Below are positions 1 through 64,000 of a stretch of 64,000 nucleotides of DNA, one piece after another (within the stretch, counting starts at the first letter, position 1; every line of letters starts with the position of its first letter). Origin of the DNA: Rhodospirillaceae bacterium bin65 (GTDB taxonomy: Bacteria > Pseudomonadota > Alphaproteobacteria > Bin65); assembly GCA_002238725.1 (NCBI GenBank), contig MPMX01000004.1, positions 1 through 64,000 of the forward strand, in the 5' to 3' direction. The notes beneath the pieces were generated by a model, which saw only the letters and a list, made by a program, of their open reading frames with translations, had not been told where the DNA came from and searched no databases. Position numbers and translations under genes: made by a program.

Positions 1-19
1 CGATCCGTGGGGAGAGGCC

Positions 20-435
20 GTAGGGGAGGGTTTGAACGGGCGTTATCCCGATTACTTGACGCGCGGCGGGGGGACACCGGCGACAACTCCAAACGCCGCC
101 CGTTCGCCGACGCCCGAAAACACCCGACAATGCCCCCCCGGACCCCGATCCGGGGCCCAGAGCCACAAGGCGATGCCCCTTCGACTTCGCTCAGGGCAGG
201 CGTGCCGGGCGACTCTGGTCCCCGGATCTCCGCTGCGCTCCGTCCGGGGCGGCAACGAAGGGTACGTCGGGAGCCTGCCCTGAGCGAAGCCGAAGGGGCG
301 GCCGGTCCGATCGGGCGACTCCGGTCCCCGGACCGCGGTCCGGGGCAGGCTGCTCCGTCCGGCGCGGTCAAAGACTGCAACACATGGCCTTCCGTCAACC
401 ATTCTGGATAAGCCCCTTTGAAACCCTCCCCCTAC
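20..435. repeat. Cluster of intergenic palindromic repeats
   Basis: No gene is visible before 519. The stretch is built from repeats. The motif GTAGGGGAGGGTTTGAA at 20-36 recurs inverted at 418-435. Inside that pair, CCCCTTCGACTTCGCTCAGG (from 175) recurs as its near reverse complement at 274-298. The first motif also occurs at 24426, 31829 and 40963, and a relative of the second near 39108. This is the pattern of dispersed REP-like intergenic elements of high-GC proteobacteria. Several reading frames cross it but none looks like protein. Confidence 0.75.
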
Positions 436-518
436 AAAAACCGGCCGCCGCACCGGTCTTGACCGCAGGCGATCTCTCCGGCTGTCTACGGTCCGTTGCA
501 GGAGATCCGGAGACCATC

Positions 519-1400
519 GTGCACCAGCTTCGTTTCGGCGACATCACCGTGGACCGGATCGTCGAGGCCGAGGGGCTCGGCTTCCCGCCGGAATTCCTGC
601 TGCCCGAGAGCGACGGTGCGGCCATCCGCAGCTACTGCGACTGGCTGGAGCCGCATTTCTTCGATCCCGAGAGCGGCCGCTTCGTCCAGAGCGTGCATTG
701 CTACGTCGTGCGCTCGCCGCGCCATACGGTGCTGATCGACACCTGCGTGGGCAACGGCAAGGACCGGCCTTCGACCCGGGCGTGGAACCGGATGGACACC
801 GATTTCCTGATCCGGCTGCGCGATCTCGGCGTCGCGCCGGCGGATGTCGATTACGTGCTGTGCACCCATCTCCATGTCGACCATGTCGGCTGGAACACGC
901 GGCTGCTCGACGGCCGCTGGATGCCGACTTTCCCGAACGCGCGCTACCTGTTCCACGAAACCGAGTTCGACCATTGGGAGAAGAACGGCGACTATGTCGT
1001 TGACGGACCTGGCGCAAGCGATGGCTTCTATGAAGATAGCGTGCTGCCGGTGGTGGAAGCGGGTCAGGCCGTCTTCGTAACCGACGGCCACACGGTCGAC
1101 AACTGGCTGACCGTCGAATCCTGGCCGGGCCATTCGCCGGGCCATGTCTGCCTGCGCCTCAAGGCCGGCGGGCGCGAGGCGGTGTTCGCCGGCGACCTGC
1201 TGCACCATCCCGTGCAGTGCCGGCATCCGGAGTGGAACAGCCGCTTCTGCTGGGACCCGGCCATGTCCGCAGCCAGCCGGCGGCGCTTCGTCGAGCGCCA
1301 TGCCGAAACCCCCGCCGTGATCCTCGCCGCCCATTTCGCCGCCCCGGTCGCCGGCCGGATCGCGGCGCCGGGCGGGTTGACGCAATTTGCGCTGTTTTAG
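519..1400 (+). CDS. MBL-fold metallo-hydrolase
   Basis: This is a 293-residue metallo-beta-lactamase-fold hydrolase, probably a soluble cytoplasmic enzyme acting on an ester, lactone or thioester; the substrate cannot be read from sequence. The metal motif HxHxDH lies at residues 117-122 (THLHVDHVGW). The later ligand His is in GHSPGH, and GDLLHH probably carries the bridging Asp. The open frame extends up to 384, but I chose the GTG at 519 because GGAG lies 6 bases upstream and because the extra upstream residues come from repeat DNA. Size and motif order resemble quorum-quenching lactonase and related MBL enzymes. It stands alone ahead of a tRNA gene. Confidence 0.85.
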   Translation: MHQLRFGDITVDRIVEAEGLGFPPEFLLPESDGAAIRSYCDWLEPHFFDPESGRFVQSVHCYVVRSPRHTVLIDTCVGNGKDRPSTRAWNRMDTDFLIRLRDLGVAPADVDYVLCTHLHVDHVGWNTRLLDGRWMPTFPNARYLFHETEFDHWEKNGDYVVDGPGASDGFYEDSVLPVVEAGQAVFVTDGHTVDNWLTVESWPGHSPGHVCLRLKAGGREAVFAGDLLHHPVQCRHPEWNSRFCWDPAMSAASRRRFVERHAETPAVILAAHFAAPVAGRIAAPGGLTQFALF

Positions 1401-1404
1401 GGCG

Positions 1405-1513
1405 CCCTCGATACGGCGCGCGGGCGCGCCTACTCGGGACGAGGGCAAGGAGTTTTCCCGATCTTCCTCATCCTGAGCAGCCCCGGATGCAATCCGGGGC
1501 GTATCGAAGGACG
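1405..1513. repeat. Pair of CGATACG/CTCATCC intergenic repeats
   Basis: Two inverted copies of a dispersed repeat lie here. One runs from CCCTCGATACG to ACTCGGGACGAGGG (1405-1446) and the other from CCTCATCCTGAGCAGCCCC to GGGGCGTATCGAAGG (1464-1513). Related copies are at 23368-23413 and 27644-27763. All sit between genes, with unit ends ATCGA and CTCA(T/C)CC. Confidence 0.75.
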
Positions 1514-1565
1514 GCCCCTTGACGCGGCCCGCCGGTGCGCACACCTCTAGCGCCACTGGCGGCAC

Positions 1566-1642
1566 GGCCCCGTAGCTCAGCTGGATAGAGCACCGGCCTT
1601 CTAAGCCGACGGTCGCAGGTTCGAGTCCTGCCGGGGTCGCCA
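1566..1642 (+). tRNA. tRNA-Arg (anticodon TCT)
   Basis: A 77-base cloverleaf with encoded CCA. The acceptor GGCCCCG pairs with CGGGGTC (one G-U), the D arm contains AGCTCAGCTGGATAGAG, the anticodon loop CTTCTAA gives TCT, and the T arm is GCAGG-TTCGAGT-CCTGC. The last 17 bases are duplicated at 11489-11505, so its 3' end is the integration site of the adjoining element. The gene itself stays intact after integration. Confidence 0.95.
1626..1642 (+). other. Attachment site, tRNA-side copy
   Basis: The 17-bp core TCCTGCCGGGGTCGCCA forms the last bases of tRNA-Arg, including its CCA. It matches 11489-11505 exactly. Bases just before it (GTTC, three mismatches, TCC) also partly match the other copy. 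The integrase gene ends 33 bases away, the usual arrangement. Confidence 0.9.
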
Positions 1643-1674
1643 GACTTCCGAATTGAGCCTTTGTTTTCATAGAC

Positions 1675-2760
1675 TTAATCGGAGGTTGGACAAACCAGCC
1701 GCGGGCGGTTGGTCAAACCTGTTCCGCCTTCGTCCAGCTTTGCCATGCCGGCGTCGGTCAGTTTCGACCGGTTCGCGGCGGCGGTGTAGCGGGACGCTTC
1801 CTTGGCGCTGCTATGCGCTAGAAACGCCATGATCTCGAATTCTGTGGCGCCGGCTTCGGCGAGGCGACGTGCGCCGGCCTTGCGCAGGCCGTGGATGCTG
1901 CAATGGGCGGGCAGTCCCGCGTCGGCGACGCACTGCCGGAACCAGTTGCCGAAGCCGGCGACCGAAAAGGCGCGGCCATCGTTGCCGGTACTCACGATCA
2001 CCATCTGCTTCATCGGCAGGACGGCTAGTTCCCGCGCCAGTTCCTTCAAGATCGGCAGGTCGGTCTCCTGTCCGGTCTTGCCCCTGCGATAGCAGATGCG
2101 GTTGCCCCGGATGTTGCCGCGGGTCATGCGGGCGGCGTCCTGCCGGGCCGCCCCGGTGTTCAGTACCAGTTCGAACGCCAGCCGCGCCTTCGATCCGGTC
2201 GGGTGTGCGTCCCGATAGGTCGCGATCTCTTCGTCGGTCCATGTGTGGTAGCCGCTCGACTTGACCTTGTGCGGGTCTGCGAGCGTCGCCGGGTTCGGTT
2301 CCTTGAAGCCGAACCGCTTGGCCGCGAAGTCGAACAGTTGCCGCAGGTCTTTGCGAAGCCGGTTGGCCGCTTCCGGGCCGCCCTTGCGCTCCATAAGGGT
2401 CTCAATATGGCGCGGCTGCATCGTGGCATACCGGCCCTGCCCGATGTTCTCGCGTATCCAGTCGAGCCGCTGGCGCTTCGTTGTCCGGGTCGACTCGGCG
2501 AGATTGCGATAGGCAGCCGTGCGCAGGTAGGTCGAAATCAAGAAGGCGAAGGTGCCGGGTGCCGCCTGTGGCGAACAGGCCAGCGCTTTGTCGATCTCCT
2601 GCTCATAGGATTCGCGGAATTCAGCAGAGCCGCGCGGAGACGGCAGGTAGACATCGATCTTCACGCCGTTGATCGTCCTGCGGAGCCGCAGCCGCGGCTT
2701 CCCGTGGCGATCGCGCACTTCTGCGACGCCCGGATATGGGTTGCGGTAAGGGGTACTCAT
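1675..2760 (-). CDS. Tyrosine site-specific recombinase (element integrase)
   Basis: This 361-residue phage-type tyrosine recombinase would integrate and excise the element at tRNA-Arg. The N-terminal third carries a core-binding region (TFAFLISTYLRTAAY...). The catalytic part shows NTGAARQD for the first Arg, HGLRK for the His-Arg box, AHSS for the second His, and ASRYTAA for the nucleophilic Tyr near residue 330. The start overlaps the previous gene's stop (ATGA) with GGGAGG just upstream, so it is translationally coupled. Its 3' end lies beside the att core and contains two arm-site-like repeats. The first-Arg motif GAARQD differs from the common GLRRSE but is within family variation. Confidence 0.95.
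   Translation of the reverse strand: MSTPYRNPYPGVAEVRDRHGKPRLRLRRTINGVKIDVYLPSPRGSAEFRESYEQEIDKALACSPQAAPGTFAFLISTYLRTAAYRNLAESTRTTKRQRLDWIRENIGQGRYATMQPRHIETLMERKGGPEAANRLRKDLRQLFDFAAKRFGFKEPNPATLADPHKVKSSGYHTWTDEEIATYRDAHPTGSKARLAFELVLNTGAARQDAARMTRGNIRGNRICYRRGKTGQETDLPILKELARELAVLPMKQMVIVSTGNDGRAFSVAGFGNWFRQCVADAGLPAHCSIHGLRKAGARRLAEAGATEFEIMAFLAHSSAKEASRYTAAANRSKLTDAGMAKLDEGGTGLTNRPRLVCPTSD
1684..1719. repeat. Candidate integrase arm-type sites, left
   Basis: Two directly repeated 13-mers, GGTTGGACAAACC (1684-1696) and GGTTGGTCAAACC (1707-1719), lie 42-77 bases inside the tRNA-side att core. The same motif occurs twice at the other end of the element (11395, 11447) and I did not notice it elsewhere. 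They fall in the last codons of the integrase gene. Direct repeats inside both att cores are the usual layout of arm-binding sites. Confidence 0.65.
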
Positions 2761-2951
2761 TTAGCCCTCCCGACAATTTCGTCCCAATCGTCGCCGGCCT
2801 CGGCTTCGCTCACCTTGCCGGCGACAATCCGGAATTTTGCCCCGTCGGATTGCTCGACCTCGACCTGCCAGTCCTGCACCCCTGCGGCGCGCATTGCCTT
2901 GGCTACCCGCGTGAGGTCGGCTTGGGTGACGGGTGATCGTCGACGGGGCAT
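2757..2951 (-). CDS. Small hypothetical protein of the element (64 residues)
   Basis: A 64-residue protein starting MPRRRSPVTQ, with a basic N-terminus, a helix-forming TQADLTRVAKAMRAAG segment and an acidic C-terminus (EAGDDWDE). I do not recognise a named family. Its start overlaps the stop of the regulator upstream (TGATG), and its own stop overlaps the integrase start (ATGA), so the three genes are coupled. Size and position, between a wHTH regulator and an integrase, would suit an excisionase-like accessory factor. That is inference from context only. Confidence 0.75.
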   Translation of the reverse strand: MPRRRSPVTQADLTRVAKAMRAAGVQDWQVEVEQSDGAKFRIVAGKVSEAEAGDDWDEIVGRAK

Positions 2952-3346
2952 CAGTCTGCCGGCCCGGCGACTTCTTCGAATCGCACCAGCGGTTCCGGAT
3001 GCAGAACAGCGTAGGTCAGGCCGCCCCGGCGGTCTTCGTTTGCGACGAACGTGACGTGCGCTTCTGAACGCATCTGTTCGAGTCTTTCGGAGTCGGGTGC
3101 ACCCCAGTATTCGACGCAGGAATTCAGCCGGTAGAGGCGGACCTCCTTTTCGGAGAATGCGACGGTGAACGCTGTCTCGATTCGGTCGGCGCGAGCGGCG
3201 GCGCGCACCGCAGGCTCGCTCTTGCCGAATAACGCTGCAGCGCCGGCCGGCGTGACAAGTTCGGCTCCGATTACTACGGCCTGTCGGCGCGCGGCGTCTT
3301 GCCGTTCCCGTTCGTGCGCAAGTCGAATTTCTAAGGTTGACGACAT
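2951..3346 (-). CDS. AlpA/excisionase-like winged-helix regulator
   Basis: A 131-residue protein. Residues about 30-80 (LVTPAGAAALFGKSEP..., ending RLYRLNSCVEYWG) have the helix-turn-helix plus wing layout of MerR/AlpA/excisionase-type domains. The start was chosen at MSSTLEIRL because GGAG lies 7-8 bases upstream; eleven upstream codons lack such a site. It is first in a coupled trio with the 64-residue protein and integrase. A promoter overlapping a CAATCG-N4-CGATTG palindrome lies just upstream, so autoregulation is plausible. In phage satellites AlpA-type proteins control integrase and excision; that role here is inferred. Confidence 0.7.
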   Translation of the reverse strand: MSSTLEIRLAHERERQDAARRQAVVIGAELVTPAGAAALFGKSEPAVRAAARADRIETAFTVAFSEKEVRLYRLNSCVEYWGAPDSERLEQMRSEAHVTFVANEDRRGGLTYAVLHPEPLVRFEEVAGPAD

Positions 3347-3367
3347 TTTTCGCTCCACTTTTCCCGG

Positions 3368-3396
3368 AAGATATGACAATCGCTAACGATTGACAA
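3368..3396 (-). promoter_or_regulatory. Promoter with overlapping operator for the regulator-integrase genes
   Basis: On the minus strand, TTGTCA (3391-3396) and TATCTT (3368-3373) are separated by 17 bases and lie about 20 bases before the regulator start. The spacer holds a perfect inverted repeat CAATCG-CTAA-CGATTG (3377-3392). A related half-site, CTAGCGGTTGACC (3400-3412), repeats CTAACGATTGACA (3383-3395) with three mismatches, 17 bases away. A repressor bound here would block the promoter. Confidence 0.6.
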
Positions 3397-3563
3397 GCCC
3401 TAGCGGTTGACCCCCCTCCAAGCCGAAAATGCGCTGATTTGGCGTTCACCTCCAATCGAAGCCGGAAACCAGAATTTCCACCCTTGTCCCGCGCGCGCCG
3501 GGGGCGGCGGCGTTATCCTCGCAAATCGTCAATCCGAAAAATTCTGCCGCGTTGCAGAATTTC

Positions 3564-4061
3564 TCAAAACGGCACGTCCAGGTCCGGGACCGGGTTCGGC
3601 GTGCGGTAGCCCTTCGATCCGCCGTCGCCTTCGCCCTCCGCTCCGCCGCCGCCGTCGCCTCTTGCGAAGCAAGTGTAGCAGAGAACCCGGCGGCGCTGGG
3701 TCGGCTGGAACGCCCTAGCGCAGTTCGCGCATGGCCGCGCGGGGCGGGTCCGGTCGGGCCGGTCGATTGTCCAGCCGAGATTCGATTCGTCGCCGTGCGA
3801 GCGGTGTTCGGCGGCCGGGCGCATGGGCGCGCGCGGCGTCCGGCGCATTTCGCCGGCGCGGCGCGCGGCCTCGGCGGCCTCGGGCGACCCGCGGTAGTGG
3901 GGTTCGGCGCGACTGTACCACGCCAGCGCTTCGACAATTTCGGCGGGCGTCATGTTCCAGCGCTCGGCGGCTTCGTCCAGCGTCACGCGGAAAAGATCGC
4001 GCTTGATTGCCGTCGCCTTGGCGAGAGCGAATATCAGGTCGTCGGGATCAATCGCCGTCAT
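3564..4061 (-). CDS. Phage protein with helix-turn-helix-like N-terminus and zinc ribbon
   Basis: A 165-residue protein. The N-terminal part (VTLDEAAERWNMTPAEI...) reads like a three-helix segment. About residues 110-133 contain CANC and CYTC spaced like a zinc ribbon (CxxC-x14-CxxC). The C-terminus is Gly- and Pro-rich and probably disordered. The start overlaps the portal gene's end by 14 bases, so it is the last gene of the head operon. It is followed by about 170 bases without a gene and then the promoter of the regulator. Family unknown to me; it could be a late regulator or a structural accessory protein. Confidence 0.7.
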   Translation of the reverse strand: MTAIDPDDLIFALAKATAIKRDLFRVTLDEAAERWNMTPAEIVEALAWYSRAEPHYRGSPEAAEAARRAGEMRRTPRAPMRPAAEHRSHGDESNLGWTIDRPDRTRPARPCANCARAFQPTQRRRVLCYTCFARGDGGGGAEGEGDGGSKGYRTPNPVPDLDVPF

Positions 4062-5121
4062 CGGCCAGCAGGCCGGCCGTGACAAGCGCCTCGTTCACGG
4101 CGACACCGCCGGCGACAAGTTTCTGGAAGGCCTGGGCGCGGCCGGCAAGGTCCATCGGGTAGTTATCGAATCGCAGTTTGACCGGCGACGCCAGCTTCGC
4201 CTCGAGTTCGGCCTCGAGCGCCCGGGCGAGCGGCAGGACCGTTCCCAGGTGCCACCGCCGGATCGCCTCACGCTGCGCCGTGCCGTCCGCCGGGGCGAAC
4301 AGGTCCGGCGGCGTCCCGGTCGCGGCCAGGGTCGGGAGAAAGGCTTGGTCGGCGAGTTTTACCAGTGCTTCGGTTGGCGCCGGGCCGAGTCGTGCTGGAG
4401 ACCAGTCGCGGGCCGGGGCGCCGGCCTTGCCTTCACCGTATCCCGATTGCGTCGATTCCATCAAAAGGGCCTTGCCCTTCGCGGCGGCAATCGACGCGCG
4501 CAGCGTCGCCAGCGGGTCGCCGTCATCGTCATCGTCGGAATCCTGTCCTTCCGGGTAGGTCAGCAGCTGGGCCACAGGCCCACCGGATTCGTCCGCCAAT
4601 GCCCGCTCCGCATTGGCGCCCAGGCGCGCGGTTGTGTGCGCCCAATCGACGGGCGCGGTTCCGGCGTAAGGCTGGCCGGGCGTGCTGCCCCAGGTGACGA
4701 AGACGACTCCGGTCGCCGGCAGGTTCCAGGTTGTGCTTGTCGATGGCCCGTAGGCCGTCGCGCGAACGGTCCAGGTCGCCGGGTCGTGCGATCCTTCCCA
4801 GTGCCAGCTTGAACACGGAATCAGCTTCACCCGGTCGCCGGCGAGGCGCAGGACGTGCAGGGAACTTCCCCTGCGAAGAATATCACGCCCAATCTGTCCA
4901 AGGACGGCCCGAGAGACGGCGGAACGCACCCAGGGCGCCCCTTCGACCGTCGCGCCCATAAACGCCCGTGAGAGCGCCCCGCTGGCAGCCTCAACGGCCG
5001 CCGTGGACGAAGAGTCCGCCGCCGACCCGGCGGCTTGCGCCTCGATCAGCTGGACAACCGCGTCGGAAAAGTCGCCGCCCGACTGGCGGGCTTCGGGCTT
5101 CGGCTGCCACGGCCAGCGCAT
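4048..5121 (-). CDS. Phage portal protein (HK97-like)
   Basis: A 357-residue portal protein, the dodecameric channel through which DNA enters the capsid. Residues include the typical WVRSAVSRAVLGQIGRD region near the start, a central SWHWEG-type segment, the AAKGKALLMES stretch, and the C-terminal REAIRRWHLGTVLPLARALE and DNYPMDLAGRAQAFQKLV regions that characterise HK97-type portals. It begins one base after the connector gene's stop. Start MRWPWQPKPE was chosen over an upstream ATG because it matches portal N-termini. Slightly shorter than many portals (about 400) but no key region is obviously missing. Confidence 0.85.
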   Translation of the reverse strand: MRWPWQPKPEARQSGGDFSDAVVQLIEAQAAGSAADSSSTAAVEAASGALSRAFMGATVEGAPWVRSAVSRAVLGQIGRDILRRGSSLHVLRLAGDRVKLIPCSSWHWEGSHDPATWTVRATAYGPSTSTTWNLPATGVVFVTWGSTPGQPYAGTAPVDWAHTTARLGANAERALADESGGPVAQLLTYPEGQDSDDDDDGDPLATLRASIAAAKGKALLMESTQSGYGEGKAGAPARDWSPARLGPAPTEALVKLADQAFLPTLAATGTPPDLFAPADGTAQREAIRRWHLGTVLPLARALEAELEAKLASPVKLRFDNYPMDLAGRAQAFQKLVAGGVAVNEALVTAGLLADDGD

Positions 5122-5122
5122 G

Positions 5123-5428
5123 TCAGGCCGCCCCGGCGCGGCGCACGCGCCATGCCGCCAAAAGCCCCTTGGCGCCACTGGCGCGCATGGCGCCGGTCAT
5201 GGACGGCGTGTAATCCGCCGACAGCGGCCCGGCCGCGCGGGACCGCTGGCCGGCGGCGGGCGCCTGTGCGATCCAGCCCGAGCAACGCAGGATTGCCTCT
5301 TCCTTGACGGAATCGGGCGCGGAAGGCGCGTATTTTTCAACCAGCGCCGTCACGGCCGCCAGGACCGACGCGGCGCGCGCGGCGGGCAGGCCGGTCGCGG
5401 CGGCGATATCGGCAGCGGTTAAAGCCAT
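5123..5428 (-). CDS. Head-tail connector (gp6-like) protein
   Basis: A 101-residue, largely alpha-helical protein. It opens MALTAADIAAATGLP and has an AVTALVEKYAPSAPDSVKEEAILRC helix, then GWIAQAP and a short basic tail. This is the layout of phage gp6-like head-tail connectors, which bind under the portal and prepare the head for tail joining. It overlaps the protease gene by 10 bases and precedes the portal gene by one base. A connector in an element without tail genes implies heads made to accept tails from another phage. Confidence 0.7.
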   Translation of the reverse strand: MALTAADIAAATGLPAARAASVLAAVTALVEKYAPSAPDSVKEEAILRCSGWIAQAPAAGQRSRAAGPLSADYTPSMTGAMRASGAKGLLAAWRVRRAGAA

Positions 5429-5898
5429 CGGGGCGTGCGCCGGCCGGCGGCGCGCGTGCGGACTTCGACGGCGCTGGCCGGATAGGCCGGATCGTCCACC
5501 AGCGCCGCCGCGGCCAGGGCGGCCTTGCGGATCAGGCGGACACCGCCGCGCATGGTTTCGTCCTGGGCCCGGAATTCGACGGACAGGCCGCGGAATGTCC
5601 CGTTCCTAACCATCGTCGCCGCGTCGCGGCCGCGCTGCGTATCCGGCAGCGCCGCGTCTATCACAACCTTGCCGTCGCGCGCTTCGGGCCGGAAGCGCAT
5701 TAGCGGGGCCTGCCGGTTGTGCTGTTCGTTCAGGATAATCCCGCCCTCCGGCCAGGACAGGCTGCCGGCGGCGAACATCTCCGGCCGGTCGCCGGCCCGC
5801 GTTTCGTATTCCATCAGCGTGCCGACAATCCGGCCCGGCGACTGGCGGGACTCGTCCGCCCGAAATTCGATGGCGCAGCGCAGTTCCAGCACCGTCAT
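5419..5898 (-). CDS. HK97-type prohead protease
   Basis: This 159-residue serine protease would cleave scaffold or delta-domain segments during capsid maturation. Visible are the GTLMEYETRAG strand, ILNEQHNRQAPLMRF with the catalytic His at residue 60, and the NGTFRGLSVEF block with the catalytic Ser at residue 106. Length fits the family (150-220). The start codon overlaps the stop of the P-loop gene upstream (ATGA), and the C-terminus overlaps the connector gene. In the commonest HK97 order the protease lies directly before the capsid gene; here two genes separate them and the order is reversed. Confidence 0.9.
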   Translation of the reverse strand: MTVLELRCAIEFRADESRQSPGRIVGTLMEYETRAGDRPEMFAAGSLSWPEGGIILNEQHNRQAPLMRFRPEARDGKVVIDAALPDTQRGRDAATMVRNGTFRGLSVEFRAQDETMRGGVRLIRKAALAAAALVDDPAYPASAVEVRTRAAGRRTPRWL

Positions 5899-6332
5899 TT
5901 TCTCCCGTACCAGCGTTGAATCGCGCCGTCGCACTCTGGCGACAAGGCGCCGTCCATCGGGTCCGCCAGCCGGGCGCGCACGATATCTTCGCCCGGATCG
6001 ACAATCCGCTCGGTCGCGCCCTCGCCAAGCTGCGCCAGCAGGAATTGCCGGCGGTCCAGGTCGCCGTCGCTGTTGGTCGCGATGATGCCGATCTCCCGCT
6101 GCACCGCGCCCGTTATGACGGCCCGGCGGACATACTCGGCAAGCGGCAGCAGGTCGTCGCTTTCGGGCCGCACCGGATAGCGGCCGTCCGGGCCGCGCTC
6201 TACCAGCGTAAGCGCGGCATAGATCGCCTGAAAATCGGCGACGGCCCGTAGATTCGGGTTGTCCCGAAGCATCTGCCGGGCGAGCGCCGACTTGGCCGCC
6301 CCGGCCGGGCCTGACAGCAGCAGGTTGGTCAC
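5895..6332 (-). CDS. Small P-loop NTPase/kinase-like protein inside the head operon
   Basis: A 145-residue protein starting directly with a Walker A motif, LLLSGPAGAAKSALARQML (GPAGAAKS at residues 8-15), then DFQAIYAAL, a VITGAVQREIGIIATNSDGD strand possibly acting as Walker B, and a basic C-terminus. It resembles small nucleoside or polynucleotide kinase-like P-loop folds rather than a packaging ATPase. It overlaps the preceding unknown gene and the protease by 4 bases each, so it is a fixed part of the operon. Role unknown; possibilities are DNA-end repair or nucleotide handling during packaging. The substitution of Ala for Gly before Lys is unusual. Confidence 0.75.
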   Translation of the reverse strand: MTNLLLSGPAGAAKSALARQMLRDNPNLRAVADFQAIYAALTLVERGPDGRYPVRPESDDLLPLAEYVRRAVITGAVQREIGIIATNSDGDLDRRQFLLAQLGEGATERIVDPGEDIVRARLADPMDGALSPECDGAIQRWYGRK

Positions 6333-6649
6333 TGAACCTCCGGTTCAACCAGCAGCGTCGCGACGTCGCTGGCGCGGGTCGTCCAGAACCACCAAGGGCC
6401 GGCTCCAGGGCCGACGGCGGCCGGATATTCGCGGAACCGCCGGCGCTCATAGCGCGTCATCCGGGATCCCATCACAGTCAGTGGATCCGGGGCGGCGGCG
6501 GCCCGGACAACGCGGACGGACACCGGGCCGGCGTTTTCGATGATGCCGACCCAGAGCAGAACAAAGTCGGTTTTCGCCAGCGCGTCGGCGGTAATCCCGA
6601 GCCCGTCAGCCAGCCGGGTTGGCGTCGATGTAACCCTGATGATTGTCAT
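6329..6649 (-). CDS. Hypothetical head-operon protein (106 residues)
   Basis: A 106-residue protein beginning MTIIRVTSTPTRLADGL, with beta-strand-like segments (FVLLWVGIIENAG, VSVRVVRAA) and a Trp-rich WWFWTTRASD near the C-terminus. It lies 12 bases after the capsid gene and overlaps the P-loop gene by 4. I recognise no family. The beta-rich composition and position after the capsid gene would suit a capsid decoration or head-completion protein; that is a guess from position. Confidence 0.65.
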   Translation of the reverse strand: MTIIRVTSTPTRLADGLGITADALAKTDFVLLWVGIIENAGPVSVRVVRAAAAPDPLTVMGSRMTRYERRRFREYPAAVGPGAGPWWFWTTRASDVATLLVEPEVQ

Positions 6650-6661
6650 GCCGGGCCACCG

Positions 6662-7957
6662 TCAGGCCGCGACGCGGAACGCGATCTGTTTATACGCGGC
6701 GGGTTGCTGGAGCACGATATCGCCGGCCAGAATGTGCATCGTGAAAGCGCGCTGGCCGCTGGCCGACAGCGAGTAGATATCGTCGATTCCGATCTCGTTC
6801 CATATCGGCAGGGTCGCGGTGCGGATACCGCCGTCATTCTCGAATTCGGACATGCCCGTTCGGTAGAGGATCGCCTGCTGGATGTTGGAAGCCGGGTCCG
6901 GCATTCGCGCGTTGGTCCACCAGGCCATCGCGCCGAAATTCGCCATCGCGTAGTCGGCAAATGCTTTCTGGCCGCGGTCGTCGGTCCCGTCGCGGAAAGA
7001 GCGCGTCGACAGTGCGTAGGTCTCCGCGCCGCACACGATTGAAATTTCCTGCATTTTCGAGGCCCACAGGCCGTCAATGCCGGCGGCAAAGCCGGCCACA
7101 AAATCGTCGAAGGCGGCAACGTCCGAGCCGGGCGCGTCCGGGTCGGTCAGGGCTTGGAAGAGGCCCGTCAGGCTCGGGGCCTGTCCGTCGCCATTCAGGG
7201 CCTGAAAATCAAGCTGGGCCGTGAGCGCAAGCGCCAGATTTTCTCGGATCGCCGTTTCGAAGGTCTCGGTTCCGACCGCGGCAACGTCCTCGATGGCGAT
7301 CTCCATGCGCGCGGAAATTCGTTTGGGCGTGCTGGTCGAGACCGTGAAGCCGGCGGCCGTCGCCACCGCACTGGCGCCCTTGGCAAGCGCCGCCGCCGTC
7401 AACGCTTGGGAGATAGTGGCGGAGGCGTAGGAACCACTCGGGACTCGGGGCATGGCGATCCCGAGCCGCGGGCAGACCGACCGGGCGAAAATCTGCGGCC
7501 GGATCGCGTCCAGGTTGACTCCGACCGTGTCCGGTGCATCGGTCACGGCGCGCTTTTCCGGCGCCGGCGGCCGTTCCCAAAGCTCCAGGGGAATCTTGCC
7601 GGGCGTCGTCTTGGCGGCGGCGGCGAGCTCGGCTTCGGCGCCCTGTATCTGATGGCCCTCCAGCCGGGCCAGCAGGAACGCGCCGACCCGGCACTTGCTG
7701 CGCAGCTCCAGCCGCTCGCGCATTTCCGCGTCGGGCGTCGCCTCGCGGGTCTCGTTTTCCTTGTCCGCCTCGATATCGACCGCCGCCTGTGCCGCCCTTA
7801 GCTGGCGCTCCAGGTCCGGCGTGCCGGTCTCGATCTTGTCCATTTCGGCGCGCTGTTCGTCGTCCAGGCTTTCGACGCGGGACAGTTCGGCCATCCGGCC
7901 GCGTTCTTGGGACTGACGCTCGCGGAGTTCACGCAGGCGGCGCTGGGCTTCGGTCAT
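6662..7957 (-). CDS. HK97-family major capsid protein
   Basis: A 431-residue capsid protein. Residues 1-75 form a charged coiled-coil delta domain (RLRELRERQSQERGRMAELS...) that is normally removed by the protease. The remainder shows the HK97 fold order: an N-arm and RPQIFARSVCPRLG region, SAVATAAGFTVSTSTPKRISARMEIAIE for the E-loop and spine helix, then SLTGLF and a C-terminal A-domain with GDIVLQQPAAYKQIAFRVAA. No scaffold gene is needed in this family. It has its own leader spacing of about 37 bases after the HNH gene. Length and domain order are complete. Confidence 0.9.
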   Translation of the reverse strand: MTEAQRRLRELRERQSQERGRMAELSRVESLDDEQRAEMDKIETGTPDLERQLRAAQAAVDIEADKENETREATPDAEMRERLELRSKCRVGAFLLARLEGHQIQGAEAELAAAAKTTPGKIPLELWERPPAPEKRAVTDAPDTVGVNLDAIRPQIFARSVCPRLGIAMPRVPSGSYASATISQALTAAALAKGASAVATAAGFTVSTSTPKRISARMEIAIEDVAAVGTETFETAIRENLALALTAQLDFQALNGDGQAPSLTGLFQALTDPDAPGSDVAAFDDFVAGFAAGIDGLWASKMQEISIVCGAETYALSTRSFRDGTDDRGQKAFADYAMANFGAMAWWTNARMPDPASNIQQAILYRTGMSEFENDGGIRTATLPIWNEIGIDDIYSLSASGQRAFTMHILAGDIVLQQPAAYKQIAFRVAA

Positions 7958-7994
7958 CGGGCGGAACCTTTCGTTTTGCTACGGTTCCGCTAAT

Positions 7995-8390
7995 TCACAC
8001 CTTTCCGCCGTTGTCAATTTTACTCGGCATAAGCGCGTCGACCAGCGCCCGCCACTCGGCTTCGGCCTCTGTCTGGGGCCGGCGGTTGTCGTCACGATGT
8101 CGCTCAACGTGACAGGACCGACAGTAGGTCTTGATGCCGTCCAGGTCGTAGGGATCGCGGCCCGGCTGCAGCGGCGGCTCATGGTGCGCTTCCAGGCGTC
8201 CGGGGCGCCCGCAAGCGGTGCAGCGGTAGCCGTCGCGCTCGAAAGCGGGCCGGCGGGGCGCCCGGCCTTGGCTCCCAGTGCAGCGGCCGGGGCCCCCGCA
8301 AGCGGTGAAGCGGTAGCCGTCGCGCTCGAAAGCGGCCGGGCGGGTCGCCTGCCATTGCTTCCAGTGCAGGCGGGCGTGATTCGCGCTCAT
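7995..8390 (-). CDS. HNH endonuclease with internal duplication
   Basis: A 131-residue HNH nuclease. In cos-type phages such proteins work with the large terminase in DNA cleavage and packaging. The zinc and catalytic residues CTAC (57-60), EAHHEP (His69, His70) and CRSCH (90-94) are present. Residues 17-36 and 46-65 repeat each other (AFERDGYR.TACG.PGR); only the second copy keeps CTAC. On DNA the repeat is 8208-8248 and 8295-8335, 87 bases apart and in frame. The start overlaps the terminase stop. The first copy could be a non-functional tandem duplication. Confidence 0.85.
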   Translation of the reverse strand: MSANHARLHWKQWQATRPAAFERDGYRFTACGGPGRCTGSQGRAPRRPAFERDGYRCTACGRPGRLEAHHEPPLQPGRDPYDLDGIKTYCRSCHVERHRDDNRRPQTEAEAEWRALVDALMPSKIDNGGKV

Positions 8391-9889
8391 CCGGCCAGCA
8401 CGAAGCGGGGGCGCCGCCGGCGGCGGGGCGGGTCGCGATACCCTGCCGACACGGCCAGGATTGCGGCGGCGGCGGAATCGTCCTTCGCGCGGGACCGGCG
8501 CCCGCCCTCGGTCTTTTTCGCCAGCTTGGCGTTGCCGGCCGGATCGGAAACGGTGCGGGCTTCGGCCATCGCGGCGCGAAGCAGCAGCGACCGGCGCGGC
8601 GTCACCTTGCCTTCGGCGCACGCGCGGCGGAAGGCGCGCACGTCTTCGGCGCCGTCCTTGAAGCCTTGTCCCCGAAAGATCAGCGCCGCGGGCGGCACAC
8701 CGGCAGCGTCAAGCGCGTCGCGAAGCTCGGCTTCGCGCCAGCGGTCTGCGACCACGGCGGCCGGCCGGCCGAACCGCTCCAGCGCGGCCAGCAGTAGCGA
8801 CTCGACATTGACGGCCGCGCCGCCGGTCTGGATCAATTCGCCCCGGCGCGCGCATTCCCGATACAGGCCGGCGACGCCATCGCGCACGCCGCGCTCGGCA
8901 AGGCTCGGCTCGCCAGGGAACGCCGCCAGGGCGTCCAGCGCGCCGGTTTCCGGCGCGTAGCAGGCAACCGCCGATTGGGCGCTGGACGTGCCCAGGTCGA
9001 CGCCCCAAACGGTCGGGCCGTCGCGTTCGGCCTCCCCTTCGATGGTGCGCCACAGGCCCGCGTCCAGCAGCGTCGCGACGCCCGTTTCGTCGGTCCCGAG
9101 ATTCAGCCTTAGCGCCTCGAATTGCGCCAGCAGCGCCGGGTCGCGTCGCGCCGCCTTCGCCTCGGTCGCGATGGCGTCCAGCAGGTCCGGCATATGGGGC
9201 AGCGACGGGTTCGCCTTGCGCCATGTTCGGCGCTGAAATTTGGGGTCGTCCGGCCGGGCGGCGTGCGCCTGTGCGTAGTCGGCCGCGCCGGCCAGCATCT
9301 TCGAAAACCAATGCGCCTCATCGGCCGGGCGCGTGCCGAGCGCCACGAAACGGGAATGCGGCTGCTTCCCGGCGGCCGTCGCCAGCGCCGCGACCATCCT
9401 TTCGCCGGTCGCCGGCGGCCACTGTGCCGGTTCGTCCGCCAGGACCAGCACCGGGGCGAGGCCGTGCGCCCGCCGCGGATCGCTGCCCAGGCAGCGCGCG
9501 CGGGCGCCGGTGCGGCGATCTTCGATCCGGGCCTGTTGGGCGGTATCCCACACGCGCCACCGGGCCTTATCGTCCAGCTTGCCGCCCATGAAGGCGATGA
9601 CGTGTTCGAAGGCGATCCGGGCTTGCTCGAAGCTGGACGCCACGATCACCGTTTCGCCCCGCGGCACGGCGAGCGGCCCGTCCAGGGTCGCCGCGGCAAT
9701 CCCGGACAGCAGCGCCGTCTTGCCGTTCCCCCGCGCGATCGACAGGGCGGCGGACTGGACGCGATCGGCGAAGGCGCCGCGGATAAAGCGGCGCTGCCAG
9801 GGCAGGACGCAGAAAGGCTCGCCGGCCCGGCGCCCTTGCGAGACGGTCAGGCCGGCGAGATAGAGGACCAGGTCACGCGGCGTGGCCAT
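8387..9889 (-). CDS. Phage terminase large subunit (HK97-type)
   Basis: A 500-residue ATP-driven DNA-packaging motor with a nuclease domain. Walker A is ARGNGKT (about residue 50), Walker B LVLADEP (about 140), and the C-terminal nuclease begins VWGVDLGTSSAQSA with acidic residues at ADRWREAELRD and AKDDSAAAAIL. Start MATPRDLVLY was chosen because it fits the family N-terminus; the eight upstream codons overlap the previous gene. It is followed immediately by the HNH gene, the usual pairing for cos packaging. Both catalytic halves look intact. Confidence 0.9.
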   Translation of the reverse strand: MATPRDLVLYLAGLTVSQGRRAGEPFCVLPWQRRFIRGAFADRVQSAALSIARGNGKTALLSGIAAATLDGPLAVPRGETVIVASSFEQARIAFEHVIAFMGGKLDDKARWRVWDTAQQARIEDRRTGARARCLGSDPRRAHGLAPVLVLADEPAQWPPATGERMVAALATAAGKQPHSRFVALGTRPADEAHWFSKMLAGAADYAQAHAARPDDPKFQRRTWRKANPSLPHMPDLLDAIATEAKAARRDPALLAQFEALRLNLGTDETGVATLLDAGLWRTIEGEAERDGPTVWGVDLGTSSAQSAVACYAPETGALDALAAFPGEPSLAERGVRDGVAGLYRECARRGELIQTGGAAVNVESLLLAALERFGRPAAVVADRWREAELRDALDAAGVPPAALIFRGQGFKDGAEDVRAFRRACAEGKVTPRRSLLLRAAMAEARTVSDPAGNAKLAKKTEGGRRSRAKDDSAAAAILAVSAGYRDPPRRRRRPRFVLAG

Positions 9890-10058
9890 TGATGATCCTG
9901 TCGAGAAACCCAACGCTGTACTCGTCCAGCGGGTCGGTTTCGTGAATAGCGGACATAGCCAGCAAGGCGCGCATCCGCTCGGTCGCGGTCGCCGATTTGT
10001 CTTGGGCGATTTCCGTCAAGATTTTCTGCATGGTGAGTTTTGTCGTGCTTTCGGACAT
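9873..10058 (-). CDS. Small protein before the large terminase (possible small-terminase role)
   Basis: A 61-residue helical protein (MSESTTKLTMQKILTEIAQD...). It ends 17 bases inside the large terminase start, where a small terminase normally lies. It is much shorter than usual TerS (100-180 residues) and I cannot recognise the family. The segment TERMRALLAMSAIHE could be a DNA-binding helix pair. A competing 99-residue frame on the same strand reads as low-complexity shadow. Functional guess rests on position. Confidence 0.6.
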   Translation of the reverse strand: MSESTTKLTMQKILTEIAQDKSATATERMRALLAMSAIHETDPLDEYSVGFLDRIINGHAA

Positions 10059-10142
10059 TGCAGTTTCCTTTCAGGGTTGTGTTCATGGAGTTCGGCACTA
10101 CCCGCTCCGGTTTGGGCCGGATTCCGGGTTTCGGCGGTGCCA

Positions 10143-10622
10143 TCATTCAACGTCCCCGCCGTCCACTTTGGCGCTGATGTGGCCGATCAGCGCCGGACCT
10201 TCCGCGCCGATCAGCAGCCGGCCAGCGCCGGGCGTGCCGGCCTTGCGCGCTTCCTGCTGTTCGCCGACCGGCGGGCCGGGCGCGTGTTCGTAGCTGCGCA
10301 CCAGCGCCGCCTTCGCGCCCCGGGCGCCGGCCTCGATGACGGCCTTCGACGGCGCGCCCTTGCCCTTGCCGCCTTCGGCCGCGATGGCGCCGGTCATCGC
10401 CTTGCCCATCGCCGGCAGGGCCGCCCGGAAGGCGGGGCGCTCCGGCAAGGGCGCGCCGCCCTCCCCCTTGCTGCCGTATTCATGCAGCCGGGCAATCGCC
10501 GCGACGTGCGGCTCATGGAACCCGATCTCGGCAACCGTGCCGTCCAGGGCGGCGGCGCGCGTGCGCAGGTCCGCCATCTTCCGCTTGAATTTCTTGCCGC
10601 CTCGCACGCCGCCGGCCGTCAT
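10143..10622 (-). CDS. HK97 gp10-like neck/tail-completion protein
   Basis: A 159-residue protein with a basic N-terminus (MTAGGVRGGKKFKRK) and the segment AAIARLHEYGSKGEGG...LPERPAFRAALP. That ARLHEYG...G..IP.RPFFR-like pattern is shared by phage gp10-like and virion-morphogenesis neck proteins. The C-terminus keeps RKAGTPGAGRLLIGAEGPALIGHISAKV, the typical substrate-linked end of that family. It overlaps the previous gene by one base (TGATG). It is the only structural gene upstream of terminase here, an unusual place for it. Confidence 0.65.
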   Translation of the reverse strand: MTAGGVRGGKKFKRKMADLRTRAAALDGTVAEIGFHEPHVAAIARLHEYGSKGEGGAPLPERPAFRAALPAMGKAMTGAIAAEGGKGKGAPSKAVIEAGARGAKAALVRSYEHAPGPPVGEQQEARKAGTPGAGRLLIGAEGPALIGHISAKVDGGDVE

Positions 10623-10933
10623 CAGTGCACCGCCTCGCCGGGCGGGGCGACTTCCGCGCCCTTGGCTTCGGCCGGAAGACCGTGCAGGCGGGCGTCCCAA
10701 ATGCTCGTCCGCGTTCCGTCCGGGTTTTCCATCGTCACCCATACCGGGCGGCCCGCTTGTCGGGCCGTCAAGGACGCGAAGGCGGTGCAGGCCGTCTGGA
10801 TATCGGCGCCGGCCTTCGCCAGCGCGATCCCGGCGAACCACGCCGCCTTGTCGACGCCCTCCAGGTCGTCCGGCATGGCGCGCCAGGCCTTCGCGATCAG
10901 GCGCTCGGCTCGGTCAGTGTCGGGATTGGTCAT
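10622..10933 (-). CDS. Hypothetical protein, first gene of the element's operon
   Basis: A 103-residue protein (MTNPDTDRAERLIAKAWRAM...). It has a helical first half and TARQAGRPVWVTMENPDGTRTSIWDARLHGL in the second. I recognise no family. It lies first in the minus-strand block and its stop overlaps the next start. A longer frame extends to 11038, but the start after an untranslatable-looking basic stretch was preferred. Possibly a head-completion partner of the gp10-like protein or an early regulator; there is no direct evidence for either. Confidence 0.55.
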   Translation of the reverse strand: MTNPDTDRAERLIAKAWRAMPDDLEGVDKAAWFAGIALAKAGADIQTACTAFASLTARQAGRPVWVTMENPDGTRTSIWDARLHGLPAEAKGAEVAPPGEAVH

Positions 10934-11488
10934 GGTCTTCAATCCGGGTTTGTGCTTAAGGGCTTTCGGCTCTTGCCAGCGGGCGGGCAGACTCCTAGAC
11001 TTTCCGCCTGTGTGTGTGTCCCGGCAGGTCCACTTCACAGCCGCCTGACAGAGGCGGACCGCCAGTTCGGCGGCGCGTACTCGGTGGTTTCCTCGCCGCT
11101 ACCCTGCGGCGTACCCGGAGAGCCCGGAGAGGCGCCCGAAAGCCTCGGGACGCATCACGGTGGGATGTCAGCCCATGCTCTCCGGGCCCTGGGCGGTCAC
11201 CCGCCAGCGTGTGTTGCTAGAGTTGTTCCACAAAACAGGCACCGGGTCGCAAGTCCGCCATGCCATCGGCGGGGGTAGGTACAGCGTTGCCCGGATTTGC
11301 GCCTCGATCCGCGACGATCTTGGCTGCCCGCGATTTGTCTGCCGCCACGGGGTAAGGGCGGTGTGCCGGGCGCGTCTCCCGGCCGGGAATATTCGGTTGG
11401 ACAACCCGCCGAATTCTCTTTTACTTTCAAAGGGGCGATTCGGGCCGGTTGGACAACCTATGCTGTTGTTTCGGCGGGAAAGTTCATC
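10934..11488. other. Non-coding end of the element
   Basis: Between the first operon gene and the distal att core I see no convincing gene; frames here are Arg/Pro-rich shadows. It should hold the operon promoter, and if packaging is cos-type it could hold the packaging site, but I cannot point to either. Two arm-site-like 13-mers lie at 11395 and 11447. The last 100 bases become markedly AT-richer. Confidence 0.5.
11395..11459. repeat. Candidate integrase arm-type sites, right
   Basis: GGTTGGACAACCC (11395-11407) and GGTTGGACAACCT (11447-11459) match the two 13-mers at 1684 and 1707 at 10 to 12 of 13 positions. They are 30-95 bases inside the distal att core and in the same direct orientation. 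Presence at both ends only is what arm-type integrase sites would show. Confidence 0.65.
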
Positions 11489-11505
11489 TCCTGCCGGGGT
11501 CGCCA
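11489..11505 (+). other. Attachment site, distal copy
   Basis: Exact second copy of the 17-bp tRNA-Arg 3' end (TCCTGCCGGGGTCGCCA), without the rest of a tRNA. It marks the right boundary of the element. AT-rich host sequence follows at once. Confidence 0.9.
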
Positions 11506-11613
11506 TATTTTCTTATAACAATTTGATTTTAATTATTTTTTTCCGATTTCCCGGAACCGATCCCAGGTGTGAATTTCGGATTGGGGTCTCGAAGCAATGA
11601 TTACGAGGCAGCT

Positions 11614-12903
11614 TTGCAGCAGAAAACGCTTACCGCCGCGCTGACGGCGCTCTGCATGGCGATTGCCGCCCCTGTCCGGGCCGATGCGCCGGCAGGAACA
11701 GCCAAGCCCGAAATTGTCGTCGATGGCGTTCCGTTGCCCGGCGATGTTACCCCGCTGGACCGGGTGCCGCCCGGAATCCCGGTCGACCGGCGCTTTGCCG
11801 GAACCTGGGTCGGGGCGTGGGGCGGCGGCCTCAAGACGATCCTCGCCATCGAATCCATCGAAGCCGACGGCGCGGTTACCTTGATCTATGCCGTCGGCGA
11901 CCACGCCGTGTGGCGGATCAAGCGCGGCTGGTGGCGGTTCGGCGGCCGGATCGAGGGCAAGCAGCTGAGGATCAAGGGTCGGATCACCGAAATCACCTAT
12001 GAACTGGCACCCTCGGGCCGGCTTCTGGCCACCTACGCCCGCAGGAACCAACGCAGCCGGGCGGTCCTGACCCGGCAGAGCTTCGCGGCGCTGCGCGGGC
12101 CCGGCGCAACGGCGCCGTGGACCGGCGGCGAACGGACCTTCCTGAAGACGCGCCTGGTCGAAGACGGTAAGCCAATCCGGCTGGAAACGGTCCTTTTCCG
12201 GCCGGCCGGCAAGGGCCCCTTCCCGCTCGCCGTCGTCAACCACGGCTCGACCGGCCGGGGCGCCGAGCCGCGGCTGTTCCGCCAGACCTTCATCTCGCCC
12301 ATGCTGGCGGAATTCCTGACCCGGCGCGGCTGGCTGGCCGCCTTTCCCCAGCGGCGCGGCCGGGGCCGGTCCGACGGCCTGTACGACGAGGGCTTCTACG
12401 CCGACCGCACCAAGGGCTACACCTGCGAAACGAGGCGGACGCTGGCCGGCGCGGACCGGGCGCTCGCCGATGTCGATGCAGCGATCGCGGCGCTGCAGAA
12501 ACGGCCGGACGTGCGCCCGGGGCCGGTGCTGCTGCTCGGCCAGTCGCGCGGCGGCGCCCTGGCGGTCGCCTATGCCGGACGGCACCCGGAGAAAGTGCGC
12601 GGCGTGATTAATTTCGTCGGCGGCTGGGTCGGCGGCTGCCCCTTTGCCGCCGGGATCAACCGGACGCTGATGAACGGGGGCGCGGCCTTCCCGCGGCTGA
12701 TGCTGTGGCTTTACGGCGAGAAGGACCCGTTCTACACGCTGGCGCATACCCGCGGAAATTTCGAGGCCTTCCTTGCAGCGGGCGGAAAGGGCCGGTTTTT
12801 CGGCTACCGGGTGCCCGGCGGCAACGGTCATGGCGTCATGCAGTTCCCGCGCCTGTGGGCCGGCGAGGTTGACCGCTATCTCGGCGCGTTGAAGGCCAGA
12901 TAA
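11614..12903 (+). CDS. Secreted alpha/beta-hydrolase (dienelactone-hydrolase-like)
   Basis: About 429 residues. An N-terminal signal peptide (QQKTLTAALTALCMAIAAPVR) leads into a beta-rich region (TWVGAWGGGLKTIL...) of about 110 residues. An alpha/beta-hydrolase domain follows, with GSTGRG, GRGRSDG, nucleophile elbow GQSRGG, a late Asp in YGEKDPF, and His in GNGHGVM. The product probably acts in the periplasm on esters. The TTG start at 11614 was chosen because it begins the signal peptide and has ACGAGG 5 bases upstream; the frame opens at a GTG at 11569. It is the first host gene after the integrated element. Confidence 0.8.
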   Translation: MQQKTLTAALTALCMAIAAPVRADAPAGTAKPEIVVDGVPLPGDVTPLDRVPPGIPVDRRFAGTWVGAWGGGLKTILAIESIEADGAVTLIYAVGDHAVWRIKRGWWRFGGRIEGKQLRIKGRITEITYELAPSGRLLATYARRNQRSRAVLTRQSFAALRGPGATAPWTGGERTFLKTRLVEDGKPIRLETVLFRPAGKGPFPLAVVNHGSTGRGAEPRLFRQTFISPMLAEFLTRRGWLAAFPQRRGRGRSDGLYDEGFYADRTKGYTCETRRTLAGADRALADVDAAIAALQKRPDVRPGPVLLLGQSRGGALAVAYAGRHPEKVRGVINFVGGWVGGCPFAAGINRTLMNGGAAFPRLMLWLYGEKDPFYTLAHTRGNFEAFLAAGGKGRFFGYRVPGGNGHGVMQFPRLWAGEVDRYLGALKAR

Positions 12904-12991
12904 GCCGCAACCTGTCGCGTCGAATCCGCCTTACCAATCGTCCCTCTACGGCGTACCAATCCGAACATCGAATAACGGTCGATACGACGCC

Positions 12992-14143
12992 ATGGACCGC
13001 GCAACGGAACTCGAACTGCTGGAAGAACTGGCCGGCCTGCGCGAGGCGCAGTCCTTCTATCTCGACGACGCCGTGACGACTTCGCCGGTCGCCCGCTACA
13101 CCTGCCCGGACCGGTTCACCCGGGAAATGCAGGCGCTGTTCCGCTCGATGCCGGCGGTGGCGGCTCACAGCCGCGAGCTGGCGGGGCCGGACGCCTTCCT
13201 GACCCGCGATCATGCCGGCCTGCCCCTGCTCCTGACCCGCGATTCGGATGGTGGCGCGCACGCCTTCCTCAACGTCTGCCGCCACCGCGGCACCCGGCTG
13301 GTCGGCGCGGCGAGGGGCTGCCGGCGCCGCTTCACCTGTCCCTACCACGCCTGGACCTACGACAACCGCGGCGCACTCACGGGCCTAACCCACGGCGCCG
13401 CCGGCTTTCCCGGCGTCGACCGGGCCGAACTGGGCCTGCAGCGCCTCGGCTGCACGGAAGCCCACGGCTGGATCTGGATCGCGCCCGGCACCGGCGCCGC
13501 ACCGGAAATCGACGGGTTTCTCGGCGGCCTGGCCGGGGATTTCGCCTGGTTCGGCGCGGACGGCCTGCGGATCGTTCACGAGGAGCGCCGGGAATGGGCG
13601 GCGAACTGGAAGATCCTGTATGAGGGCGGCCTCGAATCCTACCATTTCCGCATCGCCCACAAGGACACGATCGGCCCGTTCTTCCAGGACAACCTGTCGA
13701 GCTACCGGATGTTCGGCCGGCATATCCGCTCGATCCTGCCACGCGCGCGGCTCGACGCCGAGATGGCGCTACGGGAGGAAAGCCGGTCGCTGCGCCGGGC
13801 GACCAACCTCGTCTATTCGGTCTTTCCGTCCAGCCAACTGCTTGTCCAGGAGGACCATATCGTCTGGATCCAGGCCCTGCCCCTGGCGCCCGACCTGACC
13901 TCGGTGCGCCTCGCCACCCTCGCGCCGGCGGATACCGATCTTGCCGATCCGGAAACCGTCCGCCACTGGCGCAAGAACCACGACATCACCGTGCGGACCC
14001 TGTCGGAAGACTTCGCCATCGGCGAGAGCATCCAGAGCGGCCTGCTCTCCGGGGCCAACACGAAGCTGCATTTCGGCCGCTTCGAAGGCGCCCTCGACCG
14101 CTTCAACCGGATCGTCGAGCAGGAATTGGCCCGAGCAAGCTGA
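12992..14143 (+). CDS. Rieske [2Fe-2S] aromatic-ring-hydroxylating oxygenase, large subunit
   Basis: A 383-residue oxygenase alpha subunit. The Rieske centre is C96-x-H98 (NVCRHRG) and C116-x2-H119 (CPYHAW). Mononuclear iron ligands are probably H218 and H223 in SYHFRIAH with a late Asp. It hydroxylates or demethylates aromatic or quaternary-ammonium substrates; it resembles the RhfA/CntA-like and benzoate-type alpha subunits without allowing a precise call. No ferredoxin or reductase gene is beside it. A GST, a VOC-family dioxygenase and a flavin hydroxylase follow, which suggests an aromatic breakdown cluster. Confidence 0.9.
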   Translation: MDRATELELLEELAGLREAQSFYLDDAVTTSPVARYTCPDRFTREMQALFRSMPAVAAHSRELAGPDAFLTRDHAGLPLLLTRDSDGGAHAFLNVCRHRGTRLVGAARGCRRRFTCPYHAWTYDNRGALTGLTHGAAGFPGVDRAELGLQRLGCTEAHGWIWIAPGTGAAPEIDGFLGGLAGDFAWFGADGLRIVHEERREWAANWKILYEGGLESYHFRIAHKDTIGPFFQDNLSSYRMFGRHIRSILPRARLDAEMALREESRSLRRATNLVYSVFPSSQLLVQEDHIVWIQALPLAPDLTSVRLATLAPADTDLADPETVRHWRKNHDITVRTLSEDFAIGESIQSGLLSGANTKLHFGRFEGALDRFNRIVEQELARAS

Positions 14144-14172
14144 ATCGCTCCCGGTTTTCCCGAATTGGCACC

Positions 14173-14293
14173 GTCATATCGAACGGAGGGGCCTGCGAGG
14201 CCGCGCAGCGGAGATATCGTTCCTGCGCCGCGCCAAGGCCCGACGCGCCGTACCGGAAGAATTTCTCAACTCCCTTCGGTCGGTCGAAATGAC
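14173..14293. repeat. GTCATTTCGAC-type palindromic repeat
   Basis: Begins GTCATATCGAACGG and ends CGGTCGAAATGAC, with GGAGATATCG and AGAATTTCTC inside. A better preserved copy of the same 120-180 base unit is at 38979-39158. It occupies the gap between convergent genes. Confidence 0.7.
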
Positions 14294-14314
14294 GGAGAAT
14301 TTGCGTAAATCGCC

Positions 14315-15133
14315 TCAACCCGCTCCGTAGCGCGCGATATATTCGGCGCGCTTTTTCTGGAATTCCCCGACCACCCTCGCGCCTTCGATGCCCATGGTTT
14401 CGGCCTCCTCGCCGGACGGGCCGACCCGCGCCTCGACATAGCTGGGCCGGGAACTGACCGACCGCCACCAGGTCTGCACGTTTGGACGTTCGGCAATCCA
14501 GGGCTCCAGCAGGGTCAGCCCGTCCAACCGCGCGATGAAGGTGGCGAGTTCCAGGTCAGCCAGGGTGAACTGCCGCCCCATCAGCCAGGGGCCGCCGGCC
14601 GCGATGGCCTTGTCGATTTTCGTGAATATCCGATCCCAGGTCGCGATCGCCCGCAGGGCATAGGGCGAATCGAAGCCGTCGAACACGCAGGACTGCTGCC
14701 GCTGGGTGCGCTCCAGCACGGTCTGGCCAGCCCAGTGGGCGGTGCGTTCGGTCTCGGACATGGCCATGAGCTTGGCGCGGAAGACGGCGACGAAGGAGAG
14801 CGAGGCGACGCCCTCGAAGCCGCCTTCGTCAGCCTCCTTGATCCATTCGCGCATATGGGCGCGCTCGACCGGCGTCGCGGGCTTGAGCGGCGGGTGGGGA
14901 TAAAGATCGTCGAGATAGTCGCAGATCAGGGTCGATTCGCGGATCACCGCGCCGTCATGGACCAGGGTCGGCACCTGTGCCTTCGGGTTGAGCGCCAGAT
15001 AATCCGGCTCGAACTGCTCGCCCCTGAACAGGTGGATATGATGGGGCACCCAGTCGGTCACGCCCTTTTCGGCCAGCACCATCAGGGGTCGCTCGGAACA
15101 GATCGAGTTTTCGAAATAGTAGAGTTCGAGCAT
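14315..15133 (-). CDS. Glutathione S-transferase family protein
   Basis: A 272-residue GST. The N-terminal thioredoxin-fold domain (MLELYYFENSICSERPLMVL) has a Ser/Cys where glutathione is activated, then NPKAQVPTLVHDG and ESTLICDYLD, the conserved cis-Pro and glutathione-binding loops. The helical C-terminal domain has LADLELATFIARLD. It closely parallels the GST at 29316-30122 and the two are paralogues. It faces the VOC-dioxygenase gene divergently with an 85-base gap, which probably holds both promoters. Within this cluster it may conjugate or isomerise a ring-cleavage product. Confidence 0.9.
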   Translation of the reverse strand: MLELYYFENSICSERPLMVLAEKGVTDWVPHHIHLFRGEQFEPDYLALNPKAQVPTLVHDGAVIRESTLICDYLDDLYPHPPLKPATPVERAHMREWIKEADEGGFEGVASLSFVAVFRAKLMAMSETERTAHWAGQTVLERTQRQQSCVFDGFDSPYALRAIATWDRIFTKIDKAIAAGGPWLMGRQFTLADLELATFIARLDGLTLLEPWIAERPNVQTWWRSVSSRPSYVEARVGPSGEEAETMGIEGARVVGEFQKKRAEYIARYGAG

Positions 15134-15218
15134 ACGATTTTCCTTGCCTGAACCGACGGCGCCAATGTTTCTGGGACCCCGTGACAGTAGGGAACGCGAT
15201 GCAGGGAGGCTGAGCGCC

Positions 15219-16127
15219 GTGACCATACTACGGATCGAAACGGTGACCTACGGCATCGACGACATGCCGGCCTGCATCGCCTTTATGGAAGACTGGGGGC
15301 TGGAGAAGCTGGAGAGCGGCGCGGCCGGCGCCGGTTTTCGGACCCGGGAGAACCAGCACCTCCTGTTGCGCAGGTCGGACGATCCCGGCCTGCCGGCGAC
15401 CGAAGAAGACGGCCCGACCGTGCGTGAAATCATTTGGGGCGTCGACTCTCCGGAAGGCCTGTTGGCCGTGGCTGCCGAACTTTCCAGGGACCGCGACATC
15501 CGCGAGGACGACGGGGGCACTCTCCACACCCGCGACGACAACGGCTTCGCGATCGGTTTCGCAATCGCCGACATCGCGCCGGCCGATCCGCCCGAGGTGG
15601 CCCTGAATTTTCACGAGGATATCCGGCGGATCAACGCGGACAACTGGCCGGCCGAGCGTGCGGCTCCGCTCAGGATCGGCCATGCCGTCTACTCGATCCG
15701 TCGGGAAGGCAACCGGAAAGCGGCGCAATTCTATATGGAGCGCCTCAAATTCCGGCTGACCGACCGCTCGGAGGACGGCGGCACCTTCCTGCGCTGCGAA
15801 GGCTCGAACTTCCATCACACCCTGTTCCTGTTCCACCGCCAGGGCACCCGCAACTATTTCAACCATCTCGCCTTCGAGATGCCGTCCTTCGACGAGATCA
15901 TGACCGGCGGCAGCCACATGAAGAAAAGCGGCGCGGTGAGCGTGTCCGGCCCCGGCCGGCATTCGCTGGGCTCCAACTGGTTCTGGTATTTCAAGAATCC
16001 CTGCGGCGGGAACATCGAATATTTCGCCGACATGGACCGCATGAACGACGACTGGGAGCCGCGCTACTGGGAGCAATCGCCGCCTTATGCCCGCTGGATG
16101 CTCGGCGAAGACGTCCTGACCGGCTGA
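15219..16127 (+). CDS. VOC-family (extradiol dioxygenase-like) protein
   Basis: About 302 residues with two vicinal-oxygen-chelate modules. The first starts TILRIETVTYG and is degenerate. The second (GHAVYSI...FHHTLFLFH..NHLAFEM...GGNIEYF) carries the metal ligands His-His-Glu of type I extradiol dioxygenases. It is probably a catecholic ring-cleavage enzyme or relative. The GTG at 15219 was preferred over the ATG at 15144 because GGAGG lies 9 bases upstream and the protein there begins in the fold. A flavin monooxygenase follows 29 bases later, so they are likely co-transcribed. Confidence 0.85.
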   Translation: MTILRIETVTYGIDDMPACIAFMEDWGLEKLESGAAGAGFRTRENQHLLLRRSDDPGLPATEEDGPTVREIIWGVDSPEGLLAVAAELSRDRDIREDDGGTLHTRDDNGFAIGFAIADIAPADPPEVALNFHEDIRRINADNWPAERAAPLRIGHAVYSIRREGNRKAAQFYMERLKFRLTDRSEDGGTFLRCEGSNFHHTLFLFHRQGTRNYFNHLAFEMPSFDEIMTGGSHMKKSGAVSVSGPGRHSLGSNWFWYFKNPCGGNIEYFADMDRMNDDWEPRYWEQSPPYARWMLGEDVLTG

Positions 16128-16155
16128 GCGGCCGGGTGGCCGGGCCGTTCTCCCC

Positions 16156-17646
16156 ATGAACGCCGGGGAAACCTGCGACGTCGCGATCGTCGGGCTCGGC
16201 CCGGTGGGCGGCACGCTTGCCAACATCCTCGGCGGCTACGGCATCGCCACCGTCGTCGTCGAGCGCCAGCCCGCGGCTTACCATCTGCCCCGCGCCGTCG
16301 CTTTCGACGACGAGATCATGCGCATCTTCCAGTCGGTCGGACTCGCCGAAGCCATGGAGGAGATCACCGCCGTCGGCGGCGGTGTCGATTTCGTCGACCG
16401 CGCCGACACTGTGCTGGTGACATGGCCGAGGCCGAAGGTGCTCAGCCCAAACGGCTGGTACGTCAACTACCGCTTCCATCAGCCGGAGCTGGAAAGGGTG
16501 CTGAGCGACGGCCTGGCCCGTTATCCGTGCGTCTCGGTCCTGACGGGGTGGGAAGTCACCGCTTTCGAGCAAAACGAAGACGCGGTGAGCCTGTTCTGCG
16601 CCGGGTCGGGCGACGCCCGACGCACCGTTCGGGCGAAATTCGCCGTCGGCTGCGACGGCGCGAATTCCTTCACCCGCGACGCCATCGGCTCGGGAATCGA
16701 CGATCTCGGATTCCGCGAGCCCTGGCTCGTCGTCGATCTCCTGCTCAAGGGCGACGGGCGGCGCCTCCCGCCCTCCAGCGTTCACTATTGCGATCCCGAA
16801 CGCGCGGCGACCCATGTCTTTCTCGGCCGCGGGCGGCGGCGCTGGGAGTTCCGCTTGCGGCCCGACGACGATCCCGAACGCATTGTCGAACCGGACGCGG
16901 TCTGGCGGCTGCTCGAACGCTGGATCGGGCCGGACCAGGCGGCGCTGGAGCGGGCCACGGTCTACACCTTCCGGTCCTGCGTCGCGGAGAAATGGCGCGA
17001 GGGACGGATTGCGATTGCCGGCGACGCCGCCCATCTCACGCCGCCCTTCATGGCCCAGGGCATGTGCGCCGGCATCCGGGACGCGCAAAATCTCGGCTGG
17101 AAGCTCGACCGGATGGTCAGCGGCCGGGCGTCGCCGGACCTCCTCGAGACCTACCGGTCCGAGCGCGAACCCCATGTCCGCGCCTTTATCGAGCTAACCG
17201 TGCAGATGGGCCGGCTCATCAACACGACCGCCTCGGCGCTGGCCGCCGGCAACGTCGCCGAGGCGACCGGCGGGCGGCAGAAGCTCACCATGCTGCGGCC
17301 GTCGCTCGGCCCGGGGCTGGCCGCCGGCGCATCGGAATGGACCGGCCGCCTGTTCCCGCAGCCGCGCTTGTCGACCGGCGAACGGCTCGACGACAGGATC
17401 GGCAACCGGGCCGCGCTGGTGCTGAAACCGGGCGGCGGCGAACGACTGCCCGCCGCAGCGGCGCGCCAGGCCGCGGACGGGGACATCGCCATTGTCGACG
17501 ACAATGCGCCGGAATTCGCCGAATGGTTCGAGACCAACGGGCTGGCGGCGGCCGCCCTGCGCCCGGACCGCTATATCCTCGGAACCGCGGCGAACCCGGA
17601 CAGCGTGGCAGAATTGCTGGATGCCGCGGCCGGCATCCTGCCCTAG
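16156..17646 (+). CDS. FAD-dependent aromatic hydroxylase (MhpA/phenol hydroxylase-like)
   Basis: A 496-residue class A flavoprotein monooxygenase. The Rossmann motif VGLGPVGG is at residues 12-19, the DG motif GCDGAN at 165-170, and the second FAD motif GDAAHLTPPFMAQGM from residue 289. A C-terminal thioredoxin-like domain of about 100 residues is typical of MhpA and PheA relatives. It would hydroxylate a phenolic ring using NAD(P)H and O2. It lies downstream of an extradiol-type dioxygenase, matching the hydroxylate-then-cleave logic of mhpA-mhpB pathways. Substrate not assignable. Confidence 0.9.
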   Translation: MNAGETCDVAIVGLGPVGGTLANILGGYGIATVVVERQPAAYHLPRAVAFDDEIMRIFQSVGLAEAMEEITAVGGGVDFVDRADTVLVTWPRPKVLSPNGWYVNYRFHQPELERVLSDGLARYPCVSVLTGWEVTAFEQNEDAVSLFCAGSGDARRTVRAKFAVGCDGANSFTRDAIGSGIDDLGFREPWLVVDLLLKGDGRRLPPSSVHYCDPERAATHVFLGRGRRRWEFRLRPDDDPERIVEPDAVWRLLERWIGPDQAALERATVYTFRSCVAEKWREGRIAIAGDAAHLTPPFMAQGMCAGIRDAQNLGWKLDRMVSGRASPDLLETYRSEREPHVRAFIELTVQMGRLINTTASALAAGNVAEATGGRQKLTMLRPSLGPGLAAGASEWTGRLFPQPRLSTGERLDDRIGNRAALVLKPGGGERLPAAAARQAADGDIAIVDDNAPEFAEWFETNGLAAAALRPDRYILGTAANPDSVAELLDAAAGILP

Positions 17647-18134
17647 CCGCGTACTTTTGCCTTCAACGCTTCCAGCAACAGTTCGAGCGCCGCGCAGCCA
17701 AAGGCACGCATGTTTTCCTGCCGGTCGTTGTGCCCGGTCTCGACGGTCCGGGTCAGGTCGGCCGGACCGCTGACGGCAAGGCAGGTCGTGCCGGCCGCGG
17801 GACCGTACGGGCTGTCGGCCGGCCCGGCGGCGCCGGATTCGGCCAGCCCAAACGTCGTCTCGAGCTGGCTGCAAATCTGGGTCGCGGCGATCAGGGCATA
17901 GGCCTCCGTCGCGCCGCGGACACGGACATTCGCGTCGGCCAGTTGCAGCAGCTCGCGCCGCGCGCCGCGGGTATAGATGACACCGCCGCCGCGGAAATAG
18001 GCCGAAGCGCCCGGCACCGCGAGCAGCGCCGCCGACACCAACCCGCCGGATGACGATTCCGAAACGGCAACCGTCCAGTCGTTTTCTTTCAGGATCGCGG
18101 CGCAGTCCCGCGCCAGCGGCAGCAGCGTTTCCAC
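17643..18134 (-). CDS. pncC: CinA C-terminal domain protein (nicotinamide-nucleotide amidase)
   Basis: A 163-residue stand-alone CinA C-terminal domain, which deamidates nicotinamide mononucleotide in pyridine-nucleotide recycling. SESSSGGLVSAALLAVPGAS corresponds to the conserved active-site block (usual form SCTGG..), followed by YFRGGGVIYT and the AAGPADSPYGPAAGTTCLAV loop. The Cys usual in the family is Ser here (SESSSGG). The GTG start at 18134 gives the normal domain length. It converges on the flavin hydroxylase gene with a 4-base overlap. Confidence 0.85.
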   Translation of the reverse strand: METLLPLARDCAAILKENDWTVAVSESSSGGLVSAALLAVPGASAYFRGGGVIYTRGARRELLQLADANVRVRGATEAYALIAATQICSQLETTFGLAESGAAGPADSPYGPAAGTTCLAVSGPADLTRTVETGHNDRQENMRAFGCAALELLLEALKAKVRG

Positions 18135-18225
18135 CGGACCACCTTTCGACAGGGAAGGATTGCGCCTGCTGTAGCGAACCGCCACGGCCGGCGCAACGCT
18201 TCCCTTGGATTGCAGGTCCGCCGCT

Positions 18226-19281
18226 CTATTCGTGGGCGATGAAGCTTCGGTGCACCCAGGAGCCGTCCCTGCGGGCGGTCTCGACAAACAGCATTTTCTC
18301 CGACGCGCGGGTTTCCACGCGCATCCCTCCCTGCACCGGCCGCCGGACCGGCGTTGCGGCGCGGATCCCGTCGAGGATTGTCCCGACCTGCGCAGGAGCG
18401 GGCGGTTCGCCGGACTGTCCTGCGCCAGCTTCCGCAAGCGCTTCCGTCGCGGCGGCTTTCAACTGGCGCGGCCACAGTTTACGGAACAGGCCCGTAGTGC
18501 CGAACTCGTCCCCGCTGTCGATCCTGCCGTCGATTGCGAAAATGTAGCCGACAGCATGGGGGTGTTTCTCGAGCAGATTGCCGAGCGACTCTTCGTAACC
18601 GGCAAGCGCGGCGGCGAGCGTCCTGTTCTCCAAGGTCAGCTGGATGCTGGTCGGCGAACGGCCGTCGGCGACTTTCCGCTCCATCGTCACACTCAGCCGT
18701 TGCTGGGTCCGGCGCACCGACGCCCAGACCTCCTCCTGGCCGCCGGAACCGGAGGCGCCTTCGCCCGCGGTCCGCGCCATCATGGCGGACTTCATCGCCG
18801 TCGAAGGCAGGCGATGGGTGGAGGATGAGAATTCCGTCGCCCTTTCGGCGCCGCGCCGGGCCCAGCGGTCACGCTCGACGCAAAACGCGTCGACCGGCAG
18901 GAGGCCGGATTTCGGCGGCACGATCATGCTGATGGTCAGCACACGGTCTTGCTTGCCGCCCTTTACGATATCGCCAGCCTGGATGAAGACGTCCCGGCGG
19001 CCGAGGTTGCGCACAACCAGCCGTCCGACGTCGCCGGTCTCGAAGACCTTGATCCGGCCCTGTTCCAGCGCTTCGCTCAGGGTGAGCGGCACGGGGCCGC
19101 CGTTTCCGCCGTCGCGGTGGATCAGATAGATGGCAAGGTTCCTGTGGGTGTGGGGGCCGGAAAGGCGGTAGTCCCGACCGGCCGCGAAAGCCGGTGCCCA
19201 CGATAGCGGGCCGATGGCGATGGCGCCCAAAAACAGGGGGGCAGCCGGGATGGCGGCCGACAGAAATTCGCGTCGTTGCAT
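18226..19281 (-). CDS. Tat-exported ARPP-1/DUF6569-like protein
   Basis: A 351-residue exported protein. The N-terminus MQRREFLSAAIPAAP is a twin-arginine signal followed by a hydrophobic stretch ending AFAAG. The mature part has VFIQAGDIVKGGKQDRVLTISMIVPP and CVERDRW, the signature of the ARPP-1 (DUF6569) family, whose members are found with ADP-ribosyl-processing neighbours but lack a settled function. It lies between pncC and an enoyl-CoA hydratase without obvious operon links. Confidence 0.8.
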   Translation of the reverse strand: MQRREFLSAAIPAAPLFLGAIAIGPLSWAPAFAAGRDYRLSGPHTHRNLAIYLIHRDGGNGGPVPLTLSEALEQGRIKVFETGDVGRLVVRNLGRRDVFIQAGDIVKGGKQDRVLTISMIVPPKSGLLPVDAFCVERDRWARRGAERATEFSSSTHRLPSTAMKSAMMARTAGEGASGSGGQEEVWASVRRTQQRLSVTMERKVADGRSPTSIQLTLENRTLAAALAGYEESLGNLLEKHPHAVGYIFAIDGRIDSGDEFGTTGLFRKLWPRQLKAAATEALAEAGAGQSGEPPAPAQVGTILDGIRAATPVRRPVQGGMRVETRASEKMLFVETARRDGSWVHRSFIAHE

Positions 19282-19415
19282 GGTAATTTCTCCCTCTCTG
19301 CATTCGCTCTACCCGGATCGAGGCTAGGCGCGCGAAAGGGCAGCTTCTTGACGCGATTGGGGCAATGCCGAGCGGGATTGCGGCGATTTTCCGGAACGCA
19401 GGCCGGGAGAGGCCG

Positions 19416-20201
19416 TTACGAGCCGGTGAAATTCGGCGGCCGCTTCTCCAGGAATGAGCGCACGCCTTCCTCGAAATCGCCACTCTGCTGGGACAAGATG
19501 AACTGGTCGCGGTCGATCGCGGCAGTGGCGCGGCCGAGGGCATGGGCGTTGGCGTCGATCAGTTCCTTGATCATGCGCACCTGCGCCGGCGGCAGTCCGG
19601 CGGCCCGTTCGGCGATCCGGCGCGCGGCGGCGAGCGCCGCGCCGTCCTCCGCGATTTCGTCGGCGAGGCCCCAGTCGAGCGCCCGTCCGGCATCCAGCCG
19701 CTCGGCGAGGATCAGCAGGCGCTTGGCGCGGGCCGGGCCGACGAGCGCGACCGTGCGCGGCACCGAACCCCAGCTCATGCTCATGCCGCGCTCGATCTCC
19801 GGCGTGTAGAGAGTGGCGGAGCGGCCGACGACCCGGAAATCGCACGCCACGGCCAGCGCCACGCCGCCGCCGATGCACCAGCCCTCGATGGCGGCGACGG
19901 TGACCGGCTCGATATCCTGCCATGCCTGGCACATGCGCGGCCCGACGGCGAGCCGCTGGCGCCGCTCGGCGAGCCCCAGGGTGCGCACTTCGTCGGATTC
20001 GGCGTCGCGCAGGTCGAAGCCCATGGTGAAATTCGCGCCGCCGGCGAGGATGACGGCCGAGGTCTCATGGTCATTCTCGAAGCTGCGCGCGGCCCCGGTC
20101 AGTTCGCGCATTGCTTCCAGCGACAGCGCATTGGCCGTGTCGCCGCGGTCCAGGGTGACGGTCGCAATCCGGCCGTCCCGTTCGATCCTGACGTGCTTCA
20201 T
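19416..20201 (-). CDS. Enoyl-CoA hydratase/isomerase family protein
   Basis: A 261-residue crotonase-fold enzyme. The oxyanion-hole regions GGANFTMGFDLRD and IEGWCIGGGVALAVACDFRV are present, with the RGMSMSWGSVPRTVALVG block, and the C-terminus ends SFLEKRPPNF as in hydratases. A catalytic Glu at the second site is not obvious (EIERGMSMSWGS), so isomerase, hydratase or hydrolase activity cannot be separated. The start is ATG with a conventional leader; it is transcribed away from the 349-residue unknown gene, whose promoter shares the 153-base gap. Confidence 0.85.
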   Translation of the reverse strand: MKHVRIERDGRIATVTLDRGDTANALSLEAMRELTGAARSFENDHETSAVILAGGANFTMGFDLRDAESDEVRTLGLAERRQRLAVGPRMCQAWQDIEPVTVAAIEGWCIGGGVALAVACDFRVVGRSATLYTPEIERGMSMSWGSVPRTVALVGPARAKRLLILAERLDAGRALDWGLADEIAEDGAALAAARRIAERAAGLPPAQVRMIKELIDANAHALGRATAAIDRDQFILSQQSGDFEEGVRSFLEKRPPNFTGS

Positions 20202-20354
20202 CGGCAAAACGATCCTGTTCTCGCTCCGGATGGAACCTAGCGGAATTCCACGCGCAGGTGCCACTTCCGCAAACCTCGCCGCAAGACCTAGCGGGAAACG
20301 ATCCGTGTAAGGGCGGGATTCCGGGATGTATCCGGCGCGCGCCTGAGCTAAGCC

Positions 20355-21404
20355 ATGCCCATGAGCCCTGCAACCGTCCCGATGTCGGCGGCCGTGACCG
20401 CCCAGGCCGAATGCCATCACCAGTTCCTGCTGGGACTCGAACTCATGGTCGCGAGCCGCGAAGGGCCGGAAGCGGTTGGCGACTGGATGTTCCGGCTGTT
20501 CCGCCGCCAGCATGAAGAGAACTTCCTTTCGGGTCTCGGGAAGCTGGGCCTCGTCGGCCAGCCGGACGCGGTGGCGTGCGCCAAATATCACGTCCTGTCG
20601 AACGGCATCGGCGGCGTCGCCGTCGACTATATGGAAGAGTCCGTGGCCAAGGCCTGGGTGCGCTTCCGCTATCCGCGCTGGATGTATGACGGGCCGGCGA
20701 TCTGCGGCGTCCCGATCGAGGCGAGCCGCGGTTTCCTGCGCGGCTGGTACGCGCAGAACGGCGTGTCCCTGAACAATCCGCGGCTCGGCTTCGTTTGCGT
20801 TTCGGAGGATATGAGCGGCCAGTTCGGGCTGTGCGGGTATTTCCGCGAATACGACCGCGAACTCGGCGCGGACGAACGCCTGGCCTTTGCGCCCGGCGAA
20901 CGCCCGCCCGCCTGGGACCCCGACCGCCAGCCCGCGCTGCCCGCGGCCGAGTGGAGCGAAGAGCGCCGCGCGAAGGCCAGGCGGAACTACGCCGTCGAAT
21001 TTGTCCGGAACGGCATCTGCGAGCTGGTCCCTGCGCTCGGAGAGGCGAAGGCGCTGGCCCATGGCCGGCTCGCGGCGCGGCTGACCGGCCTGCAACATTA
21101 TCGCCGTATGGCCGACGCCGTACGCGGGGTGGACGTCGGACCCGGGGAAGCGGCCGAATTTCTGCGCGCCATGTTCCTTGGCATGGGCGATGGGATAGAC
21201 CTGGTGGAAACCGGCGGCGGCAGCGTTTCCTTCCGCGAGACCGGGCTGAGAATCGTGCGCGGTCTCGACGGCGCCGAACGCGATGCTGTCCTGGCCTGCT
21301 GGATCGAACTCTGGCGGGGCGCCGTCGCCTCCCATCGCCGGTTCATGACGCTCGACGCCGAAGACGAGGGCGGCGCCCTGCTCTGGAAAGTCGGCCCGGC
21401 TTGA
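20355..21404 (+). CDS. Conserved-looking hypothetical protein (349 residues)
   Basis: I do not recognise this family. The protein is full-length and globular in appearance, rich in aromatic residues: QAECHHQFLLGLELMVAS near the start, AKYHVLSNGIGGVAVDYMEES, RFRYPRWMYDGPAIC and FRGWYAQNGVSLNN-like segments in the middle, and a helical second half (AEFLRAMFLGMGDGIDLVE). No signal peptide or membrane segment is visible. GC and codon use match the neighbours, so it is probably a native gene. The YPRW-type block suggests a metabolic-enzyme-like fold but gives no function. Confidence 0.75.
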   Translation: MPMSPATVPMSAAVTAQAECHHQFLLGLELMVASREGPEAVGDWMFRLFRRQHEENFLSGLGKLGLVGQPDAVACAKYHVLSNGIGGVAVDYMEESVAKAWVRFRYPRWMYDGPAICGVPIEASRGFLRGWYAQNGVSLNNPRLGFVCVSEDMSGQFGLCGYFREYDRELGADERLAFAPGERPPAWDPDRQPALPAAEWSEERRAKARRNYAVEFVRNGICELVPALGEAKALAHGRLAARLTGLQHYRRMADAVRGVDVGPGEAAEFLRAMFLGMGDGIDLVETGGGSVSFRETGLRIVRGLDGAERDAVLACWIELWRGAVASHRRFMTLDAEDEGGALLWKVGPA

Positions 21405-21450
21405 TATTTCCGGAAAATGGCCGGGGAGGTCGTCGGCGCAAAGGCGGGAA

Positions 21451-21894
21451 TTACAGGTCGGTCACCAGCTTTTCTTCCAGCAGCGTGCGCACCCCGTCCG
21501 GGATCGGCGCGGCCTTGCGCTCATGCTTGTCGAAGAACACCTCGACCAGATCGGCCGTGGCGTGGACGACGCCGCTGTGCGTATCCCGCATCCGCTCGCG
21601 GTAGGTGAAGCTCTTGCCGCCGACCCGGGTGATCGCGCTCTCGATGACATAGAGCTGGCCGACCCGGATCTCCTGCAGGAAATCGATCTTCAGCGAGGCG
21701 ACGACGCCGATCAGGCCCCGCTCTTCCTCCATCTCGATGATCGGCACGCCGATGACCGACCAGATATGGAAGCTCGCATCGTCGAACGCCTCGGCGTAGA
21801 ATCGCACATTCATGTGCCCGAAATGATCGCATTTCCAGGGCACCACCACCCCGCGGCCGGTCTCGTACCAGCCCGCCTCCGTTACTCCGGTCAC
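21451..21894 (-). CDS. Hotdog-fold acyl-CoA thioesterase
   Basis: A 147-residue 4-hydroxybenzoyl-CoA-thioesterase-type protein. Residues 20-31 (WKCDHFGHMNVR) hold the catalytic Asp23 and the GHMN motif. IDFLQEIRVGQLYVIESAI and HATADLVEVFFD are the expected central strands. It hydrolyses acyl- or aryl-CoA thioesters. GTG start at 21894 with GGAG 6 bases upstream; the much longer frame upstream is a shadow of the gene on the other strand. It may serve CoA-ester intermediates of nearby catabolic genes. Confidence 0.85.
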   Translation of the reverse strand: MTGVTEAGWYETGRGVVVPWKCDHFGHMNVRFYAEAFDDASFHIWSVIGVPIIEMEEERGLIGVVASLKIDFLQEIRVGQLYVIESAITRVGGKSFTYRERMRDTHSGVVHATADLVEVFFDKHERKAAPIPDGVRTLLEEKLVTDL

Positions 21895-22050
21895 CGGCGT
21901 CTCCTGCTCCTGTCGGTCGGTCGGTGATAGAGCAGCGGGCGGCGCGCGCAAACCCTTCCGTCGCGGATGTGGCGGGTTGACGCCCGGGCGGCTGCGGGCT
22001 TCTGTCGCCGCGGAACCGAAGCGGCGAACGCCAGGAGCAAAGGCGGAAGC

Positions 22051-22881
22051 ATGGCGCAGGCGGCCGAATTGCAGCTGGAAGACGATGCCGGCAACCGCTT
22101 CGAACCGGCCGGGCCCGAGGCGCGGATCGCTTGCTTCGTGCCGTCGATCACCGAACTGCTGATCGATCTCGGCCTGCTCGACCGGCTGGTCGCGCGCACG
22201 CATTACTGCATCCACCCGGCGCAGACCGTCGGGCGCATCGAGGCCATCGGCGGCACCAAGAAGGTCAGCCTGCCGAAGCTGGAAGCGCTCGCGCCGACCC
22301 ACGCCGTCCTCAACGTCGACGAGAACACCGTCGCGATGGCCGAGGCGATGTGCGAATTCGTGCCCAACGTCGTCGTCACCCATCCGCTGGCCCCGGACGA
22401 CAATCTCCGGCTCTATGCCCTGATGGGCGGCCTGTTCGGCAAGGCGGCGGAGGCCGAGGCGCTCAGCCGGCAGTTCCGCCGCGCGCGCTGCGCCCTGCCC
22501 CCGGTCGGACCGGAGAGCCGCCGGGACGTACTCTATTTTATCTGGAAGAACCCGTGGATGACGGTGTCCCGCGACACCTACATTTCGGCCATGCTCGATA
22601 TGATCGGCTGGCGCACGACCCATCACGACCCGGACCTTCGCTACCCGACCGTCGAGATCGCGCCGGAGACCGTGGCGGCGACCGACCTGTTCCTGTTCCC
22701 GACCGAACCCTACGAATTCGCCCGCGCCGATATCGACGCCTTCCTGCGCGATTACGATTGCCCGCCGGAGAAGGCCGTCGCGGTCGACGGCGAATACTGC
22801 AGCTGGTACGGCAGCCGCGCCATCGAGGGCCTGCGCTATCTGAAGGAGCTGGCGGCGAACGTCCGCCGGCGCCCGTCGTAA
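22051..22881 (+). CDS. Cytoplasmic helical-backbone metal receptor (BtuF-like) protein
   Basis: A 276-residue protein with the two-lobed periplasmic-binding-protein III fold: [46 protein letters not shown] and [20 protein letters not shown] match the BtuF/vitamin B12-binding pattern. It lacks a signal peptide, so it is probably a soluble relative and not an ABC transporter component; no permease or ATPase is nearby. ATG at 22051 follows AGGCGG-rich sequence. The YnfA-like gene begins 30 bases later and may be co-transcribed. Confidence 0.8.
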
Positions 22882-22910
22882 CCGGCGGCTCGGAGGGCGC
22901 GGTCGGACAA

Positions 22911-23246
22911 GTGGGCAACGCAATCACCATTGCCGCCTATGTCGGGGCCGCGCTCGCCGAGATCGCCGGATGCTTTGCCTTCTGGGCGTGGCTGCGCCTC
23001 GGCAAGTCGGCCTTGTGGTTGCTGCCGGGCATGGTCTCGCTGGCGCTCTTCGCCTGGCTGCTGACCCTGGTCGACGTGCAGGCGGCGGGCCGCGCCTATG
23101 CCGCCTATGGCGGCGTCTACGTCGCCGCGTCGGTGTTCTGGCTGTGGATCGTCGAAGGCGTCGGCCCTGACCGCTGGGACCTGATCGGCGCCTGCGTGGT
23201 GCTGGCCGGCGCCGGCATCATCCTGTTCGCACCGCACAGCGCCTGA
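22911..23246 (+). CDS. YnfA-family small membrane protein
   Basis: A 111-residue membrane protein of the YnfA (UPF0060) family with four hydrophobic helices. Typical blocks are [18 protein letters not shown], the [19 protein letters not shown] block and [20 protein letters not shown]. The family is related in fold to small multidrug-resistance transporters; its transport role is unproved. GTG start at 22911, 30 bases after the preceding stop. Confidence 0.9.
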
Positions 23247-23367
23247 GCGGTTCTTCCGTACCCCGCTGCGCTTCGTTCGTGCGACGGGCCGCGGCCGTCC
23301 CTCCTTACGGCGCTGCGCGCCTGCCCGGGATGACGGTTTTTGTATGCCCTGCCGCAACACCACCGTC

Positions 23368-24055
<688 letters not shown>

Positions 24056-24066
24056 GGGGCCAGGCC

Positions 24067-24342
24067 GTGGCCGGCACAACAATTCGGACGATCGAGAGTG
24101 AAACCGACTACCACGCAGCGTTGGCTGCAATCGGTCGGCTGCTGGGAGCCAAGCCGGGTACGCCGGCAAGCACCGAACTGAAAAAATTGGTTGCTCTGGT
24201 CCGAGCATGCGAAGCCCCGCACCGGCCGGTCGATAAATCGGCTAGTGTCGACGAATTGCGCCAACGGATCGCCAGCCGTCCGACGGTCAATTTTTCCATT
24301 CCGCCCGCCGAGGTCATCCGGCAAATGCGCGATTCGCAGTAA
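24067..24342 (+). CDS. Orphan HigA-like antitoxin N-terminal domain protein
   Basis: A 91-residue protein. Residues 4-45 (RTIESETDYHAALAAIGRLL, then GAKPGTP..TELKKLVALV) match the N-terminal region of HigA-type antitoxins, which normally continue into a helix-turn-helix. Here the HTH is replaced by a short tail ending IPPAEVIRQMRDSQ. No toxin-like gene lies on either side. It starts at GTG 24067, 12 bases after the dioxygenase. It may be a decayed antitoxin or a solitary anti-toxin remnant; lower GC than its neighbours fits transfer. Confidence 0.6.
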   Translation: MAGTTIRTIESETDYHAALAAIGRLLGAKPGTPASTELKKLVALVRACEAPHRPVDKSASVDELRQRIASRPTVNFSIPPAEVIRQMRDSQ

Positions 24343-24425
24343 TCGCCGGCGGTCCGGCTGTTTTCCGCGTTCTCGGTACGCACCGCCACTGAGCGACGAT
24401 ACGGGGAAGCGCGCCTGTCGACGCC

Positions 24426-24454
24426 GTAGGGGCGGGTTTGAAACCCGCCCCTAC
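24426..24454. repeat. Perfect palindrome GGGTTTGAAACCC family
   Basis: A 29-base near-perfect palindrome centred on GGGCGGGTTTGAAACCCGCCC. It is the complete version of elements whose halves or variants occur at 20, 418, 31829 and 40963. It can form a strong hairpin but is not followed by a T run. Confidence 0.75.
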
Positions 24455-24555
24455 AGACCGCCGGAAGTCTCACCGTTCGGCGTATAGTCCGCTATAGGCG
24501 CCCTGCCCGTCCCGACCCCGGCCCGGCGCTCCGGTTCCTGCCGCGAGGTCTTGCC

Positions 24556-25086
24556 ATGCCCCCTGTCAGAACGGGTTACTCCCTGACGCAAATTGCGCTG
24601 CACTGGGTCATTGCCGTGCTGGTGGTCGCGCAGGTCGTGCTGCACGAGGGCATGCATGCGGCATATCGGGAGGCCCTGGGCGGCCCGGCGGCGACGGAGG
24701 CCGAGCGGCTGATGGGCGACCTGCACGTTGCCGGCGGCATCGCGGTGTTCGTGCTCGCCCTGCTGCGCATCGCCCTGCGGTTGCGGCGCGGCGCACCGCC
24801 GCCGCCCGAGACGGAGCATCCGGCCCTGCGCTTCGCCGCCCGGGCGGTGCATGTCGGCTTCTACGCCATCATCCTGCTGATGCCGCTCACCGGCGCGCTG
24901 GCCTGGTTCGGCGGCGTCGAGGCGTCGGCCGCGGTCCACCGGGCCGGCATGCTGGCGATCTTCGTCCTGCTCCTGCTGCACATTGTAGGCGCGCTCTACC
25001 ACCATTTCGTGCTCAAGACCGACGTCATGCGCCGGATCCTGCGCCCGGAGCGCCGGTCCGGGATGGCGAATCGCGACGATACATGA
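24556..25086 (+). CDS. Cytochrome b561-family membrane protein
   Basis: A 176-residue integral membrane di-haem cytochrome b of the CybB type. Four helices are visible, with haem-ligand His residues in IALHWVIAVLV, LHVAGGIAVFVLALLRIALRLRRG, AVHVGFYAIILLMPLTG and LLLLHIVGALYHHFV. The MPLTG turn is characteristic. It transfers electrons between quinol and periplasmic partners. No c-type cytochrome partner is adjacent. Confidence 0.9.
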   Translation: MPPVRTGYSLTQIALHWVIAVLVVAQVVLHEGMHAAYREALGGPAATEAERLMGDLHVAGGIAVFVLALLRIALRLRRGAPPPPETEHPALRFAARAVHVGFYAIILLMPLTGALAWFGGVEASAAVHRAGMLAIFVLLLLHIVGALYHHFVLKTDVMRRILRPERRSGMANRDDT

Positions 25087-25151
25087 CATTTTGACCATCA
25101 TGCCCCGGCACGCCGGATGCCCGGTCCGGCTGCGCAAGGAAAGGAGCGGCC

Positions 25152-25721
25152 ATGACCTACAGTTTCGAAGCGTTCTGCGCCGACAACCGGCGCGCCTACG
25201 ATGCCGACGGCGTTGCCGACCTCGAAAGCATCCGGCTCAACCTCGAGCGGCTGATCCGGGAGAATCCGGACTTCGTCGCCCGGGAATGCACGCCGGAGGA
25301 CGAATACGGCTATCGCGAACTCTACACGGACCCGGAAACGGGCTTCATCGTCTATTCCCACAAGAGCTACGGCGGCCGGACCTCGCCGCCGCACGACCAC
25401 GGCGCCTCCTGGGCGATCTACGGCCAGGCCTGGAACGCCACCGACATGACGGAATACCGCCGCCTCGACGACGGCTCGCAGGCAGGCCGCGCGAAGATCG
25501 AGCCGACGCGGGCCTACCGGCTCGAACCGGGCCAGGTCGGCAAGTTCGGTCCGCACGATATCCACCAGATCCATTTCGAGGACGATGCGGGTTTCATCCG
25601 CGTCACCGGCGCCGACCTTTTCCAGGTCGAAACGCTGACCTACGAACCGGAGACCGGCAGCGTGACGGTGATCGGCGCCGGCTCGGCCGCCGGCGGGGAG
25701 CAGCCGCCCGACGCCGCGTAG
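25152..25721 (+). CDS. Cupin, cysteine-dioxygenase-like metal enzyme
   Basis: A 189-residue double-stranded beta-helix protein. Metal ligands are probably His81 and His83 in SPPHDHGASWAIYGQ, with a later His in FGPHDIHQIHF. The pattern is that of the COG5553-type predicted metal-dependent cupins related to cysteine dioxygenase. Substrate unknown. An AAGGAG site precedes the start. Single gene with 70-170 base gaps on both sides. Confidence 0.8.
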   Translation: MTYSFEAFCADNRRAYDADGVADLESIRLNLERLIRENPDFVARECTPEDEYGYRELYTDPETGFIVYSHKSYGGRTSPPHDHGASWAIYGQAWNATDMTEYRRLDDGSQAGRAKIEPTRAYRLEPGQVGKFGPHDIHQIHFEDDAGFIRVTGADLFQVETLTYEPETGSVTVIGAGSAAGGEQPPDAA

Positions 25722-25894
25722 GCCGCACCGGCCGGAAAGACGCGAGAGGGTCGAGCGAATGCCGTTAACGAATCCCGACATTCCCCGCGCTCCGGACTCG
25801 ACTCCGTCCCCGCCTTCGGTGAAACTGCATATTACGGAATTGTGAAACCGGGGCAGGAAACGCGGCGCATGACAAACGGGGAGGCGGTCCGGGC

Positions 25895-26320
25895 ATGGGG
25901 ACACTGATCGATATCGAACAGGCGCGCGCGTCCCGGCGCGCAGCCGGCCACAGGCCTCCGGCATCCGGGACGCGCCATCCACCTCCCCCCGCAACGCGGC
26001 ATCCGGCCGCTTCCCGCCTCACCTTTTTCAGCCGCTCCGAACTCTGCAAGCTGCTCTCGCTGTACAGCCGGCGCGTCGTCAACGGCGAATGGCGCGACTA
26101 CGCCATCGATCACGACGCGACCCAGGCGACCGTCTCCTTCTACCGCAGCGCGGCCGAGCATCCGGAATACGCCATCACCAAGACGGTCGGGCACCGGGGC
26201 CGGCCGGGCCTGTTCGTGCTCAAATCCGGGCCGCAGCGGATCGCGCAGTCGCCGTCGCTCGAGGAGGTGATCGGCGCGGTCGAGCGGCAGCCGCGCCTGG
26301 TCTGGTCGTCGGCCGGCTGA
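25895..26320 (+). CDS. DUF2794 domain protein
   Basis: A 141-residue protein. After a Pro/Ala-rich N-terminal 40 residues comes LTFFSRSELCKLLSLYSRRV, then GEWRDYAIDHDATQATVSFYRSAAEHPEY, the DUF2794 signature. This family is largely restricted to Alphaproteobacteria and has no known function, so it supports the taxonomic placement. The thiolase gene starts 55 bases later on the same strand. Confidence 0.9.
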   Translation: MGTLIDIEQARASRRAAGHRPPASGTRHPPPPATRHPAASRLTFFSRSELCKLLSLYSRRVVNGEWRDYAIDHDATQATVSFYRSAAEHPEYAITKTVGHRGRPGLFVLKSGPQRIAQSPSLEEVIGAVERQPRLVWSSAG

Positions 26321-26375
26321 GCGGCCCCGGACGCGCCCCGCACGCGCCCTGCCCCGACATGCGGAGGCTCCCGTC

Positions 26376-27629
26376 ATGACCGCCGCCTGGATACTGGGCG
26401 CCAGTTCGACCCGGTTCGAGCGTGCGCCGCACAAGAGCACCCGCGATCTCGCCCGCGAGGCTTATTGCGCTGCGCTCGCCGACGCCGGCATGGAGACCGG
26501 CGAGGCCATCGAATTCGGCTGGTTCTCCAACTGCGGCATGTGGGTCGACGGCCAGGCTTCGATCCGCGGCCAGGTGCTGTTCACGCCGCTGGTGCGCGAC
26601 GGCCTGTTCCCGGAGCGGGTGCCGATGGTCAACGTCGAGGGCGGCTGCGCCTCCGCCCAGATGGCGCTGCACGGCGCGTGGAAGGACATCCTCTCCGGCC
26701 AGTGCGACCTCAGCCTCGCCATCGGCGTCGAGAAGCTGTTCAACCCGCAGGCGCCGGAAGACACGATGGCGGTCTACGCGGCCGGCATCGACCGGCTCAC
26801 GCCCGAGGAATGGCAGCGCTACTACGCCGAGGCCGGCGAAGAAGCCGGCAAATCGTTCGAGGAAGGGCCGGACCGCACGGTGTTCATGGACACATACGCC
26901 ATGCAGGCCTGCTACCACATGAAGACCCACGGCACGACGCAGCGCCAGATCGCGGCGGGCGCGGCCAAGAACCACCGCAACGGCGCGCTTAACGAGAAGG
27001 CGCAATACAGCTTTGACCTCACGGTCGAGGACGTGCTGAACGACCGGCCGGTGAGCTGGCCATTGACCCGCGCTATGTGCTCGCCGGTCGGCGACGGCGC
27101 GGCGGCGGTGCTGGTCTGCTCCGAGGATTTCCTGCGCGGCCAGCCGCAGGAGGTGCAGGACCGGGCCATCCGCATCCGGGCCTGCGAGTTGGCCGGCGGC
27201 AAATACCGCCGGCTCGACGAGCCCGGCCTGTCGCACGTCGCGGCGCAGAAGGCCTATGCCCGCGCCGGCGTCGGCCCGCAGGATATCGACGTCGCCGAAC
27301 TGCACGACGCGACCGCCTTCTGCGAGATCTACCAGGCCGAAATGATGGGCTTCGCCGGGATCGGCCGGGGCGGCGAACTGGTCGAAAGCGGCGGGACGGC
27401 GATCGGCGGGCGGATTCCGGTCAACACGTCCGGCGGGCTGGTCTCCAAGGGCCATCCGGTCGGCGCGACCGGCCTGTCGATGATCTACGAGCTGGCCCGG
27501 CAGTTGCGCGGCGAGGCCGGCGCCCGCCAGATCGAGGGCGCAACGCTCGCCCTGGCGGAAAACGGCGGCGGCGTCATCGGCTTCGACGAAGCCGCCTGCG
27601 CGGTGACGATACTGGAACGGGCGGGGTAG
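26376..27629 (+). CDS. Thiolase-family acetyl-CoA acetyltransferase (SCP2-type)
   Basis: A 417-residue thiolase. The nucleophilic Cys91 lies in NVEGGCASAQ. Further on are VAELHDATAF, GGRIPVNTSGG and the C-terminal SKGHPVGATGLSMIYEL with the catalytic His; the last Cys position reads GGGVIGFDEAACAV. This form resembles SCP2-like thiolases and acyltransferases acting on branched or sterol-type acyl-CoAs. It begins after GGAGG-containing leader. Confidence 0.9.
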   Translation: MTAAWILGASSTRFERAPHKSTRDLAREAYCAALADAGMETGEAIEFGWFSNCGMWVDGQASIRGQVLFTPLVRDGLFPERVPMVNVEGGCASAQMALHGAWKDILSGQCDLSLAIGVEKLFNPQAPEDTMAVYAAGIDRLTPEEWQRYYAEAGEEAGKSFEEGPDRTVFMDTYAMQACYHMKTHGTTQRQIAAGAAKNHRNGALNEKAQYSFDLTVEDVLNDRPVSWPLTRAMCSPVGDGAAAVLVCSEDFLRGQPQEVQDRAIRIRACELAGGKYRRLDEPGLSHVAAQKAYARAGVGPQDIDVAELHDATAFCEIYQAEMMGFAGIGRGGELVESGGTAIGGRIPVNTSGGLVSKGHPVGATGLSMIYELARQLRGEAGARQIEGATLALAENGGGVIGFDEAACAVTILERAG

Positions 27630-27643
27630 TGCGCCGCAGCCCG

Positions 27644-27763
27644 CCCTTCGATACGCCGCCTGCAGCGGCTACTCAGGGTGAGGGTAAAAAATTGCCCGGA
27701 CGGTTGACACAAACAAACGCGCCTCATCCCGAGTAGGTCCCGAAGGGGCCGTATCGAGGGACG
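27644..27763. repeat. Two inverted CGATACG/CTCATCC repeats
   Basis: Copies CCCTTCGATACG...ACTCAGGGTGAGGG (27644-27684) and CCTCATCCCGAGTAGGTCCC...GTATCGAGGG (27722-27763) face each other in the gap between convergent genes. Same family as at 1405-1513 and 23368-23413. Confidence 0.75.
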
Positions 27764-27778
27764 CACTCCCTTTTTTCC

Positions 27779-29314
27779 CTACCTCGCCCCGTTCCGCACC
27801 CGCCTGACCGCGGTGCGCCAGCCGGCGCGCAGGGCTTTCCGGCGATCCACGGCCATCGACGGCGTGAAGATGCGCTCGGCGCGCCAGGCGGCGGCGACCG
27901 CTTCCTTGAGCGAGCCGTAGATCCCTGCGCCGACGCCGGCGAGCAGGGCGGCGCCGAGCGCCGTGGTCTCGGTCACCGCGGGGCGCTCGACCGGGGCGCC
28001 GGTGATGTCGGCGACGAACTGCATCAGCCAGTCGTTGGCCGCCATGCCACCGTCGACGCGCAGCCGGCCCCTGTCGATGCGGGCGCCGAAGCCGGGACGT
28101 CCGCCGCGTTTGGGCCCGCCCATGGCTTCGAGCAAGTCCGCCGTCTGGTAGCCGCAGGCTTCTAGGGCGGCGCGTGCCAAGTGGGCCGCGCCGGTATCCC
28201 GGGTCAGGCCGAACAGGCCGCCTCGGGCATCGGCATCCCACCAGGGCGCGCCGAGGCCGGTGAAGGCAGGCACCAGATAGACGCCGCCATTGTCCGGCAG
28301 GCCGGCGGCCAGCGCCTCGCTCGCCGCGCTCTCGCCGATGACGCCGAGCCCGTCGCGCAGCCACTGGACCGCGGTGCCGGCGTTGAAGATCGCGCCCTCG
28401 ACGGCGTAGACCGTCTCGCCGCCGAGTCGCCAGGCGACGGTCGCCAGGATGCCCTCGCCGGGTTCCGGCCGGTCGCGTCCGGCGTTGACCAGGATGAAAC
28501 AGCCGGTGCCGTAGGTGCTCTTGGCCATGCCCGGCGTCAGGCAGCCCTGCCCGATCAGCGCCGCCTGCTGGTCGCCGGCGATGCCGGTCACCGGAACGGC
28601 CGCGCCGAAGACGGCGGGATCGGTCGTGCCGAACGCGCCGGCGCTGTCCCGCACCTCGGGCAGCACGGAGTCCGGTACGCCGAATTCGCGGCACAGCGCA
28701 CCGTCCCAGCCCTGCGCCTCGATATCGAACAGCATGGTGCGCGAAGCATTGGTTGCGTCGGTCGCGTGGGCCGCGCCGCCGGTCAGCCGCCAGAGGAGGA
28801 AGCTGTCGACCGTGCCGAAGGCGAGTTCGCCGCGCCCCGCCGCCGAACCCGCGCCGTCGACATGGCTGAGCAGCCATTCCAGCTTGGTGGCGGAGAAATA
28901 GGAATCGGGCACCAGGCCCGTGGTCCGGCGGATCGCCGGAGCCGCGCCGCCCGCGACCAGTTGGCCGCAGCGCTCGGCGCCGCGCCGGTCCTGCCAGACG
29001 ATGGCGTTGTGGACCGGCCTTCCGGATGCCCGGTCCCAGACGACGGTTGTCTCGCGCTGGTTGACGATGCCGATGGCGGCGACGGTAAAGCCCTTGCCCC
29101 GCGCCTCGACCAGGGCCTGCCGGCTCGTTTCCAGCACGGTACGCCAGATATCCTCCGGATCCTGCTCGACCCACCCGTCGCGCGGGAAACGCTGGGGCAA
29201 AGGCTGCTGCGCACTTGCGATGACGCCGCCGCTCGGGTCGAAGGCGATGGCCCGGCTGCTCGTCGTGCCCTGGTCGATCGCGAGGATCGCATGCCGGGCC
29301 GCGTCGGGCGGCAT
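27779..29314 (-). CDS. glpK: Glycerol kinase
   Basis: A 511-residue FGGY-family kinase phosphorylating glycerol to glycerol 3-phosphate. The N-terminal phosphate-binding block ILAIDQGTTSSRAIAFD, QHPEDIW-equivalent EQDPEDIW, WQDRRG, GIAGDQQAALIGQ, KSTYGTGCFILVN and the C-terminal DGGMAANDWLMQF are all present. The start ATG lies one base after the GST stop, suggesting coupling with that gene, although no functional link is obvious. No glpD or glpF is in the window. Confidence 0.95.
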   Translation of the reverse strand: MPPDAARHAILAIDQGTTSSRAIAFDPSGGVIASAQQPLPQRFPRDGWVEQDPEDIWRTVLETSRQALVEARGKGFTVAAIGIVNQRETTVVWDRASGRPVHNAIVWQDRRGAERCGQLVAGGAAPAIRRTTGLVPDSYFSATKLEWLLSHVDGAGSAAGRGELAFGTVDSFLLWRLTGGAAHATDATNASRTMLFDIEAQGWDGALCREFGVPDSVLPEVRDSAGAFGTTDPAVFGAAVPVTGIAGDQQAALIGQGCLTPGMAKSTYGTGCFILVNAGRDRPEPGEGILATVAWRLGGETVYAVEGAIFNAGTAVQWLRDGLGVIGESAASEALAAGLPDNGGVYLVPAFTGLGAPWWDADARGGLFGLTRDTGAAHLARAALEACGYQTADLLEAMGGPKRGGRPGFGARIDRGRLRVDGGMAANDWLMQFVADITGAPVERPAVTETTALGAALLAGVGAGIYGSLKEAVAAAWRAERIFTPSMAVDRRKALRAGWRTAVRRVRNGAR

Positions 29315-29315
29315 G

Positions 29316-30122
29316 TCAGGCAGCGGCGAGGATGTCCCGAACCGACGACCAGTTCTGCGCACCGAACGTATTCAGATCGTTGCGCAGATGGTCGGGGATC
29401 CACCGGTCGATGGCCTCGGCGTAGCTCGGCCGCGCCTTGATACGACCGAACCAGTCGGTCAGCCGCGGCCGGCGCGCGGTCCACATCGCCTGCATCTGCA
29501 GCATGTCGAGCCGGGCGAGGTAGGGCGTCATGCCGGCATCGGCGAGCGTATAGGCATCGCCGGCCAGCCACGGGCCACCGGCGAGGTCGGCCTCCATCTT
29601 GGCCAGATAGCGGTCGTAGAGATGCACGATGCGGGCGGCGTCCGGCGCGTCGAAGCCCTGCTCGATATAACCGCGCTTGCGGACATTCCAGTCGGAGGTG
29701 ACCGAATCGACCGGCGTGCTCTGCAGGAACTCCTCCAGCTTCTCCGGCCCGAGGCGCATCAGCGTGTGGCGGTGCGAGGCCATGAAGGTGAGCGGACCGC
29801 AGGCGCGGTGGACCTCCTCGTCGACCGCCTTGGTCCAGCACCGCATCCTGGCGCGCTGCGCGGGATCGGCGGGTATGAGCGGCGGGTCGGGGAAGACTTC
29901 GTCGAGATATTCGCAGATCACGGTGGATTCGATAATGACCGTGCCGTCATGGACCAGGGTCGGCACCACAGCCTTCGGGTTGAGCTTCCGGTATTCCGGC
30001 GCGAACTGGTCGCCCTTGAGGATGTCGAGATAGTGGCCCTGCCACTCCAGCCCCTTCTCGGCCAGCGCGAGGCGCACCTTGGCGGCGCAGACCGACGATC
30101 CGTGGTGGTACAGTTCGAGCAT
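29316..30122 (-). CDS. Glutathione S-transferase family protein
   Basis: A 268-residue GST, paralogous to the one at 14315: MLELYHHGSSVCAAKVRLAL, NPKAVVPTLVHDG and ESTVICEYLDEVFPDPPL are shared blocks, and the helical C-terminal domain holds YTLADAGMTPYLARLDML. Ser9/Ser10 in HGSSVCAAK are the likely glutathione-activating residues. It is first in a two-gene unit with glpK. The 283-base gap to the divergent MscS gene probably holds both promoters; I could not define them. Confidence 0.9.
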   Translation of the reverse strand: MLELYHHGSSVCAAKVRLALAEKGLEWQGHYLDILKGDQFAPEYRKLNPKAVVPTLVHDGTVIIESTVICEYLDEVFPDPPLIPADPAQRARMRCWTKAVDEEVHRACGPLTFMASHRHTLMRLGPEKLEEFLQSTPVDSVTSDWNVRKRGYIEQGFDAPDAARIVHLYDRYLAKMEADLAGGPWLAGDAYTLADAGMTPYLARLDMLQMQAMWTARRPRLTDWFGRIKARPSYAEAIDRWIPDHLRNDLNTFGAQNWSSVRDILAAA

Positions 30123-30405
30123 CGCTTTCCTGCCATTTCGCTGAGACAAACCGCGTACGAGAGGCCGGTGCCCCGGCCTGCCCGATCGGACACCGTACTT
30201 CTGTAGCAAAGAGTCCTTCGATTGCGGAGAGTTTCCGCACAACGCAAGCCGGCGCAGGCCGGTTTAGCATGAGTTTTGAAAAACTCCGGAAATCCGGTCC
30301 GACATCGCCTCGTGGCCGAAGTATACTTGCCGCCCCGGGTGTCGCGGTTGTCCGAGTATTCTTCTCCGGACACCCGGACTGGACCTGACCGGCGGGATCG
30401 ATCCG

Positions 30406-31731
30406 ATGAACGAGCTCCTCCAAAGACTGAAATTGCCCGAGCTCCGGGCCGACCTCGAATTCTGGTTCGATACCCACGTGCTGGCGGTCGACAATGCGAT
30501 CCAGGCCGGGCTGATTGTGCTGGCGCTGTTGCTCGGCCGGTTGCTGGGCCCGCGGCTCCGGCGGGCCATCGCGGCGGCGGCGCAGCACCGGACCCGGCGC
30601 GTCCGGGTCCAGGACTTCCTCGACCGCCTCGCCGCGCTCTCGACACCGATCGTCATCCTGCTCTTCCTGTGGATCGCCGTCGAGGCGGGATCGCAGACGG
30701 CGCTGTTCGGCCATCGCCTGACTCAAACCGCCGCGAGCCTGGCTGCCGCTTGGGTGGCGATCCGCCTGATCTCTGGATATATCGGCAACGACCTGCTGGC
30801 CCGGTCGGTCGCTTGGATCGCCTGGATTCTCGCCGCGCTGGTCGCCCTCGGACTGTTCGACGCCGCGGTCACGCTGCTCGACGGCATCGGCATGACCTTC
30901 GGCAAGGTTCGCATTTCGCTGTTATCCCTGGCGAAAGGCGTCGTCGCGCTCGGCGTCCTGCTTTGGATCACCTCGGCGCTTTCCAAAGCACTCGAACAGC
31001 GCATCGGCCGGGCGGAAAGTCTGACGCCGTCGGTCCAGGTGCTGATCGCCAAGATTATCAAGATCGTCCTTGTCGTCCTTGCGTTCCTGATCGCGATCGG
31101 CAGCCTGGGGATCGACCTTACGGCCCTCACCGTGTTCGGCGGCGCGCTGGGCATAGGTGTCGGGATCGGGCTGCAGAAAGTCGTTTCCAACCTGGTCAGC
31201 GGCCTGCTGCTGTTGATGGACAAATCGATCAAGCCGAACGACGTCATCGCGGTCGGCGGCACCTATGGCTGGGTTGCCTCGCTCGGCGCGCGCTATGCAG
31301 CGGTCCGGACGCGCGACGGCGTCGAATATCTCATTCCCAACGAAGAGCTGATAACCCAGCGGGTCGAGAACTGGTCGCACAGCGACAAGGCCGTCCGCCT
31401 CAACATCCCGGTCGGCATTTCCTACAAATCCGACGTGCATGTTGCGATGAAACTGTGCCGCGAGGCGCCTGCTACGGTCGAACGGGTCCTGGCCGATCCG
31501 CCGATCCAGTGCCTCCTCAAGGGGTTCGGCGAAAGCTCGGTCGATCTAGAAATCCGCATCTGGATCGACGACCCGTCCGAGGGCCGCTCCAACGTCATCA
31601 GCGAGGTCCTGCTCCGGGTCTGGGACCTGTTCCGCGAGCACGGCATCGAGATCCCCTTCCCGCAGCGCGACCTGCATCTGAAATCGAGCGATATTCCCTT
31701 GTCGGCGCAAAACGCCGGGCAAGCCGCTTGA
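30406..31731 (+). CDS. MscS-type mechanosensitive channel
   Basis: A 441-residue inner-membrane channel that opens on osmotic downshock. About five hydrophobic helices occupy residues 25-235. The pore-lining helix TALTVFGGALGIGVGIGLQK and VSNLVSGLLLLMDK are diagnostic of the MscS fold, followed by the beta domain (IKPNDVIAVGGTYGWV) and the cytoplasmic vestibule (VRLNIPVGISYKSD). Extra N-terminal helices place it among the medium-length MscS homologues. Confidence 0.95.
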   Translation: MNELLQRLKLPELRADLEFWFDTHVLAVDNAIQAGLIVLALLLGRLLGPRLRRAIAAAAQHRTRRVRVQDFLDRLAALSTPIVILLFLWIAVEAGSQTALFGHRLTQTAASLAAAWVAIRLISGYIGNDLLARSVAWIAWILAALVALGLFDAAVTLLDGIGMTFGKVRISLLSLAKGVVALGVLLWITSALSKALEQRIGRAESLTPSVQVLIAKIIKIVLVVLAFLIAIGSLGIDLTALTVFGGALGIGVGIGLQKVVSNLVSGLLLLMDKSIKPNDVIAVGGTYGWVASLGARYAAVRTRDGVEYLIPNEELITQRVENWSHSDKAVRLNIPVGISYKSDVHVAMKLCREAPATVERVLADPPIQCLLKGFGESSVDLEIRIWIDDPSEGRSNVISEVLLRVWDLFREHGIEIPFPQRDLHLKSSDIPLSAQNAGQAA

Positions 31732-31828
31732 GCTGACGCGGGTTACAGGCTCCGGGATCGGCCTGAACGTCTGCGGCCGCGGCCCCGAAATCGGTCTCGG
31801 GTCGGGAACGGCAATACCCGGCATTGCA

Positions 31829-31854
31829 AGGGAAGGTTTGAAACCTTCCCCTAC
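31829..31854. repeat. GGTTTGAAACC palindromic repeat
   Basis: AGGGAAGGTTTGAAACCTTC with a following CCCTAC; same family as 24426-24454. It sits in the gap between convergent genes. Confidence 0.65.
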
Positions 31855-31919
31855 GCCCTTGGGTCCGAACACGCCTTCCACGTCAACTCCGGTGTTTGCG
31901 AAGCAGATCGGGCAGCCGT

Positions 31920-33401
31920 TCAGTAAATCTCGAAATATTCGCGCTGTTCCCAGTCTGTGACGGACGACAGGAAGCGCGCGATCTCGGCCTGTTTCATGTC
32001 CGCCCAGTAGTCGACGAACAGGTCGCCCAGTTTTTCGCGGTATAGCGCGCTGTTGCGGAACGCCGGCACCGCCTCCATGAGGCTCTGCGGCAGAGCCGGC
32101 GCATCCGCCTCCTCATAGGGCGTTTCCGTCGGCGGCGGCGGTTCCTGGCCGCGGGCGACGCCGTCCAGCCCGGCGAGCGCCTGGGAAGCCATGTAGAAAT
32201 AGGGGTTGGCCGCCGGGTCGCCGATCCGGTTCTCGACCCGGGTCGCCGGATCGCCCGCGCCGGCGCCGATCACCCGCAGCATGACGCCCCGGTTGTCCCT
32301 GCTCCAGGCCGCCCGGTCCGGCGCCAGCGAGTTCGGCCGGTAGCGCTTGTAGCCGTTGACCGTCGGCGTGGTCAGCAGGGCCGCGGCGGCGGCGTGGTCG
32401 ATCAGCCCGGCGACCCAGTGGCGGCCGTGGGCCGAGAGCAGATCGCCCTCCCCGTCCGGCGCAAAGAGATTGTTTCCGCCGGCGTCGGACACCGACTGGT
32501 GCAGGTGCCAGCCGCTGGCGAACAGGTTGGGGAGGCCGGGCTTGCACATGAAGGTGACGTGCAGGCCGTTGCGCCGGCAGATCTGCTTGGCGGCGGTGCG
32601 GAACAGGATCATGCGGTCGGCCGACGCGACCGCCTCGTCCGCCGCGAAGGTAAACTCAACCTGGCTCGGGCCGAACTCGCACTCGGCGGAGCGCAGCGGC
32701 AGGCCCATCGCCAGCAGCCCGTCGCGCAGCAGTTCGACGCCCTGCTCCAGCTCGTCCAGCCTTGTCTCGGTGAGATAGTGGAAGCCGCGCGCGAGCAGGC
32801 TGACCTCGGGCGCCGTGGCCGGCTGGGTCGCGTCTTCCGGCGCGAGGTGCGGATCTTCCAGCCGGAACAGGTGGAACTCGATCTCCAGCCCGGTAATCAG
32901 CCGCCGCCCCTCGGCGGCCAGCGGCGCAAGCGCCTCCTTCAGGATCCGCCTCCCGGAGAACGGCGCCGGCCGGCCGTTGGTGAAATAGACGTCGCACAGC
33001 ACCCAGCCGGTCCGCGGCGCCCAGGGCAGCATGACGAAGGTCGCTGGATCGGCGACCAGCACGATGTCCGACGCGCCGGTCAGCTCGTCCAACCCCAGCC
33101 CGGAGCCCTTCGAAAAGGCTGGGAACACGGTGGCGTGCGACGTGTCCTTGGTCAGCAGTGTCGAGGGCAGCGATACGCCGCTCGCCAATGCCGCCTTCGC
33201 CGCCTCGCCGATCAGCGCCTTGCCGCGGGCGATGCCGTGCTGGTCGGCGAAGGAGAAGCGCAGGGTCTCGACCTCGCCGCTGTCGATGCGCCCGGCCAGA
33301 TCGGCGCCCGCGTCCGCCTGTTCCGGCGTCCAGAGGCCGTGGCGTGCGACGAAACCGGTGCGGCCGACGCCCGGGCCCACGGTCGCCCTGGGCCTGCTCA
33401 T
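31920..33401 (-). CDS. Glutamine-synthetase-like ligase (gamma-glutamylation family)
   Basis: A 493-residue GS-fold enzyme. The N-terminal beta-grasp (VETLRFSFADQHGIARGKALI) precedes catalytic segments GLEIEFHLFR, ECEFGPSQVEFTF, GWHLHQSVSD, NGYKRYRPNSLAPD and ENRIGDPAANPYFYMASQAL. Such proteins ligate glutamate to amines (polyamines, ethanolamine, anilines) and do not act in nitrogen assimilation; no NIKQ-type adenylylation loop is apparent. It overlaps the Rieske oxygenase gene by 4 bases, like pairs in which an arylamine is first glutamylated and then oxidised. Confidence 0.85.
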   Translation of the reverse strand: MSRPRATVGPGVGRTGFVARHGLWTPEQADAGADLAGRIDSGEVETLRFSFADQHGIARGKALIGEAAKAALASGVSLPSTLLTKDTSHATVFPAFSKGSGLGLDELTGASDIVLVADPATFVMLPWAPRTGWVLCDVYFTNGRPAPFSGRRILKEALAPLAAEGRRLITGLEIEFHLFRLEDPHLAPEDATQPATAPEVSLLARGFHYLTETRLDELEQGVELLRDGLLAMGLPLRSAECEFGPSQVEFTFAADEAVASADRMILFRTAAKQICRRNGLHVTFMCKPGLPNLFASGWHLHQSVSDAGGNNLFAPDGEGDLLSAHGRHWVAGLIDHAAAAALLTTPTVNGYKRYRPNSLAPDRAAWSRDNRGVMLRVIGAGAGDPATRVENRIGDPAANPYFYMASQALAGLDGVARGQEPPPPTETPYEEADAPALPQSLMEAVPAFRNSALYREKLGDLFVDYWADMKQAEIARFLSSVTDWEQREYFEIY

Positions 33402-34735
33402 TCGGCGGCCTCGCCCGTGACCGGGGCGTCGTTCGCCAGTGCCGCGGCCCAGGGCGAGCGGGCGCGCCTTGCCGCCTCGTCCTTGCGCCAGACCGTCCGC
33501 CACTCTGCCGCCGGGCCGATGGTGTCGATCGACAGCGGCGCGTCGTCGGCCGCGCCGCTCTCGAACGGGACCGGCCCGTCCTCCTCCGCCTCCTTCAGGG
33601 CCCGCCGCAAGATTCGGCGGTAGGCCATGATGCCGGCGTCGGTCGTGCCGAGGTTTTCCTTCGTCCGGTCGTGGACCGGTCCGGGCGATTCGACCGCCCA
33701 CTGGTCGTGGAAATTGATGTCCTCGCCCATGCCGGTATAGGTGCGCAGCCGCTGCTCGGCGGGATCGTAGCCCCAGTTATCGGCCCGGCTGTGGATCGAG
33801 CGGTAATCCGGCAGGGTGCAGCTGCCGATCCGGTCGGCGCGCATCCGGCCCTTGTCCACGGTTGCAGAGTAGTCGGTGAACAGCGTGTACCAGAAGCAGT
33901 TTTCGTCATCGATCGGGACGTGCCACTGGGTGATGTTCATGGTCGCCGAGATCGGAATCACGATGCCGTGCGGGAAGACCTGGTTGGTGACGCGGACGTG
34001 TCGGCGGCCGTCGCCGAGGTCGCGCAGCGTTATGAGCCGCAAACCGTAACCCGTTGTCTCGACGTGGATGTCCGGCCGGTCGTACTCCCGGAACACCGCG
34101 GTCTGGGCCATGTCGCCGGTGCGGTCGCGGAACTGCTGGCCGTAGCGCGCGTCGTCATCCTCGAAGAAGCGGTGCAGGAACGAGGCGTGGGCCGGATCGA
34201 CGCCGACCTCCAGCGCCTGCAGCCAGTTGCATTCCCACCAGCCCTTCCAGGCGAAGCTGTAGGCCTCCGGCGCGGCGAAGCAGTCGAGGTCCGGCAGGGG
34301 CTGCGGTTCCCCCTCGCCCAGCCAGGCAAAGATCATGCCGTTGCGCTCGCGGCACGGATACGCCGGCTGACGCACCCGCCGGTGCAGGTCGGAGCCTTCG
34401 GGCTCGGCCGGCTGCTCCAGGCAGGCGCCGTTCGTGTCGTAGAGCCAGCCGTGGAACGGGCAGCGCAGGCCGCCGTTTTCCAGCCGCCCGAAGGCGAGGT
34501 CGGCGCCGCGGTGGCAGCAATGGCGGTCGATCAGACCGAGCCGCCCGGCCTCGTCGCGGAACAATACCAGGTCCAGCCCGAGCAGCCGCACGGCCTTGAC
34601 CGGGCGCGGGTTGTCCGATTCCGGAGCCAGTTCCTCGGACAGCGCGATCGGCTGCCAGTAGCGCCGCATCAGCGCGCCGCCGGCGGTGCCGGGGCCGGTC
34701 CGGGTCAGCAGGTCGTTCTGCGCTGCGCTCAGCAT
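33398..34735 (-). CDS. Rieske [2Fe-2S] oxygenase, large subunit (phthalate/phenoxybenzoate type)
   Basis: A 445-residue oxygenase component. The Rieske ligands are CHRG and CPFHGWLYD near residues 73-96; the mononuclear-iron region is DPAHASFLHRFFEDDD. Length and the LTRTGPGTAGGALMRRYWQP N-terminus match the class I phthalate-4,5-dioxygenase-like group, which works with a single iron-sulfur flavoprotein reductase; no such gene is nearby. It shares a 4-base overlap with the GS-like gene. RidA is divergent across 117 bases that likely hold both promoters. Confidence 0.9.
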   Translation of the reverse strand: MLSAAQNDLLTRTGPGTAGGALMRRYWQPIALSEELAPESDNPRPVKAVRLLGLDLVLFRDEAGRLGLIDRHCCHRGADLAFGRLENGGLRCPFHGWLYDTNGACLEQPAEPEGSDLHRRVRQPAYPCRERNGMIFAWLGEGEPQPLPDLDCFAAPEAYSFAWKGWWECNWLQALEVGVDPAHASFLHRFFEDDDARYGQQFRDRTGDMAQTAVFREYDRPDIHVETTGYGLRLITLRDLGDGRRHVRVTNQVFPHGIVIPISATMNITQWHVPIDDENCFWYTLFTDYSATVDKGRMRADRIGSCTLPDYRSIHSRADNWGYDPAEQRLRTYTGMGEDINFHDQWAVESPGPVHDRTKENLGTTDAGIMAYRRILRRALKEAEEDGPVPFESGAADDAPLSIDTIGPAAEWRTVWRKDEAARRARSPWAAALANDAPVTGEAAE

Positions 34736-34852
34736 GGCGCGACAATGCCGCGTCCGGCCGCAGGCGTCCAGTCTTGCCCGCGCCGCGCTGTACCGCTACT
34801 CAAAGGCGCGAATCCGCCCAGAAGCGACACCCATTTGCAAAGGAAGCCCGCC

Positions 34853-35320
34853 ATGACCGGCGCCATCGACGCACGCCTCGCCGAACTCGGCATCGAGATC
34901 CCCGAAGCCCCGCTGCCGGCGGCAAACTACGTCCCCTGGGTCGTGACCGGCAGCCTGGTCTTCATCGCCGGGCAGGTGCCGTTCCAGGACGGCAAGCTGA
35001 GCCATATCGGCAAGCTGGGCGACGCGTTTACGGTCGAGGACGGCCAGGCCTGCGCCCGCATCGTGGCGATCAACATCCTGGCCCAGCTCAAGGCGGCGTG
35101 CGGCGGCGACCTCGACCGTGTGACGCGCTGCGTCAAGCTCGGCGGTTTCGTCAACTCGATGCCGGACTTCACCGACCAGCCCAAGGTCATCAACGGCGCC
35201 AGCGACCTGATCGTCGCCATCTTCGGCGACCGCGGCAAGCACGCCCGCTTCGCCGTCAGCGCCCCCTCGCTGCCGTTCGATGTCGCGGTGGAGATTGATG
35301 CGGTGTTCGAGGTGGGATAA
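34853..35320 (+). CDS. RidA family protein
   Basis: A 155-residue YjgF/RidA-fold protein, probably a trimeric enamine/imine deaminase. ANYVPWVVTGSLVFIAGQVPF, FGDRGKHARFAVSAPSLPFDV and VEIDAVFEV are the conserved elements; the Arg and Glu used in catalysis are present. An AAGGAAG site lies before the ATG. It is the last GC-rich host gene before the AT-rich insertion; the composition changes right at its stop codon. Confidence 0.9.
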   Translation: MTGAIDARLAELGIEIPEAPLPAANYVPWVVTGSLVFIAGQVPFQDGKLSHIGKLGDAFTVEDGQACARIVAINILAQLKAACGGDLDRVTRCVKLGGFVNSMPDFTDQPKVINGASDLIVAIFGDRGKHARFAVSAPSLPFDVAVEIDAVFEVG

Positions 35321-38109
35321 TTTTATCGCTTTGAGTACTTGTGACAATATTTCGAATTGCTTAGAAATGCACACACTGCGCCACCTTGGAAAGCAAATCC
35401 AATCTAATTGGGAGTAAATTATGTTACCTAGAATTAAAAAAGAATATCTTGACGGTCGGTTAATGCTATTTCTTGGCGCAGGCGCTTCTGCCGGTTCTTT
35501 AGATTATTCGGGAAATCCTATTCCACTCGGCAACACTTTAGCAAAAGAACTTGCTGAAGAAATTGGATGGAACTATAATAATGAACCGTTGAGTGTTGTG
35601 TATTCCGCATTCGAATCCCAAAACTCGGCCAAACTATATCAATATTTGCAATATCGCCTAACTAATACAAAACCTTCTAAAGCATATCTTTCAATCACCC
35701 GGTATCCTTGGTCTCGAATTTACACTACAAATATTGACGACTGCCTTGAGCGTGCAATAAAAAGCAAGTCCTCCCAAAGATTGAATTCATTTAATTTTGC
35801 TTCAAATCTGGAAGAGATAGATACATTATTTCAAACTGTTCAATTGATTAAACTGAATGGATGTACAAATAACCCAAAAGATGGTTTCATTTTTTCTCCT
35901 CAAGAATATGGAGAAAAATCTTCTAGGCTCCCACCTTGGTACAGAGAGCTTGCTCAAAATTCAGGAAGTTATACTTTTCTTTATATAGGTTCTCGACTAA
36001 ACGAACCTATACTGCAGCATATTTTTGCTATGATGCGTGAAGAGCTTAGTCGTTCTCCCTTACAGGGGTATGTAATTACACCAAATGCTACAGAAATCGA
36101 AAAACATCATTTAAACTCCCTGAATCTCACACACATATCTGGAACCGTAGCTGATTTCGCTAACTGGATGAAACTAGAAATCCCCAAAGTGCCTTCGGAT
36201 TGGGATCTCGCTACGGCACGCAGACCTGAATACAAGCATTTAAAAGTCAAATTTACATTATCACAAAAACGCGCGATAAACAACGTCACTGTAGTTAGTC
36301 CCGACGCATTACCCCGTAATTTAGACGCTACGGACAGTGGTAGCATACGTAATTTCTACAAAGGATTCAAGCCAACTTGGAGGGATATCGTAGACGATGT
36401 ACCGGCAAGAATTTCCCAAATTGAACAATTTGTCGAAAAAATTAGAACTGAATCGAAAATAGGTAAATGTTTTGCTTAGGTGGGGCAAGCTGGAACGGGA
36501 AAGAGTACCGCATTAATGACAGCTGCATTGAATTTGAGCCAAGCGGATAATACTCCGGTATATTTCTTAAGAGAGGCAGTTTCTGACATTGAAAATGTAA
36601 TCCAAACACTTGAAGAATTAAATTCAGAGAAATATTTTCTTTTTATTGACAAAATTGACTCCATGCATTCATCCTTAGCGGAGTGCATCAATGACCGTAA
36701 GCTAAGAAATGGTTGCATAATTTTTTCTGAAAGAATTAATATTTGGACGAGACGAGTGCGAGATATCTTACGAGATCAGGTTTCAGGCAGTTTTACAGTC
36801 AAGAGGATTACCAGAAATGATGCAACGCTTATATTAGAGAAAATTCACCGTTTTGGTCCGTGGACCAGGTTAGAGAAGATGTCGGCGGCGGAAAGGATGA
36901 ATGAAATTTATAGACGCTCCGATAGGCAACTACTGATTGGATTACTTGAAGCAACTACTGGAATGGGGTTTGTTCAAATTATTAAAAATGACTACGCTAA
37001 CATTGGAGAAGACGAGTACAGAAAGTTTCTTGTTTTGGTTGGATTGGGAAGCATTCATAGATGTACGTCTAGCCCGAATATTGTCGGTCGAGCTGTTGGC
37101 AATTTGGGTATTGCGGATAATGTGAATTCGCTGATGTCGCAGGTGGAAGGCATTGTCGTAAATAGTCGCGGAAGACTTTCAGCCCGACACCCAGTTTACG
37201 TAAGGGAGCTCTTTGAAAAGGTTGTTGACCCGGATCTAGTCAAAGATTGCTTAATAGCTCTATTGTTGTCTTATGCGGATTATGAGTCACCTGTGGTGAA
37301 GAAAGTTGGTAAAGAAGATGGATCTATTTTTAAATCAATAATTAATCACCGTTTCGTTCGTGAGATGATGCAAGGCGATGTCGCTCGCGTAAAGAAAGTT
37401 TACGAGACGTTTGAAACCAAGTTTCATGTCGACGGGCTATATTGGTTGCAGTATGGGTTAGCTCTTCGCGGTTTTGGATATCACCGACAGGCACTAGATA
37501 TTCTGCGTACTGCGCGCCAGGCGTTTATTTCGCCGCAAATTGAACACGCCTATGGACAACAGCTGTTGATTATTGCTGAACATGTTGCATCAAAAGATGA
37601 CTATCTTCAGTATTTGAACGAAGCAATTTCAATCTTGGAAGAATTGAGTGTTGATGGATGGGAAGGAGATACTTATCCTATCGTATCCTTAGCGGAAGGA
37701 CATATTAGGGTTGCTATGAAATTTCTAGGAGTTGAGGAAGCTCGCTCAAAGGCGAGATCTTATTGCAATACACTTTTAGCAGCCAAGAAAAAAATCCGGA
37801 TGAACGACTAAACAGAGCTATTACGCATCTTATGAAATTTGCAACTACAGGAATATTGGAGGAAAAATATAGGCTGGAAAAAATGGATTTTGATTAGATC
37901 TATTTGTGGATCATTCGTGTGGGAATGTGCAGTGGCGAAAATCGTGAGTAGGTGGAATATGCGAGGTAATTCGGTTGATTTAAAACAAAAGAATTTTTCG
38001 AATACATATTTGTTTCATTTTACTTATGCCAGACAATTTTGCTTCTTTCTGCTTCATTTTCATCATCCCTTTACTTTTCTCCACCGCAGTCTTCGCTGGT
38101 TTGTAGTGG
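35321..38109. other. AT-rich inserted segment (defence-gene cargo)
   Basis: From the RidA stop to the M48 remnant the DNA is strikingly AT-rich compared with both flanks and uses codons rare elsewhere in the window (ATA, AAA, TTA, AAT). It contains the SIR2-STAND gene and about 300 bases of apparently non-coding tail (37812-38109). No integrase, transposase, inverted repeat or target duplication was found at its edges. A candidate promoter TTGTGA-N17-TAGAAA lies about 60-90 bases before the gene. Confidence 0.75.
35421..37811 (+). pseudogene. SIR2-STAND-type antiphage NTPase gene interrupted by one amber codon
   Basis: One frame of 797 codons is cut only by TAG at 36477-36479. Part one (352 residues) is a SIR2-like NADase domain: LFLGAGAS (residues 16-23), YTTNIDD (101-107), and KLNGC where KLHG is usual. 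Part two (443 residues) begins VGQAGTGKST, a Walker A, with Walker B YFLFIDKID and a helical, TPR-like C-terminus. If TAG were TTG the junction would read KCFALVGQAGTGKST, a normal strand plus P-loop, so a single substitution explains the break. GGGAG precedes the start. Related proteins sense phage and deplete NAD+. It is either dead, dependent on amber suppression, or split into two polypeptides (the second frame opens with GTG). Confidence 0.85.
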
Positions 38110-38271
38110 AACCCCATCACCGGCAAGAAGGAGTTTGCGGCTAATTCGATGCGGGACGAAATCGACCTCGGGAATCAGCATTGCCGGCTGCGGCAGCAGG
38201 CCCAGGGCGGCGCCTTGAGGAAGGACCCGTGGCTCGCCGCCTATGTCCGACGGGTTGACCCGCCGTCCTGA
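38110..38271 (+). pseudogene. Fragment of a duplicated M48 peptidase gene
   Basis: Translation NPITGKKEFAANSMRDEIDL, then GNQHCRLRQQAQGGALRKDP and LAAYVRRV, matches the intact M48 lipoprotein protease at 39306 (NPVTGEREFAPYSTRDEIDL and so on) over about 48 residues. It then loses similarity and stops. The signal peptide side is missing, ending where the AT-rich segment begins. So a second M48 copy existed here and was truncated, probably at the insertion. Confidence 0.85.
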
Positions 38272-38292
38272 AATTTTCGCCCGGATACCCCG

Positions 38293-38832
38293 TTAAACGA
38301 GACCGGACCGCTGTTCCGGCAATTCAGCGAACGATCCAGGGTTTTCTCCTCCATAGGTCGACCGGCCGAACGTCCTGACGGCAGTGTAGATCAGCCGCAC
38401 CTGGTGGCCGGGAACCTTGGCGGCAATCATGGCGGCCCGGTACACTTCGTCGGCGAAGCGCCGGTCTTCGTGTCGCGGTTTCCGGTCCGCTTCGTCTTCG
38501 AGATACTGCCACGCCACGTACAGGTAATCGTGCACGATCGTGGCCTCCAGGTACGGCCCGATCCGGCGGATGCCGGCGAGGGCGGCGATCGTCGGCGCCG
38601 AAACCAGATCGGACAGAAAGCCTGCGGGAACCTCAATCTGCCGTTCGTCGCCACCGTCCAGCCGGAAACCGACCCGGTACGGCTCCGCAACGATATACTC
38701 GGCGTCGATGCCGTCGTCCGGCCGCAGCAGCAGCGCCTCGACCTCCCGTCTCAGCACGAGCGGCGTCAGGTAGGCGAAGTCCGCGATCTCCGTCCACGGC
38801 TCCTGCAGATAGGGGTTCGGCACCGTGACCAT
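38293..38832 (-). CDS. DUF1353 family protein
   Basis: A 179-residue protein with the DUF1353 blocks VPAGFLSDLVSAPTIAALAG and EATIVHDYLYVAWQ, normally found in phage-derived or small enzymes of unknown function with a His-Asp pair (VHDYLY). The C-terminus contains YRAAMIAAKVPGHQVRLIYTAVRTFG. It lies between the truncated and intact M48 copies on the opposite strand. Confidence 0.8.
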   Translation of the reverse strand: MVTVPNPYLQEPWTEIADFAYLTPLVLRREVEALLLRPDDGIDAEYIVAEPYRVGFRLDGGDERQIEVPAGFLSDLVSAPTIAALAGIRRIGPYLEATIVHDYLYVAWQYLEDEADRKPRHEDRRFADEVYRAAMIAAKVPGHQVRLIYTAVRTFGRSTYGGENPGSFAELPEQRSGLV

Positions 38833-38978
38833 ATCCGTCTTTTCCGTGCCCGGCGGGAAACCGGCATCCTACGTCTTATACTCCGGCCGACCAACCGGAT
38901 AGCGGAGGCCGGACTCGCCGGCCCGGACGGGTGGGTTGCGCGTCAGTATGGCCTCGACCGTTCGCTCAATCCCCTCCC

Positions 38979-39158
38979 GTCATTTCGACCGGAGCCCCGA
39001 ATGCAATTCGGGGCGGAGCGGAGAAATCCGCCCGATGCTGTGCCCCGCTCCACGCGCCGCGCTTCGGTACCAGCGGAGCGCCGTACAGATTTCTCCGCTG
39101 CGCCGCCCCATCGACTTCGCTCAGGACGGGCTCTCCGGGCGGCTTCGGTCGAAATGAC
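38979..39158. repeat. GTCATTTCGAC...GTCGAAATGAC palindromic repeat
   Basis: A 180-base inverted-repeat unit. Outer arms GTCATTTCGACCGGAGC and CTTCGGTCGAAATGAC, inner arms GGAGAAATCC and AGATTTCTCC. It includes a CATCGACTTCGCTCAGGAC element of the family at 175/274. A decayed copy is at 14173-14293. The rest of the 473-base gap (38833-39305) shows no gene. Confidence 0.75.
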
Positions 39159-39305
39159 GGATGGAGGGGAGACGGGCGCCGGATCGAAAAGTCCTCGACG
39201 ATGACAATCACCTCGTACGAGCGATAATTGAAAGGGTTCAAAACGGGAACACATAGTGTTAGGAGTCATCTTGACACTCCCGGCATTCGAGCGTGGAGGA
39301 GACGC

Positions 39306-40907
39306 ATGACCGCCGCAATGCCCCGCCCGAACTGCGCGTTCCGGCGCATTGGAACGCTCCCGCTCGCTATCCTCCTCGCGGCTGCGGTCCTCGCCGGCTG
39401 CTCGAAGAATCCGGTTACCGGCGAGCGGGAGTTTGCGCCCTATTCGACGCGGGACGAGATCGACCTCGGCAAGCAGCATTACCGGCCGCTGCAGCAGGCC
39501 CAGGGCGGGCGATTCAGGACGGACCCTAAACTGGCCGCCTATGTCCGGCGGGTCGGGCAGCGGGTCGCCCGCAAGAGCGACCGGACGAAGCTGCCCTACG
39601 AGTTCGTCGTCATCAACAACGGCACGCCCAACGCCTGGGCGCTGCCCGGCGGCAAGATCGCCGTCAACCGCGGCCTGCTGCTTGAAATGGAGAACGAGGC
39701 CGAGCTCGCCGCCGTGCTGTCCCACGAAGTCGTCCACGCCGCAGCGCGCCACGGCGGCCAGGCGCTGACCCGCAACCTGCTGTTCGGCGCCGCGCAGATC
39801 GCCATCGCGCTCTCCGGCCGGAAATCGCGCCACATCAACTACATTCTCGGCGGCACCGGCCTCGCCTTCACGCTGATCAACCGCAGCTATGGCCGGGACG
39901 CCGAGCGCGAGGCCGACTTCTACGGCATGAAATACATGCACAGGGCGGGCTACGACACGCGCGCCGCGGTCACCCTCCAGCAGAAGTTCCTGGCGCTCAG
40001 CAAGGGGCGGCGGCAGGACTGGCTGACCGGCCTGTTCGCGACCCATCCGCCGTCCAAGGAGCGGGTCAGGAACAACCGCAAGGCGCTCACAAAGTACCCG
40101 CCCGGCGGCGATTTCGGCCGCAAGCGCTACGATACGCAGCTTGCCTGGCTGCGCACGCGCAAGCCGGCCTACGCCGCGGCGGACAAGGCGAAGGCCGTGA
40201 TGACAGCCGCGCCGGCGAGTGCGCTGCCCCTGATCGAAAAAGCCATCGCCCGGGTGCCGCAGGAGGCGCAGTTCCACGGCCTCAAGGGCCAGATCCTCGC
40301 CCGCATGGGCCGCTACGAGGCGGCCGTCGCGGCCTACGATAGCGCGATCCGTCGTGACGCCAGTTATTACGAGCACTATCTCGGCCGCGGCCTCGCCCTG
40401 TCGGCGCTGGGCAACGGCGCCCGGTCGGCGAGCGATCTCAAATACAGCTATGCCCTCCTGCCGACCTCGTTGGCCGGATACGCCCTGGGCAACCTCCAGC
40501 TGGAAAGCGGCGACCGGTCCGGCGCCAAGAGCCTGTTCCAGGCCGCGGTCAACGCCAGGGGCGATGTCGGCGAGGCGGCGCGAGCGCGCTATGCGATGCT
40601 GGACATCGCGGAAAATCCCGGCCGCTACGTCTCGGCGCAGCCGGTCTTCCGCTTCCGGCGGCTCATCGTGCAGGTGACCAACCGGACGGGCTACCGCCTC
40701 TCCGGCATCACGGTGAGCCTGAGCGGCAGCGTCGGCAACCGGCCGATCTGGAACCGGCTCACCCTGTCGAGCCTGGGCGCCCGCGGTTCGTTCGATCTCG
40801 ACGCCGGGGTCGTCGTCGGCCCGAAGGAAAAAGCAAAGGCCGAAGCCAGGGTCGTCCGCGCCCGTATTCCGGGCGATGTCCGGCAGGTGCAGCGCTTTTA
40901 TCCGTAG
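39306..40907 (+). CDS. M48-family metalloprotease lipoprotein with TPR repeats (BepA-like)
   Basis: A 533-residue periplasmic zinc peptidase/chaperone. The signal LPLAILLAAAVLAGC has a lipobox (Cys at about residue 32). The zinc motif is SHEVVHAAARHGG (HExxH), with the third ligand in ERE.ADFYGMKYM. The C-terminal half has TPR-like helices (AQFHGLKGQILARMGRYEAA) and a final beta domain. BepA/YfgC relatives degrade or help assemble outer-membrane proteins. GGAGGAG lies 5 bases before the ATG. A truncated paralogue is at 38110. Confidence 0.9.
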   Translation: MTAAMPRPNCAFRRIGTLPLAILLAAAVLAGCSKNPVTGEREFAPYSTRDEIDLGKQHYRPLQQAQGGRFRTDPKLAAYVRRVGQRVARKSDRTKLPYEFVVINNGTPNAWALPGGKIAVNRGLLLEMENEAELAAVLSHEVVHAAARHGGQALTRNLLFGAAQIAIALSGRKSRHINYILGGTGLAFTLINRSYGRDAEREADFYGMKYMHRAGYDTRAAVTLQQKFLALSKGRRQDWLTGLFATHPPSKERVRNNRKALTKYPPGGDFGRKRYDTQLAWLRTRKPAYAAADKAKAVMTAAPASALPLIEKAIARVPQEAQFHGLKGQILARMGRYEAAVAAYDSAIRRDASYYEHYLGRGLALSALGNGARSASDLKYSYALLPTSLAGYALGNLQLESGDRSGAKSLFQAAVNARGDVGEAARARYAMLDIAENPGRYVSAQPVFRFRRLIVQVTNRTGYRLSGITVSLSGSVGNRPIWNRLTLSSLGARGSFDLDAGVVVGPKEKAKAEARVVRARIPGDVRQVQRFYP

Positions 40908-40962
40908 CGACGGCGCGGACAGGCGAAGATTCGGCCGGAGCGGTTTTTTGTCCGGTGAATTT

Positions 40963-40987
40963 GTAGGGGAGGGTTTGAAACCTCCCT
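40963..40987 (+). repeat. Half copy of the GGGTTTGAAACC repeat
   Basis: GTAGGGGAGGGTTTGAAACC followed by TCCCT; the right arm is incomplete. Same family as 24426-24454. The 263-base gap around it otherwise holds only the integrase promoter candidate. Confidence 0.65.
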
Positions 40988-41136
40988 GTCATATAGGGAC
41001 GTGAGTGCACACAAATGCGCTCCAATAGACAATTAATGCCATGTTTCAAGATGTTACCTCTTCGCAATGATGCCATGTAGAGCCAGACAGGTATGATCGA
41101 CAGACCCCGGTTTCCTTTCATGTGTTGATCTTCGGG

Positions 41137-41164
41137 TTGACTGGATCGCCCTGCGGTGTAGAGT
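41137..41164 (+). promoter_or_regulatory. Candidate promoter giving a leaderless integrase mRNA
   Basis: TTGACT (41137-41142), 16-base spacer, TAGAGT (41159-41164). Transcription would start at about 41171, which is the A of the integrase ATG. No Shine-Dalgarno sequence precedes that ATG, consistent with leaderless translation. Confidence 0.45.
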
Positions 41165-41170
41165 CGACCC

Positions 41171-42403
41171 ATGGAAAGTCACAGCGCAAAACGCATCGCG
41201 AGGGTCAAGCTCACACTCACCAAGCGCACTGTCGACGCGCTGGAGCCTGAAGAGAGGCCTTGGATCGCCTGGGACGACAAGCTGACCGGTTTCGGCTGCC
41301 GGGTCCAGCCCTCGGGCACGAAGTCCTTCATCGTCAACTACCGGGCCGGCGACGGCGGGCGCAAGGCGCCCAACAAGCGCGTCGTCGTCGGCCGCTACGG
41401 CCGGGTCACCCCCGACCGGGCGCGACGCCTGGCCCAGGAACTGCTGGGCCGGGTCGCCGGCGGCGGCGACCCCGCCGGAGCGCGCGCAGGGGCGCGCGCC
41501 CTGCCGACCCTCGGGGACGCCTGCACGGAGTATATCGAGGCCGGGAATGGGCGGTCGGCGGCGACCCAGCGGGCCTATCGGCGTTATACGGACCTCTATC
41601 TTGGCGACTGGCTCAGGCGTCCGCTCGACGCGATCGGCCGCCGGGATGTCGAGGCCCGGTTCCATACGATCACCGAGCGCCATGGCAGGATGCCGGCCAA
41701 CCAGTGCCTGTCCTTCCTGCGCTCGGTCTACCGCCGGCCCTGCGTCGACCACGAGGACCTGCGCAATCCGGTCGAGCAGTGGCTGGCCGCGGGCGGGCGC
41801 TACCACCGCAAGACGCGGCGGCGGATCTCGGCGCCGGCCGAGGTGTTGCCGCGCTGGCGCAACGGCATCGAGGCCGCGGTGGTCAACCCGGTGCACCGAG
41901 ACCTGCTGCTGTTCGGCCTCTACACCGGCATGCGCCGGGGCGAGATCATGGCGCTGGCCTGGGATCGGGTCGATCTGGAGGCCGGTCTGTTCAGAGTCGA
42001 AGAGACCAAGACCGGGGTGCCGCTGGAGCTTCCTGTCACGCGTCAGCTCGGGGACATCCTCGCCGGGCGCCGGGCGGACAGCGCCAGCATGCCGGCGAAG
42101 CTTCAGGGATGGGTATTTCCGTCGCCGACGAGCCTTTCGGGACATGTCGAGGAGTTGCACCAGCACTACGTCCCAATCACGGAGGCCGGCGGCGCGAAGT
42201 TCTGGTTCCACGGCCTGCGCAACGCTTTCATCACCGTGGCCGAGCGCGAGTTGATGCTGCCGCGCTCCCTGACCAAGCGGCTGGTCAACCATGCGAGGCC
42301 CGGCGACGTGACCGAGGGCTACGCCGCCGACTGGACGGTCGTGCAGCTGCGCGAACCGGCACAGCGGATCGCGGACAGGATCGATGTGCTGGCGGGATGT
42401 TGA
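41171..42403 (+). CDS. Tyrosine recombinase (phage/island integrase with arm-binding domain)
   Basis: A 410-residue integrase. The N-terminal arm-binding domain (KLTLTKRTVDALE...GFGCRVQPSGTKSFIVNYR) is that of P4/DUF4102-like island integrases. The catalytic domain has GLYTGMRRGEIM (Arg), HGLRNAF (His-Arg), VNHA (second His position) and EGYAADW with the nucleophilic Tyr near residue 393. The ATG is the only start that keeps the arm domain and has no ribosome-binding site. It is not beside a tRNA; a tRNA-fMet 3' fragment lies 1.5 kb downstream and may mark the end of its former element. Confidence 0.9.
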   Translation: MESHSAKRIARVKLTLTKRTVDALEPEERPWIAWDDKLTGFGCRVQPSGTKSFIVNYRAGDGGRKAPNKRVVVGRYGRVTPDRARRLAQELLGRVAGGGDPAGARAGARALPTLGDACTEYIEAGNGRSAATQRAYRRYTDLYLGDWLRRPLDAIGRRDVEARFHTITERHGRMPANQCLSFLRSVYRRPCVDHEDLRNPVEQWLAAGGRYHRKTRRRISAPAEVLPRWRNGIEAAVVNPVHRDLLLFGLYTGMRRGEIMALAWDRVDLEAGLFRVEETKTGVPLELPVTRQLGDILAGRRADSASMPAKLQGWVFPSPTSLSGHVEELHQHYVPITEAGGAKFWFHGLRNAFITVAERELMLPRSLTKRLVNHARPGDVTEGYAADWTVVQLREPAQRIADRIDVLAGC

Positions 42404-42614
42404 GGTCAACGGCTCTTTGGCAACGGTTGCGCAGGGTGATCCATCGAAAGATCCAAGCGATTAGGGGTGTGGATGTTAACTCAATGCATTGCCGCCGAAG
42501 GCTGTCCGCCTTGATCATGTTTTCGGTGACGTACGAGTTTATGTGTCAGCGGTGGGAGGGCGTACTCCCTGTGGTTAGCCAACAACCATTCAAAGGAGCC
42601 CCGGCCGTCGTAGC

Positions 42615-43575
42615 CTACTCGCGCTTGGCGCCGAACGCTCCGAGGATTCCGTCGCGGCTGAACACGCCGCCGACCTCCTCATGTTCCGGCCCATAGAACT
42701 GACCCCGAAGCCGAGCGCCATTGAACACGCCATTCCTCACCGCGAGATCGTTCCACGCCATATCGGCGCGAGACATCCCCGTGTCTTCGTCTCGGATGTT
42801 GGTGAAGGCGACGTCAACCTGCGGTCGCGCTAGGTCGGCAATGCCGATTATGGCATCGCCTGAAACCCTGTTGCCCAGGCGCGGGCTGTCGCTGATGTCC
42901 ACGCCAGCCATCGCACCGTTCCACGTTGCGCTCCTGGTAATGGGCGTGGGGTTGGTCTCAATCGCATTGCCGACCGAGTACGCATCGGGAAACCAGCTTC
43001 TGCTAATTGTTATATTCCTGGTGGTGATTGTGCTCACATGAACGTTGAAGAAACTGTGGTTCAGCCAGCCGCCATAGCTGGAAGCGTCGAAAGTGTCGCC
43101 GGAGCGACGCGCCCTCACGAGCGAGACCCCGTTGCGGGAGGCTACCGGCTCATACGTCAGGCCGCTGATTTCCAGCTCATCGAGAGCTGTGTCGTCGCGG
43201 AGAGGATGGGTCTCGATCAGACCGCCAAGTACGAAGGCGAGACAGGTGGAGTCGTCACCGCAAGGGCCAGCCTGCGCGCGGATAACGCTATCAGAGAGAT
43301 CGAGCAACCTTGTCGCCGCATCCTCAAAGCTCTCCGGGACCGGCGGTGGCAATGGTTCATCATTCGGGTCCGGCTCGGGTGTCTCGTTGTCGTCCGGATA
43401 GCCATCAGGCTCCGGGTCGGCGGGCGCTTGGCCGTGATCGGGGTCGAGATCCTCAGCCGGGAGTGGCGGCTGTTGTACAGGTTGTTGCGAAGCGGCGACG
43501 GTTGGTCCGCCCCCACCGCCCGCTGCAGGCGGCGAGAAACAGCAAGCTCGTCGCGGCCGCGAGGGCGGCAATCAT
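42615..43575 (-). pseudogene. TbpB-like surface lipoprotein gene with a frameshift in its lipobox region
   Basis: The main frame encodes a Pro/Glu-rich spacer (residues about 25-75) and a beta-barrel domain ending GVFSRDGILGAFGAKRE after QFYGPEHEEVGG, the signature of transferrin-binding-protein-like lipoproteins. That frame starts at a TTG (43571) with no signal. One base out of frame, ATG at 43575 encodes MIAALAAATSLLFLAACSG, a clean lipoprotein signal. Both join if one G is removed from a G-rich run (43508-43521), giving LAACSGGGGGPT. So the gene is either frameshifted or phase-variable by slippage. Surface lipoproteins of this type bind host proteins or metals. Confidence 0.75.
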
Positions 43576-44323
43576 TGAATTGTCATGCCAATAAACGACC
43601 GCAATAAAGGGTATAATACCTATATCGACAATATTTCATTGTTTTTCATCATTTTTTTGTTCCTATATTTTCGCTGTAGTTCCGTTATTTCTGTTGCGTA
43701 ATCAATTCGCAAGCGAATTCACTCAAACGCTGGCGCACCGGCGCGCGCAGCTGCCCCCAAGACTCTGCTGGTGCCCGAGTATAACGAACAGGGTCTAAGA
43801 AGAAAACCTGTCGTAATGGCCGGATAGCGGCCATAGCCGACTCCTCGACCCGACTCGCGTAGATCCTGACAAGTCGCGAAGCATCGTTTTTCCTGTCGAG
43901 GCATGTCGAAAACGGAACACAGTTGGCAGCATTCACAACCTGAAGGTCGCAGGTTCGAATCCTGGCCCGGCCGCGCCCGAGACCGGCATTCGCGAGAAGG
44001 GAGGGTCAGTCTTAGTCGTTCCGGAGCCGATGCCCGTCGACTCCAGGATCGTGCCGAGACTGCCGCGCGGCGTGAACTGAAGTGCGCCGCGGCTGGGTCC
44101 GTGGAAGAGCGCAGAGCATCCGATCAGGTCTCGGATCGCCGCCGCTGGATCTCGCTCTACCGGATCATGGACTGTCGCGAGACGAGCACCCGCCAGGCGG
44201 TTATTAGCGGCGAAATTCCGGTGGAAACGGTGATATGTTGATCGGCGTGAAGTCCGATTTTGGCTGCGACGTCAAGGCCTCGAATTCGGCTTCGAGAAAA
44301 TCCGGGAAATGTGAGGTCCGTCG
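43572..44323. other. Gene-poor gap with a tRNA fragment
   Basis: Apart from the tRNA-like fragment near 43934-43972 I see no convincing gene in 752 bases. An 83-residue minus-strand frame (43685-43936) overlaps the tRNA fragment and has no recognisable domain. The first 120 bases are AT-rich and may hold the promoter of the TbpB-like gene. Confidence 0.5.
43934..43972 (+). pseudogene. 3' half of a tRNA, resembling initiator tRNA-Met
   Basis: CACAACCTGAAGGTCGCAGG and TTCGAATCCTGGCCCGG reproduce the anticodon 3' arm, variable loop and T arm of a tRNA; CATAACC(T/C)GAAGGTCGCAGG is typical of tRNA-fMet. There is no 5' half, the acceptor strand is altered and CCA is absent. Such half-tRNAs are left by integration of islands at tRNA 3' ends. 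No matching complete tRNA is in the window. Confidence 0.6.
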
Positions 44324-45145
44324 ATGCCAACCCTCAACCATGCAGAAGGCGAACTGTACTACGATGTCATCGATCTGACGCCGGCTTGGGTCGACGATCC
44401 ACCCAGCGTGCTTTTCATGCACGGCCTGGGTTTCGACGGCACCATTTGGGCGGACTGGCTACCGGCGATGGCTGCCCGGTTCCGGCTTGTCACCATCGAC
44501 ATGCGCGGGTGCGGTCGCTCCAGCGTCCCCGAAGCCGGCTACCCGTGGTCGTTCGATGGAATCGCAGAAGATATTCTGGCGGTTTCTGACGCGGCAGGGT
44601 GCGGCGACCGCATTCACTTCGTCGGCGAATCGCTCGGCGGCATCATGGGATATCACCTTGCCATTCACCATCCCGATCGGCTGCACACCGTGGTCTCCAT
44701 CAATGCATCGCATCAAGGCGGCTGGATCGGCGGCAATGTCGGCGACTGGGATCGGGTGATGCAGACCGAGGGGATCGAGGCCTGGTCGCGCAGCATGATG
44801 GAATTCCGGTTCGGCGCCGGTGTGATTTCCGATGCCCATTACGCCTATCTCGACGGGCTTCAGACTCGCAGCGCCCGGCACGTGATCCTTGAGGTGTCGG
44901 GCGAACTGCTGCGCAAGATGGATCTGAAGCCTCGCCTTGCTTCGATCAGCACACCGTTATTGCTGCTTATGGGCGAAGCCAGTCCGTTCGTCTCGGTTGA
45001 GTGCGCGTGCGACATTCGCAGTGCGGTCGGTGGGGCCGCGCAACTTCACGTCATTGCCGGCGCACGGCATGGCGTCGCGATTTCTCATTCTCGGGAATGT
45101 ATCGGCGCAACTCTCGCTTTCATTGGTCGCCATTGCGAAACTTGA
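44324..45145 (+). CDS. Alpha/beta-hydrolase
   Basis: A 273-residue soluble hydrolase. FMHGLGFDGTIW is the oxyanion loop, GESLGG the nucleophile elbow (Ser about 104), MGEASPFVS the acid region and AGARHG the catalytic His. It could be an esterase, lactonase or C-C hydrolase. It is first of a plus-strand gene set with a TRAP transporter, amidase and PuuE-like protein, so it probably acts on the imported compound or a derivative. The 99-base gap to dctP suggests the same or adjacent transcript. Confidence 0.85.
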   Translation: MPTLNHAEGELYYDVIDLTPAWVDDPPSVLFMHGLGFDGTIWADWLPAMAARFRLVTIDMRGCGRSSVPEAGYPWSFDGIAEDILAVSDAAGCGDRIHFVGESLGGIMGYHLAIHHPDRLHTVVSINASHQGGWIGGNVGDWDRVMQTEGIEAWSRSMMEFRFGAGVISDAHYAYLDGLQTRSARHVILEVSGELLRKMDLKPRLASISTPLLLLMGEASPFVSVECACDIRSAVGGAAQLHVIAGARHGVAISHSRECIGATLAFIGRHCET

Positions 45146-45244
45146 AGCGTCCTTGCTTCCGGAGACACCGTCGCGATACAGTCGGGCAACAATTGGTTGA
45201 GGGGGATGCGGGTAAAGGGAATACACAAAATCGAGGAGGAACCG

Positions 45245-46207
45245 ATGAGGACCGTTTGTCTAGCGGCCGCGGTGTCGGTCGCATTTGTCGGTAATGTTGG
45301 TGCCGCTGAGTGGAACATGGCTACCGGCTATGGCGATGCATTCTATCACACAGGTATTGTTCAGCGTTTCATCGACGATGCCCAGAAGAGTTCGGGCGGA
45401 TCGCTGAAGATCAAGTTGCACAAGAATCAGAGTCTGGTGAAACTGCCGGACATCAAGCGCGCGGTGCAGACCGAGCAGGTGCAGATGGGGGAGATCCTGT
45501 TGAGCCAGTTCGGCAACGAGGACCCGCTATACGAACTCGACAATGTACCGTTTTTCGCGGACAGCTTCGACGAAGCGCAGAAACTCTGGAAAGTATTGCG
45601 GCCGAAGATCGATGCGAGCTTCGCCAAGCGCGGCATGCGTGTTCTCTACATCGCGCCGTGGCCGACCAGCGGATTCTATTCGAACAAGCCGATCAATTCG
45701 GTCGCGGATCTCAAAGGCGTGAAGATTCGCGTCTACAACGACGTGACGCGCCGGTTCTTCGAGTTGACCGGTTCGCAACCGACATTGGTGCAGTTCTCGG
45801 AGGTGCCGCAGGCCTTTGCCACCGGTCTGGTTGACGGGATGTTCACGGCGCCGCAGCTCTGCCTGGCATTGAAATGCTGGGACTTCGTGAAGAGCTTCAA
45901 GCACGTTGGCTCCCACGTGCCGACCAACGCGGTCATACTCAATGAGCGCGCGTTCAAGAAATTGTCGCCGGCCGAGCAGAATGCACTGATCGAAGCCGGC
46001 AAGCGCGCTGATCGATATGCGTGGGATACCGCTCGCGGAGTCATTAACAAACAGTTGGCGACGCTCAAGAAGAACGGCATGAACGTGACTGAAGGCAGCA
46101 AGGCGTTTGTCGGCGAGTTGCGCGTTGTCGGCCGGAAGATTCTCGATTCCTGGCTCGCCAAGGCGGGTGAAAGCGGCAAAGCCGTTGTTGCGGCATACAG
46201 GAACTGA
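45245..46207 (+). CDS. TRAP transporter substrate-binding protein (DctP family)
   Basis: A 320-residue periplasmic binding protein with a signal peptide (MRTVCLAAAVSVAFVGNVGA). GYGDAFYHTGIVQRFIDD, RVYNDVTRRFFELTGSQPTLVQFSEVPQAFATGLVDG and the conserved Arg-containing KIRVYND segment (carboxylate binding) are as in DctP proteins. The ATG at 45245 follows AGGAGG; the frame opens 48 bases earlier. It feeds the permease pair downstream. The ligand is probably an organic acid or amide-containing acid. Confidence 0.9.
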   Translation: MRTVCLAAAVSVAFVGNVGAAEWNMATGYGDAFYHTGIVQRFIDDAQKSSGGSLKIKLHKNQSLVKLPDIKRAVQTEQVQMGEILLSQFGNEDPLYELDNVPFFADSFDEAQKLWKVLRPKIDASFAKRGMRVLYIAPWPTSGFYSNKPINSVADLKGVKIRVYNDVTRRFFELTGSQPTLVQFSEVPQAFATGLVDGMFTAPQLCLALKCWDFVKSFKHVGSHVPTNAVILNERAFKKLSPAEQNALIEAGKRADRYAWDTARGVINKQLATLKKNGMNVTEGSKAFVGELRVVGRKILDSWLAKAGESGKAVVAAYRN

Positions 46208-46274
46208 GATGCGGATTGGAGGAAGAGCGGCCCCGTGATCGGATGCTGATCGGCTGCTTCGCTCGTCCGGCCTG

Positions 46275-46778
46275 ATGCGACGTCTGCTGGATGCGTTCTA
46301 CACGGCATCGCTGGCTCTGGGCGGCAGCTTTTTGGTCCTGTTGGGTGGCTTGGTACTGTCGCAGATCGTTGGCCGCTGGTTCGGCTTGATCGTCCCCGGC
46401 GCAGACGAATTCGCCGGATTTTGCATGGCTGCGACTTTTTTCCTGGCCTTGCCGCACACGTTGATGGTCGGCGGTCACATCCGGGTCGAACTGGTTCTCG
46501 ACCGGCTCGGTGAACCGTGGCGGCGCAGCTTGGAAATCTGGGGGTCTCTGGCAGCGACAGGAATCGCTGGCTATTTTGCGTGGTATGCGATCGAATTGGC
46601 TTGGTTCTCGTTCAGTTTCGGGGACATGTCATTCGGCCTGCTGCCAATCCCGCTGTGGATACCGCAGAGCGCCCTGGCGTTTGGCGTCGTAGGCCTGACG
46701 ATTGCCGGCATCGATTCGCTGACCCGCGCCCTACACGGCAAGCCAAACGTCACGGCAGAGCATCGGCCATCGGAGTGA
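46275..46778 (+). CDS. TRAP transporter small permease (DctQ family)
   Basis: A 167-residue membrane protein with four hydrophobic helices; LSQIVGRWFGLIVPGADEFAGF contains the family pattern, and GGHIRVELVLDRL the cytoplasmic loop. It forms the small membrane subunit of the TRAP importer and is followed 6 bases later by the large subunit gene. Confidence 0.9.
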   Translation: MRRLLDAFYTASLALGGSFLVLLGGLVLSQIVGRWFGLIVPGADEFAGFCMAATFFLALPHTLMVGGHIRVELVLDRLGEPWRRSLEIWGSLAATGIAGYFAWYAIELAWFSFSFGDMSFGLLPIPLWIPQSALAFGVVGLTIAGIDSLTRALHGKPNVTAEHRPSE

Positions 46779-46784
46779 GGGCTG

Positions 46785-48080
46785 ATGGATCATACGCTGT
46801 GGTCAATCATTCTCGCCCTGATGCTGTTCGCATTTCTGGCGAGCGGATTGTGGGTGGCATTGTCCCTGGCGCTGGTCGGCGCCGTGACGATGGCGGTGTT
46901 TACCACCGTACCGGCCGGCAAGGTTCTCGCCAGCACGGTGTGGAGTTCGAGCATCAGCTGGACTCTGGTATCGCTGCCGCTGTTCATCTGGATGGCGGAA
47001 ATTCTGTTCCGAACCCGGCTGTCGGAGGCGCTGTTCGCCGGTCTGTCGCCCTGGCTGTCGCGCATTCCGGGCGGTCTGATCCATGTGAACGTTCTCGGAT
47101 CCGGCCTGTTCGCGGCAGTGTGCGGCTCGTCGTCTGCCACCTGCGCGACGGTCGGCAAAATGTCGGTCCCCGAGCTCAAACGGCTGGGCTACGACGAGCG
47201 GGTCACGATCGGGACCTTATGCGCTTCGGGCACGCTCGGCCTGCTGATCCCGCCGTCTATCGGAATGATCGTTTTCGGCGTCGTTGCCAATGTTTCCATC
47301 GCCAAGCTGTTCATTGCGGGGATGATCCCCGGAGCCTTGCTCGTGCTCATGCTGATCGGTTCGGTCGTCGGGTGGTCGTTGCTCAACCGGAGCCGGATGC
47401 CGCCTCCCGGGCCCTCCATGCCATTGCTGCGGCGCCTGTACCGGTCACGCCATCTGATTCCTGTGGTTTTCCTGATAATTGCCGTCCTTGGCTCGATCTA
47501 CGGCGGATACGCAACGCCGACCGAAGCCGCAGCGTTGGGTGTGGTGGGCGCGCTTGTGATCTCGGCATTCTCCGGAACGCTGAACTGGCGCAACTTCGTC
47601 GACAGCGTCGCCGGCGCCACCCGAACCTCGTGTATGCTCGGATTCATCATCGCCGGCGCATCGTTTCTGTCGATCGCCATGGGTTACTCCGGCATTCCGC
47701 GCTTCTTTGCCGAGAATGTCGCGGCGATGCAGCTGTCGCGAATAGAACTCATCCTGGCCCTGACGGTATTGTTCGTTGGCTTGGGGTGCTTCCTTGAAGG
47801 CATGTCGCTGATCGTCCTTACCGGCGCGGTGATCATGCCCTTGGTGAACGCATCCGGTATCGATCCGATCTGGTTCGGGATTTACCTGATCGTGATCCTG
47901 GAGATTTCGTTGGTCACGCCGCCTATCGGTATCAACCTTTTCGTCCTTCAGGGCATGACCGGACGCGACCTCGGCTACGTCGCGTCCGCGAGCCTGCCGT
48001 TCTTTCTTGTACTCCTGGTCTTCCTGGGCCTGATCGTGGCGTTTCCCGGCATCGTGCTGTTTCTGCCCAACATGTACTGA
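46785..48080 (+). CDS. TRAP transporter large permease (DctM family)
   Basis: A 431-residue polytopic membrane protein. Family hallmarks include FAAVCGSSSATCATVGKMSVPEL, SGTLGLLIPPSIGMIVFGVV, YGGYATPTEAAALGV and VTPPIGINLFVLQG. It couples sodium or proton flow to uptake of the DctP-bound solute. The amidase gene begins 5 bases after its stop, so the transporter and amidase share a transcript. Confidence 0.95.
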   Translation: MDHTLWSIILALMLFAFLASGLWVALSLALVGAVTMAVFTTVPAGKVLASTVWSSSISWTLVSLPLFIWMAEILFRTRLSEALFAGLSPWLSRIPGGLIHVNVLGSGLFAAVCGSSSATCATVGKMSVPELKRLGYDERVTIGTLCASGTLGLLIPPSIGMIVFGVVANVSIAKLFIAGMIPGALLVLMLIGSVVGWSLLNRSRMPPPGPSMPLLRRLYRSRHLIPVVFLIIAVLGSIYGGYATPTEAAALGVVGALVISAFSGTLNWRNFVDSVAGATRTSCMLGFIIAGASFLSIAMGYSGIPRFFAENVAAMQLSRIELILALTVLFVGLGCFLEGMSLIVLTGAVIMPLVNASGIDPIWFGIYLIVILEISLVTPPIGINLFVLQGMTGRDLGYVASASLPFFLVLLVFLGLIVAFPGIVLFLPNMY

Positions 48081-48084
48081 GACC

Positions 48085-49569
48085 ATGGTCGGCGAAAACA
48101 TCTGCGAGTTGAGCGCCACCGATATTGCCGCTGCGGTGCGCTCGAGGCAGCTTTCGCCGAGGGAGGTGGTTTCTGCGGCATTGGCAAGAATGGAACGACT
48201 TGAACCGAAGGTTCATGCCTTCTGCACGCCGATGCCCGAGTCAGCGCGCGCTACAGCCGGACGGATCGAGAAACTGATCGCCGACGGCGCTGACCCGGGT
48301 CCGCTTGCCGGCGTTCCCGTCGCGATCAAGGACACGATCCTCGTCGGCGGCGAGCGCTGCGCTCAGGGTTCGGTGGCCTACGCCAGCTTCGTTCCTGAGG
48401 AAGACGACATTGTCGTCGAACGTCTCAAAGCGGCGGGTGCGATCGTCCTGGGAAAAACCAACGTGCCGGAGTTCGCCTATGCCGGCGTCGGCCACAATCC
48501 GGTATTCGAAACCACCCGCAATCCCTGGAACACGGATCTGACTTCCGGCGGCTCAAGCGCTGGATCGGCTGCGGCGGTCGCGTCCGGGATGGCGCCCCTC
48601 GCGCTCGGTAGCGACGCCGGCGGCTCGATCCGCATACCGGCAGCGTTCTGCGGTCTGGTTGGCGTCAAGCCGTCCTGGGGGCGGGTCCCGTTATTTCCTG
48701 GGTGTCGCGATCCGCGTTATCCGGGCTTGTCGAGTTGGGAGTTCCTGGAGCATATCGGTCCGATGACCCGCACCGTGGCGGATGCGGCACTGGCATTGTC
48801 GGTGATCGCAGGCCCCGACCCGCGCGACCGGCACTCGATCCCGTGCGACGACGTCGACTGGCAGGATGCGGCGACACGCGCAGATGTGGTACATAGTAGG
48901 ATCGCCTTCAGTTCCGACCTCGGCTACGCTGTCGTCGACCCGGAGGTTGCCGCAATCGCGGAAGCGGCGGCGCAACGCTTCGAAACCACGCTGGGTTGCC
49001 GGGTTGAGCGGGAAGCGCCGGATTTGCTGGACGAGCAGACGGCGTTCTGGGCACTGGTCGTATTCAACAGCGATTTGCGTGGCATGCGCGCCCTGGTGGC
49101 CGAACACCGCCACGCGATGTCGCCGCATCTGGTCGACTTGCTGGAACGGGACTGGACCGCAGAGGAGTTGACCGACGGGCATCTCGCGCAGAAGCGAACC
49201 TGTCGGACCATGGCAGGTTTCATGGACCGCTATGACCTGCTGCTGACGCCGACAGCGGCGGTGCCGCCCTTCGAAATCGGACTGCTCGGTCCGGAGACGA
49301 TAGCCGGTCGATTCGTGCCGCCGACCAAATGGACAGCACTGACGTTTCCCTTCAATTTGACCGGGCAACCCGTTGCGACCGTGCCAGCCGGATGGACCGC
49401 CGATGGCCTGCCGGTCGGATTACAGATTGTCGGCCGCCATCTCGACGATGAGCGTGTGCTCGCGGCCGCTTCGGCTTACGAGGCGATTGCTCCATGGCAT
49501 GATCGATGGCCGGTGATAGCCGACGAATGTCATTGCCAGGCTGCAAGCGCTGAGGAGAAAAGCAAATGA
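48085..49569 (+). CDS. Amidase-signature family hydrolase
   Basis: A 494-residue amidase. The Ser-cisSer-Lys triad is visible in VAIKDTIL (Lys, about residue 80) and LTSGGSSAGSAAAVASG (two Ser). Conserved DAGGSIRIPAAFCGLVGVKPS follows. It releases ammonia or an amine from an amide. It is in the TRAP operon and its last codons overlap the PuuE-like start (ATGA), so import and hydrolysis are coupled. A second amidase at 51504 is related but clearly distinct. Confidence 0.9.
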   Translation: MVGENICELSATDIAAAVRSRQLSPREVVSAALARMERLEPKVHAFCTPMPESARATAGRIEKLIADGADPGPLAGVPVAIKDTILVGGERCAQGSVAYASFVPEEDDIVVERLKAAGAIVLGKTNVPEFAYAGVGHNPVFETTRNPWNTDLTSGGSSAGSAAAVASGMAPLALGSDAGGSIRIPAAFCGLVGVKPSWGRVPLFPGCRDPRYPGLSSWEFLEHIGPMTRTVADAALALSVIAGPDPRDRHSIPCDDVDWQDAATRADVVHSRIAFSSDLGYAVVDPEVAAIAEAAAQRFETTLGCRVEREAPDLLDEQTAFWALVVFNSDLRGMRALVAEHRHAMSPHLVDLLERDWTAEELTDGHLAQKRTCRTMAGFMDRYDLLLTPTAAVPPFEIGLLGPETIAGRFVPPTKWTALTFPFNLTGQPVATVPAGWTADGLPVGLQIVGRHLDDERVLAAASAYEAIAPWHDRWPVIADECHCQAASAEEKSK

Positions 49570-50528
49570 GCCCCTACGCCCGTGACCTCGTCGGCTATGG
49601 CGAACAGCCACCGCATGCCGAGTGGCCGAACGATGCGCGTATCGCCGTGAATTTCGTCGTTAACTACGAAGAAGGCGGCGAGAACTGCTTGCTCCACGGC
49701 GACGCGGCGTCAGAAGGCATCCTCACGGACATGCCAGGCCACCCATCGTTGTCAGCATGGGAGGGCCGGCGCAACCTGATGGTCGAATCGGTATATGAGT
49801 ATGGCAGCCGGGCCGGAATTTGGCGTTTCATGCGGATCTTCGCTTCGCATGAGGCGCATTTCACGGCATTTGCCATTGGTATGGCCCTGGAAAGATACCC
49901 CGAGGTCGCGAAGGCAATGGTCGAGGCCGGGCACGAGATCGCCACCCACGGTTACCGTTGGATCGACTATTCCCAGGTCGACATTCATACAGAGCGCGAG
50001 CATATGCGGCTCGCGATCCAGGCTTGTGAACTGACAACCGGGGAGCGGCCTCTCGGCTGGTTTGCCGGCCGCATGAGCGACAATTCCCGGCGGCTCGCCG
50101 CCGAAGAGGGTGGCTTCGTCTACGATTCGGACTCCTATGCCGACGACCTGCCGTTTTGGGAGGTTGTGAATGGCAAGCCGTTGCTGATCGTTCCGTATAG
50201 TCTGGACGCCAACGACATGCGTTTCTCGACGCCCCAGGGATTCAACACCGGCGATCATTTCTTCACTTACCTCAAGGACACGTTCGACGTTTTGTACGAC
50301 GAGGGCGCGGAGCGACCGAAGATGATGTCGGTCGGCTTGCATCCTCGCCTAACCGGACGGCCTGGCCGGGCCGCCGGGTTGATTCGATTTCTCGATTATA
50401 TTCGATCCAAGGAAAGGGTTTGGATCGCTCGGCGCATCGACATCGCGCAGCATTGGATTGAGAGACACCCATTTGAGAGATATTTGGATGAGACGGTGCC
50501 GAGACCAGAGGCCCAGATCGAGGATTGA
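49566..50528 (+). CDS. Polysaccharide-deacetylase/PuuE-allantoinase-like hydrolase
   Basis: A 320-residue NodB-fold protein. NFVVNYEEGGENCLLHGD, ASHEAHFTAFAIGMALER, AGHEIATHGYRWIDY and DNSRRLAAEEGGFVYDSDSYADDLP match the PuuE group, which acts as metal-light allantoinase-type cyclic-amide hydrolase and not on chitin. Together with an amidase and TRAP importer this suggests use of a cyclic amide, imide or ureide. The stop is followed by a hairpin shared with the convergent gene. Confidence 0.85.
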   Translation: MSPYARDLVGYGEQPPHAEWPNDARIAVNFVVNYEEGGENCLLHGDAASEGILTDMPGHPSLSAWEGRRNLMVESVYEYGSRAGIWRFMRIFASHEAHFTAFAIGMALERYPEVAKAMVEAGHEIATHGYRWIDYSQVDIHTEREHMRLAIQACELTTGERPLGWFAGRMSDNSRRLAAEEGGFVYDSDSYADDLPFWEVVNGKPLLIVPYSLDANDMRFSTPQGFNTGDHFFTYLKDTFDVLYDEGAERPKMMSVGLHPRLTGRPGRAAGLIRFLDYIRSKERVWIARRIDIAQHWIERHPFERYLDETVPRPEAQIED

Positions 50529-50545
50529 GCTGGAGGCGAAAGAAA

Positions 50546-50569
50546 AAGGGGCCCGGCATTGGGGCCCTT
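50546..50569. terminator. Hairpin terminator between convergent genes
   Basis: AAGGGGCCC-GGCATT-GGGGCCCTT forms a stem with one mismatch. On the minus strand it is followed by TTTTTCTTT, a good rho-independent terminator; on the plus strand the T run is weak. It lies between the PuuE-like gene and the truncated binding-protein gene. Confidence 0.75.
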
Positions 50570-50591
50570 CCGCGTCGTTTCTACCGGTCCT

Positions 50592-51425
50592 CTACCAGCC
50601 CTTGAGGACTTGAAGCTTGCCGCCCTGCCAATTGGCGAAACCGATGACGTTTGCGCTGCCGTGGTTCTTGCGGTCCCACTTGACCGGCGGCACGACGCCC
50701 GGTTCGAAATTGCCGAGCGACTCCAGGGCCTCGATGAAGGATTGGCGGCTGACATCCTTTCCGGCCCGTTTCAGGCCTTCGACGAAGACGATCGCGCCTG
50801 CCATGCCCATGTAGGTCCAGTATCCGGGCTTGGTCTTCGGATAGTATTTCGCGAGAATCCTGGTCGCTTCCTGCACCTTCGGGTGCTTCATCGTGTCGAC
50901 GGCGACAAACAGGTTGATGATCGTGCCGTCGAGCGCCGGGCCTGTCAGGTCCGCTGCGATCGGGTCGCCCATCGTGTTGAGCGCCACGAAATGCGGTTTC
51001 CAGTTCAGCTTCTGCGCTTCCTTGATGAGCAGCGCCCCGTGCTTGGTAATGCAGGCACAGATCACCGCGTCGGCATTCGCCTTGCGCATCGACGCAACCT
51101 GGGCGCTGACGTCGACGTCGCTCGGGACATAGGTGGTCTCCGCCGCGGGCTTCATGCCGCGCTTCTTCAGTTCGTCGAAGGCGCCGTCGCGGATATCGGT
51201 GCCGAACTTGTCGTTCTGGTTGAAGATGGCAACGCGCTTCGCCTTGAGAACGTCCAGTGCATATTGCGCCAGCGACTCGCCGTTTCGCTCGCCCAGTGGC
51301 AAAAGGCCGAACACGTTACGGTCTTTAGGAGCCTTGAGCTTCTGATGGCCGCCGATCGGGTTGATCAGCGGAACCCCGCGCCGGACCAGGAACGGTATAT
51401 ATGATGCGCCTGCCGCCGTTGACAT
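50592..51425 (-). pseudogene. N-terminally truncated branched-chain-amino-acid-type ABC binding protein
   Basis: The 277-residue frame covers the second two-thirds of a LivJ-type periplasmic binding protein (VPLINPIGGHQKLKAPKDRN, RVAIFNQNDKFGTDI, TYVPSDVDVSAQVASMRKA, PGYWTYMGMAGAIVFVEGLKR). The signal peptide and roughly the first 110 residues are missing, and similarity stops abruptly near 51425 where a less GC-rich region begins. No liv permease genes are adjacent. I take it as a remnant cut by the recombination that brought the 51.5-60.6 kb operon. Confidence 0.8.
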
Positions 51426-51503
51426 GCGTCAAACACATTGGTCTTTATACCGGAATCAAAGCCAAACCGCATCTGTTGACCGGATTGTACGGAAAATGCG
51501 GGG

Positions 51504-52916
51504 TTAGATGTCAGGCCAGCGATTTGGGTTCGGATAGGCGGATTCATATTGACTGGCAATTTCTAGTAAGTCGTCTTCTGCGCCAAAACGGGCAATTAAT
51601 TGAAAGCCAATCGGTGTGCCGTCGAGGGAGGCGCCGGCAGGCAGTGAAATAGCGGGATAACCGACCACATTGACAAATCGGGTGTAGGGCGCGTGCGCGC
51701 GCGGGGCTGCCGGCTGATCCGCAATAACCGGTGGATAGACTTGCTCTGCAGGCCACGGCATAGCGGCGGCGCTGGGCGTCAAGATCAGGTCTATATTCTC
51801 GAAAAGCTCCCCAACGTGTGCACGCATCTTGTGTACTGCGCGCAGGACCTCATGGTAGTCGAGCGCGCTGTACCCGGCTTGGGCTAATGCGCGTACCGGT
51901 TTTCCGACTTCGTCTAGCCTCTCGGAATACGGCGCCAAGAGATGGGCGAGGGAAGTGCCGATGATGACTGCGTAGATCCGGTCTAGTAAATCAAGCTCGT
52001 AGGGCGCTTGGCCGAGATCGACGTGGTGGCCCAGTCGTTCCAGGTTTTGCGCCACGTGTCCTACGCTTGCAACGATAGTAGGGTCCACCGGGCTGTTGGC
52101 TACGCGTTCTATGTAGCGGATACGTTTCGGTTTCATTCGGGTGGCCGTATTCACGGGCAATGCTCGTGAAAACAGCATCGATGACCGATCGCGTAGGTCA
52201 GGACCCGCCATACGCCGATACAGAAGTTCCAGATCGTCAACGGTGCGCGCGACGGGACAGATGACTTCGAAGTCGAGGCTGATCAGCGGAAAACCGTGAT
52301 ACCGAGGAATGCGCCCAGTGGACGCTTTCAGCCCAACGATCCCGACATACCCAGCCGGGCGGCGCGCCGAGCCACCGCCGTCTGTTCCAAGGGCTGCGGG
52401 TGCCATCCCGCAGGCGACAGCTACAACCGATCCTCCACTGGATCCGCCGGGCGTGAGCGTTGGATTCCAGGGATTGCGCGTCACGCCAAAACGCAAATTC
52501 CCCGTATAACCCTGGACCGCAAATTCCGGCGTGTTCGTTTTCCCGAGCAACACCATCCCGGCGTCGCGCAACCGCTCGACACCGATTTCATCTTCCCTCG
52601 GAACATGATCAGCAAACAGATAACTTCCCCAGGTGGCGGGCACGCCGCGCACGTAGATGTTGTCCTTGACGACCAATGGAATGCCATCAAGCCGGCCCAG
52701 TCGAGCACGCCTCGCCGTCCGTGCATCCGACGCTTTGGCCGCGGCTCGCGCACCGTCCAGATCCAGATGCACAATTGCGTTCAACGTCGGATTTACTGCA
52801 TCGATCCGTCTGAGATACTCATCAAGAAGCTCGATCGCCGAGATCTCGCCTCGCTCCAGCATCGTGCTGAGGCGCGTGATGGACAGTTTCCATAACACTG
52901 GCGTTGGAGCGTCCAT
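51504..52916 (-). CDS. Amidase-signature family hydrolase
   Basis: A 470-residue amidase. LVVKDNIY carries the Lys and TPGGSSGGSVVAVACG the two Ser; TDGGGSARRPAGYVGIVGLK and GYPAISLPAGASLDGTPIGFQLIA are conserved. Last gene of the nine-gene minus-strand operon, 30 bases after the amidohydrolase. It probably performs a late deamidation in the pathway. Codon use is less GC-biased than in the first 35 kb. Confidence 0.9.
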   Translation of the reverse strand: MDAPTPVLWKLSITRLSTMLERGEISAIELLDEYLRRIDAVNPTLNAIVHLDLDGARAAAKASDARTARRARLGRLDGIPLVVKDNIYVRGVPATWGSYLFADHVPREDEIGVERLRDAGMVLLGKTNTPEFAVQGYTGNLRFGVTRNPWNPTLTPGGSSGGSVVAVACGMAPAALGTDGGGSARRPAGYVGIVGLKASTGRIPRYHGFPLISLDFEVICPVARTVDDLELLYRRMAGPDLRDRSSMLFSRALPVNTATRMKPKRIRYIERVANSPVDPTIVASVGHVAQNLERLGHHVDLGQAPYELDLLDRIYAVIIGTSLAHLLAPYSERLDEVGKPVRALAQAGYSALDYHEVLRAVHKMRAHVGELFENIDLILTPSAAAMPWPAEQVYPPVIADQPAAPRAHAPYTRFVNVVGYPAISLPAGASLDGTPIGFQLIARFGAEDDLLEIASQYESAYPNPNRWPDI

Positions 52917-52946
52917 AGTGTCTGCTCGATTCGTCGCTACGCGCCA

Positions 52947-54332
52947 TTACATCAACGGTGGCCGGCCTTCCGCAGTCCATAGGCGGCGGATGACCTTACG
53001 CGCTTGCGCCAGCACTTCTGCTCCGTCGAACTGCACCGGTTGTCCGTCCCGAAGCACAAATCGCCCGTCGACCAAGACGAAGTCCACGTTGGTGCCGCGG
53101 CCGCTGTAAACGAGGATTCCTGCGACATCGACAAGAGGTGCCAGATTTGGTGAATCCACGTTGATCGCGATGACGTCAGCCTTCATGCCGGGCGCAAGTA
53201 TGCCCACCTCGTCCGCGATGCCGAGCGCTGCAGCGCCGTTGCGAGTTGCCCACCTAAGCGCATGCGCTGCGTTGAGCGTATGACCGGTGCCGCGGATGCG
53301 CGCAAGGCTGATGGCCGTGCGCATAGATTCGAAGACATCGGCCGAAACGGTATCGCTGCCGATGGCGATAACGGCGCCGGCCCGCTCCAGTTCCAGGATC
53401 GGTGCGAGAAACCCGGACTTTGCGTTACCGATAGGGACATGTGCAACGGCGACGTCCGCCATACCGATGCGCTTAACATCCGAATTCTCCACAAATAGGC
53501 AGTGTGCTGCCACCAACCGCTCGTCCAAAAGTCCCACATCGTCGAGCAGCTCAGTCGGTGTCATACAGTAGTGCTCATGAACCTGGTCGTTCTCGGACTT
53601 GCTCTGGGAGAGATGGATATGAAAACGCACCGGCAGTTTCTCGCCAGCACGGCGCACCTCCCGCAGTAGTTCGCGAGAACAGGTGTTGGTTGCGTGCGGG
53701 GCGAGCAGTCCCTGGATGCGCCCCTCGGCAGCACCATGCCAGCGCTTGATGAATTCGAGGCAATCCGCGAGCCGGCGCTCACCCAGCTCGTGCCGGTGCT
53801 CAAGTGTCCCGCCCTTGATCAGGGAGGCACCCTCTACATCCTGAATGCGTCCGTTCACAAATCCGCGGAGCCCCGTGTCCCGGAGAGCTTCGGCGAGGGC
53901 CTCCGGATCGTGGAAGGAGTCCGCAACGGTGGTTGTCCCGAAGCGTAGGAGTTCATAGAGTCCGAGACGCGCCAGGTGATAGCTTTCCTCCCGTGAGAGC
54001 GCATATGCTTTCGGTATCCCTGACATATAGGAAGGCGCGATACCCACATCTTCTATTGCCCCCCGATACAGCACGGTGGGTGTATGGTTGTGTACGTTGA
54101 CAAATCCTGGCAGCACGAGGTGCCGCCTGGCATCAACTGTGGAGACAGGACGAAAGCGACGTGCAATCTCGTCGCGGCTATCGACCGCCACAATGCGATT
54201 CCCCGAAATGGCCATACTGCCGTCGGGGATGCGACGATCTTCGTCATCAAGCGTAAGGAGCACCCCGCCCTCGACAACTAAGTCACAGCGCACCCTCTCT
54301 GTTACGATGCGTGATTTCGATGCACTCGCCAT
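52947..54332 (-). CDS. Amidohydrolase (AtzB/TrzN/SsnA-like deaminase family)
   Basis: A 461-residue metal-dependent amidohydrolase. Metal ligands lie in VNVHNHTP (first HxH), FHIHLSQSKSE (His and Glu), VAAHCLFVE (His) and AIGSDTVSADV (Asp). It belongs to the branch including atrazine-type chlorohydrolases, guanine deaminase and SsnA; these hydrolyse C-N or C-Cl bonds of amidine-like groups. In an operon with an agmatinase-like enzyme and DUF1989 protein it probably attacks a guanidino or amidino nitrogen. Confidence 0.85.
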   Translation of the reverse strand: MASASKSRIVTERVRCDLVVEGGVLLTLDDEDRRIPDGSMAISGNRIVAVDSRDEIARRFRPVSTVDARRHLVLPGFVNVHNHTPTVLYRGAIEDVGIAPSYMSGIPKAYALSREESYHLARLGLYELLRFGTTTVADSFHDPEALAEALRDTGLRGFVNGRIQDVEGASLIKGGTLEHRHELGERRLADCLEFIKRWHGAAEGRIQGLLAPHATNTCSRELLREVRRAGEKLPVRFHIHLSQSKSENDQVHEHYCMTPTELLDDVGLLDERLVAAHCLFVENSDVKRIGMADVAVAHVPIGNAKSGFLAPILELERAGAVIAIGSDTVSADVFESMRTAISLARIRGTGHTLNAAHALRWATRNGAAALGIADEVGILAPGMKADVIAINVDSPNLAPLVDVAGILVYSGRGTNVDFVLVDGRFVLRDGQPVQFDGAEVLAQARKVIRRLWTAEGRPPLM

Positions 54333-54341
54333 GGCTAGGTT

Positions 54342-54938
54342 CTAGTCGTTACGGATGACAAATTTGACGTCAGTAATCTGTTCGCCATTGGTCGGGTAAA
54401 TATCGTGCGGACAAGCTGAGCCGACGACAATCAAGTTCATGAGCGCCCGCAGCACGATTTTGTCGCCTGGCCGCGCCGGTGAGGTGCCGGTCTCAAAACT
54501 GCCGTCGCTCCGAATGGGCGTATTCTGGAATAAGTTGATCGGATCAGGCAGGTATTCATAGGGGATGCCGAGATCCGCTACGGCTTCAGCAAGGTTGGCG
54601 CGGCAGTTGCGGTGGCCGGGTATACCAAAACCAAGCAAGTAGCGTTGCCGATCGCAGGAGGGAAAGCAAATATCGTGTACGCCGTCCGACGTGTCCTGCA
54701 CGATCTCGATCATCGGTCGTCGATACACGCTTACGAGCTTGTCGTTGACCCTGAGCGTTACCCGCCGCAGTGTCGCCCGGCAGTGCGCTGGTGAGAGAAA
54801 CTCCTTAACGTCATTTGCGTTGAAGGCGAAGAGGTCGCAGATTTGTTGCCCATCGACGTTCACCACCTCGAGTAACTCACCTTCGCGTATGTCCAGTCGC
54901 CCGCCGTATCCCGCCTCGATCAAAAGTTCTCTAGTCAT
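54342..54938 (-). CDS. DUF1989 (urea-carboxylase-associated) family protein
   Basis: A 198-residue DUF1989 protein: GQQICDLFAFNANDVKEFLS, SPAHCRATLRR, DICFPSCDRQRYL, PDPINLFQNTP and GDKIVLRALMNLIVVGSACP are the conserved blocks, with metal-binding-type Cys and His residues. Family members accompany urea/guanidine carboxylases, where a DUF1989 pair deiminates carboxyguanidine, and related aminomethyl-type catabolism. Only one copy exists here and no carboxylase. It overlaps the ABC ATPase gene by 4 bases. Confidence 0.85.
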   Translation of the reverse strand: MTRELLIEAGYGGRLDIREGELLEVVNVDGQQICDLFAFNANDVKEFLSPAHCRATLRRVTLRVNDKLVSVYRRPMIEIVQDTSDGVHDICFPSCDRQRYLLGFGIPGHRNCRANLAEAVADLGIPYEYLPDPINLFQNTPIRSDGSFETGTSPARPGDKIVLRALMNLIVVGSACPHDIYPTNGEQITDVKFVIRND

Positions 54939-55789
54939 GGTGTTGTCTTCGAATCAAGCGTTTGTGCACGGTCTGACAAGGTAGCGGATGGTCCTTCCGC
55001 CGACGCCGCTCCGGATAAGATGAGCGAAAGGAAAACCTTCAGACGGTCCGATGTGGGCGAATTCAACACGATGTCGGGCGTACCTTGCTCGAGAATTGCG
55101 CCGTGATCCATAAACACGAGGCGGTCTGCTAGTTGCCGCGCGAACCCGAGATGATGAGTCACAATCAGCATGGTTAGTCCCTGGTGTGCCAGGTCACGGA
55201 TAGCGCTGAGCACCTCGTTTACGAGAATCGGGTCCAAAGAAGACGTTGGCTCGTCGAGCAGAAGTACTTTCGGATCCATAGCGAGTGCCCGGGCGATGGC
55301 GACCCGCTGCTGCTGGCCCCCTGAAAGCCTTGCCGGAAGACGGTCCGCGAAAGCAGCCATACCCACCTGATTCAGGGCCTCCATTGCTCGTGCTTCTGCT
55401 TTCTCCTCCTTCATGCCTCTGACTCTTATGAGCGCTTCGGTCACGTTCTCGAATGTTGTACGGTGCGGCCATAGGTTGAAGTTTTGAAACACTACGCCGA
55501 TGTCGGCACGCATGCGGTTGATGTTCCTTTCGCGATCTCGACGTACCCTCGCTCCCCCGTTCAAGGGAACGCGACCCATAGGTGTGCCGTCGATAAACAC
55601 GAATCCAGCATCTGGTTCGACAAGGAAATTGATACAACGAAGCAATGTGCTCTTGCCGCAACCACTTGGTCCGAATACGACGATCACCTCACCGGCGGCA
55701 ACCTGCAGGTCGACATTGCACACCGCCTGCACCCGACCGAAGGACTTGGCGACGCCGCGAAGCTCTATTGTGGCGCCACGTGCTGTCAT
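54935..55789 (-). CDS. Polar amino-acid ABC transporter ATP-binding protein (GlnQ/HisP-like)
   Basis: A 284-residue ATPase. Walker [11 protein letters not shown]-loop [10 protein letters not shown], signature [16 protein letters not shown], Walker [14 protein letters not shown] and switch His in [10 protein letters not shown] are intact. The phrase NFNLWPH is typical of the polar amino-acid subfamily. The C-terminal 40 residues extend beyond the usual length and are low in conservation. Overlaps both neighbours by 4 bases, so translation is coupled. Confidence 0.95.
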
Positions 55790-56508
55790 CGATCGGCCCG
55801 TTCCAAATGAAGTTCCGTCGCGCCGGTACGACTTCCAGGCCGTGATTCGAGATAACGGTAACGCTGTGTCACAAATTCCAACCAGCGCGACGCCACCAGC
55901 AGGGTTAGCGTTGTCACCCAGTAGAGAACCGCAATCATTAGAAATACCTCGACATAGCTATAGGTGATGCCCGACACCGTGTGCGCGGCCATGGTAAGTT
56001 CCGGTACCGTAATTATCGAAAGAACAGAAGATTCCTTGATCAAGGTGATTGTCTGATTTGTTGCAGGTGGAATAAGGTAACCGAACATTTGCGGAAAGAC
56101 TACACGGCGCATCGCCTGCAAATAACTCATGCCCACGCCGCGTGCCGATTCATATTGGCTTAATGGGACCGAGTTCACGGCACCGCGGATAAGTTCGGCA
56201 TAATAGGAGGAGATGTAAATTGCAAGTGCGATTACACCGAACGCGTATGCTGAGAGAAAAATCCCGAAAAATGGAAGCGTGTAGAAAATAAGAAAAACCT
56301 GTATAGCTAAGGGGATATTCCGTATCACCTCGACGTAAGTGATCGCGATTGCGCGCAGCACCGCATACCGCGATAGGCGGCAAAGCCCGACGACGATGCC
56401 AATCGCCCACGCTAGGACAAAGGCGACACTGACGATCGAGAGCGTCATGAGATAACCGTCAAGGATGACCGGCAGATAGGTTCTCATAAACTCTAAATCG
56501 AATGCCAT
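55786..56508 (-). CDS. Polar amino-acid ABC transporter permease
   Basis: A 240-residue HisM/GlnP-type permease with five or so hydrophobic helices. The start region DGYLMTLSIVSVAFVLAWAIG and VIRNIPLAIQVFLIFYTLP are standard; the coupling loop is ESARGVGMSYLQAMRRVVFP. ATG at 56508 follows GGGAGG. It pairs with the second permease upstream to form the channel. Confidence 0.95.
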   Translation of the reverse strand: MAFDLEFMRTYLPVILDGYLMTLSIVSVAFVLAWAIGIVVGLCRLSRYAVLRAIAITYVEVIRNIPLAIQVFLIFYTLPFFGIFLSAYAFGVIALAIYISSYYAELIRGAVNSVPLSQYESARGVGMSYLQAMRRVVFPQMFGYLIPPATNQTITLIKESSVLSIITVPELTMAAHTVSGITYSYVEVFLMIAVLYWVTTLTLLVASRWLEFVTQRYRYLESRPGSRTGATELHLERADR

Positions 56509-56524
56509 GAACCGCCTCCCAACG

Positions 56525-57184
56525 CTACAATGTGCGAATCCGAAGCCGGCGCTCAACAAAGTGACCCAGCCGACTGATCGTAAAGTTCAGAAGAAAGAAG
56601 ATTACGGCTAGGGCAACCAAAGTCTCAAGGGCTCGGAAATTGGCTGAATAAATTTGCTGCGCAGTCCGCAACGCTTCGGTGATAGCAATTACTGACACTA
56701 GCGGAGTGGCCTTCATCATCAGCACGAACTCATTGATGAGCGGCGGCACGATCTTAATCACCGCCTGGGGCATGATGACACGAAACCAGAGTGCAACACC
56801 TTTCAGCCCGAGGGCACGGGCTGCCTCATATTGGCCGGGCGGAATAGAAGCAAGACCGCCACGCATGATCTCCGTCATGAACGCGGATGTATGGAGCGTC
56901 AATGCAATAAGCGCCGACGCGGTGGCGCTCAATTCTAGGCCAAGCCTAGGGAGCAGAAAGTAAATGCAGAATATTTGTACTAATAGAGGTGTTCCGCGGA
57001 TGAACGAGAGAACGAAAGTCAACATCCAAACGATAGGTCGGACCGTCAGTGTCCCGATGAGTGTCCACACTATACTAACAAAAAAGCCAACAAAAACCGA
57101 ACATATTCCGAAGAAGAGATTCACCACAGCCGCCCGCCCAAGCGGGTCGAAAGCATTAAACGTATAATCGATTTCAAAAATCAT
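56525..57184 (-). CDS. Polar amino-acid ABC transporter permease
   Basis: A 219-residue permease. LSFIRGTPLLVQIFCIYFLLP and the EAA loop QYEAARALGLKGVALWFRVIMPQA identify the family. It lies 96 bases after the binding-protein gene and 16 before the second permease, with which it likely forms a heterodimer. Confidence 0.95.
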   Translation of the reverse strand: MIFEIDYTFNAFDPLGRAAVVNLFFGICSVFVGFFVSIVWTLIGTLTVRPIVWMLTFVLSFIRGTPLLVQIFCIYFLLPRLGLELSATASALIALTLHTSAFMTEIMRGGLASIPPGQYEAARALGLKGVALWFRVIMPQAVIKIVPPLINEFVLMMKATPLVSVIAITEALRTAQQIYSANFRALETLVALAVIFFLLNFTISRLGHFVERRLRIRTL

Positions 57185-57280
57185 GGTACAAAATATTACC
57201 CGACGCCCTGAGCCGGCGCTTATAACGTATGAAAGAGGCTACGGCCAACGAGCAGCGCCGGCCGCAGCCATCATTGAAAA

Positions 57281-58147
57281 TTATTGAGCACCTGGGACGC
57301 GAAAATCTTTGTCAGGAATAGTCATGCGAAAACCGAACCATTTTTCTTGCATCGTGTAGAGTTTACCGTTGTCGCGCAGCTCAATTATGCAACTGCTGAA
57401 GAAGTCGCGCAAATCCTTGGAGTCGGGTCGCGCGATCCATCCCATGTACCGCTTCTCCCAAATGCGCTCGACGGTCTCATAAATGCCCGGCTTTTCCTTT
57501 ATCATAAGCCCGATTTGTGTAGAGTTTTGGATAACGGCGTCCAGTTGACCGTTGGCGAGGGACAAGTACGCTTCCGGTGCCGCTTTAAATAGCTTCAACT
57601 CCTTATAACCAGTCATGCCCTTGGCTTTGAGTTTTTTCTCAAACGCCAACGCGATCTTCTCCATGGCTGATCCGAGCTGTGTGCCAACGATCTTACCCGA
57701 GATGTCCTCGGCTTTGTTGATACGACTGTCGCCAGCGCGCTTCATCACAGCGGCCGCGCCTTCGGCGATCGGCACTGTGAAGGCGTACTTGAGTTGCCGT
57801 TCCGGATGCATTCCGACGGCGGTGGCGACAAAGTCGTACTTCTTCGCCATCAATCCGCCAAATATACCTTGGTACGGTAGGTCAAGCTGGTCTAGTTTTA
57901 CACCCAGTTTTTCGATACAGGCATCGAGAATGTCTTTGCCATAACCTACAATTTTTCCGTCCTTTACGAATTCGAAAGGAGGGTAGGCCGCTTCAGTCGC
58001 AACAACAATCTTCCCCCGCTTCTTGATGTCGTCAAGAGTTCCTCCGTGCGCTTGCCCAGCGATGCAAAGCGCGACCATGATAACGACCCCTGTCAACAGG
58101 GCGCGTAGGAAGGCATTGTCTATGAGATTTCGTGTCATGTAGGTCAT
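57281..58147 (-). CDS. Polar amino-acid ABC transporter substrate-binding protein
   Basis: A 288-residue binding protein. A signal peptide (ALLTGVVIMVALCIAGQAHG) precedes KKRGKIVVATEAAYPPFEFV, then LPYQGIFGGLMAKKYDFVATAVGM and GTQLGSAMEKIA, the usual ligand-binding segments. ATG at 58147 follows GGAGGAG; the frame opens 69 bases earlier across a palindrome. An Asp for alpha-amino groups and an Arg for carboxylates are expected but not located with certainty. It probably collects a basic or guanidino amino compound, judging from the operon. Confidence 0.9.
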   Translation of the reverse strand: MTYMTRNLIDNAFLRALLTGVVIMVALCIAGQAHGGTLDDIKKRGKIVVATEAAYPPFEFVKDGKIVGYGKDILDACIEKLGVKLDQLDLPYQGIFGGLMAKKYDFVATAVGMHPERQLKYAFTVPIAEGAAAVMKRAGDSRINKAEDISGKIVGTQLGSAMEKIALAFEKKLKAKGMTGYKELKLFKAAPEAYLSLANGQLDAVIQNSTQIGLMIKEKPGIYETVERIWEKRYMGWIARPDSKDLRDFFSSCIIELRDNGKLYTMQEKWFGFRMTIPDKDFRVPGAQ

Positions 58148-58180
58148 GGTGTCTCCTCCTTTTATTGGTTCTGTAAACCT

Positions 58181-58201
58181 GAGTATACCGGATGTATACT
58201 C
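58181..58201. promoter_or_regulatory. Operator-like palindrome GAGTATAC-N5-GTATACTC
   Basis: A perfect 8-base inverted repeat around CGGAT lies 34 bases before the binding-protein ATG and 16 bases past the ureohydrolase stop. GTATAC-centred palindromes are typical of GntR-family operators. Another GTATAC lies at 60544-60549 at the start of the operon. It could instead act as an intercistronic hairpin. Confidence 0.5.
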
Positions 58202-58216
58202 ATGCGACTCGGGCAA

Positions 58217-59173
58217 TCATTGATGATCACGGTCGAAGATTGCCCCAAGAAACTCTAGATTCAGCCACGCAGCCGTAACAGCAGAATTTCCCGTCCGGTC
58301 GACTAGTGGATTTACTTCAACCAAGTCGTAGCCGACGATTTCGGATTGCCGTGCGATTCCAACGAGCAGATCTTTGACTTGGTCATAGTTCAATCCGCCG
58401 GGGGTTGGACTACCGACTCCAGACACAACAGCCGGGTCGAACACGTCGAAATCGAGGCTCACAAAGACGCGGTCCATCTTCGGGATTTCCTCGAGCGTGC
58501 GCTTTGTACCCCAACCTTTAATTTGCCGCGCAGTAATAATGCGGTTACCGCGTGCGAGGGAATCTTTGTAGTCCTCCTCCCGTGTACCCCAACCGCGTAG
58601 TCCAAGTTGCGCAATATGGCGCACGAATTGCAGCTCCGATACACGCCGCATCGGGCTACCACCGAAATAGTGCACCGACATAACGCTATCTCGGTAGTCG
58701 ATGTGCGCGTCGATATGCACTACGTCGATGGGCCCCAGCGCTTCGAATGCTGCGACTACTGCCGGTGTAGTCGAGTGATTGCCGCCGATGACAGCCGGTA
58801 GCGCACCAGCGGCGAGAATCTTCTTGATTGTCTCGGTGATCGACGAATTTGTGTAGCTGAAGTCTGTATAGAGCGTGTCTACATCGCCGCAGTCGACGAT
58901 TCGCACGTCGCTAAGAAACCGCCGTTCCTCGTCCACGTCCCAATAGCCGCTGGTCCGATTGCCTCGATCGTTGAAGCCGTAACGGGTGGATGCTTCCCTA
59001 ATTGCTCGCGGGCCGAAGCGAGCGCCTGGCATGTACCCGACTCCCTCGTCCCAAGGAATTCCGACTATTGCCACGTCGGCATCCAATTTATCTAAATCTT
59101 CGCAAATTTGCGACTTATAGAACGTCGCGATACCGACAACCTGATGATTTATTTGATATCGCTCAGATGTCAT
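58217..59173 (-). CDS. Agmatinase/arginase-family ureohydrolase
   Basis: A 318-residue ureohydrolase that splits urea from a guanidino compound using a two-metal site. Motifs are GGNHS (130-134), HIDAHIDY (153-160) and VSLDFDVFDP (about 235-244). The first is GGDHS in most family members; Asn replaces Asp here. The substrate may be agmatine, a guanidino acid or guanidine. It lies between the M20 deacylase and the binding protein in the same operon, which argues that urea release is one step of the pathway. Confidence 0.9.
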   Translation of the reverse strand: MTSERYQINHQVVGIATFYKSQICEDLDKLDADVAIVGIPWDEGVGYMPGARFGPRAIREASTRYGFNDRGNRTSGYWDVDEERRFLSDVRIVDCGDVDTLYTDFSYTNSSITETIKKILAAGALPAVIGGNHSTTPAVVAAFEALGPIDVVHIDAHIDYRDSVMSVHYFGGSPMRRVSELQFVRHIAQLGLRGWGTREEDYKDSLARGNRIITARQIKGWGTKRTLEEIPKMDRVFVSLDFDVFDPAVVSGVGSPTPGGLNYDQVKDLLVGIARQSEIVGYDLVEVNPLVDRTGNSAVTAAWLNLEFLGAIFDRDHQ

Positions 59174-59185
59174 GTGTCTGTACGA

Positions 59186-60565
59186 TTAGCTTCCAGCCGC
59201 TGCCCAAGCAAGCGGTGGACGGGTTGGCATCACTTCTGCGCGTGGTTTTGTGCAAAGATGCAGTATTGTCTTTGCGTAGACCTTCGCTGCACGCAACAGA
59301 TCGGAGATAGCGACGTGTTCACCCGCCGCCGGATCCCATCCGATAGTTCCTGAACGCGTGCGTCCAGAAGGACCGTAGTTTAGACCTGGTACGCCGTAGG
59401 AGCAGAGATGCACAGCATCGGACGACCAGCCCTCCGGTGCGATGACTACTTCCTCTCCGAAGACTGTGCGATGGGATTCCGCTACTGCGCGAGTGAGCGG
59501 ATGAGACTCCGCGATTTCGACACCGGGATTCGTTACATAGCAATCGAGTTCAGCTGAAATCTCGGGATTGCACTCACTAAAGCCCCGCAGAAAATCGGTG
59601 AGCGCATACTGAACGTCGATAGGGTGCGCGCCTGGCACGATACGAACATCTACGTAAACAGAGCATTCGAGCGGCATGCGGCAACAGCGGAACGGGGTGC
59701 CACCTTCGATGGCACCGATGGTAACCGTTGCACCACGCCCTCTATAGGTATGTGTGCGCCTGTAGTCGTCTGCCCAAACCTGCAGCGCCGCGATAAGGCG
59801 CATCATCTTCAATATCGCGTTGTCAGTGGGGTCGCCATAGTTACCATGGGCCGGCGTGCCGCGAGTGGTCACCTTTGCAAACACATAGCCCATGTGGCCG
59901 ACCACTAAATTGAGTGCGGTGGGCTCTCCGAAGATGGCCATGTCGGCCGTCACGCCGTGAGTGACGAGGTGCCGCGAACCAACACCCCCACCCCGGTATG
60001 TACGCCCCTGGAAGCGATCGATAGGTCCCATTTCAACTTCGCCGGCGACACCCGCTATGACTACGTCACCCGCCAGCTTTACACCTGCGTTTATGATCGC
60101 TCGGACAGCAGCTACATAACAGGCGAGCGCCCCCTTCATATTGTAGATGCCAAGCCCATAAAGCCATCCATCTTGTTCCCAAGCCTTTGGGCGGTAACCC
60201 GGTAAGTCTGGCAGCTCGCGGCCGGCGCCGAAATAAGACGTGTCGAGGTGCCCGTTGAACATTAGTGTAATTCCAGACCCGTCGCCCTTGAGCCGGCCAA
60301 TCGCGTTGAAGCGCTCGGACTCAATCTCCTGAAGGAAGGCTGGCACACCTGCCTCTGCGAGCGCGTCGCGGTAGAAGACTGCAACATCGCGCTCTTGACC
60401 CGTAGGGCTTGGGATATCAACGAGGTTTTTGGCAAGGTCTGCGAGGTAATTCCGATCAATACATCGCCACACTTCCTGCTCGAAAGGAGTCGTGGAATTC
60501 GATGCTATGACCTTGCTCAATTTGAATAAATCCTGCTGAGCATGTATACGGTCGAATATCAGCAA
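59186..60565 (-). CDS. M20-family deacylase (ArgE/DapE type)
   Basis: About 459 residues as drawn. Catalytic-domain blocks are SPTGQERDVA, FNGHLDTSYFGAG (metal His and Asp), GLGIYNMKGALA (bridging Asp replaced by Asn in YNMKG), and AGEVEMG (Glu pair); a lid domain and C-terminal EGWSSDAVHLCSYG follow. It would remove an acyl group from an amino compound. The start is uncertain: the frame begins with TTG at 60565, while a GTG at 60472 gives a more usual N-terminus. A short strongly initiated frame overlaps it. First gene of the operon. Confidence 0.8.
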   Translation of the reverse strand: MLIFDRIHAQQDLFKLSKVIASNSTTPFEQEVWRCIDRNYLADLAKNLVDIPSPTGQERDVAVFYRDALAEAGVPAFLQEIESERFNAIGRLKGDGSGITLMFNGHLDTSYFGAGRELPDLPGYRPKAWEQDGWLYGLGIYNMKGALACYVAAVRAIINAGVKLAGDVVIAGVAGEVEMGPIDRFQGRTYRGGGVGSRHLVTHGVTADMAIFGEPTALNLVVGHMGYVFAKVTTRGTPAHGNYGDPTDNAILKMMRLIAALQVWADDYRRTHTYRGRGATVTIGAIEGGTPFRCCRMPLECSVYVDVRIVPGAHPIDVQYALTDFLRGFSECNPEISAELDCYVTNPGVEIAESHPLTRAVAESHRTVFGEEVVIAPEGWSSDAVHLCSYGVPGLNYGPSGRTRSGTIGWDPAAGEHVAISDLLRAAKVYAKTILHLCTKPRAEVMPTRPPLAWAAAGS

Positions 60566-60581
60566 TAATTTTAGTCAACAT
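60456..60581 (-). CDS. Possible leader ORF overlapping the M20 gene start (41 residues)
   Basis: ATG at 60581 has the best ribosome-binding site in the area (GAGGAGAT, 2-7 bases before) and reads MLTKIIADIRPYTC and so on for 41 codons to a TGA at 60456. It is in a different frame from the deacylase and overlaps its candidate GTG start (60472) by 17 bases. It could couple translation, or show that a frameshift separated the true start from the deacylase frame. No family match is apparent. Confidence 0.3.
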   Translation of the reverse strand: MLTKIIADIRPYTCSAGFIQIEQGHSIEFHDSFRAGSVAMY

Positions 60582-61070
60582 ATCTCCTCGCGTCAACCGA
60601 ATTCCTTGCCCACCAAAGGGTGTCCGTCATCAGAATGAGCGCTAGGGTTCGACTACTCGACTCCCCGAGGTAACGGCAATGCTTTCTCGCCCGACATGCT
60701 CGTCGGCCGGGCCCCGTGAAGTTACTGGATGCGTCTTTTTCCGTGTCCCGCGACGGCCTGGCGCGGCGTCCGAAACCGCACCCAGCCTGTGTCCCGGCCC
60801 CAAAGCCGGGGCGGTTGACGTCTCCGGCCTCGCGGCGGGCCGCAACGGCCCGACGGATCTCCCGGTCCTTCGGGTGTCCCGGCGGATCGTGGATTGCTCC
60901 GGTTCCGCGGGCGCCGGAGCGATGAACGCGGACCGGGTCATCAAATCGAATGCGGGAATTTTCAATACCGGGATCCGGGCAGGCGGCACATGGCGCCGAT
61001 AAGCCATTCCGGCGGTAACCGTTCGGGTTCCGGGGGATGAGCAGATGCTTACCCGCGCCCGAGTGTGATT
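60582..61070. other. Gap upstream of the ABC operon
   Basis: No convincing gene. Open frames here are Arg/Pro/Gly-rich shadows of GC-rich DNA. The stretch next to 60582 must contain the operon promoter, which I cannot define. Composition rises to high GC after about 60720. Confidence 0.5.
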
Positions 61071-61466
61071 CTACCGATTGAGTGTGCGCCGCCAATCTTT
61101 TCGGAGGGAGCGCAGCCAGATGTCCTTTTTCGGCTGGGCTCGTTTTGTGGGCCTGTCGTAGCGCCCACGGCCCTGGGTGGTCCCGACGCGGGTCTAGCCC
61201 GACGCGCGGTAGACGGCGCCGGTATATCGCGGGGTCTCGACGAAGGTCTCGATCAGCACGGGGGTGATATTGTAGCGCTCGGTCCAGTCGGTGGGTAGGC
61301 GTCGGCGCACGATGGCGAGGATGTGCGAGCCGAGGTTGGGGATCTCGATCCAGGGCAAGATCAGGAACCTCGGATTGTCGATCACGAGCGAGAGGTTCTT
61401 CTCACGCTTCTCGGGCGTCCATCCGATGAAGTTGTCGCGCGGGGCGAGCTTCCAGGCCTGTTATTC
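61071..61466 (-). pseudogene. DUF4338 (DruA-like) gene remnant
   Basis: The minus strand reads QAWKLAPRDNFIGWTPEKRE, ...DNPRFLILPWIEIPNLGSHI, ...PVLIETFVETPRYTGAVYRASG, then TAG at 61194-61196, then TRVGTTQGRGRYDRP and KKDIWLRSLRKDWRRTLNR to a stop. This is the C-terminal part of the DUF4338 family (which includes DruA of the Druantia antiphage system and transposon-associated relatives); the TAG takes the place of a Trp normally found after ASG. A TAA at 61461-61463 cuts the upstream side. Clearly inactive. Confidence 0.8.
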
Positions 61467-61763
61467 GGCGTGCCTGTTGGGCGCCGATCGGCGGCTTGAC
61501 CTGTTGATTTGGTTTAAATCAAGGGGGTCGAAATTTGACGCCTAACAACAGTAGAGATCATGCGCAATCCGGTACGTCCAACCGCCTGAATCCCGGTTTC
61601 CGGGACGCGGTGATGCCGCGGGTTCGAGTTCATCCACATGTCGCTGTCGGCATGGATGTTTCTCGGATCGGCATTTTCATATTGCGTTTCATGCCGCTAA
61701 TCGCCTTCTCCCGTTGCGCGCCGCCGGAACCCGGGGGCGGACCGCCGCGGCGGGAGAAGGGCG
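61467..61763. other. Decayed intergenic sequence
   Basis: Nothing coding is supported. It separates the DUF4338 remnant from the topA fragment and probably contains further decayed sequence from both. Confidence 0.4.
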
Positions 61764-61940
61764 ATGGCACGGAGCGGGTGGCGGGGAGCGCGAGGCGGCG
61801 GCGGCCGGAAGAAGAAGCGCAGCGGCCGGCACGTGATGGTCGTCGAATCGCCGGTCAAGGCGCGGACCATCGGCGGCTATCTCGGCCGGGGCTACCGGGT
61901 GATCGCGACCCGGGGCCATGTGCGCGACCTGCCCGGGGCG
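61764..61940 (+). pseudogene. topA: 5' fragment of DNA topoisomerase I (topA)
   Basis: After a basic leader, [20 protein letters not shown] followed by [17 protein letters not shown] reproduces the first 45 or so residues of the TopA TOPRIM domain (usual VVVESPAKAKTI...GHVRDLP). Homology ends at 61940, where the end of another small gene on the opposite strand abuts. The remainder of topA is absent, so this is a rearrangement junction; a functional topA must be elsewhere. Confidence 0.85.
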
Positions 61941-61942
61941 AT

Positions 61943-62121
61943 ATCCCGACAGTTGCATCGGCGGACGTCTTGTATTGATCGCAGAGCGACTTGTACTCGC
62001 GAAGCAGGGCCGGATCGTTCTCGATGGTCTCGAACACATCGTGCACGACCTCCTCGGTGTGCTGTGGAGGCAGGCGGTCGAGTGCGGCTTCGACGAGTTC
62101 CTCGATGGACGACTTGGGCAT
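61943..62121 (-). pseudogene. Small hypothetical gene truncated at the topA junction
   Basis: From ATG 62121 the frame reads [53 protein letters not shown], then enters antisense topA sequence. The first 57 or so residues look like a real helical protein of a small family unknown to me; its true C-terminus is lost. A GAGAGGATAT leader lies before the start. Confidence 0.6.
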
Positions 62122-62554
62122 GGCATATCCTCTCGAAATGCGCTGTCAGGGCGCCCGCCTATAGGGCGGACGGCACCGACGTCCCTCGCCGATGCCTCCA
62201 TATATTCCGTTGAACCGAAAAATCGGTGAAGCGCGGGGGCGATTTAGTTCGCGATTGCGGTGTTGCGCCGCAGTCTGACGGCCGCGTCAGCGATCGAAAT
62301 ACGGTTCCCAACGGTCCCCGAGGGGCGCGGGGAAGAGCGCGAACCGGCTGAGGCAGCGGCCAGTTAGCTCCTAAATTCGCTCGGCCGACGAGTGGAAAAG
62401 TCGACCGGAGGGGTGCATGGAGACGGCAAATCGGCCCGGCAGACGGGCGAGTCGCCCGGATCGTGGATCGCCAAACCGACCGGAGCAAAAGTCGAAACTC
62501 TCTTTGTCGGCAGCGGGTGGGCGCCGCGTTCATGCAGGCCATGGCCGCGAAGGC
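62122..62554. other. Gap without a recognisable gene
   Basis: No supported gene in 433 bases. Frames on both strands are Arg/Pro-rich and lack domain-like segments. Confidence 0.5.
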
Positions 62555-63046
62555 CTACCCCTGAAGGCGGCGCTCCGGAGGCATCTCGACGATATATTCG
62601 TCGACGATAGCCTTGAGGGCTGCCTTGAGGACACCTGTTTCAACAAACAGGGCATCGTGTTCATGCGCGTATCTCCACTGCGTGAAGATATCCTTGTTCT
62701 GGCGCAATGCGTTTCTTATGCCCGGATAGATCGGCCAATCCGGAATGGGGCCTGGAACTTCCGGCATCTTGTCTTCAAGGCGCCTCCGCGTGTTCTCTCC
62801 CAGGCCATCGAACAGCTCCAGAAGATCGTGAGTCTTGAATGGGGTCTCCTTGCCTTCACTGCGGTGCCATGCCTTCAAACCGATCTCGACGGCGAGGGAC
62901 AATAGAACCGGGACCGCTATGGACGTTCCCTCACGCCATACACCGTCCCTCTGTTCAGCATCGAGATGTTCAACAAGCCGCCCGAGTTCGTGTGCCCGGG
63001 CCATCATGAGAAGGGGATTGTTCTTCCAGAAGCTGTCCCGTGTCAT
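62555..63046 (-). CDS. HEPN-like domain protein
   Basis: A 163-residue all-helical protein. The middle helix VPVLLSLAVEIGLKAWHRSE and KTHDLLELFDGLGENTRRRLE are the pattern of HEPN proteins, and WRYAHEHDALFV near residue 130 gives an R-x4-H motif, the RNase signature of active HEPN toxins. No MNT nucleotidyltransferase or other antitoxin gene is next to it. It could be a stand-alone RNase or a domain of an incomplete defence module. It is the only intact gene in the final 3.4 kb. Confidence 0.65.
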   Translation of the reverse strand: MTRDSFWKNNPLLMMARAHELGRLVEHLDAEQRDGVWREGTSIAVPVLLSLAVEIGLKAWHRSEGKETPFKTHDLLELFDGLGENTRRRLEDKMPEVPGPIPDWPIYPGIRNALRQNKDIFTQWRYAHEHDALFVETGVLKAALKAIVDEYIVEMPPERRLQG

Positions 63047-64000
63047 TCAGCCCTCCGCGCTGACGTCACTTCCACCTGTTCGAGCACTGTCGGCATCGCC
63101 CCCTGCTGACCTGGCAGGGGCGAATATGCCACCAACTCCGAACGGTTCTGGCGGTGCGCGGGGGACCTTTGCAAGAGCGCGATGCGCCTGCAGCGAAGGA
63201 GAGCGCCGACCGGAAATCTGTCGACACGGGGCAACTGCCGGACGCAAATCGAGGCCGGATCGATGCCCGGCGACGGCAAATCGGCCCGGAAAACGCGATG
63301 ACCTCGCATTGCGCGCGTGTATCGGTCCGTGTTTATGCCGTGTTCGGGCGTATGCCGGCCGTGTATCGGTGGGGGACATGCGGGGTCCTGCGGGGTCAGG
63401 GCGATGACGATTCGCGTGTATCGGTGTGATACACGCTCGCTCCAACATTCTCGTGACCCCGTTTGACCGCGGAAGTCCCCAATAGGGCACGTCATGGGGC
63501 CCCATGGCACACCTGCATCAGCGATGCGTGGGGTGTGAGACCCAAGGCCGCTCCAGGCGGTCAAACAGGCGATTCGAGCTGTACGGGAGATCGGAGAATC
63601 GACGCCGGTGCACCCGGCGGACCGGAGCCGCCGCGGCGAGTGAGCGGGCGACTGGGCCGACAGGAGCGAGGGCAGCCCCGGATCGCGGTCCGGGACAGGC
63701 TCTACGAGACACCGTGCCGAGCGGGTCGGCGGAAGCGCCGGCACTTGGCTCGGCAGTCGTGTCGGCGGTTGTGCATCGGGCAGTGTGCCGAGATCGGCAC
63801 GGTGGGCGATGCACTCAGTGGAAATGGCCCTGGCCGCCGTCGAAAAGCGGCAGATCTTCGATTCGAATTGTGGTAGAGAGCTAGACTTGGATGTCTGGAG
63901 AGGAGTCGCGGCTCCGGTAATCCCGTTGTCAGGAACCTGCCGCAGTACCATAACTCGTTCGGGCTGCGTCGCTACGCCTGAGACGGCACAGCGGCCCTGC
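63047..64000. other. Terminal gene-poor region with small repeats
   Basis: No convincing gene is visible in 954 bases; the long minus-strand frame through it (63043-63951) has no domain-like segment. Three copies of CGTGTATCGGT occur (63316, 63360, 63415), the last forming a palindrome. The region may contain decayed mobile DNA. Confidence 0.45.
63415..63435. promoter_or_regulatory. Palindrome CGTGTATC-GGTGT-GATACACG
   Basis: A perfect 8-base inverted repeat around GGTGT. Its left half recurs twice upstream at 63316 and 63360. It could be an operator or the end of a small repeat; no gene start is close enough to decide. Confidence 0.35.

Follow-up and report, generated by a model that had tools for sequence, protein, structure and literature searches.

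The 64,000-nucleotide stretch of DNA analysed here, further called the window (Rhodospirillaceae bacterium bin65, contig MPMX01000004.1), carries at a tRNA-Arg gene a unit that is most probably an integrative phage satellite, intact or nearly so, forming its own DNA-filled head and neck and taking the tail alone from a co-infecting tailed phage. The unit belongs to a previously unlisted family of elements of about 10 kb, found in several bacterial phyla, whose tails are probably borrowed from other viruses. The satellite reading is favoured because (i) the att pair is exact, the tRNA-Arg site is empty in sister species and the same core recurs at tRNA att sites across MAGs; (ii) interface parts (gp10-like necks, head closure, the neck terminator of contig L073 and the Dit-like protein of the C68 element) occur without a tail tube or tape measure; (iii) the size is constant, circular relatives exist, dN/dS is low and no relative of the capsid or portal was found in 50,697 phage records.

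Element boundaries and insertion history

The integration target is a tRNA-Arg (TCT) gene, identified with ARAGORN on the plus strand at 1566..1642. Its last 17 bases constitute the att core, TCCTGCCGGGGTCGCCA, with exact copies at 1626-1642, within the 3' end of the tRNA gene, and at 11489-11505, at the distal end of the element; this is the sole such pair within the window. When 300 sequences of 20 kb were simulated with the dinucleotide composition kept, none matched the tRNA 3' end over more than 13 bp, as against the 17-bp duplication noticed in the sequence-only reading of this DNA. The repeats bracket 9,863 bp, about 9.9 kb, in which all genes are encoded by the minus strand and overlap slightly, also as initially described.

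The same tRNA-Arg site is empty in three sister species (genomes G001, G003 and G004), where about 100-200 bases separate the tRNA gene from the gene matching the one that starts at 12992 in the window. The unit is an insertion, acquired after the split from the sister species. In a further sister genome, G002, an 88-bp fragment of a related, broken integrase comes after the tRNA-Arg and is the trace of an earlier tenant of this site. The sister genomes also lack the hydrolase gene (11569-12903) that borders the distal att copy on its outer side; as no att copy was found past this gene, it is treated as a separate insertion.

Gene content of the element

Read along the minus strand, the genes encode successively: a 103-aa unknown protein, a gp10-like neck protein, a 61-aa unknown protein, the terminase large subunit (TerL), an HNH endonuclease, the capsid, a 106-aa unknown protein, a P-loop protein, a protease, a connector-like protein, the portal, a CxxC zinc-finger protein, a putative regulator, a small protein and the integrase. 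The tyrosine integrase (1675..2760) matches PF00589 (6e-13) and phrog_1 (4e-34), and the TerL (8387..9889) matches phrog_9 (6e-61) and PF20441 (3e-7). The HNH endonuclease gene adjoining the latter (7995..8390; phrog_144, 3e-11) possesses an internal tandem duplication with 87-bp spacing. The prohead protease (5419..5898) belongs to the S78 family, with matches to PF04586 (1.6e-6), phrog_80 (2e-12) and, below its cut-off, TIGR01543 (9e-6). The head-tail connector-like protein (5123..5428) has no HMM match; it is conserved in 16 elements or contigs and is placed between the protease and the portal in nearly all elements. The neck or tail-completion protein (10143..10622) is gp10-like (phrog_222, 4e-8), and the same family is present in the circular contig L073.

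The 357-aa portal protein (4048..5121), found in 18 elements or contigs, and the major capsid protein (6662..7957), conserved in all elements compared, match PF04860 (8e-4) and PF05065 (3e-3), respectively, both more weakly than the curated cut-offs. In fold searches, the AlphaFold2 model of the portal matched GTA, HK97 and other portals with E values from 2e-7 to 1e-3. The model of the capsid matched 246 PDB chains at E<=0.001, with HK97 heads among them, and it also matches encapsulins. The confidence of the capsid model is low (mean pLDDT 59), therefore the fold class alone is claimed. By the fold of their predicted models, both proteins are of the HK97 type. The N-terminus of the capsid protein contains a helical, scaffold-like region of about 115 residues.

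A CxxC zinc-finger protein downstream of the portal (3564..4058; zf_Tbcl_2, 0.01) is conserved in five elements, and the small protein of about 64 aa adjoining the integrase (2757..2951) has, by eye, a similar small ORF in the same place of the Binatia element. The P-loop protein (5895..6332; AAA_16, 0.004) has a counterpart in the same place in the circular contig L042 (AAA_33, 3e-4). The HMM scans assigned no role to this protein, to the 106-aa protein between capsid and protease (6329..6649) or to the 103-aa protein (10622..10933). HMM and fold evidence, together with conservation, thus support the integrase, portal, connector, protease, capsid, HNH, large terminase and neck-like protein of the sequence-only reading. 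Its AlpA-like regulator has no HMM backing in this copy: the product of 2951..3346 matches no AlpA, PHROG or NCBIfam model and is kept here as a putative regulator. True AlpA proteins do exist in relatives, for instance in the C68 element (PF05930, 1e-9).

No gene of the unit matched a tail, lysis or CI family in the HMM scans, and no replication gene was recognised in this copy, in line with the initial remark that none of these functions was visible. The small-terminase position upstream of TerL is occupied by a 61-aa protein without a match (9873..10058), a candidate only. Among the genes upstream of TerL in the window element and several related elements no small terminase (TerS) was matched, a search that a very diverged TerS may escape; a phrog_866 match at E 0.27 is attributed to chance.

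Replication genes differ among the relatives: a zinc-ribbon primase with AAA_25, a PriCT primase, an O-like initiator, a VapE helicase, a topoisomerase-like protein and a plasmid replicase were found, and one or another is present in most relatives examined. The lack of a primase pointed out earlier is therefore true of the window copy but peculiar to it, and this copy, having no recognised replication gene, may rely on the helper or the host. The neck parts differ as well, being gp10-like, head closure, neck terminator (L073) or Dit-like (C68 element), a variety that may reflect the fitting of heads to different tails.

Relatives across genomes and phyla

With a TerL query, two more units were found in the window's genome and three in one sister genome; searching viral and genome contigs with one TerL protein at a time gave no matches, but queries built from alignments succeeded. 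All six units, the window's included, encode an integrase, TerL, HNH, capsid, protease, connector and portal, and no tail gene was recognised in them except for the Dit-like protein in one. Five of the six end at tRNA genes with att repeats (Arg, Ser, Lys-CTT twice and Lys-TTT). Four of the five further units thus occupy tRNA genes other than tRNA-Arg (Ser, Lys), their att repeats being exact or imperfect, and the same gene set at other tRNA loci of related genomes, proposed earlier as a check, does occur.

Profile searches revealed the same core in MAG loci whose record titles name Binatia, Gemmatimonadetes, Nitrospira, Vicinamibacterales, Gammaproteobacteria and Alphaproteobacteria; where boundaries could be drawn, att repeats are present at tRNA-Glu, tRNA-SeC, tRNA-Leu and tRNA-Lys. 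Host genes flanking the loci are up to 93% (Binatia) and up to 89% (Nitrospira) identical to genes of the hosts' own relatives, indicating that these loci are not mis-binned contigs; for the other phyla the assignment follows the record titles. Compared to the Binatia element, the identity is 60% for the capsid, 64% for the integrase and 65% for TerL. The window's TerL is also 75% identical to that of the Gemmatimonadetes element and 82% identical to that of the C68 element. The suggestion of a possible new lineage in Alphaproteobacteria therefore holds with respect to a separate lineage, but its host range was drawn too narrowly, as several phyla carry it.

The alphaproteobacterial copies are not monophyletic in the capsid, portal and TerL trees, and the TerL and capsid topologies disagree, which points to inter-phylum transfer and module exchange, with caution owing to the long branches of the capsid tree. 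The core genes are under purifying selection, with dN/dS between copies of about 0.16-0.32 for TerL, portal, capsid, protease and integrase, rough values as dS is near or above 1. Capsid identities of 45-60% across Alphaproteobacteria, Binatia, Gemmatimonadetes and Nitrospira suggest that the lifestyle of own head and borrowed tail is old and widespread. It would be able to cross phyla because the choice of host cell would depend on the borrowed tail. TerL, capsid and portal may serve as sequence markers for finding such elements.

Search for a parent phage and a helper

Neither the 50,697 phage records nor the 72,556 plasmid records contain a match to the capsid, the phage records contain none to the portal, and the TerL reaches only about 28% identity among the best phage matches listed. 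The viral contigs in which this TerL occurs, 13 in number, all measure 6.3-17.3 kb, and in the MAG loci host genes come after the portal end. A full prophage joining the same head module to tail and lysis genes, named in advance as the observation that would speak against a satellite, was thus looked for in phage and plasmid records and viral contigs and was not found.

All HK97-type portal matches in nine host genomes that could be placed correspond to the elements themselves. The tape-measure family PF10145 is absent from these nine genomes and PF20155 from the window's genome. No helper phage was therefore found with the portal and tape-measure families tried, in MAGs that are incomplete and where other helper or prophage types would escape. 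A weak neck match on G000:C4 (E 0.003) was rejected as a helper trace, its surroundings not being a prophage, and the Dit-like gene, sought elsewhere in the genome for the same purpose, is confined to the C68 element.

Genome size and circular forms

The ten integrated copies measure 9.74-11.55 kb, with a mean of 10.45 kb. The viral contigs L042, L072 and L073 end in exact terminal repeats of 99, 99 and 127 bases, the usual mark of circular assembly, and therefore close as circles of 9,391 bp, 10,095 bp and 10,093 bp, respectively, all of them metagenomic. A fourth contig, L021, closes as 13,577 bp and contains a Tn3-type transposon with 40-bp inverted repeats, whose transposase was named by eye; without the transposon its length is about 9.8 kb. 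Such a nearly fixed genome size makes the head volume directly testable.

Besides the head module, the circles contain neck parts or replication genes, such as the plasmid-type replicase of L042, to which a protein of L072 is related; no tail tube, tape measure or lysis gene was recognised among the ORFs scanned. No integrase was recognised in L042, L072 and L073. In L072 the connector continues in frame for about 670 aa, an extension that is fibre-like by eye and matches no family.

Proposed cycle and alternative explanations

The sequence data show the genes with their att sites, the empty sites, the recurrence and constant size of the units, the selection on them and their circular relatives; for helper dependence, induction, packaging and tail capture we infer the following order of events. 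The integrase would recombine the 17-bp core in tRNA-Arg for both insertion and excision, and upon helper entry the unit would be expressed as one operon. The capsid protein may then assemble on the portal, its own N-terminal region serving as an internal scaffold, the S78 protease would mature the head, and TerL with the HNH nuclease would cut and package about 10 kb of DNA. The connector and the gp10-like neck would close the head and offer a docking face for the helper tail, and cell lysis would be left to the helper.

A different view is that the elements are self-sufficient minimal or plasmid-like viruses whose neck-only (or neck-fibre) heads deliver DNA without a helper tail. The absence of a visible helper prophage in the hosts, the circles without a recognised integrase (L042 with its plasmid-type replicase, L072 and L073) and the fibre-like extension in L072 agree with it. 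It is nevertheless rather unlikely, as the tail-interface genes (gp10-like, terminator, Dit-like) are best explained by a tail, no lysis gene was recognised, and the extension is limited to one metagenomic contig and has no family match. There is a similarly small chance that the elements are an undescribed cross-phylum family of head-and-neck entities with dsDNA of about 10 kb, occurring as tRNA-integrated islands and plasmid-like circles, of which some branches, having acquired an adsorption part of their own, do without a helper tail; these would be the smallest tailed-virus-like entities.

A true, merely diverged member of the cf-PICI (capsid-forming PICI) family of Enterobacteriaceae and Firmicutes would explain the shared functional set. 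The comparison was made by hhalign with one element, that of E. coli EDL933 (NZ_CP008957, 1,680,329-1,694,760), which we take to be EcCIEDL933, the presumed cf-PICI prototype. TerL, protease, HNH and integrase are related to it (E 1e-8 to 6e-21), but the capsid and connector have no sequence relation and the portal is weakly related (82.6% probability). With no TerS recognised, and with the order TerL-HNH-capsid-protease-connector-portal instead of capsid-protease-portal-closure-connector-HNH-TerS-TerL, such membership is very unlikely.

A remnant left by deletion within an ordinary prophage of the HK97 type would account for head genes of ordinary HK97 type, for the lack of a replication gene in the window copy and for the broken related integrase at the same tRNA in a sister genome. 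It is highly improbable given that size and gene set recur over many independent insertions and phyla, the att pair is exact, the frames are intact and under purifying selection, complete circular relatives exist and no collection searched holds a parent phage. A host-domesticated gene-transfer agent or nanocompartment packaging host DNA or cargo, to which the GTA-like portal fold and the encapsulin-like capsid fold might point, is very unlikely for a unit that is att-bounded, was inserted after the split from the sister species, occurs in several unlike copies per genome and has relatives in the form of circles of their own size.

Comparison with known systems

HK97-type siphophages share TerL (28% identical), portal, protease and capsid fold with the window element, in contrast to which they are full phages of about 36-42 kb, carrying tails and lysis genes. 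PICMIs, tycheposons and VEIMEs, satellites of marine bacteria, are likewise small and mostly integrative; PICMIs differ in having no identifiable packaging genes (PMC10803314). The Streptomyces phage satellites MulchRoom and MiniFlayer (PMC10690885) resemble the present family in their own capsid and packaging genes and in having integrating and non-integrating forms. They are set apart, by their descriptions, by linear genomes with direct terminal repeats, virulent actinophage helpers, a scaffolding gene and TerS. A literature search joining PICI, satellite and Alphaproteobacteria yielded nothing beyond one study of a Streptomyces satellite and one of a Wolbachia plasmid, and no description of such elements in sponge symbionts was found.

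The closest functional parallel is that of the cf-PICIs, whose own genes supply capsid, protease, portal, connectors, both terminase subunits and HNH, so that a helper is required for tails only (PMC10690885). The window element shares with them the integrase, own capsid, protease, portal, connector, HNH, large terminase, a regulator (putative here), the small size and the absence of recognised tail or lysis genes, and it probably functions in the same way. The initial proposal of a tail-less, capsid-encoding element working like a cf-PICI is strongly supported in this respect, no full-prophage version having been found, whereas membership in the cf-PICI family is unsupported: the window copy has no recognised small terminase and no AlpA match, its gene order is different and its capsid has no detectable sequence relation to that of the presumed prototype.

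There are further differences. The element is about 10 kb, against an average of 14 kb for cf-PICIs (PMC10803314). Of the head and packaging proteins compared with the EDL933 element, protease, TerL and HNH are related at the superfamily level and the portal weakly. Head-making, tail-borrowing satellites have hitherto come from Enterobacteriaceae, Firmicutes groups and a few Streptomyces phages; the hosts here, Alphaproteobacteria, Binatia, Gemmatimonadetes and Nitrospira, lie outside the groups listed for cf-PICIs. As no TerS was found, the gene order is different and the capsids have no detectable relation, the elements are called a separate, cross-phylum lineage of capsid-forming satellites.

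Three elements in one genome

The genome from which the window derives holds three elements: C18, the element of the window itself, C68 (locus L004) and C87 (locus L005). One TerL type (82% identity) is common to two of the three, C18 and C68. In the third element the TerL is at 27%, yet the portal and capsid are at 57-58%, a combination of sequence values which suggests that packaging modules have been swapped. The C68 element also encodes a Dit-like tail protein (L004 13543-14031; PF21821, 8e-17), possibly a tail-capture part; no second Dit-like gene was found in the genome.

Gene content of the window element and its circular relatives

The HNH gene of the window element contains an in-frame tandem duplication (8196-8362; two 80-nt copies at a spacing of 87 bp, 86% identical), located upstream of the HNH motif; the HNH protein is shorter in most relatives. 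Two distant elements, that of the window (5895-6332) and the circular metagenomic viral contig L042 (6546-7301), each have a P-loop protein gene placed between those for the capsid and the protease. In L072 (3484-5775), a circular contig of 10.1 kb, the connector protein extends in frame by about 670 aa; this extension is fibre-like in appearance and matched no family. The circular 13.6-kb relative L021 harbours a Tn3-type transposon with 40-bp inverted repeats (9977-13632 and 1-114).

The tRNA-Arg site

Immediately beyond the distal att copy lies an alpha/beta-hydrolase gene (window 11569-12903), absent from the corresponding site of the sister genomes, which represents either a separate insertion or former cargo. 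In the sister genome G002, a related integrase has left an 88-bp remnant (L061 4840-4927) that abuts the same tRNA-Arg, indicating that the site was occupied previously.
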